Source: a virus. Taken from it: 25,015 bases of DNA. The stretch's first letter is position 1. Each line of letters starts with the position of its first letter. The notes under the pieces were generated by a model. The model did no database searches. It was not told where the DNA came from and saw nothing but the letters and a program-made list of their open reading frames with translations. This document shows, piece after piece, positions 1 through 25,015 of this stretch. The stretch lies in the IMG/VR virus record IMGVR_UViG_3300046488_000030, positions 1 through 25,015 of that record; one strand, written 5' to 3'. A program made the translations under genes and the position numbers.

Positions 1-35
1 GAGAATTAAGTTTAACGCTAAAAAGGACAAAAGAA

Positions 36-320
36 ATGAGTAAGTTCGATAGGATGGTAGAGAAGTACAACTCAGAGTCATTCACATCCATGAAAGAACT
101 CTCAATGGCAATTGAGAACATGAATGAGATTAGGAATGCAATTGTAGAAGGAATCACGCACTACTCAGACTTTGAGAAACTTAATGACCACAGACAACCG
201 TGGTACGCTAACGCCAGAGACTCATATGAGGATAAACTACATAAGGTAGACACCCTAATCATGCGTTTAGAGATGAAACTCAAATCAATCCCACAGGAGA
301 CAGCAAATGCGAGTAATTAA
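36..320 (+). CDS. hypothetical helical protein, 94 aa
   Basis: I do not recognise a family. The product is a charged, probably all-helical 94-residue protein with no membrane segment, signal peptide or Cys motif. The ATG is preceded by AAGGA at a spacing of about nine bases, which supports this start. Its stop codon overlaps the start of the next gene by 14 bases, so the two are probably translated together as the end of a rightward operon that enters from outside the window. Confidence 0.8.
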   Translation: MSKFDRMVEKYNSESFTSMKELSMAIENMNEIRNAIVEGITHYSDFEKLNDHRQPWYANARDSYEDKLHKVDTLIMRLEMKLKSIPQETANASN

Positions 321-750
321 AGAAGCCCATATTGGCAAGGCTAAGTTCATCGTGGCACCCGACTACGTGGCTATTCAGGGAGAGGACGAGATTAGCGGCG
401 TAGAACATCGCCTACAGTTTAGCCGTTCTGAGGCAGCAGAACTAGCCAATTGGCTTAATAATGAGTTAAATAGGATCTTGCCTGAGATTATTGATGTTAA
501 ACCGTGGCAGGATAAGTTATTTGAGGGTATCCAGTGTGCTACTCAGACCCCTCTAAAACGCACAGAAATGTCCAAGGCTGAACCTGTTTACGATCCAGGC
601 CCTAGGACAGCCTCTCAGACCGTGGAGGTTAAGGTTGGTGACCCCAGTCTAGCTTATAGGGCCTCAGGTGGGCGTACTTCGCAGCCGGGAGATGGACAGA
701 CTGAGTCTATTGACTTAGCAGCCCTTTCCGCTTCGGTCGCCGTTCAGTAA
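307..750 (+). CDS. hypothetical protein, 147 aa
   Basis: The function is unknown. Residues 1-65 look like a compact alpha/beta domain (RVIKEAHIGKAKFIVAPDYV, then a helix around SEAAELANWLNNELNRIL). The remainder is Pro/Gly/Ser/Thr-rich and probably disordered. AGGAGA six bases before the ATG is a good ribosome binding site. The gene starts inside the preceding gene. It is the last rightward gene before the strand switch, and its 3' end overlaps the converging minus-strand gene by 44 bases. The disordered C-terminus in the overlap makes the exact end functionally tolerant. Confidence 0.75.
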   Translation: MRVIKEAHIGKAKFIVAPDYVAIQGEDEISGVEHRLQFSRSEAAELANWLNNELNRILPEIIDVKPWQDKLFEGIQCATQTPLKRTEMSKAEPVYDPGPRTASQTVEVKVGDPSLAYRASGGRTSQPGDGQTESIDLAALSASVAVQ

Positions 751-952
751 TACCAGACTGATACTCAACTAGGTCAATAAGATAGTCTATCTTGGTGTCC
801 ATGACCGCATCCTTAGTCATCATACTTGGGATGTTGGACACCAGTTTATCCTGTGCACTAACCTTAGCTGATAGGGTTCCCCAGGCAACAGCAATACCAA
901 CTATTAGACTTCCAACGTACACAATATCTTTAACAGTTGGTTTTAGTTGCAT
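707..952 (-). CDS. small single-pass membrane protein, 81 aa
   Basis: The last gene of the leftward late operon. Residues 10-30 (IVYVGSLIVGIAVAWGTLSA) form one hydrophobic segment, followed by a polar helical region and a basic tail (ERRPKRKG). A single membrane span plus a charged cytoplasmic or periplasmic domain occurs in phage lysis accessory proteins (spanin or holin partner), but no family-specific motif is visible, so that role is only a possibility. GAGG lies just before the ATG, in the last codons of the 919-residue virion gene, giving a one-base gap and likely coupled translation. The C-terminal coding overlaps the opposing 147-residue gene. Confidence 0.75.
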   Translation of the reverse strand: MQLKPTVKDIVYVGSLIVGIAVAWGTLSAKVSAQDKLVSNIPSMMTKDAVMDTKIDYLIDLVEYQSGITERRPKRKGLLSQ

Positions 953-953
953 A

Positions 954-3713
954 TTACCTCTGCCAGTTATTCCGGTTATTCAGATCAATTCCTGAATTAT
1001 CATCTGATTCTTGAGTTGCTGGTTGCACCGAACTGGGCAAGGGAAGAGGGGTTCTATCCCCCTGTAACCCAGATAACCTACCCATCTGTGGTCTACTAAC
1101 ACTCACATCCTTCGCGTTCTTCTTGAGTGCTAAATAGGCAAGCGGGTTCTTAACTGCATCCGCAAGCTCCATTAGGGCCAAAGCCGCATCCTTAGCAGTG
1201 GGGGCGGATGCCGCCCTCTCAACCAACTGTCTACCCATCGGACTATAGTAGAGATTGGAGAATGCCTTCGGACTCTTTATCACCAATCCAGTTATAATCG
1301 AGAACACAGCCCCGCCCCTAGCAACACCTGATCCCGGAACATGAAGACCCATCTTCTCCGCAATCCCAACAGCGGCCAACACACTCGCACCACCTGCAAT
1401 GGCAGGAGTTGATACCCTGTCATCACTCCCACGGGACATCATGGGAAGCACTTCTCCTGCTCCAGATGCTCTGGTGTTTAGCTTAGTCCTGACATCAAAT
1501 GTCTTGTTAATAGCGTCAATTCCATCAGCAATACGTTTAGCCGTCTCTTCTCTCCGAGCTAGAGTCTCTTTCCGTGCCTTGTCCTCAATCTTACCGACCA
1601 ATTCCCAACCTGATTCTTTTGCTTTTGTTGCCTGTTCTGCTGCTTTAGTTGCTGATTTAGCGTTCTTGTCTAAGAGATCGCTTACGGCAGACATAGTGTC
1701 GTTTATCTGCTTTCTGAGAACTGGGTATTCTTTTCCTACCTCATGAAGCGCATCATTAGCAGATGCAATCGCCAATAGGTTTCCCGTGTCATTTCCAGGA
1801 TGAAGCAGTTTAACGTTCCCAGCACCTAGATCAGATATCCACGCATCTAATGCCTGCGCTGCTTTCCCCGGTGCAGCCTTCTGGATTACGTCAACTCCTT
1901 GTCTCAGTGATTCCCTGCGAACAACATCTTTGGCGGACTGAGGAGCAACCTGCATGAACCGTTCAAGAGTCATCCCTGACTCTTTCCCTGTCAACATTCC
2001 AAATACCCTTTCAGGTTCCTTGCTTTTGACTACTTTAAGAATATTCTGCAACGACTCATGCTCGAATGCAGCATCGAGATGCATCCTTGCCTCTCTAGCT
2101 GAGTCCCACAAATTAATGGCAAATTGAGCTTCTTTCTGGTCCGCACCAGTTTTAAGTATATTATTCCCATCCTCTACAGACCTAATAGTCTGAAGTAACG
2201 CGTCTTTAGCGTCGGAATATACTTGTTCACCTGACTTCCGGTGAAGATCATTTAGGTCTTTATATGCGTTAAATAGATTTTCAAGTGTGGCTGGCTTGCG
2301 CGACTTAAGTTCCTCGGCACTGGCTTGCAGTAGTTTAGACGAACTACCCCCAAGAATTTCTGCTCCCCGCATACTTTCGGGCGTAGCTGTTTCACTTGCC
2401 GCATCTTGAAGAACCGAGAGAATCTTCGCTGCCCGCTTATCCTTAGTAGACAGTAAAGCTAACTCGTCAGTTAGTCCTTTTAACTGTTCTCCCATCTTTT
2501 CTTTAAAAGAACTCAGGTCCACATGTACCGTGTCAGCTATCCCATTTGCTGAATTATAAGTACTCTGGATTCCTTTTTGTGCAGCCAACTGCGCTTCTTC
2601 AAGACCCCTTCCTACCTGAATACCACGTCTAGACTGAGCCGCCAAACCGATAGCATCATCAACTGCTAGGTCAGCAGAAACGGCCCTGCTCTTTGCACGT
2701 CGGAGGGATTCCATGCGTAGTCCCTCACTTACCAGACCCTTTTCTTTACGCGCTAAGGCGTCCAGTTCCGCGCTCTTATCAGATAATGCTGAGTCAATTC
2801 CTGACTTTTCTAGGTCACGAGTCTTGGCTGCATCCGCTAATTCCCCATTTTGACTGGAGATCGCATTTTCTATATCATACTTCTTGCGTTCAGCAATAAA
2901 ACCTTCTTCCTTATTGCCTAGTGCAGTTTCGGCGGTTCCGAGTTCTAACGACTTTATATTTCTGACTTCTCTATTCATCTCAGATTTATTACCAAGAATG
3001 AACTTGTCCTCTCCCTCTGTGCCTTTAAGAAGGTTCTCTAGCGTTCCAGCCAGTTTACTCTCAGGAAATCGCTCTGCCGGGGACAGGATACTTCCAAAGG
3101 GGGTTTTAGCCGCGTACTCAGATGCGCCACCTACAAGTCTCTTCCCGGCACTGGTGATGCTATTTCCTGCTCCTTCGATCTCAGTAAATGGTAATGTGAG
3201 CAACGCAAACGCACTCTGCATTGGAGTTCTGGGGATCAACTGTGATACCAGCGCCAGTGAGTCGCTTACTGGTGCTGAAAAAGCATTAATCACAGGTTTA
3301 GCGTCTGGAGCTAACTTCCCAAGTAAGTCAGATACTCCACTGACCTTACTACTAATGGAGTCTACTGATTCACCGAAAGGCTTAATCATATCTGTAAACT
3401 TCTTTAAACCTTTGTTGCCTAAAATTGCTACGTCTTCTACGGGGTCTGCTGTAAATGAACGATTAGCCCACTCTTCCGTGTTCTTATTACCCTCGGTCAT
3501 CACAGAGTTTACTTTGTTTATTCCTCTTTCCAATAAAGAGGGCGGATCAACTGGTGTCGGAGGATGCCCATAGGCTCCCTTCATCACCTCATCAAATGCT
3601 GAAGGATTATCATTTTTAGCGAAATCAATGATATCATCATCACTTTTGTCTACAGGTAGCGCATACTCTACTCTGTAGAAGTCAGCGATCTTTTTCTTAT
3701 ATTCGTCAGCCAT
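954..3713 (-). CDS. large virion protein, probable ejection (internal virion) protein, 919 aa
   Basis: A large, mostly helical protein rich in Ala, Glu and Lys. Long coiled-coil-like stretches span roughly residues 240-350 and 380-720. A Gly/Ala-rich hydrophobic stretch at about 768-812 could cross or insert into a membrane. The C-terminus is a polar, disordered tail. No lysozyme, transglycosylase or peptidase motif is visible. The place in the operon (after hub and two smaller virion genes), the size and the amphipathic/hydrophobic make-up fit the DNA-ejection proteins of short-tailed phages such as T7 gp15/gp16 or P22 gp16. This rests on position and composition, not on sequence homology that I can see. 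Its ATG overlaps the upstream stop as TAATG. Confidence 0.8.
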   Translation of the reverse strand: MADEYKKKIADFYRVEYALPVDKSDDDIIDFAKNDNPSAFDEVMKGAYGHPPTPVDPPSLLERGINKVNSVMTEGNKNTEEWANRSFTADPVEDVAILGNKGLKKFTDMIKPFGESVDSISSKVSGVSDLLGKLAPDAKPVINAFSAPVSDSLALVSQLIPRTPMQSAFALLTLPFTEIEGAGNSITSAGKRLVGGASEYAAKTPFGSILSPAERFPESKLAGTLENLLKGTEGEDKFILGNKSEMNREVRNIKSLELGTAETALGNKEEGFIAERKKYDIENAISSQNGELADAAKTRDLEKSGIDSALSDKSAELDALARKEKGLVSEGLRMESLRRAKSRAVSADLAVDDAIGLAAQSRRGIQVGRGLEEAQLAAQKGIQSTYNSANGIADTVHVDLSSFKEKMGEQLKGLTDELALLSTKDKRAAKILSVLQDAASETATPESMRGAEILGGSSSKLLQASAEELKSRKPATLENLFNAYKDLNDLHRKSGEQVYSDAKDALLQTIRSVEDGNNILKTGADQKEAQFAINLWDSAREARMHLDAAFEHESLQNILKVVKSKEPERVFGMLTGKESGMTLERFMQVAPQSAKDVVRRESLRQGVDVIQKAAPGKAAQALDAWISDLGAGNVKLLHPGNDTGNLLAIASANDALHEVGKEYPVLRKQINDTMSAVSDLLDKNAKSATKAAEQATKAKESGWELVGKIEDKARKETLARREETAKRIADGIDAINKTFDVRTKLNTRASGAGEVLPMMSRGSDDRVSTPAIAGGASVLAAVGIAEKMGLHVPGSGVARGGAVFSIITGLVIKSPKAFSNLYYSPMGRQLVERAASAPTAKDAALALMELADAVKNPLAYLALKKNAKDVSVSRPQMGRLSGLQGDRTPLPLPSSVQPATQESDDNSGIDLNNRNNWQR

Positions 3714-4642
3714 TACTTTTTACCAGTTTGATTCTTCTCTGCGTCTTTCTTGGCCCAGAATGCATCTGCTCTTGCTCTAACTGCGTTAGGACTCATTCCA
3801 GCTGCATCAGATGCACTCTGCGGGTCTTTCATTGGTGCCAGATACGCTTTAATGGACGAATCTCTGGTCGCCTCAAACAATGATCTAAGATTACGAACCT
3901 TGTCCATTGCCACTGGAAAGGTGTCGTATTCCGTAGGAAGAGACTTCTGCATTGCCTGAATCTGTTGGTCAGTTAAGCGACCAGTACCAATTAACAACTT
4001 CTCAAGTCGTTGAGCGTGTGGCACAATAGTGGCCATGAACGCAGCGGCATTTGGGTCTTGTTTTGAGTATTGGTTTAACGATAAAGATGCTCCACGGGCA
4101 ATACTTTTGGGAAAAGAATCTGCAAGTTGCAACTGTTTTGTGCCATTTTCAATTAGCGAGATGATTGAGTCAGCGGCACCGAAGTCCTTATTTGCCTCGC
4201 GGGCCTTCATCATCATCTTAGGTGATCCAGCGAGAGTCTCCTGTCCTACCATAGAACCATCAGGTCCAGTAATGAAGTTGACAAATCCGTTTCCTGTGTC
4301 AATCATGTGTGATTTATTTTTGCCGCCTGTGGCCGCCAGTTTCGCTTTGGCGATCTCCAGCTTAGCAGAACTTCCTGCCTGCGAGGTCCACCACGCCTGA
4401 TCCTGCTTGTTAGCCCTCATGCCCTTCGGAAGGGTCACACCATTTTCATCAGCCATGTCCTGCGTGGCCTCAGGCGAAGCGTTCTCCAGATTTGCTCGGT
4501 AGTCCATTTCAGACTTCTGTGCGTTCATTTGTCCTTCGATCTGAGCATTCATCAGTTTTAACTTGAATGCCTGGTCAGTCTGAGAGGCGTCCTCCTCCTG
4601 ATATCCCTTAGTAAATCCCGTCGAAAACCCACCTAAACCCAT
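3713..4642 (-). CDS. putative virion/ejection protein, 309 aa
   Basis: A soluble-looking protein. Its N-terminus is a Gly-rich motif (MGLGGFSTGFTKGYQ), followed by helical, Gln/Met/Ala-rich sequence with a central Gly-Asn/Asp segment (IDTGNGFVNFITGPDGS) and a helical C-terminal half. No catalytic motif is recognised. It is coupled on both sides by TAATG overlaps, lying between the 217-residue and 919-residue genes. The three therefore look like one co-translated ejection-protein set. The assignment is by context and composition. Confidence 0.75.
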   Translation of the reverse strand: MGLGGFSTGFTKGYQEEDASQTDQAFKLKLMNAQIEGQMNAQKSEMDYRANLENASPEATQDMADENGVTLPKGMRANKQDQAWWTSQAGSSAKLEIAKAKLAATGGKNKSHMIDTGNGFVNFITGPDGSMVGQETLAGSPKMMMKAREANKDFGAADSIISLIENGTKQLQLADSFPKSIARGASLSLNQYSKQDPNAAAFMATIVPHAQRLEKLLIGTGRLTDQQIQAMQKSLPTEYDTFPVAMDKVRNLRSLFEATRDSSIKAYLAPMKDPQSASDAAGMSPNAVRARADAFWAKKDAEKNQTGKK

Positions 4643-5295
4643 TAGGATACCCTCTGGTTGTAGTCTAGTCCAAGTCTGTTAGTTGGAGTTACCGGATATG
4701 AGTTAGTATTCGGGGTAGTATTACCATAAGTACCAGAGTATGCGTTATACCCACCTCCACCCGAACCATTATCCATCCAACCTGATATTGTTGGTTGACT
4801 GTACTTGCCAAGCAGTTGAGCGAAACTACCCATATCCTGTCTATCACCCTGATACTGTATTCCGGGTCCACCACTAATGGCACTCATATACGACCCGCTG
4901 TTTTGACCGTAAGCCGCATCCACAGAACGAAGGTCAGCGGACTCAGCCTTATAGACCTCAGGAGTTAACTGTGACTGGTATTCAGCAGACTTCTTGGCTA
5001 AGGCACTAGCGAATGCCCCACCGTTAACAGCCATGCCGCGATTAGCGAATCCAGCCTCAGCATTACCAGAGAACCTGGAATAAGCATCGTTATACATGTT
5101 ATTCAACGAGGACAGGTACTTAGTTCTAGCATCAGCTAAACTAGACGCAAATGACTCAATCTGCTTATTACGAGCATTAAATTGATTTGTTGCGTTAGAA
5201 TAATCCGGGCCATCATGTGGACCAAATGCGCTGTATGCGCTCATCCCCAGTGATCCTAGTGCCGCTGCCGCCCCTACCACTGCTGCTAATGCCAT
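4642..5295 (-). CDS. putative virion/ejection protein with hydrophobic N-terminus, 217 aa
   Basis: The first 25 residues are an Ala/Gly hydrophobic segment (MALAAVVGAAAALGSLGMSA) typical of small podovirus internal virion proteins that insert into the host envelope. A helical middle and a Gly/Ser/Tyr/Asn-rich disordered tail from about residue 165 follow. I cannot name a family. The gene starts after a 33-bp gap that contains an AT-rich promoter-like element, and GGGGAT precedes the ATG. It is the first of three coupled genes that probably encode ejection proteins. Confidence 0.75.
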   Translation of the reverse strand: MALAAVVGAAAALGSLGMSAYSAFGPHDGPDYSNATNQFNARNKQIESFASSLADARTKYLSSLNNMYNDAYSRFSGNAEAGFANRGMAVNGGAFASALAKKSAEYQSQLTPEVYKAESADLRSVDAAYGQNSGSYMSAISGGPGIQYQGDRQDMGSFAQLLGKYSQPTISGWMDNGSGGGGYNAYSGTYGNTTPNTNSYPVTPTNRLGLDYNQRVS

Positions 5296-5312
5296 GTTTA
5301 TCCCCTACCTTA

Positions 5313-5330
5313 TATTATATTACGCTGTTT
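5313..5330 (-). promoter_or_regulatory. promoter-like element with TATAAT core, copy 1
   Basis: On the minus strand this 18-bp element contains GTAATATAAT, with a perfect TATAAT -10 hexamer at 5314-5319. It occupies most of the 33-bp gap before the 217-residue gene. An almost identical 18-mer (16 of 18 bases) lies at 16859-16876 before another gene of the same operon. No good -35 hexamer is seen at the usual distance (TTGTTC is only 14 bases upstream), so a phage-specific or extended -10 promoter is as likely as a standard one. Confidence 0.45.
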
Positions 5331-5661
5331 AATGAACAATCATCACGGGGTCTGGATTGGCCCCGGTACGGTAAAACGAGCCCACTGTAAGCCCACCAGC
5401 CACGGCAGCAGCGTTATTAGCGTAAATAGTTAATACCGCCCCCTTAATGACCTTAATTGGTAACATTGCATCAGTGCCTGTTGGGATAAGGTTATTGGGT
5501 GCGGGTGCGGTTGCCCTAGAAAGCTGGTAACTTGACACGCTGTTAGCATCCACTGAACCGGGAATTAAGTCTCCGTCTTTGCTAGACACAGACTCATTCT
5601 TCTCGTAGAATGGGTACTCTTTAGGTCCTAATTCGACTACTTCATTTTTATCAGCGGGCAT
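5329..5661 (-). CDS. small putative virion protein, 110 aa
   Basis: The N-terminal half is polar and acidic, probably disordered. The C-terminal 45 residues are a compact beta-rich module (IKGAVLTIYANNAAAVAGGL, then VGSFYRTGANPDPVMIVH). The pattern A-x-A-G-G-L-x-x-G-x-x-Y-R-T-G resembles C-termini I have seen on small phage structural proteins, which suggests a virion component, possibly bound to tail or capsid. The function is not established. The gene overlaps the end of the hub gene by 11 bases. Confidence 0.7.
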   Translation of the reverse strand: MPADKNEVVELGPKEYPFYEKNESVSSKDGDLIPGSVDANSVSSYQLSRATAPAPNNLIPTGTDAMLPIKVIKGAVLTIYANNAAAVAGGLTVGSFYRTGANPDPVMIVH

Positions 5662-8600
5662 TTAGATAGGTGTATGAGACAACAAATCCAACAATAGACA
5701 CTTCATTATCTAAAGTCCCGTTTGAGACTTTAAACTGAATAGATGAGCCTTTATTACCGACTAAGACCTCAGCAAACCCCGGCGTATCGCTGTTAGCTGT
5801 CTGGTTAATCGTTGAGTCAACCCACGTTGCCCCGCCAGGAGTCTTAAAGTTGTCCAGACGGTATGAGAAGGTTATCGTGCCAATTGACTTAGTTTCATAA
5901 ATGACGTAGACCTTATTTACGTTCTTTTCTAGTTCAATGGAGCCGAGTAGGTCTTCTTTAAGCACAGCAGTTCCAGTGTATGATACACCACTTAGACCGT
6001 AAGAGTTACGTAGTTTAACTACTTTACCACTATTAGCCAGACCAGCATATAGCAAGCCTTTGTACCTAGCCGTGAATAACACGGGGTATGACAGTTCCTG
6101 GAATACACCGATTCTGTCCTTAAGTAGAACCTTGGTGTTGTAGAGTGCTGCCGGAGTGCCCTTGGCGAAGTACAATTCATTATTAAAGCACACAGAAGTA
6201 GGCATTAACGCGCTAACCCCTGCACCTGAGTAGTTAAGCGTGATAGAGTTTATCTCTGGAGCAGTGTCTAGCAACCCTAGGATAATATCAATCTTAACTG
6301 ATACGAATACCTTGGTCGTGCTAGTGCTTATGAGACTGTTGTTAGTTAGAACTACCGTGTACGACCCATCTGATAATGGGTCCGCGCCTTGATCTACAGT
6401 GGATAAAGCGGCGGTGTGCGTAACCGTGGCACCGTTGGCGGTCTGGGTTACTTCATAATTACCCCAAGCAGTTAGCGTAGAATCTGAGGTTTCATCCGTC
6501 TTGTGGACGCTAATAGGAGTTACTTTTCGAATAATAACTCCGTTAGCGGAAGCACCAAACATGATAGTTACAAATACCCTGCCATAACTAGCCATAGCCG
6601 CCGACCCAACGGTGTTGCTATACGCTACGCTAGTTCCGCCTACAATCTCGGTACTTGCCCATCCGAAATGTTCAGTTGCTGAACCAATCCCAGTTACATA
6701 GTAGAAATAGTCCTGATCTGCTGTAGTCGCACTAGACACAATGTAGCCAGCAGAGTAGCACGTCCCCGTGGTAGTCTTTAAGGTCGTAGTCGTCCCCGTG
6801 GTATGATTGCGCTTCTTGAAGTCATCTCCTGACGCATCAACGTATCCAGTTATTAAATCTCCAGCAGCATTAAGCTGAAGTTGACTTCTTCCTCTCACAT
6901 CAGCAGCAAAGTTCTCAGTGTTAGTCCACGTAGTTCCGTCATTCGCAGATGAATAGACCCTTATACTTGTTGTGTATATAAATGACACTCTTGGATTGTC
7001 AGACGTTAGTAGTAAAGATACGTTATTTGTGTCTCCTGTGTTTGCGGGGTCCTCGTATACAGAAGAGTCAGTCCATGTCCCGGTGGCTCTTTTGGAGTAA
7101 ATTACACATGGGATTGCACCTGCGGCTTTTCCAGCAAAAGCAATTCGTGGATCGTTACTTGAGTTGTACGCTATACATATTGACCTAGCACTACTATATC
7201 CGAATGCGTACCTGCTAGGCACCTGGACGCTGCCCCACGTACCGCTAGTATTCTCAATTAAAGCATTACCATAAACCAATGATCCCGAGGTGTATGTCCA
7301 GGCAATGCCTACTATCCCAGAAGCACTTACTCCTATAGACAGAGATGTAATCGTACGCGTTTCCGTGGTTGCTGTCTCAGTAGTAATTGTTCCATCTGCT
7401 AGTACTTTACAATACGTAATCTTTAGTGGATTAGCTGAATCAAGATAGGCCGCATGGATGGTCTCAGATGAGTCAATAGCGACAGATATACACTCATCTC
7501 TCTTAGTAGCGTCTGATCTGGTAATATACTCATGTTTTGGCTTTAACTTACCATCAGATGTAACCATCGTCCCTGCGTGAGTACCATTGTCCCACTGAGT
7601 CTTGGTATCGTAGAAGTACGCCTTACCAGATACCAAAGCAGGACGAATTGTAATCTCATCAGTTGTGGGTTTAATGTCCCAGGATTCCTTCTTAACCCGC
7701 ATTGAACCATCAATAGAGTAAATACCAGTCTCAGTCAGAACATAAAGTTTATTGTCATTTCCGACTACGGGTGTGTATCCCGCGATATTCCCCATGTTCT
7801 CTGGAGTATCAACACGCCTAATCTGGTTCGGCTCACCAACAGCGTCCTGGTCAAAGTTACCGATGATCTGGTAGATTTTGCCATTGTCCTTGAACACTAA
7901 TAGAGAGTCTGCAAACGACTTGATGCTACACACATTACCGCCGTCTTTGGCAAAGATAGGCTCAAATGCCGCCGCATCCCACGAAGTCTCATCGTTAACA
8001 GCAGACCACCACACATCAGATGGTGAACCGGATAGTCCTGAGATAAATATCCGACTCTTGTGAGCCTCAATATACTTACCCTTCGGTGCCTGTGCATCCG
8101 TGATGAGCGTGAGTGTAGAGTTGTTAAAAGACATTGGCGCTTCAGACCCATTGGTGATCACCAAATTATCATTAAATACGATAGCACGTGGAATAAAGTC
8201 TTTGTGTAGGAGGATGCGGGCCGTGTAAGCCCCTAGAGTTTGGGTAACTTCCGCAAATACTGAGCCAAGAGTTAGCGTTCCTGCGCCAGTAACGGCGTCA
8301 ACAACATACCACGCAGACGTAGCATCCGGCTTAATCTTATCCCCGGCCTTAAGATGGGTCGTGAACGCCCCAGTGCCAGCCGTAACGTTGGCTGAGCCAT
8401 TAGTAAAGGTGGCAACTCCAGTAGTATATCCAATATAAGCGTAGTTGCCATCGCCGGAAGTCTCTTTCAGGTCAACCTTATAAGACGCATCCGTATTGCC
8501 TTCGTCTAAAGCGGCTACTACCAGCTTATCAATCGTTGAACCACGACGATAGTTGACAATCATGCGAATAAAGCTGTCTACGTCATCGGGGAATGGGGAA

Positions 8601-8776
8601 CCATCTAGCACATATCCCTCAGCCTTCTCTAGCAGACCACGCTTACTGACCACGAAGTTATCCAACTGTGCGAACTGGTTGGGCTGAATCGTAAGTTGGG
8701 AGTTGGTCGTATTGAGCCCGCCAGCAAAGTCCTGAAATGCTTTCTTGTAGTAGTCCGATATCTGGGCAGGAGGCAT
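5651..8776 (-). CDS. tail hub / packaged-DNA stabilisation-like protein, 1041 aa
   Basis: The N-terminus has the characteristic layout of podovirus tail hub and stabilisation proteins: FAGGLNT near residue 17, then PNQ and a DNF...KRG-LEKAEGY segment by about residue 55. These proteins plug the portal-adaptor channel after packaging (P22 gp10 and the T7-like tail tubular B group). The middle (about 200-640) is made of repeated beta units with W, G and T at regular distances, as in a beta-propeller. The C-terminal part is beta-rich. It directly follows the adaptor gene (two-base gap), as expected for the next layer of the tail. The length is at the large end for the family, suggesting extra beta domains. 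Confidence 0.75.
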   Translation of the reverse strand: MPPAQISDYYKKAFQDFAGGLNTTNSQLTIQPNQFAQLDNFVVSKRGLLEKAEGYVLDGSPFPDDVDSFIRMIVNYRRGSTIDKLVVAALDEGNTDASYKVDLKETSGDGNYAYIGYTTGVATFTNGSANVTAGTGAFTTHLKAGDKIKPDATSAWYVVDAVTGAGTLTLGSVFAEVTQTLGAYTARILLHKDFIPRAIVFNDNLVITNGSEAPMSFNNSTLTLITDAQAPKGKYIEAHKSRIFISGLSGSPSDVWWSAVNDETSWDAAAFEPIFAKDGGNVCSIKSFADSLLVFKDNGKIYQIIGNFDQDAVGEPNQIRRVDTPENMGNIAGYTPVVGNDNKLYVLTETGIYSIDGSMRVKKESWDIKPTTDEITIRPALVSGKAYFYDTKTQWDNGTHAGTMVTSDGKLKPKHEYITRSDATKRDECISVAIDSSETIHAAYLDSANPLKITYCKVLADGTITTETATTETRTITSLSIGVSASGIVGIAWTYTSGSLVYGNALIENTSGTWGSVQVPSRYAFGYSSARSICIAYNSSNDPRIAFAGKAAGAIPCVIYSKRATGTWTDSSVYEDPANTGDTNNVSLLLTSDNPRVSFIYTTSIRVYSSANDGTTWTNTENFAADVRGRSQLQLNAAGDLITGYVDASGDDFKKRNHTTGTTTTLKTTTGTCYSAGYIVSSATTADQDYFYYVTGIGSATEHFGWASTEIVGGTSVAYSNTVGSAAMASYGRVFVTIMFGASANGVIIRKVTPISVHKTDETSDSTLTAWGNYEVTQTANGATVTHTAALSTVDQGADPLSDGSYTVVLTNNSLISTSTTKVFVSVKIDIILGLLDTAPEINSITLNYSGAGVSALMPTSVCFNNELYFAKGTPAALYNTKVLLKDRIGVFQELSYPVLFTARYKGLLYAGLANSGKVVKLRNSYGLSGVSYTGTAVLKEDLLGSIELEKNVNKVYVIYETKSIGTITFSYRLDNFKTPGGATWVDSTINQTANSDTPGFAEVLVGNKGSSIQFKVSNGTLDNEVSIVGFVVSYTYLNAR

Positions 8777-8778
8777 AA

Positions 8779-9489
8779 TTAGAGTCTAAACCCCGGAGGA
8801 AGCATATTCGCTCTAGTCATATTGAATCGTAGACGAACATCTGAGTCCAAGTCTCTCTCGTCAGCAATCTCCATGGCAATCCTAGCTTCGTCGTAGTCCT
8901 TCTTAGCGACCATTTGTAGACTATCATCAAATCCCTTGAGGAAATAGTACAATGCTCCTTTCTCTACAGCATCTTGCACGGAATCTGGGATAGAGGGCAC
9001 CTCAGTAGCAATATCGGCTACTGTGAGGTCAGATGGTTTATTCTTGTAGTATTCGTAGTTTAACGTGTAAGAACCAGCAGGAATGGGAAATATCTCAATT
9101 TGCTTGTATCCTGTACCAGTAGCCGACCCAATCTCACGGTAGTACAGAGGACGATTAACGTCTTGGTTGATATTCCAAATCTTACTAATCCACTCTCCAT
9201 CTGAGTCTACTTTAGCAAGACGATACACAGTGTTATTAGTCGTGTAGTGTAACAGGATTAGTTCTTGACAGTCTGAGGCTAAAGGATACACAGCGGGAAC
9301 CGCCTTGGTTCCCAACGTCAGGGCAACTGCATCCTGTTTGAACCAATACCTCTTTGGAATTAACTTGGCCACGTCACGAATAGCCTCATTAACACAGGCA
9401 ATGATATCCGCCGTGATAGAATCAGTAGTAACAGTCTGAGAGCCACGGTGGGACTTGCGTTTGATTGTCTTGACGATGGTATTTAGAAT
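8779..9489 (-). CDS. head-to-tail adaptor protein, 236 aa (start extended upstream to a probable ATT codon)
   Basis: This belongs to the podovirus adaptor type that binds the portal and carries the hub. The helical core DAVEKGALYYFLKGFDDSLQ and the closing RLRFNMTRANMLPPGFRL fit. The first GTG (9372) gives 197 residues and would cut an amphipathic helix in two. In the same frame, 39 more codons upstream read IVKTIKRKSHRGSQ, then SITADIIACVNEAIRD, flowing directly into the GTG codon. No ATG, GTG or TTG is found there. The best start is ATT at 9487-9489, ten bases after GAGG and overlapping the stop of the upstream gene by seven bases. The extension is well supported; the exact start codon is not. 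Confidence 0.75.
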   Translation of the reverse strand: MLNTIVKTIKRKSHRGSQTVTTDSITADIIACVNEAIRDVAKLIPKRYWFKQDAVALTLGTKAVPAVYPLASDCQELILLHYTTNNTVYRLAKVDSDGEWISKIWNINQDVNRPLYYREIGSATGTGYKQIEIFPIPAGSYTLNYEYYKNKPSDLTVADIATEVPSIPDSVQDAVEKGALYYFLKGFDDSLQMVAKKDYDEARIAMEIADERDLDSDVRLRFNMTRANMLPPGFRL

Positions 9490-9938
9490 CGTAAAGTTAC
9501 CTCTAGTAGATGTCGATTTGCTTGAATTGCATATCCGTAAGTAAAGTCAATTCTGTTTGAGAAAGAGTATCCAATCCTGATAATAGCGATCTGTCGATTA
9601 AACGGGTCAAGAGATAGCCCGACCAGTCTTCGGTTCTCATTAACTACTGGATAAACCCTAGTTTCTTCTCTCTGTTTGACTTCTTCTTTGACCTCTGGGG
9701 CTCTGTCGGTAACCGTGACAGAGGTTTCTCCTGAAGGCTTAGTAACAGTCTTAGTGATTCTAACAGGTCCCTTAGTAGTTTTAGACTCTTTCGTTTCAGC
9801 GATAGAAGGTTTAGCATTGATCTGGCCTCTCAGTTCACCAATTTTACCTTGCTGTGTCCAGGCAAAGTATAGTACTCCTAGTAACAGAAGCAGAACTACT
9901 TTGAACCTGTTAGACCACAGGAGTTGTAGGAGTAACAC
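9483..9938 (-). CDS. single-pass membrane protein of unknown function, 151 aa
   Basis: GTG start with AAGGA six bases upstream, inside the end of the holin-like gene (29-base overlap). Residues 5-27 are a strongly hydrophobic segment after a short N-terminus with one Arg-Phe-Lys turn. Residues 30-105 are a charged Lys/Glu/Thr-rich linker. The last 45 residues are beta-rich with alternating aromatic residues (IGYSFSNRIDFTYGYAI). An N-terminal anchor with a periplasmic beta domain next to a holin-like gene would suit a spanin-like or other lysis accessory role, but this is inference only. Confidence 0.7.
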   Translation of the reverse strand: MLLLQLLWSNRFKVVLLLLLGVLYFAWTQQGKIGELRGQINAKPSIAETKESKTTKGPVRITKTVTKPSGETSVTVTDRAPEVKEEVKQREETRVYPVVNENRRLVGLSLDPFNRQIAIIRIGYSFSNRIDFTYGYAIQANRHLLEVTLRF

Positions 9939-10134
9939 CTTTATCCTTTTTGGCGAAGTGTTCAGCGGCGTTAGCGGTGAATACGCAGAAACATAGAATC
10001 TCGAAACAGCCCTTCCAGTCCGGACTATCTATGACTTTACAATAACCCATTAGGCAAAGACCAACAAAGAACTCTGACCCCATTGCCATTTTACGAAGAC
10101 CTTGATTCTTAATAGTCTCTAATAGTTTAGTCAT
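9910..10134 (-). CDS. holin-like small membrane protein, 74 aa
   Basis: A short protein with a basic amphipathic N-terminus (MTKLLETIKNQGLRKMAMGS) and two hydrophobic segments, FFVGLCLMGYCKVI (about 22-36) and CFEILCFCVFTANAAEHFA (about 43-61), then a Lys/Thr/Pro tail. Two spans, small size and an ANAAEH-type end of the second span fit class II-like phage holins, which form lesions in the cytoplasmic membrane at lysis. No endolysin gene lies in this window, so the call depends on topology alone. GGGGGGAT precedes the ATG. Confidence 0.55.
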   Translation of the reverse strand: MTKLLETIKNQGLRKMAMGSEFFVGLCLMGYCKVIDSPDWKGCFEILCFCVFTANAAEHFAKKDKGVTPTTPVV

Positions 10135-10155
10135 TTTATTATCCCCCCAGGACTA

Positions 10156-10170
10156 CAATCGGTACGATTG
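10156..10170. repeat. perfect inverted repeat CAATCG-GTA-CGATTG
   Basis: Six-base arms with a three-base loop, in the 77-bp gap between the S74 fibre gene and the holin-like gene. The same gap holds GGC-GAA-GCC and TGAGGC-GA-GCCTCA (10201-10214, covering the fibre stop codon). This stack of hairpins in the leader of the holin-like gene could slow or partly terminate transcription into the following genes. There is no clear U-run. Confidence 0.5.
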
Positions 10171-10211
10171 GAGACGAGGCGAAGCCGAAGACGATGAGAG
10201 TGAGGCGAGCC

Positions 10212-11357
10212 TCATTTCTGTTTCTCCAACAATGAAACCCTCTTCCTAAGAGATTGGACCTCAGAAACCAATACGGCGATCAGGGCGTTCGGGTCCACGC
10301 CTTTCAGCCCGCCGCTTCCCGCCTGGACGACGGCATCGGGGTAGACCTTCTCGACTTCTTGGGCAATGAAGCCCATCTTCTCCCCAGGGCCTCTGGCCTC
10401 GTCCTTCCAGAAATACGTTACAGGCCGCAAGGCGTCAATCGTTCCAAACATGGAACCGAGGGACTTGATACTCGTCTTGAGCCGAACGTCCGACGCCACG
10501 CAACCGCTGATCGTCCCGGTTGAGTTGGTCGTCAGGCCCAGGGTGCAGGACACGACGTTGTTCTGCGAGATCGCGCCAATGACATGGAGCGCGGTTAGAG
10601 GGTCAGTGGCACCAATCCCAAAATTCTGACCGTTGTTGATGTAACTCTTGCCCGAAGACCACAGTCGTATTTTTAGAGCACTGGCGGCGTACAAGTCGAA
10701 ATACGAAGAATCATTGCTTCCATCTTGCACTATTTGAGAAATGAGATGATTCGATTGGTTGTTGGCCTTCAAGAGGAAACCCTGACCGTTGTTAGAGAAC
10801 ACGCTTACAGATGCTCCAACCGCCATATCCAACGCCCCCGTCGTAGTGAATGTTGACTTCCCGGTGGAGCCGAACTGTGCGGAGCCGTTTACGTCGAGGG
10901 TTGTGGCGGGGGCCGTCGTCCCAATCCCCACATTCCCCCCTTGCAATATCGTCATAAGTGCAGTAGCGGCGTTGTTTCCGAACGTGACCCCCGCCGCTGT
11001 ATCGTTCCAGTACATGTACGACCGAACCCCACCTCCATTTGCGAACGTGAATCCAGTATTAGTCCCTCCCTCGAACTTTGAAAACGAGTTCCCTGCGCCT
11101 TTGACGTGGAGGATAGAGTCTGGGGCCGTCGTCCCAATCCCAATATTCCCAGCCGGAGTGACCGCAAACGTCGTCGCATTCGCCGTCAATGCCCCTCCCG
11201 CCCTGGTGTAGACGACCGAGTTGGCGGGGAGGTTGGAGATGGTGACGGAGGAGGCGGTTAAGGAAGAAACCGATCCAACAGGTTGTTCTCCTTTAATCGG
11301 AGTAGCATTTGCACTAACTCCAATAAGTAGAGTTAAAAGAGTTAAAAACTTAATCAT
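10212..11357 (-). CDS. exported tail-fibre-like protein with C-terminal peptidase S74 chaperone, 381 aa
   Basis: Residues 1-18 form a Sec-type signal peptide (MIKFLTLLTLLIGVSANA). Three beta-helix-type repeats with the consensus G-N-x-G-I-G-T-T-A-P follow, at about 70-85, 141-156 and 245-260. Residues 289-381 are an intramolecular chaperone of the endosialidase type: SDVRLKTSI at 289, with Ser289-Asp290 the expected self-cleavage site, GFIAQEVEKVYPDAV at 329, and a C-terminal helix for trimer assembly. This architecture is typical of phage fibres and of bacterial surface proteins. The signal peptide is unusual for a virion protein. From codon 29 onward the gene is clearly more GC-rich than its neighbours, suggesting acquisition. 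Confidence 0.85.
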   Translation of the reverse strand: MIKFLTLLTLLIGVSANATPIKGEQPVGSVSSLTASSVTISNLPANSVVYTRAGGALTANATTFAVTPAGNIGIGTTAPDSILHVKGAGNSFSKFEGGTNTGFTFANGGGVRSYMYWNDTAAGVTFGNNAATALMTILQGGNVGIGTTAPATTLDVNGSAQFGSTGKSTFTTTGALDMAVGASVSVFSNNGQGFLLKANNQSNHLISQIVQDGSNDSSYFDLYAASALKIRLWSSGKSYINNGQNFGIGATDPLTALHVIGAISQNNVVSCTLGLTTNSTGTISGCVASDVRLKTSIKSLGSMFGTIDALRPVTYFWKDEARGPGEKMGFIAQEVEKVYPDAVVQAGSGGLKGVDPNALIAVLVSEVQSLRKRVSLLEKQK

Positions 11358-11777
11358 TTACTTGCTCCCACACTGGACAACAGACATAGTACCCTGTGAT
11401 ACTCCAGTCCACAGACCCCATACCTTAAGTCTAACTCCGTCCTGATCCCTAGCCTTAAGGTTGATAACCCATGAAGCACCAGGATTAAGAATGCGCCCTC
11501 GCACAGATGATACAAGGTTGGAGAATGAGAGTCTCATATCAGATAAACTCTGGTTCTGAACCTCGATAACCTTTCGGTTGTTCATGAGGTTGTTAACTGT
11601 ACCTGAACTGGTGTCTAATGCACCCGAGTCGATCAACGTAGCCGTGGTGTTGACTAAAACCATAGTCAACGTACAGGATGAGTTGATAATCTCATCAACC
11701 TCAGTGGCCGCGTTGGCGCCAACGGCGCAAGCAACAAGTAAGACTACTGCCGTCAGAATCTTCTTCAGTTTATTCAT
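11358..11777 (-). CDS. exported protein of unknown function, 139 aa
   Basis: A typical signal peptide (MNKLKKILTAVVLLVACAVGANA) with a basic start, a hydrophobic core and an A-N-A cleavage site near residue 23. The mature part is about 115 residues, Ser/Thr/Val-rich and probably beta-structured, with two Cys (CTL near 35 and VQC near the end) that could form a disulfide in the periplasm. It abuts the S74 fibre gene. Exported proteins between capsid and lysis genes may act on the host envelope (for example superinfection exclusion) or decorate the virion; nothing in the sequence decides. GAGGATATAATGA precedes the ATG and includes both a ribosome site and a TATAAT hexamer. Confidence 0.75.
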   Translation of the reverse strand: MNKLKKILTAVVLLVACAVGANAATEVDEIINSSCTLTMVLVNTTATLIDSGALDTSSGTVNNLMNNRKVIEVQNQSLSDMRLSFSNLVSSVRGRILNPGASWVINLKARDQDGVRLKVWGLWTGVSQGTMSVVQCGSK

Positions 11778-11806
11778 TATATCCTCTAATTTACGACTTA
11801 AAATGT

Positions 11807-11825
11807 GGGGTTTTGAATGGACCCC
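11807..11825 (-). terminator. possible weak terminator after the major capsid gene
   Basis: Read on the minus strand, GGGGT and ACCCC pair across a nine-base loop in the 70-bp gap after the capsid stop. The tract that follows is ACATTTTAAG, so the U-run is poor. A partial terminator just after the capsid gene is common in phages because capsid is needed in excess. Confidence 0.4.
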
Positions 11826-11847
11826 TTACCATTTACGGAATTACGAT

Positions 11848-12681
11848 CTAACTGCGGAGTTCGACTCCATGGTCATCGCGCATCTCTTGGCTCCCGAACA
11901 ACTCGGAACCACCGAAATGATCCAGCCAACCAACGCGAGCGAACTGCTCGATCTTAACATTCTTCTGCATCGCAAGAGCAAGGCACTCGCGGTGAATCAG
12001 CATGTTAGACGTGTTGTTGCCCGTCTTGTACGCCTCAGGTGAGATATGGACAGCCGCACCATACAGTTCACCGGGGACGTTACCAGACATGATGGCCTTA
12101 CCAGAACCAATCGCATCATATCGAACGAACTTGTCGATACCGAGGATGGTGTTCTTAACCGCAGGTTTCAGGAAGAAATGACGATCAGTAAATGGAACAC
12201 GGGCATCGTCAAGATACTGAACTGCACGGCGAAGGTTAGCGTCCGTCAGGTCCGTGTTAAACGTACCAACGGTCTGGGACAGAGCAGCCGCACGAATCGC
12301 AAGGGCCTGCTCAACAAGCACACCAAGGAGATAACCCATCTTCTCAGTATACAGTCGGCGGAACTCGTACTTGCTCTGAGCGAGAACAATGTCGAGAACC
12401 TTGATATTAACACCTTTCCACTGGTCAATAGTGATATCAACCTTGGACTCAGTGGGCGACTCAGAGTCGAGTAGACCAGTAGAGGTAGAGATATTACCAC
12501 CAACCAGGTTTGAAACCGTGGGGACGTGGATAATATCGCCAAAACTAGCAACATCAGCATCGAAACGCTGAACGATGTTAGCAAGAACCAGGACACTCTC
12601 ACGAGCGACGATGGTTTCCTTAGACCACACCTCGGGGATAAAATCCGCGTGCGTGGTAGACGTAGCAATTACATCAGCCAT
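11848..12681 (-). CDS. major capsid protein (P22 coat-like), 277 aa
   Basis: The shell-forming coat protein. The opening (TTHADFIPEVWSKETIVARE), DIIHVPTVSNLVGGN and the DQWKGVNIKVLDI strand match the P22 coat/gp5-like group of HK97-fold capsid proteins often annotated in podoviruses. The length (277) is short for HK97-fold coats but usual for this group. It sits directly after the scaffold gene and before a terminator-like hairpin. AGGAG about ten bases before the ATG is among the strongest ribosome sites of the operon, in keeping with high expression. Confidence 0.88.
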   Translation of the reverse strand: MADVIATSTTHADFIPEVWSKETIVARESVLVLANIVQRFDADVASFGDIIHVPTVSNLVGGNISTSTGLLDSESPTESKVDITIDQWKGVNIKVLDIVLAQSKYEFRRLYTEKMGYLLGVLVEQALAIRAAALSQTVGTFNTDLTDANLRRAVQYLDDARVPFTDRHFFLKPAVKNTILGIDKFVRYDAIGSGKAIMSGNVPGELYGAAVHISPEAYKTGNNTSNMLIHRECLALAMQKNVKIEQFARVGWLDHFGGSELFGSQEMRDDHGVELRS

Positions 12682-12697
12682 TTAAACTTTCTCCTAT

Positions 12698-13486
12698 TTA
12701 CTTCAACGTGCCATTCTTGATGGCATCATTGATTTCAGGCAATCTCTTCATGTACGTGGCGTTATCCATCTCCGCAAGACTCTTGCGTGTAAGCGCGGTT
12801 TTCCCGCCTGAAGATGAGGCACCAGGTACACTAGAGATGGCCTGTTTAGTCAATTTGTTCTTAAGAGCATCCTCTGCTCCCTTAGAATACGATTCCTTGG
12901 ATTTGCTACCGAGATGTCTAGCCTTCACATTCTCGTAGAACATCTCAAGAGCATCAGCATTCTGTGCGATCAGTTGCTGCATCACAGGTTTTAAAGAACT
13001 AAAAGACTTGTCCAGCTCTGGCTCAATTTCCCTATAAATAGGGTCCTTTTCGGCTTTCTGATTAGCCCAAGACTCTGCCTGGAACCGATTCTGAGCAACT
13101 TCCTGCTCTCGACGCTGGGCCTGACTAAGATTCTGATACGTGTTAACAATCTCACGCGCAGCAGACTCCTCCATTCCCAACTTCTCGACAAGTCGTTTAA
13201 CCTCAAGATCAACTACAGACGGTTGCTTTGGACCACTCTCTTGCCTGACCGTTTCCAGTTCTCGAATACGCGCCTCAAGACGTTCGCGGGCCTCTCGTTC
13301 AGAATTACGTTCTTGAATGACCTCGTTAAAACGACCCTGTGGTACTTTATTCTCAGGTGCTTTTGCCTCTCCCTTATTCTCTAAGGTCGGAGTGATAGAG
13401 GCTGCTTCCTGCGTCATTGCGGGGGACGAATCCGCAACAACTTCTTGACTATTAACGTCCGTCTGTTCTGGAACCATGTCTGCCAT
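12698..13486 (-). CDS. capsid scaffolding protein, 262 aa
   Basis: Position between portal and coat, high charge, and a long coiled coil (about residues 50-150, rich in Arg/Glu/Gln: EVIQERNSEREARERLEARI) identify a scaffold that directs procapsid assembly and then leaves. The N-terminal 50 residues are acidic and disordered. The C-terminal 40 residues are basic and helical (TYMKRLPEINDAIKNGTLK), as in scaffolds that use a basic C-terminal helix to bind coat. AAGGAT precedes the ATG. The gap to the coat gene is 16 bases. Confidence 0.85.
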   Translation of the reverse strand: MADMVPEQTDVNSQEVVADSSPAMTQEAASITPTLENKGEAKAPENKVPQGRFNEVIQERNSEREARERLEARIRELETVRQESGPKQPSVVDLEVKRLVEKLGMEESAAREIVNTYQNLSQAQRREQEVAQNRFQAESWANQKAEKDPIYREIEPELDKSFSSLKPVMQQLIAQNADALEMFYENVKARHLGSKSKESYSKGAEDALKNKLTKQAISSVPGASSSGGKTALTRKSLAEMDNATYMKRLPEINDAIKNGTLK

Positions 13487-13496
13487 TTACTATCCT

Positions 13497-13772
13497 TTAC
13501 TTCTTGGGTAGGTTAACGTCGTCCCCGACGATTTCATCTTCATAATTCTGAAGAAGCATCAGGACCATTTCAAGTCCTGCTTTACGACCTAGATCAAAAT
13601 TCAGTTTTGCTAACTTAGTATCAGGAATATATCCCTTCTTATCCCCATCAAGTTCTGCATCAGAATAGGCTACACAATCACTCAGGTCTGTCTTAAAAAG
13701 TCGCATACCCGCCGACTGGACAAGACTCTGAATTGTAGTCTTACGTTGATACTCCTGTTCTAACTTATCCAC
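13497..13772 (-). CDS. hypothetical protein, 91 aa
   Basis: A soluble, mostly helical, acidic protein, unrecognised. It overlaps the end of the portal gene by eight bases and ends ten bases before the scaffold start, so it is co-translated with head genes. Features are a basic N-terminal helix (MDKLEQEYQRKTTIQSLVQS), a middle with DCVAYSDAELDGDKKGYIPD, and an acidic tail. A minor head or assembly role is likely from context only. Confidence 0.75.
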   Translation of the reverse strand: MDKLEQEYQRKTTIQSLVQSAGMRLFKTDLSDCVAYSDAELDGDKKGYIPDTKLAKLNFDLGRKAGLEMVLMLLQNYEDEIVGDDVNLPKK

Positions 13773-15903
13773 CTATTGCTCTCCCCATTGAAGCGGTTGA
13801 TGGTGCCTGTGTCTGATTAAAAGGAGTCGTATTCGCAGTAGAACCTTTATTAACTCCACCAGAAGCTCCACCATCACCGCCAGGACCCTGTTCCTTCATA
13901 ATCTGATCCTGCATCATCATCTGCATATGCTGTTCTTCAACTTCTTGCTGCATTAAGGCATAGTGACTCTTGATTAACTTAGTAAATAGTTCAAACTGAA
14001 GAGGAGTAAGGGCATACTTCATTGACTGAAACTCTGGTTCAAGGTACTTTAGGTACTCATGATGATCCATACCTTTCTTGGCAACCACGGCCTGCTCTGC
14101 GAGACACAGGTCGCGCTCATCCTGAGGAGTCATCATATCCTCTGGATTCTCGGGAAGCATGCCCGGATACAGTTCGTCAAGTGAGTGACCATTGAAGAAC
14201 ATACCATAAATCTTATCTAACAACTTAAAATGAAACTGAAGAACCTGAGGTGGTAACTGTTGCACACTAGTAAAGAAGGACATCAGTTGCTGACGTTGAA
14301 TGGCAGGATTCTCAGTAGCGTCTAAAGCAATCTTGATGATTACATCTTTGTGGCCACCTTCGATCTCTTCTGGTTTAAGTTTCCTGAACTTGACACCAGT
14401 GGGGCCAACGATGCGAATGAGTTTGATATGGTCGTAGAACTGGTAGTTTAGGTATTCGGCAAACACAAAGGTGGGTCTAAGGACTAGTTCAGCATATAAC
14501 TGGGCGGTCAGGATAAGCCGCCCCATAGCCTCGCGGTTAATCTGAGTTGATTCAGTAGCCGTTGAGACACCAGACTGTGCAATACCCTGTAAGTTACTTG
14601 ATGCGCCCACAGCCTCGCGGAAGTCATTCTTAGAGATACTATCAATCTGTAATCCGTGACTGTAGACTACAGGAGGACGTAACGGTTGCAGACCGTTCAT
14701 GTCGTTCGTGTCTACGATACCATTAGGTCGGATAGTCAACTGTGCATTCTTAATACCAGATGAACGACCCTTAAGCCACATGGTAGCAAGAATAAGAGTC
14801 TTGTTATCCATGGTCTGATTGCGGGTGTCGTTGATCTCTTCCTGCATTGACTGACCGATCTGTGCAGCACCCATGCCAGGAAGTTCAAATTCTTTAGGGA
14901 CATAAGGGCACACAACGTAGGGTTTCTGATTGTGCCAGAATGGATTCTTCTCTAGTTTAAGAATGGCCTTGCCATTAGCAATGATAACCACGCATTCACA
15001 CAGTTCGTCCTCGTCCATCTCCTGTGCTTTGAGTTCTTCTTGAGTCATCACATACTTGCAGGGAAACAGACCCCACCGTTCCATGATCTCTACTTTACCC
15101 TTCTTGCTAGTGTTAGTAAAACCACTTGAGGATAGTCGTTGGTCAACATCAGCAGAAACAGAGGAAGACTTGGCCTCTGATACCTCATCTAATGCGGCCT
15201 CGTCGTGTTCGCTAAACCAACCCTTTGCTACTCGCGTGTCAACCCAGTTCTCATCCACGAGGTACTGCTCACCAATCCAACTAGCTTTCTGAACATCATT
15301 ATACGGAACGCTAATGTCTGAGATTTGGAAGGTTAAGAGGTCCACTGGCTCAAATGTCCACGTGTCCTTGATCGTATCCATCTTTTCAATTGGATTACGC
15401 TCACCTTTCTCATTGTATGAAATCTTGGTACGCTTGACCTCTTCAAAGTCCCATAGGACCTTACGCACAGTAAGACCCGCTATGACCATTTGCCTGAGTG
15501 AGTCCATGATCCTGGCCTTGAAGTTGTTCTGATCCATCTGGAAGCGATTCAACTGCGTAAGCGCGATAGCAGGACCCTCATCTCCATTGTTATCCCGACC
15601 AGCGTACTCCATCCAATCTTCCTGTGAGAAGATCATGCCATAAATCTTACCTACGATAGTCTCCACAGCACGGAGTGTTTCAGGAACAAAGATATTAGCT
15701 AGACCCTCGTACTGCTTCTTCTTCTGTACCATCTGGTACAACTCATAGTACGTGATGATGTTGCCCTTCCAGCGACGAAGGACTTCATCAGACTTACTAA
15801 AGTCAGAGATGATCTCAGTGATAATAGAGTCGTGATCCGACTCACTTAATCGCTTAATGTTCTCGTCACTGAGGCACGGTCTGTTCTTCAAGTCTGTCTC
15901 CAA
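13765..15903 (-). CDS. portal protein, 712 aa
   Basis: The dodecameric DNA-entry channel of the capsid. The segment GMGAAQIGQSMQEEINDTRN (343-362), ending with TMDN, is the conserved portal helix followed by a D-N motif. SGVSTATESTQINREAMGRL (444-463) is the TATE region shared by large podovirus portals. The C-terminal 80 residues are Met/Gln-rich and then Gly/Ser/Thr-rich, probably a disordered barrel tail. The length fits large P22-like portals. The start is a TTG without an obvious ribosome site. An ATG ten bases upstream is out of frame by one, so either TTG is real or there is a one-base difference in the TTT run between them. Confidence 0.88.
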   Translation of the reverse strand: METDLKNRPCLSDENIKRLSESDHDSIITEIISDFSKSDEVLRRWKGNIITYYELYQMVQKKKQYEGLANIFVPETLRAVETIVGKIYGMIFSQEDWMEYAGRDNNGDEGPAIALTQLNRFQMDQNNFKARIMDSLRQMVIAGLTVRKVLWDFEEVKRTKISYNEKGERNPIEKMDTIKDTWTFEPVDLLTFQISDISVPYNDVQKASWIGEQYLVDENWVDTRVAKGWFSEHDEAALDEVSEAKSSSVSADVDQRLSSSGFTNTSKKGKVEIMERWGLFPCKYVMTQEELKAQEMDEDELCECVVIIANGKAILKLEKNPFWHNQKPYVVCPYVPKEFELPGMGAAQIGQSMQEEINDTRNQTMDNKTLILATMWLKGRSSGIKNAQLTIRPNGIVDTNDMNGLQPLRPPVVYSHGLQIDSISKNDFREAVGASSNLQGIAQSGVSTATESTQINREAMGRLILTAQLYAELVLRPTFVFAEYLNYQFYDHIKLIRIVGPTGVKFRKLKPEEIEGGHKDVIIKIALDATENPAIQRQQLMSFFTSVQQLPPQVLQFHFKLLDKIYGMFFNGHSLDELYPGMLPENPEDMMTPQDERDLCLAEQAVVAKKGMDHHEYLKYLEPEFQSMKYALTPLQFELFTKLIKSHYALMQQEVEEQHMQMMMQDQIMKEQGPGGDGGASGGVNKGSTANTTPFNQTQAPSTASMGRAIGG

Positions 15904-15955
15904 GAAAGGCCATTTTTGATATTGCAGAATGGCGAAACTGCGCTTTAGAACTTAC

Positions 15956-16510
15956 TTACCAGGTAGCGGCAGAAGCGCGAAGCCACGTATTAGTAGCGGT
16001 ACAGACGTAGATATAACCGTTATCAAACTTAATCTGACCCGCGACTCCAGCAGCCCCAGCAGAAGCAGGAGTAGCGATAGGGACAATAGGAGCTACCGTA
16101 AAGGTTGCCTGACCAGTTACTCCAAGAGTACCAGCCACGACAGTATTACCTGAAGCAGCAGCGACGGTGAACTTGTTAGAGGCAACCGCGACGTTACCTG
16201 ACGGAGCGAGAGTCGTACACGCAACAGCGGCGAGAGTGGACGCACCTGTAACTGCAAGGGTCGTACCCACGGTAGCAGCACCAGCCGCAGCCAGAGTTCC
16301 AGCGACGTTAACGGCACCGGCAAAGCTCACAGCACCAGCGGCATCAACCAGCGCATTGCCAGTAACCGTACTAGCCGACACAATCGCACCAGTAGCATCA
16401 ATAGAAGCAACTACCGTACCCGCACCATTAACAAACTGAAGCGGAGCAATCCATTGCATAGTACCATCACCCATCCCAACAACCGTAGCGTCCGTAGAAC
16501 CTGTAGCCAT
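15956..16510 (-). CDS. head-fibre or decoration-like repeat protein, 184 aa
   Basis: Composition is extreme: Ala, Gly, Val and Thr make up most of the protein, in repeating units of the form G-T-L-x-V-T-G-x-x-T-L. These are expected to fold as a trimeric beta-spiral or beta-helix fibre. The N-terminus (STDATVVGMGDGTMQWIAPL) would be the virion-binding end. The C-terminus (GVAGQIKFDNGYIYVCTATN, then TW-RA-ATW) resembles the small beta tip domain of phage fibres. The position between terminase and portal suggests a capsid fibre or decoration protein rather than a tail fibre. AAGGAGA lies upstream of the ATG. Confidence 0.65.
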   Translation of the reverse strand: MATGSTDATVVGMGDGTMQWIAPLQFVNGAGTVVASIDATGAIVSASTVTGNALVDAAGAVSFAGAVNVAGTLAAAGAATVGTTLAVTGASTLAAVACTTLAPSGNVAVASNKFTVAAASGNTVVAGTLGVTGQATFTVAPIVPIATPASAGAAGVAGQIKFDNGYIYVCTATNTWLRASAATW

Positions 16511-16529
16511 TTTCTTTTAAGTCTCCTTG

Positions 16530-16850
16530 TTAAAGTTGTGCGGGTTTCCCTGTCGCACGATTTACGACGGTTACGCCATCATCCTGAGATACCCGTCTGT
16601 TCTCTATTTCCCAGGCTTTTCCGGCAGACAATTTGTGAGCAATAGAGTTGCCCGTTTTCTTGTCTACATGGGTCCAACGCTCAAGCGTTTGACCTAGATT
16701 AACATTAGACTTGGACTTACCCAGTAGATGTTGCTTATATAAAGCTGGCCAGTGGTCGTCGCATGAACGGACCTCAACTGGCGCGTATTTAACTATAACC
16801 AAGCCTTCAACCTGGCATTCTGGGTAGGAACAGGTCTTTGTCTCTTCCAT
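16530..16850 (-). CDS. small Zn-binding-like protein, 106 aa
   Basis: The first 35 residues hold C7-x4-C12 and C30-x2-H33, a plausible zinc site (CSYPEC ... SCDDHW). The rest is basic with no recognised domain. Genes of this size between large terminase and portal are often unnamed packaging or head factors. The gene follows the large terminase after a 39-bp gap that carries the second copy of a promoter-like element, so it may start an internal transcript toward the portal and head genes. Function unknown. Confidence 0.65.
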   Translation of the reverse strand: MEETKTCSYPECQVEGLVIVKYAPVEVRSCDDHWPALYKQHLLGKSKSNVNLGQTLERWTHVDKKTGNSIAHKLSAGKAWEIENRRVSQDDGVTVVNRATGKPAQL

Positions 16851-16858
16851 CTTCTCTC

Positions 16859-16876
16859 TATTATATTACACCGTTT
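16859..16876 (-). promoter_or_regulatory. promoter-like element with TATAAT core, copy 2
   Basis: Matches the element at 5313-5330 in 16 of 18 bases, again with GTAATATAAT on the minus strand and again filling one of the few gaps in the late operon. Just upstream (minus sense) is a direct duplication of GTCAAAAAC. The -10 hexamer is at 16860-16865. A -35 hexamer is not convincing. Confidence 0.45.
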
Positions 16877-16889
16877 TTGACGTTTTTGA

Positions 16890-18347
16890 CTAAACTCCCC
16901 AACCTGTCCTTCCGCCACCACTAAATCGACTTGTAGACTCTTCTGCTAGATACATCGGATTACTCATGCACAGGTAGCGCACACAGTCAGGCATGTCCTT
17001 GTTTAGGTCCTTTGGCGTCTCCTTCTCAGACCTAGATGAGTTGCTGCGACCTCTCCAGTCGTCCCATACATATGAGAATAACTGTCTTATGCATTCCCTG
17101 GTGTGGTCCTTTACAAAGTAGAGCTTGGGACAGTTGGTGGTAGAAAGGTCTTCTTTCTTGTTATAGGATAGTCTCTCTTTGACAGCCAGATGACCTAGGG
17201 CGATATCATCGTTAACGTCTGCTGCGAAGTATACTTCATGCCCAGCAAACTCCTCTATCAACTTTAGACCAGTAACATTAGATGGTGTCTTGCCTTTGTT
17301 GGGGTCTAGGATGCGGATAACATCGTCAACTTTGATCCCATAGGTCCTTTCCCTAGTCCTAATCTCCTGAGAGGTAGCCTTAATGGTCCCAGTGTACCGA
17401 ATCTCATCAAAAACGTACAGCGTCCCTAGAGGATCAATCTTCGCCCAAATGCCATGATGAGGACGCCTATCCGCAGGATCGAGAACAAAATAAGTAGGCC
17501 AACTATAAGAGGCATCAGGAAGTCTATCAATGAGATGTACCTCCGTATTTAGTTCGCCGTAGATGCGTCCTGTGAGGTGGAGGAATTGCCCGTGAATCCG
17601 AGCTTCTTTTTCTTCGTCTGTGAGGGAGACTTCAAACTCTTTGATAGCCCGTATACGTCCCTCTTCAGTACCATTACCAAGATAAGGGTTATCGTAGATT
17701 GAAATTGCAATGTGCCAAGCATCACGTTCTGTATTGAGGACAATCTCGTCATATAGCCAGGGTTCGGTGATAGGAGTTGCAGTAATGAAAATCCGACCAT
17801 CAAAGTCCACAGTACCCCGAAGACAACTAATATATTTGTCACGCGGAGGGGGCTCATCAAACCAAACCCAGTGACCAGACCAGCCCTCAAACTGCATAGT
17901 ATCTTGTTCATGAGTCATAACGTCGAAAGTAGACGTTCCTCCAGATACGTGCCTGATAAAGACTTTAGAGATGTTACCCATTGACTTCTCTATCTTGACA
18001 ATATCAGACTTGTCAAACCACTGATCTATCTTCGGGACGAGAACTTCCCCTGCACCTTTTTTATAGTCAGTAACAACCACACGACCACGAGTAGGTGTAT
18101 TAAATCTTCCAGATTCAGGATACCACTCCGGATACTTGCCAGTTGAGTGAAACTTACACTCTAGTATGCCCATTTCGGACTTACCAGAGCGATTACCACC
18201 GAATACGGCTCTTATCTTGTTGGGTGCGCAGTGGAAGGCTTTCTGCTTCGCGTGTGGAACGTAGAGGGTCTTAGAGAGGCGGAATATCTCTTCCTGTTTT
18301 TCAAGTTCCAGGTCCAGATCGACGGCCTCATCCATGTTTTCAGACAT
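16890..18347 (-). CDS. terL: terminase large subunit (DNA packaging ATPase-nuclease), 485 aa
   Basis: The packaging motor. Walker A is GGNRSGKS at 50-57. Walker B is HWVWFDEPP at 159-167, with Asp164 and catalytic Glu165. The coupling motif ITATPIT is near 188. The RNase H-like nuclease begins with VLDPADRR (Asp290), continues with VFDEI (Asp314/Glu315), and ends with a DMPDCVRY motif near the C-terminus. All key motifs are present and the length is normal, so it should be active. The ATG overlaps the stop of the 40-residue micro-ORF as TAATG, implying coupled translation. Confidence 0.95.
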   Translation of the reverse strand: MSENMDEAVDLDLELEKQEEIFRLSKTLYVPHAKQKAFHCAPNKIRAVFGGNRSGKSEMGILECKFHSTGKYPEWYPESGRFNTPTRGRVVVTDYKKGAGEVLVPKIDQWFDKSDIVKIEKSMGNISKVFIRHVSGGTSTFDVMTHEQDTMQFEGWSGHWVWFDEPPPRDKYISCLRGTVDFDGRIFITATPITEPWLYDEIVLNTERDAWHIAISIYDNPYLGNGTEEGRIRAIKEFEVSLTDEEKEARIHGQFLHLTGRIYGELNTEVHLIDRLPDASYSWPTYFVLDPADRRPHHGIWAKIDPLGTLYVFDEIRYTGTIKATSQEIRTRERTYGIKVDDVIRILDPNKGKTPSNVTGLKLIEEFAGHEVYFAADVNDDIALGHLAVKERLSYNKKEDLSTTNCPKLYFVKDHTRECIRQLFSYVWDDWRGRSNSSRSEKETPKDLNKDMPDCVRYLCMSNPMYLAEESTSRFSGGGRTGWGV

Positions 18348-18469
18348 TAGAGCATCTTGTAAGCAGACAGGATAAACATGATCTTCTCAGGAGACAGGTT
18401 ATGAGCTTCTAGAACGCTAATTAGCTCCTTCCGGTTTAGCCCCTCCAGATTCTGATGGCTTAGGTCCAT
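18347..18469 (-). CDS. micro-ORF between terminase subunits, 40 aa
   Basis: A 40-residue helical protein starting MDLSHQNLEGLNRKELISVL. It begins inside the 3' end of the small terminase gene in another frame, and its TAA overlaps the large terminase ATG (TAATG). The exact stop-start junction and balanced composition argue for a real gene. A longer frame reading back to 18577 exists, but that part overlaps the small terminase and has the low-complexity look of a shadow. It may serve mainly to couple translation of the two subunits, or act as a small packaging factor. Confidence 0.6.
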   Translation of the reverse strand: MDLSHQNLEGLNRKELISVLEAHNLSPEKIMFILSAYKML

Positions 18470-18917
18470 CTTCTTTGACGGGGGCACTGTCCTTTGACTC
18501 GGCTTGCTCCCACTGTTTGATCTTTTTACTATTCGCATCAGTGAGGGCCTTGATACGTCTAACCTTATCTCCATCATTCATGTTCTCCGTCTTAACTTCA
18601 GTCTTCTCTACAAGGTCGCCCATCAACTGTGCTAATAGCTTAATAGCATTGGTATCCGTATCTAACTTCTTATTGAGAGCTTTATAAATCCTAGACCGCA
18701 TTTCATTAACGTAGGTCCGACGCCTAGCTTCAACCTCTCTGAAGATGAAGGGCCTATACTTCCTCTTCCAGTTGGAGAAGGTAGCATAGTCTAAACAGAT
18801 GTCTTCACAGAACTTAGCATCAGTTCTTGTGTCCGTAGGATCAGCCTGAGTCTCTATGTAAAGCTGGTGCCAGAACCGATCTACGTGAGGTTCAACAATC
18901 TCTTCTTTACTTGCCAT
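18417..18917 (-). CDS. terS: terminase small subunit, 166 aa
   Basis: Recognises the packaging site and loads the large subunit. Residues 30-65 form a helix-turn-helix (KFCEDICLDYATFSNWKRKY). A helical oligomerisation region follows (about 70-125). The C-terminus is Lys/Glu/Pro-rich and disordered, and would bind the large subunit. The position directly upstream of the large terminase and the length of about 166 residues agree. The ATG overlaps the end of the endonuclease gene by 11 bases. Confidence 0.8.
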   Translation of the reverse strand: MASKEEIVEPHVDRFWHQLYIETQADPTDTRTDAKFCEDICLDYATFSNWKRKYRPFIFREVEARRRTYVNEMRSRIYKALNKKLDTDTNAIKLLAQLMGDLVEKTEVKTENMNDGDKVRRIKALTDANSKKIKQWEQAESKDSAPVKEDGPKPSESGGAKPEGAN

Positions 18918-19317
18918 TATGTCTCTCTAAGTAGTCAATTGCTCTTTTCATGTCTTCAATGCTCTCGTTAAAATGACCGATAGCAACATTGTGATTGTGA
19001 CACAGGAGTTGTCGTACCTGCCCTGTTTTGTGGTTGTGGTCTACTGATAGTCTTCGACCATTCTTGTTCTTCTTTTGACAGATTGCACATACGCCGCCTT
19101 GATTATCTAGTATCTTCTTGTACTCAAATGGAGTTAGATTATATTTGGATTTAATACCTGCTTCCCATACTCTAACTTCTTCTGTAGTCCTATTAGCACT
19201 CCTTCTCTTGTTTGAACAGTAGAGACATAGGTCCTCTAGATTATATCTTCCGTCTAGGCTAAAACTGAAGTTGTTGAGACTCTTCTCCCTGTCACATCCT
19301 GAGCAGACCTTGGTCAC
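18907..19317 (-). CDS. HNH endonuclease VII-like protein, 136 aa
   Basis: First gene of the late operon. GTG start with GGAG five bases upstream; no in-frame ATG is available. An N-terminal zinc ribbon has C5-x2-C8 and C31-x2-C34. The Endonuclease VII-type HNH domain has C77-x2-C80, the DHNHKTG motif at 93-99 and LLCHNHN at 104-110. Enzymes of this family resolve branched DNA before or during packaging, which suits the position next to terminase. In most relatives the second pair is C-x2-C; here it is C106-x2-H109, so one zinc ligand is His. It could also be a mobile HNH gene placed beside the packaging genes. Confidence 0.85.
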   Translation of the reverse strand: MTKVCSGCDREKSLNNFSFSLDGRYNLEDLCLYCSNKRRSANRTTEEVRVWEAGIKSKYNLTPFEYKKILDNQGGVCAICQKKNKNGRRLSVDHNHKTGQVRQLLCHNHNVAIGHFNESIEDMKRAIDYLERHNGK

Positions 19318-19374
19318 GGACGCTCCTTCCCCGGTAGGACCCTCATGAACTACCAGCCGTTCCTTGTTGCTGTT

Positions 19375-19405
19375 GGCCGAGGCGGGCAGACAGCCCAGAT
19401 CGGCC
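19375..19405. other. GC-rich imperfect hairpin in the late leader
   Basis: GGCCGA (19375-19380) pairs with TCGGCC (19400-19405), and inside it GGGC pairs with GCCC across the loop AGACA. On the plus strand a T-rich tract follows (TATCTGTGTTTGTTTTATT), so it could stop any rightward transcription. On the minus strand it lies in the untranslated leader of the late operon. Confidence 0.5.
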
Positions 19406-19628
19406 TATCTGTGTTTGTTTTATTCATCATGAAATATCATATTACCCTAAAAAGAGGACATTTGTGTGAAATGACAACTATTTGTACCTATTTTCGATCT
19501 AGGTCTTTTATTTACTATTATAACGGCAGCGTGTATATGAACTATCACTCGCGTGCTAGTGACCCCCGTATGCCGCGTACCCCCATAAAACAGCCTGGGG
19601 TGCCCAGATGGTCAAGTTCAGGTCAAAA

Positions 19629-19713
19629 GCCTCACCACGGGCATTGTGGAACCGTTTATGAGGTATTGTTGGGCACGCAGCGAAGCGGAGTTCACATAGA
19701 GGTCCCAACAATA
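19629..19713. ncRNA. structured block with a perfect 10-bp stem, possible RNA element
   Basis: TATTGTTGGG (19664-19673) is the exact reverse complement of CCCAACAATA (19704-19713), closing a 30-base loop. Immediately before it, CCTCA/TGAGG enclose CCAC/GTGG (19630-19663), giving two adjacent stem-loops. No tRNA cloverleaf, anticodon arm or TPsiC arm could be fitted. It could be a small RNA, a leader structure or an origin hairpin; the strand is not decided. Confidence 0.35.
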
Positions 19714-20145
19714 CACAGAATCAGTCACAATATAGGACTTAAGACCTATTAAAAGTACCTTATTTGCTTCTTTAAGACAAAATAGATGGTAAAGAATAAG
19801 CCCTTCTTCTCCCAGTAAGTACCTAATGAACAAATAGGGTCCCCTTTTTAGATGAGTAGGGAGGGTCTAAATCTACTCTCTAAGATTCTATCTTGGAGTG
19901 GGTAGGTCATCATTGTACCTATAATCACCATAAAGCCCCCAATCTCGATAGCCAGGGGGTCAAGTTACACAGATTACATTAATTACAATACTTACACATG
20001 TTATGACAATTACTGATATGATATAAATGACATAGATGATGATAATGACATAGGTGAGCGAGGTTACAATAATTATGAATGTTATGTGTATTACATCTAT
20101 GACTAACCCGACAATAATGATATTAATCACAATCATGGGGGTAAT

Positions 20146-20181
20146 ATTGTAACTATTGTAACTATTATAACTATTGTAATT
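20146..20181. repeat. four tandem 9-mers ATTGTAACT (iteron-like)
   Basis: Units at 20146, 20155, 20164 and 20173 read ATTGTAACT, ATTGTAACT, ATTATAACT and ATTGTAATT. They sit in an AT-rich stretch (about 19967-20200) rich in TTACA/TGTAA. Tandem AT-rich iterons suggest DNA unwinding or initiator binding. Confidence 0.7.
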
Positions 20182-20221
20182 ACACAGGGTATTGTAATCT
20201 GGGATAACCAGACGGTTGTCA

Positions 20222-20323
20222 ATAGGCCATAAGACCTAGATGTCAATAGGTCCTTTGATGATGTCAAGACCTAGATAATATGTAGGTCATAAGACCTATA
20301 TGATAATTGGGTCATAAGACCTA
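20222..20323. repeat. cluster of TAGGTC/GACCTA inverted repeats, operator-like
   Basis: The clearest unit is TAGGTC-ATAA-GACCTA at 20283-20298. Related units are TAGGCC...GACCTA near 20224-20238, TAGGTC (20247-20252) with GACCTA (20268-20273), and GGGTC-ATAA-GACCT near 20310-20322. Diverged copies lie at 19732-19749 (ATAGG...CCTAT) and 19903-19921 (TAGGT...ACCTA). Repeated dyads beside the start of the early genes are typical of repressor or initiator binding sites. Confidence 0.6.
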
Positions 20324-20337
20324 TTGATCCAGATCAA
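20324..20337. repeat. palindrome TTGATC-CA-GATCAA
   Basis: Six-base arms with a two-base spacer. Its right half (CCAGATCAA) is shared with the 13-bp direct repeats 150 bases downstream, so all may bind the same protein. Confidence 0.5.
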
Positions 20338-20478
20338 CTAATATATACCACTTATCAACACTGAGTGGATTGTCCATGTTGTGTCATCTTTTATCGTTTC
20401 CCGTCATTGTAAGTATGAGTTAATGCCTGGCACCTAGAACATTTGTACTAGTCTCCCTCTGAAGCATGGTAAAATGAT

Positions 20479-20504
20479 TGACCCAGATCAATGACCCAGA
20501 TCAA
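20479..20504. repeat. two exact tandem copies of TGACCCAGATCAA
   Basis: 13-bp units at 20479-20491 and 20492-20504 with no spacer. A diverged third copy is TTGACTGAGATCAT at 20514-20527. They lie about 110-160 bases upstream of the first rightward gene, where an early-gene operator would be. Confidence 0.65.
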
Positions 20505-20585
20505 CAACTAGTATTGACTGAGATCATATGTTTGGGTCGGTGGTTGTGGTAAACTGTTGTTGCCGCTGACGGTGCCGAACCAGGA

Positions 20586-20626
20586 CCCCGGGTCGGGGAT
20601 GACCGACAAGCCAGTGTTGCACTGGC
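20586..20626 (+). promoter_or_regulatory. two hairpins in the leader of the first rightward gene
   Basis: CCCCG-GGT-CGGGG (20586-20598) and GCCAGTG-TTG-CACTGGC (20610-20626) are perfect. The second ends directly before the AGGA ribosome site at 20627-20630. An alternative pairing, GGTC with GACC (20591-20604), excludes the first stem, and GTCGG (20536-20540) can pair with CCGAC further down. Such competing stems next to a ribosome site suggest translational control. No known riboswitch class was matched. Confidence 0.45.
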
Positions 20627-20637
20627 AGGATAATACC

Positions 20638-20925
20638 ATGAACTCAAAACAGCGCAGGGCTATGCTTCACAACATAGCCAAGGCATTGACAGGTCCATAC
20701 ATTCCTGAAACGCCTAGGATGGAGGCGCAACTGCGAAACATTACCAGGACTAGGTTACATTATCGCCTTGGAATAGCTTCGGAATGGATCGCGGATGCAG
20801 CAGGCCATATTACGAAGGTCATCCCGTACAAGGTTACCAGAACCAGCCCTAGCGGTCAAGAGCATATGCATACAGTACGCAATAAGACGGCTATTAGGTG
20901 GGATAGGGAAGTCAAGGCGCAATAA
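20638..20925 (+). CDS. hypothetical basic protein, 95 aa, first rightward gene
   Basis: An Arg/Lys/His-rich protein (MNSKQRRAMLHNIAKALTGP at the N-terminus), mixed alpha/beta, with no recognised family. The start chosen is the ATG with AGGA seven bases upstream. An in-frame ATG at 20599 would add 13 residues but would lie inside the leader hairpins with a poor ribosome site. As the first gene after the control region it is a candidate early regulator or nucleic-acid-binding protein; its basic charge is consistent with this but not proof. Confidence 0.75.
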   Translation: MNSKQRRAMLHNIAKALTGPYIPETPRMEAQLRNITRTRLHYRLGIASEWIADAAGHITKVIPYKVTRTSPSGQEHMHTVRNKTAIRWDREVKAQ

Positions 20926-20932
20926 TACTCTA

Positions 20933-20949
20933 CAGTCTAGCCTAGACTG
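20933..20949. repeat. perfect 17-bp palindrome CAGTCTAG-C-CTAGACTG
   Basis: Eight-base arms with a one-base centre, eight bases after the stop of the first rightward gene. The 140-bp gap also has TATCCG/CGGATA and GGCAC/GTGCC stem-loops. With so short a spacer it is more likely a protein-binding dyad than an RNA hairpin. Confidence 0.6.
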
Positions 20950-21065
20950 ATACTAGGCCATATCCGGAGTTACTTCGGATAACACTACAGCTACAGCATC
21001 ACTAGCTACACGGCACTACGGCTGTGCCTTGAGGCGAGATATGCTGTAAATGAGAGGATAATAAA

Positions 21066-21395
21066 ATGACGATCAACGAAATGACGGCCACGAAGGCGTT
21101 GGAAATCCTGAAGCATGCGGCGGTTGCCGCTTCCTACCTGGAGAACGTGGCCCAAAAGACGGTCAACGGCAATGCCGTTGTCATCGCTGAAGTGGTCAAG
21201 AGTGGCGATGACGTGGACGGGCAGACGTTCAGCCAGTCGTGGAAAGTTAAGGCGAACACCACGAAGTTCGGGAAGGCGTGTCTGAAGATGATTACCATTG
21301 CCGAAGCGCACCAGGCATGGGAAGCGAAACAGAAGGCGATTCCGGCGGAAGTCATCAAGGCGAAGAAGGCTCTCCCGGCTCCGGTCGCGGCCTAA
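21066..21395 (+). CDS. hypothetical Ala/Lys-rich protein, 109 aa
   Basis: Unrecognised. It starts with a helical Ala-rich region (TATKALEILKHAAVAASYLE), continues with a beta section (NAVVIAEVVKSGDDVDGQTF ... WKVKA), and ends in Lys/Ala helices and an Ala/Pro tail. AGAGGATAATAAAATG gives a good ribosome site. The gene is distinctly more GC-rich than the flanking non-coding DNA, with G or C at most third positions, so it has a different codon style from the neighbouring small genes and may have been acquired. Confidence 0.8.
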   Translation: MTINEMTATKALEILKHAAVAASYLENVAQKTVNGNAVVIAEVVKSGDDVDGQTFSQSWKVKANTTKFGKACLKMITIAEAHQAWEAKQKAIPAEVIKAKKALPAPVAA

Positions 21396-21409
21396 GCATA
21401 ACAGCTTAG
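21392..21409 (+). other. hairpin CTAAGC-ATAACA-GCTTAG at the gene end
   Basis: Six perfect pairs starting at the stop codon of the 109-residue gene and followed 10 bases later by a stronger hairpin. No U-run; an mRNA 3'-end stabiliser or pause site is possible. Confidence 0.4.
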
Positions 21410-21419
21410 TACACAAAAT

Positions 21420-21447
21420 GAGTCTATCCTAGCAATAGGGTAGGCTC
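21420..21447 (+). terminator. 12-bp hairpin with GCAA tetraloop, possible terminator or processing site
   Basis: Positions 21420-21431 pair with 21436-21447 over all 12 positions (two G-U pairs), closed by the loop GCAA, a GNRA tetraloop. The following tract is TATTTGTG, a weak U-run, and the next gene starts 19 bases later, so full termination is doubtful. It separates the GC-rich gene upstream from the micro-ORF block downstream. Confidence 0.5.
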
Positions 21448-21465
21448 TATTTGTGTTGGAGGATT

Positions 21466-21678
21466 ATGGACCCATTGCATTGCGTATGCTGTAAGAACGA
21501 TTTTATTCTCATGACATCTATGGCCTGTGATGATGAAACATGGGACGGGTTAGCTAGGTGCATTCCATGTGCCACAGGTACACATTTTGCGGAGGAAGCA
21601 ATGGAAAATAAACCGTTGTCAATGTTGGGATTCACGTATGAGGAAGTCTTGAGCTTGCTTGCTCCTGCGGAGGGATAA
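21466..21678 (+). CDS. small zinc-ribbon-like protein, 70 aa
   Basis: Starts MDPLHCVCCKNDF. C6, C8 and C9, with a second C-x2-C (RCIPCAT) near residue 32-35, form a likely zinc ribbon, followed by an acidic helical tail. The ATG is taken because GGAGG precedes it closely. A TTG five codons upstream is in frame but would lie inside the ribosome site. Function unknown. It opens a series of tiny Cys-rich genes. Confidence 0.65.
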   Translation: MDPLHCVCCKNDFILMTSMACDDETWDGLARCIPCATGTHFAEEAMENKPLSMLGFTYEEVLSLLAPAEG

Positions 21679-21750
21679 TAATGTTCGATCATCTGTGGAT
21701 TGATATAGGCGGAGAAGGATAAATCTGTGCTTCCTAAGTAGAGTCGGATC

Positions 21751-21882
21751 ATGCTTAGCGTTAGATTATCACGAGAGAATAGTCAGTTAATCATTCCTTA
21801 TTGGGATGTTGAAACGGAATATAATTCCGAGTTAATCACGCGAATAGAGCAATGCTTCTGCCTATGGGCGTGTAAGATATGA
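21751..21882 (+). CDS. micro-ORF, 43 aa
   Basis: Encodes MLSVRLSRENSQLIIPYWDV and a further 23 residues ending CFCLWACKI. The ribosome site is weak (GAGTCGGATC before the ATG). The stop overlaps the next ATG as ATGA, which is the main support. Unrecognised; the short Cys-containing C-terminus could be part of a metal site. Confidence 0.45.
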   Translation: MLSVRLSRENSQLIIPYWDVETEYNSELITRIEQCFCLWACKI

Positions 21883-22019
21883 TTAAAAATAATGTTCGTG
21901 TTCAGGAGACTCATCAGGATAAGAAGGTTAAAGTCTGTTCTTATTGCTCAAAAGATAAACATTCTCTTTGCATCTCTTTAACTTGCACATGTGAGGTGTG
22001 TAAAGACGGAATCAAGTGA
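21879..22019 (+). CDS. micro-ORF encoding a Cys-rich zinc-binding-like peptide, 46 aa
   Basis: The sequence contains VCSYCSKDKHSLC followed by LTCTCEVCKDG: six Cys in C-x2-C, C-x4-C-x1-C and C-x2-C spacing plus a His, dense enough for one or two zinc ions. The start overlaps the preceding stop (ATGA). Small phage zinc-ribbon proteins often bind host nucleic acids or RNA polymerase, but the target here is unknown. Confidence 0.6.
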   Translation: MIKNNVRVQETHQDKKVKVCSYCSKDKHSLCISLTCTCEVCKDGIK

Positions 22020-22079
22020 CAGCCACCAGGTGTACAATAAGGATATCGCCGTCCCCGCGCCGTCAGAAAAGGAGCAGAT

Positions 22080-22460
22080 ATGAGCGAAGAAGAACAGTAT
22101 ATCGAAGCGCACCTAGTCGGATATGGCATGGAGTCGAAGGTGCTGTGTTTTCTCCTGTCCCGCCTAACCGCCGCCGAGGCCGAGAACGGGAGGCTCATGG
22201 ATACAGTTACAAGGCAAGGAACTAAGCCGGGAGATGTGGTTAGGTATCTCCCGGCTTTTAATCAGTCTAAAAAAGAAAAGCAGGAGAAATCGGCAAAGAA
22301 GTGCGTTCAATGCTCTACTTTGATTAGCCATGAAGGTAAGTTCTGTCAGGAGTGCGCTTGGTGCTACAAGTGCGAGTGGGGAGGCCGTCATTACAAGAAG
22401 AACCCTATAGATATGATCGAGGTCACAGGTGGATGGCCTGTGTGCAAGGACTGTAAGTGA
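22080..22460 (+). CDS. Cys-rich protein with helical N-terminus, 126 aa
   Basis: Residues 1-45 form an acidic helix region (SEEEQYIEAHLV ... LTAAEAENGRLM). Residues 70-126 hold four C-x2-C pairs (C75/C78, C89/C92, C95/C98, C122/C125), enough for two zinc ions. AAAAGGAGCAGAT before the ATG is a strong ribosome site. No family could be named; the layout suggests a coiled-coil dimer with a zinc-binding interaction module. A run of eight T follows the stop but without a proper hairpin next to it. Confidence 0.75.
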   Translation: MSEEEQYIEAHLVGYGMESKVLCFLLSRLTAAEAENGRLMDTVTRQGTKPGDVVRYLPAFNQSKKEKQEKSAKKCVQCSTLISHEGKFCQECAWCYKCEWGGRHYKKNPIDMIEVTGGWPVCKDCK

Positions 22461-22515
22461 TTTTTTTTAACCAAATTGTGTTGAATATGATTGTTAAATT
22501 GTTTAAAGGAGAGTT

Positions 22516-22806
22516 ATGGAAAAGAAACCGTATGTTATCGTTCGCACCTATTCGGCGGGTTGCTTTGCTGGATACCTTGAATCCGAGAAGGGGCAGGAGG
22601 TTGTGTTGACCGAGGCCCGCCGTTTGTGGCAATGGTCCGGTGCCGCATCATTGTCCCAACTTGCCGTATCTGGTACTTCAAACCCGTCTGGTTGCAAGTT
22701 TCCCGAAGCGACACTAAAGCACAAGTTGTATCAGGCCATTGAGTGCATCACTACTACGGAGGCGGCTCGTAAGTCTATCGAGGCGATCCCCGCATGGAAA
22801 GCGTAG
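22516..22806 (+). CDS. DUF6948-type protein, 96 aa
   Basis: The pattern YVIVRTYSAGCFAGYLES, EVVLTEARRLWQWSGAASLS and QLAVSGTSNPSGCKFPEA matches the phage-borne family I know as DUF6948, full length here. The biochemical role of the family is not known. Related genes occur in many phages of diverse hosts, often followed by Gly-rich repeat ORFs, as here. AAAGGAGAGTT gives a good ribosome site. Its last four codons overlap the start of the repeat ORF. Confidence 0.8.
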   Translation: MEKKPYVIVRTYSAGCFAGYLESEKGQEVVLTEARRLWQWSGAASLSQLAVSGTSNPSGCKFPEATLKHKLYQAIECITTTEAARKSIEAIPAWKA

Positions 22807-23123
22807 ACAAAGAAATACATGACGGTTCCGGTTCCGGTTACGGTTCCGGTTACAGTTACGGTGACGGTGACGGTTCCGGTTACGGTTCCGGTTCCGGTTC
22901 CGGTTCCAGTTACGGTTACGGTGACGGTTCCGGTTACAGTTACGGTTCCGGTTACGGTTACGGTGACGGTTCCGGTTACAGTGACGGTGACGGTTCCGGT
23001 TCCGGTTACGGTTACGGTGACGGTGACGGTTCCGGTTCCGGTTCCGGTTACGGTTACGGTTCCGGTTCCGGTTACGGTTCCGGTTCCGGTGACGGTTCCG
23101 GTGACAGTTACGGTGATGCATAA
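22794..23123 (+). CDS. Gly-Ser/Tyr/Asp repeat protein, 109 aa
   Basis: Residues 1-9 (MESVDKEIH) are followed by an almost pure dipeptide repeat, Gly alternating with Ser, Tyr or Asp, to the end. The DNA is a run of about 50 hexamer units of the forms GGTTCC, GGTTAC, GGTGAC and AGTTAC. Such tracts leave all frames open. This frame is preferred because its ATG overlaps the DUF6948 stop, and because Gly-rich repeat ORFs are known beside DUF6948 genes. The alternative plus frame (Thr-Val-Pro-Val repeats) and the minus frame (Arg-Asn/His repeats) lack such starts. The protein would be disordered. Confidence 0.6.
   Translation: MESVDKEIHDGSGSGYGSGYSYGDGDGSGYGSGSGSGSSYGYGDGSGYSYGSGYGYGDGSGYSDGDGSGSGYGYGDGDGSGSGSGYGYGSGSGYGSGSGDGSGDSYGDA
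22821..23114. repeat. hexanucleotide tandem-repeat tract (about 50 units)
   Basis: Variants of a six-base unit GGT-NNC with N-N mostly TC, TA or GA. The units are in phase with the codons and differ by single bases, as expected from slippage and point change under codon-level selection. Copy number is likely to vary between relatives. Confidence 0.9.
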
Positions 23124-23170
23124 ATCCTAACCCGAGCGCGGCGGGTAATCCGCGCAACAATTTAAACGAT

Positions 23171-23215
23171 ATGGAAACCGACGACTACTATTGCGGGTGC
23201 AAGGGGTGGGACTAA
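23171..23215 (+). CDS. possible 14-residue leader peptide
   Basis: METDDYYCGCKGWD, ending TAA directly against the ATG of the next ORF. There is no ribosome site. It is kept only because the junction is exact and the peptide carries a C-x-C like its neighbours; it may be no gene at all. Confidence 0.2.
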   Translation: METDDYYCGCKGWD

Positions 23216-23365
23216 ATGGCGGGCCGATATAAAGTCCACTGGCAGACACACTCCAACGGATTCACCTGTTGCGGTCCAGGTCGGAAGGGTTTTGATAGCA
23301 CGCCGAACAAGTCCGGGGGCCTTGCCGCCCCTCAACAGCCCGAAGCGTCACCGGAGAAACTATGA
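23216..23365 (+). CDS. micro-ORF, 49 aa
   Basis: Encodes MAGRYKVHWQTHSNGFTCCG and a Gly/Pro/Ala-rich tail. AAGGGG lies about 10 bases before the ATG. Its stop overlaps the next ATG (ATGA), which supports it. GC-rich like its neighbours. Unrecognised; a C-C pair with flanking His residues could bind metal. Confidence 0.45.
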   Translation: MAGRYKVHWQTHSNGFTCCGPGRKGFDSTPNKSGGLAAPQQPEASPEKL

Positions 23366-23523
23366 AATGGCTGTGCCAGTTCTGCGGGGCCATAAATGCC
23401 GAAATGGCGACTGAGTGCCACAACTGCGGGAAACTGCCGAGCCACAGCACCGCAGGGTCGTGGTGTACTTGTGGATGCCCGCCGTATCAGCCGATCCAAA
23501 AACCTACATGGAGTGTGGCATGA
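23362..23523 (+). CDS. small zinc-ribbon protein, 53 aa
   Basis: MKWLCQFCGAINAEMATECH begins a clear zinc ribbon: C5-x2-C8, C19-x2-C22 (CHNCG), then a further C-T-C-G-C near residues 35-39. The first four Cys have the spacing of a classic double-CxxC ribbon. The start overlaps the upstream stop as ATGA. The function is unknown; ribbons of this kind bind nucleic acid or polymerase. Confidence 0.6.
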   Translation: MKWLCQFCGAINAEMATECHNCGKLPSHSTAGSWCTCGCPPYQPIQKPTWSVA

Positions 23524-23694
23524 CCCCAACCCCATACTCTGCGCCCCCGTCGTGTTAGCGGTGGGGCACATGAGGAAGTGACCATAGATCAGGTTATGTT
23601 TATCATGATTAACATAAATACTAAAATCTTATTACTTATAATCATGATATCCCGGCTACTGCCGGGTTAGACACTTAAAAAACGGATTTGTTCC
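23524..23694. promoter_or_regulatory. regulatory gap with palindrome, TATAAT and a GC hairpin
   Basis: No supported gene. At 23595-23616 a 22-bp near-perfect palindrome (TATGTT ... ATCATGAT ... AACATA) resembles a dimer-binding operator, and its core ATCATGAT recurs at 23641-23648. A TATAAT hexamer at 23637-23642 could be a -10 site for the following operon, though no matching -35 is seen. CCCGG-CTACTG-CCGGG (23651-23666) is a short hairpin with only a weak U-run. This gap marks the change from GC-rich to AT-rich DNA. Confidence 0.5.
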
Positions 23695-23988
23695 ATGAGA
23701 TTTATAATTATCTCTTTATTACTAGCACAGTCCGGCTGTAAAGCCTATATTATTAAAACAGAATATGAGAATACTGATCTTAAAATAATAAGGGCTACCA
23801 GCGTGGAAACTGACATAAAGTGTCACGGTCGCCACGCCTGTTATTATCCCACACAGAATGAGATATGGATTCCATTCACACATCCAGAATACATTATTCA
23901 TGAGATGTGTCATTACTTCTGTTATCAAGGATCAGACATAAAAGCGTGTAATATTCGATGTGACGTAGATTACTGGGAGAAACATTAA
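23695..23988 (+). CDS. exported HExxH protein, putative zinc peptidase, 97 aa
   Basis: A short hydrophobic N-terminus (MRFIIISLLLAQSGCKA) acts as a signal peptide. The Cys at 15 could be a lipoprotein cysteine, but the box is QSGC rather than the usual L-x-G-C, so lipidation is uncertain. The motif IIHEMCHYF (about 67-75) is HExxH, the zinc-binding and catalytic motif of many metallopeptidases. Several other Cys could form disulfides in the periplasm. It is too short for known large families, and the third zinc ligand is not obvious. It could cleave an envelope protein or just bind zinc. It opens a chain of overlapping genes. Confidence 0.65.
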   Translation: MRFIIISLLLAQSGCKAYIIKTEYENTDLKIIRATSVETDIKCHGRHACYYPTQNEIWIPFTHPEYIIHEMCHYFCYQGSDIKACNIRCDVDYWEKH

Positions 23989-24101
23989 TGTTTACCTTTC
24001 TTTTTAGCTTAATCGGATATCCTAAAGCGTGGAATAAACATAAATCGTATTGGGTTAAGTCTAAAGGGAACTTTTACCCATCACTAAGGGTCAGATTATG
24101 A
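23988..24101 (+). CDS. micro-ORF, 37 aa
   Basis: Encodes a small basic peptide starting MFTFLFSLIGYPKAW. The start overlaps the previous stop (TAATG) and its stop overlaps the next ATG (ATGA), so it fills the space exactly. The hydrophobic N-terminus followed by Lys/Trp/Tyr suggests membrane association. Confidence 0.55.
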   Translation: MFTFLFSLIGYPKAWNKHKSYWVKSKGNFYPSLRVRL

Positions 24102-24343
24102 GAATATTTAAGAATGGTGATAGAGTAATAATCTATCGTAAAGATGGATCGTGGTTTGGTGGCCGTGACACGGATAAGGACAGGGCAATAAAAACAAAAG
24201 AAGTCCTTACATGTACTGGGTATGAGCATACTGAAAGCGGTAGGAAAGTAACACAGACCAATGACCCTTACGGTGGTCAACTATCCGTATGGACCGATTG
24301 TTTAAAACCCGCAAACATAGCCAAGATAACCATAATCATATGA
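24098..24343 (+). CDS. small beta-rich protein, 81 aa
   Basis: Starts MRIFKNGDRVIIYRKDGSWF: alternating hydrophobic residues and turns as in small beta-barrel (SH3-like) folds. No known family is named. ATGA overlaps on both sides. It may be a small DNA- or protein-binding factor of the early cluster. Confidence 0.6.
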   Translation: MRIFKNGDRVIIYRKDGSWFGGRDTDKDRAIKTKEVLTCTGYEHTESGRKVTQTNDPYGGQLSVWTDCLKPANIAKITIII

Positions 24344-24579
24344 TTAATATTCCATTTGGAACTGCGGTTCGTGTCACAGAGATGGGCAGGGAAGAAGGCG
24401 GAGAGTCAAATAGGTATGACTTTGCTGTCATATATAAATCAGATGTTGATATAAAAGGGTCATTCAAACTGATATGTACTGACGGATACGTTACTGGGTG
24501 GTTTGATAATAAGTACGTTGATCCTGCTTCTGGCAAACAGTGGTTTATACTTAAAAAGAAATTCACGGTAATTATATGA
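24340..24579 (+). CDS. small beta-rich protein, 79 aa
   Basis: The ATG at 24340, within the stop of the upstream gene (ATGA), is preferred over an in-frame ATG 17 codons earlier, which lies inside that gene. The product (MINIPFGTAVRVTEMGREEG ...) has a beta-rich pattern similar in style to its upstream neighbour (GTAVRV versus GDRVII openings), so the pair could be an old duplication. Function unknown. Confidence 0.6.
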   Translation: MINIPFGTAVRVTEMGREEGGESNRYDFAVIYKSDVDIKGSFKLICTDGYVTGWFDNKYVDPASGKQWFILKKKFTVII

Positions 24580-24773
24580 CATGGACACATCCAACTATTC
24601 CCGCATTTGGCATAAACGCGTCTCAGGAAATGGAGACTCTGTGTACTAAGTGTAAATACAGACGAGGAACCCATTTCTATACTCCCCCATATCCAGGTGC
24701 TTGGATGTATCCTCCTGACTATGATAAAGCACGTTTTCCATCACTAATTAAGAAACCAACAATTATTTTGTAA
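24576..24773 (+). CDS. small protein with one CxxC, 65 aa
   Basis: ATGA overlap with the preceding gene. One zinc-type pair (LCTKCKYRRGTHFYTPPY) and a Pro/Tyr-rich C-terminal half (PPYPGAWMYPPDYDKARFP). Half a ribbon in one chain suggests a dimer or a His/Asp co-ligand. Function unknown. Last gene of the AT-rich overlapping chain. Confidence 0.6.
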   Translation: MTWTHPTIPAFGINASQEMETLCTKCKYRRGTHFYTPPYPGAWMYPPDYDKARFPSLIKKPTIIL

Positions 24774-24801
24774 ACGTCGTTAAAAGAGAGGATAAACACA
24801 C

Positions 24802-25015
24802 ATGGCGAAGAAAGACGAAATGGTTGTGCTTGTCAAGGCGATCAAGTCCCACACGGACAGGTGGGCTAAGAAGTATTTCGAGGTCAAGGAGAAGCAAAGC
24901 ACGAAAGCCGCGAAGCTCTCAAAGCTCCTTGGCGATCTGTCTCACGGAAAGTCTGATAAGGTTATCATGGCCAAGATTTTCTCTGAGATTTCCGGTGAAA
25001 CCGTGGAACTTGAGG
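24802..25015 (+). CDS. hypothetical protein, N-terminal 71 residues (cut by window end)
   Basis: Starts MAKKDEMVVLVKAIKSHTDR with AGAGAGGATAAACACAC before the ATG. Highly charged, Lys-rich, predicted helical. The frame is open to the window edge, so the length is unknown. Base composition returns to GC-rich codons. No family can be named from this part. Confidence 0.7.
   Translation, partial: MAKKDEMVVLVKAIKSHTDRWAKKYFEVKEKQSTKAAKLSKLLGDLSHGKSDKVIMAKIFSEISGETVELE

Follow-up and report, generated by a model that had tools for sequence, protein, structure and literature searches.

Iteron origins of known systems

PICI origins are described as "always" consisting of two iteron sets around an AT-rich region, located just 3' of the initiator gene (PMC6092414). 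The origins of SaPI and SCCmec elements are rep-ori modules with the same layout (PMC7581432). The lambda ori contains four 19-bp iterons that are bound by O (PMC3985674), and the origin of the PLE satellite is formed by RepA_N-type iterons (PMC7145576). The locus considered here is a gap of about 1.3 kb between two divergent operons in a viral genome fragment. Judging from its sequence, its design looks like a variant of these iteron origins and not like a novel kind. An earlier note on this DNA had called the region unlike any that could be named. This was too strong, because two iteron sets around an AT-rich stretch are the published SaPI/PICI layout.

Genome context

The window is a whole IMG/VR virus record of 25,015 bp, which is taken as a fragment because open reading frames (ORFs) run off both ends. 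Its genes are arranged around the gap as follows:

Leftward from 19317, minus strand: block of EndoVII, a TerS-like ORF, TerL, portal, scaffold, major capsid and tail genes
18907-19317, minus strand: Endonuclease VII-like gene, first of the leftward terminase and structural block (PHROG endonuclease VII, E 7e-36; Shine-Dalgarno sequence AAGGAG before GTG)
19318-20637: gap
20638-20925, plus strand: first gene of the rightward block, 95 aa, ATG at 20638, no known family
From 20638, plus strand: rightward block of small genes, mostly without known family

The gap holds no convincing gene; the longest ORF within it (19345-19752, 135 aa) had no match in a PHROG search. The gene-free, repeat-dense interval between divergent operons that the earlier note had described is thus confirmed, and the gap repeats are far above chance expectation in counts against simulated windows. 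The same note's statement that nearly all other junctions overlap describes the tightly packed left arm but not the right arm, which has several gaps of 100-400 bp. The right arm also includes a 109-aa gene of the (GSGYG)n type (22794-23123, plus strand) made of about 49 units of a 6-bp tandem repeat, with a DUF6948 protein just upstream (22516-22806, E 1.7e-27). On the left, 10212-11357 (minus strand) encodes a probable tail-fibre protein whose C-terminus resembles, by eye, an S74-type self-cleaving chaperone domain.

A DNA similarity search with the window found no named phage, a tRNA search of the window was negative, and an Rfam search returned neither a family match nor a known structured RNA. 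Neither an initiator nor a repressor was recognised among the genes of the 25-kb fragment, and the right-arm proteins searched included no replication family. The initiator would then be encoded outside the fragment, so that membership in a named origin family is unproven for this region.

The 9-bp array

The core of the gap, which the earlier note did not resolve, is a contiguous array of about 26 units of 9 bp (19965-20198) that keeps a single 9-bp register across both orientations:

19965-20144, plus strand: left block, 20 contiguous 9-bp units, consensus TKAYANWAA, 71% AT; candidate iteron array and probable melting region
20145-20198, minus strand: inverted block, about five copies of TTACAATAG, 77% AT, register kept

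When the left block is cut every 9 bases from 19965, the first four columns are T (19/20), K (T or G; 19/20), A (19/20) and Y (C or T; 18/20), and most units are degenerate. Over these 180 bp the column-consensus sum is 112, compared with 79.0 +/- 4.6 and a maximum of 97 in 5000 simulations, and is the top value among all 180-bp stretches of the window. Autocorrelation is strongly raised at lags 9, 18 and 27, with a z of about 7 at lag 9.

The earlier note had read the gap as an origin of replication plus an early/late transcription control region, and had named AT content and cumulative GC skew as checks. The first agrees with an origin, as the least stable 200 bp of the window begin at 19973. 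The second is equivocal: the cumulative skew minimum of the window lies within the array, at 19997, but the coding strand switches there too, so that the two effects are confounded, and for each codon position the coding-strand skew agrees in sign between the two arms. The array is probably both an iteron array and a melting region.

Palindromes and candidate promoters

Two families of palindromes and several hairpins accompany the array:

19486-19510, minus strand: lone inverted AAGACCTA half-site (TAGGTCTT at 19500), forming an inverted pair with 20266-20287 (22 nt, 77%)
19663-19714: perfect 11-bp inverted repeat GTATTGTTGGG-30-CCCAACAATAC, a hairpin on either strand; local folding z about -3 on the minus strand
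19733-19748, plus strand: lone TAGGACTTAAGACCTA palindrome, oriented like the cluster at 20223-20323
20223-20323, plus strand: cluster of palindromic iterons TAGGTC-NTAA-GACCTA, with AAGACCTA at 20231, 20266, 20291 and 20316; folding z -5.3
20324-20337: 14-bp palindrome TTGATCCAGATCAA, candidate operator of the leftward promoter
20341-20351, minus strand: candidate leftward promoter, -10 segment TGGTATATATT, 3 bp from the operator at 20324-20337
20467-20475, plus strand: candidate rightward early promoter, extended -10 TGGTAAAAT
20478-20527: three further 14-bp palindromes at 20478, 20491 and 20514 (the last with 3 mismatches), just 3' of the candidate rightward promoter
20610-20626, plus strand: perfect 7-bp hairpin GCCAGTG-TTG-CACTGGC, with 11 bp between its end and the first start codon of the rightward block

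The first family comprises four to five TAGGTC-NTAA-GACCTA palindromes beside the array, spaced 35, 25 and 25 bp apart. The sequence TAGGTCNTAAGACCTA has 8 strand-matches in the window against 0.77 expected, all of them in the gap. At its left end, the gap begins with a GC-rich leader of the late block, followed by an AT-rich stretch that carries a minus-strand TATAAT (plus coordinates about 19517-19523) just upstream of the half-site at 19500; the segment 19486-19510 is thus placed as a candidate site on the late-promoter side. The right end is a GC-rich leader in which the 7-bp hairpin precedes the start codon at 20638.

The second family consists of four 14-bp TTGAYCCAGATCAA palindromes, three of them directly downstream of the candidate rightward promoter. 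At up to one mismatch, TTGAYCCAGATCAA has three sites in the window, all in the gap, and none in 30 simulated windows. Both candidate extended -10 sites have such a palindrome 2-3 bp downstream. Of a possible divergent operator/promoter region, the operator-like palindromes are significant, but consensus promoter matches in a sigma-70 scan of the gap were no commoner than in shuffles. DnaA boxes were also considered and rejected; they are not above chance in the window, so that TTATCAACA at 20352 was not used.

The corresponding region in related viruses

Relatives were sought in IMG/VR, where scans with single proteins (terminase, portal) gave only L007; L091 and L093 were found by hand-made DNA patterns, and a search of genome contigs gave no match. 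L091 is the nearest relative found (identity 56% for TerL, 52% for portal and 62% for capsid), followed by L093 (48% for portal, 50% for capsid) and L007 (43% for TerL). In the syntenic place of L091, upstream of EndoVII and one small ORF, at least 1.1 kb extend to the contig end without a convincing gene. This gap carries tandem 7-bp units of the TACTTAG type in two groups (8117-8139 and 8181-8207) and a perfect 14-bp inverted repeat (8518-8562). Part of it is AT-rich, and its GC skew turns positive. In L007, repeats and AT-rich tracts occupy the first approximately 560 bases, upstream of the terminase block; at 89-224 there are five copies of a GCTTGTCGGGGCC-like 13-mer.

The 9-bp word is absent from L091, and gap sequence is not conserved even there. 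However, L091 and L007 have repeats of their own at the matching place, and therefore position and design recur while sequence does not. The earlier note had proposed a check for conserved blocks in related phages; what L091 keeps is the architecture. A coding frame conserved in related genomes, which that note would have taken as refutation, is not present in L091.

The 9-bp word in other viruses

The TTACANTANTTACANTANTTACA word has matches in 46 viral contigs, many of them coding. Among 12 non-coding loci examined, a primase/helicase gene adjoins the array in six, a post hoc count without matched control:

L101: Prim-Pol+D5_N
L107, L119, L125: VapE
L126: Prim-Pol+DUF5906
L133: primase by PHROG

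The search word was derived from the window itself, few loci are involved, and L119 and L125 are homologous. Opposed 9-bp blocks surround a spacer in L107 and L101. The layout is clearest in L107, where AACGTTGTAACTACTGTAACTACTGTAAC is followed by an AT-rich spacer and then by GTTACAGGTAGTTACAGTAGTTACAACGTT. Origin-like gaps with TTACANTAN-type repeats lie by the VapE, Prim-Pol or primase genes at L107:12950-13262, L101:5077-5341, L133:4768-5053 and L119:3700-3985.

In the reverse direction, ten VapE/Prim-Pol genes were taken from named phages. Behind eight of them lie 230-390 gene-poor bases, and 9-bp repeats of other sequence occur in several of these stretches, such as GACAACCTA in YeP4 and GTAAACGGA in F2. 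Four gaps after VapE/primase genes, with direct and inverted repeats of about 9 bp (GACAACCTA, GTAAACGGA, GCTTGTCCC and GTGACAAA), are probable unannotated origins:

L142 (Yersinia phage YeP4): 4643-4972
L144 (Bacteroides phage F2): 4142-4421
L146 (CL31): 3902-4135
L151 (PMP-GADVASU-IND): 3599-3867

Another instance of the 9-bp word beside packaging genes is L131, where about seven TGTAAGTNT units (2380-2441) lie between a probable small-terminase ORF, recognised by eye, and the large terminase gene. The dense 9-bp arrays of L116 and similar loci were set aside as coding Cys repeats, and the gap of ctKR88 has no comparable repeats. In L116, the N-termini of two paralogous genes (669-1259 and 1641-2210, minus strand) are long runs of the three-residue repeat (D/N)-x-C, for which a 9-bp tandem repeat codes; similar repeats occur in L111, L130 and L136.

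A tentative extension, less likely than not, is that opposed tandem TTACANTAN 9-mer blocks are a recurrent origin word common to otherwise unrelated viruses of the primase-polymerase/VapE type, and that in the present phage lineage this origin has moved away from its initiator gene and fused with an early/late divergent promoter switch.

Relationship to known origins and switches

The locus shares with the SaPI/PICI origins a pair of short-iteron sets within AT-rich DNA, and in other viruses the 9-bp word is so placed 3' of VapE/Prim-Pol genes. The agreement between the opposed blocks (71-77% AT) and two flanking iteron sets is loose, as the AT-rich part itself carries units. In addition, the array lies between divergent early and late operons, with EndoVII and the 95-aa ORF as neighbours, instead of immediately 3' of a rep or primase-helicase gene, and it differs in having 20 contiguous degenerate units in one block as well as extra palindrome families.

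The resemblance to the lambda ori, with its approximately four iterons of about 19 bp by an AT-rich stretch, lies in about four direct-order AAGACCTA-centred palindromes next to the array, which transcription would likely cross. The lambda iterons, however, are inside the O initiator gene, whereas there is no gene at this cluster, and a second, 9-bp iteron family is present here. Since the location differs from both the SaPI/PICI and the lambda types, the region is not classed with either. The palindromes also recall the RepA_N-type iterons of PLE, which are semi-palindromic direct repeats in a non-coding region, but no RepA_N gene was found in the fragment. Finally, the candidate divergent promoters, with their paired operator-like palindromes from a single family, would resemble lambdoid oL/oR; here the operators are 3' of the -10 sites, their sequence is unrelated and the fragment has no repressor gene.

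Proposed function and alternatives

Overall, it is somewhat more likely than not that in the gap an iteron-type replication origin is combined with the divergent early/late control region of a tailed phage. The 9-bp TTACAATAN units in the two opposed blocks would be bound by an initiator that the phage encodes, probably one of the primase-polymerase/SF3 or VapE helicase type, and its loading would melt the AT-rich stretch. The 25-bp-spaced TAGGTC..GACCTA palindromes may be recognised by the initiator or by a second regulator, to which the lone copies at 19733 and 19500, towards the late operon, would also belong. The palindrome-binding proteins would set timing and control the divergent promoters: a dimeric repressor on the TTGAYCCAGATCAA palindromes would act on those near 20341 (leftward) and 20467 (rightward), and transcripts running leftward would pass through the array to supply the late block. 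This combined reading, the one proposed in the earlier note, best accommodates the array, the least stable segment, the paired operators, the syntenic gap of L091 and the replication-gene neighbours of the word; the skew shift is confounded and sequence conservation is lacking. Counting against an origin, the initiator gene does not lie beside the array as it does in known PICI origins.

The gap could instead serve transcription alone, through divergent early/late promoters and two operator families, with the 9-bp tract as a cooperative regulator array, for example of the ribbon-helix-helix kind, and no replication start. The operons diverge at the gap, the palindrome families flank the candidate promoters, and ribbon-helix-helix regulators, like partition proteins, are also known to have short contiguous arrays in both orientations. 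Such a role leaves unexplained both the long AT-rich, least stable segment and the primase/helicase neighbours of the word in six of the 12 non-coding loci examined elsewhere, and we regard it as unlikely.

More doubtful still is a functionless 9-bp tract, either a degenerate tandem repeat born of slippage or the relic of a gene for a peptide of three-residue repeats. A period of 9 equals three codons, plus frame 2 gives (Y/D)-x-x repeats, the same phage has the 6-bp repeat gene at 22794-23123, and in other viruses the word in part matches coding Cys repeats. However, two stops interrupt plus frame 2, which also lacks a start preceded by a Shine-Dalgarno sequence, and column 2 is never A across the 20 units, so that a synonymous position would have to be constrained if the minus strand were read; a coding origin is therefore unlikely. 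Moreover, the final units keep the register although they are inverted, and coding would not preserve this.

That the main function is a structured leader RNA of the late mRNA, an antitermination or processing element, is highly improbable: 20200-20340 folds well (z -5.3) and a hairpin lies at 19663-19714, but Rfam gave no match, among the copies of the palindrome the right arm is constant and the left one varies, with two of three substitutions breaking pairs without compensation, and 20200-20325 folds on both strands as expected of palindromes.

Implications

Rapid sequence change has left the origins of most environmental phages unknown. A sequence-independent handle for finding them is offered by the 9-bp register, the opposed blocks and the synteny upstream of terminase genes. 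In addition, the sharing of the word beside primase-polymerase/VapE genes suggests the class of initiator to seek in the missing part of this genome.
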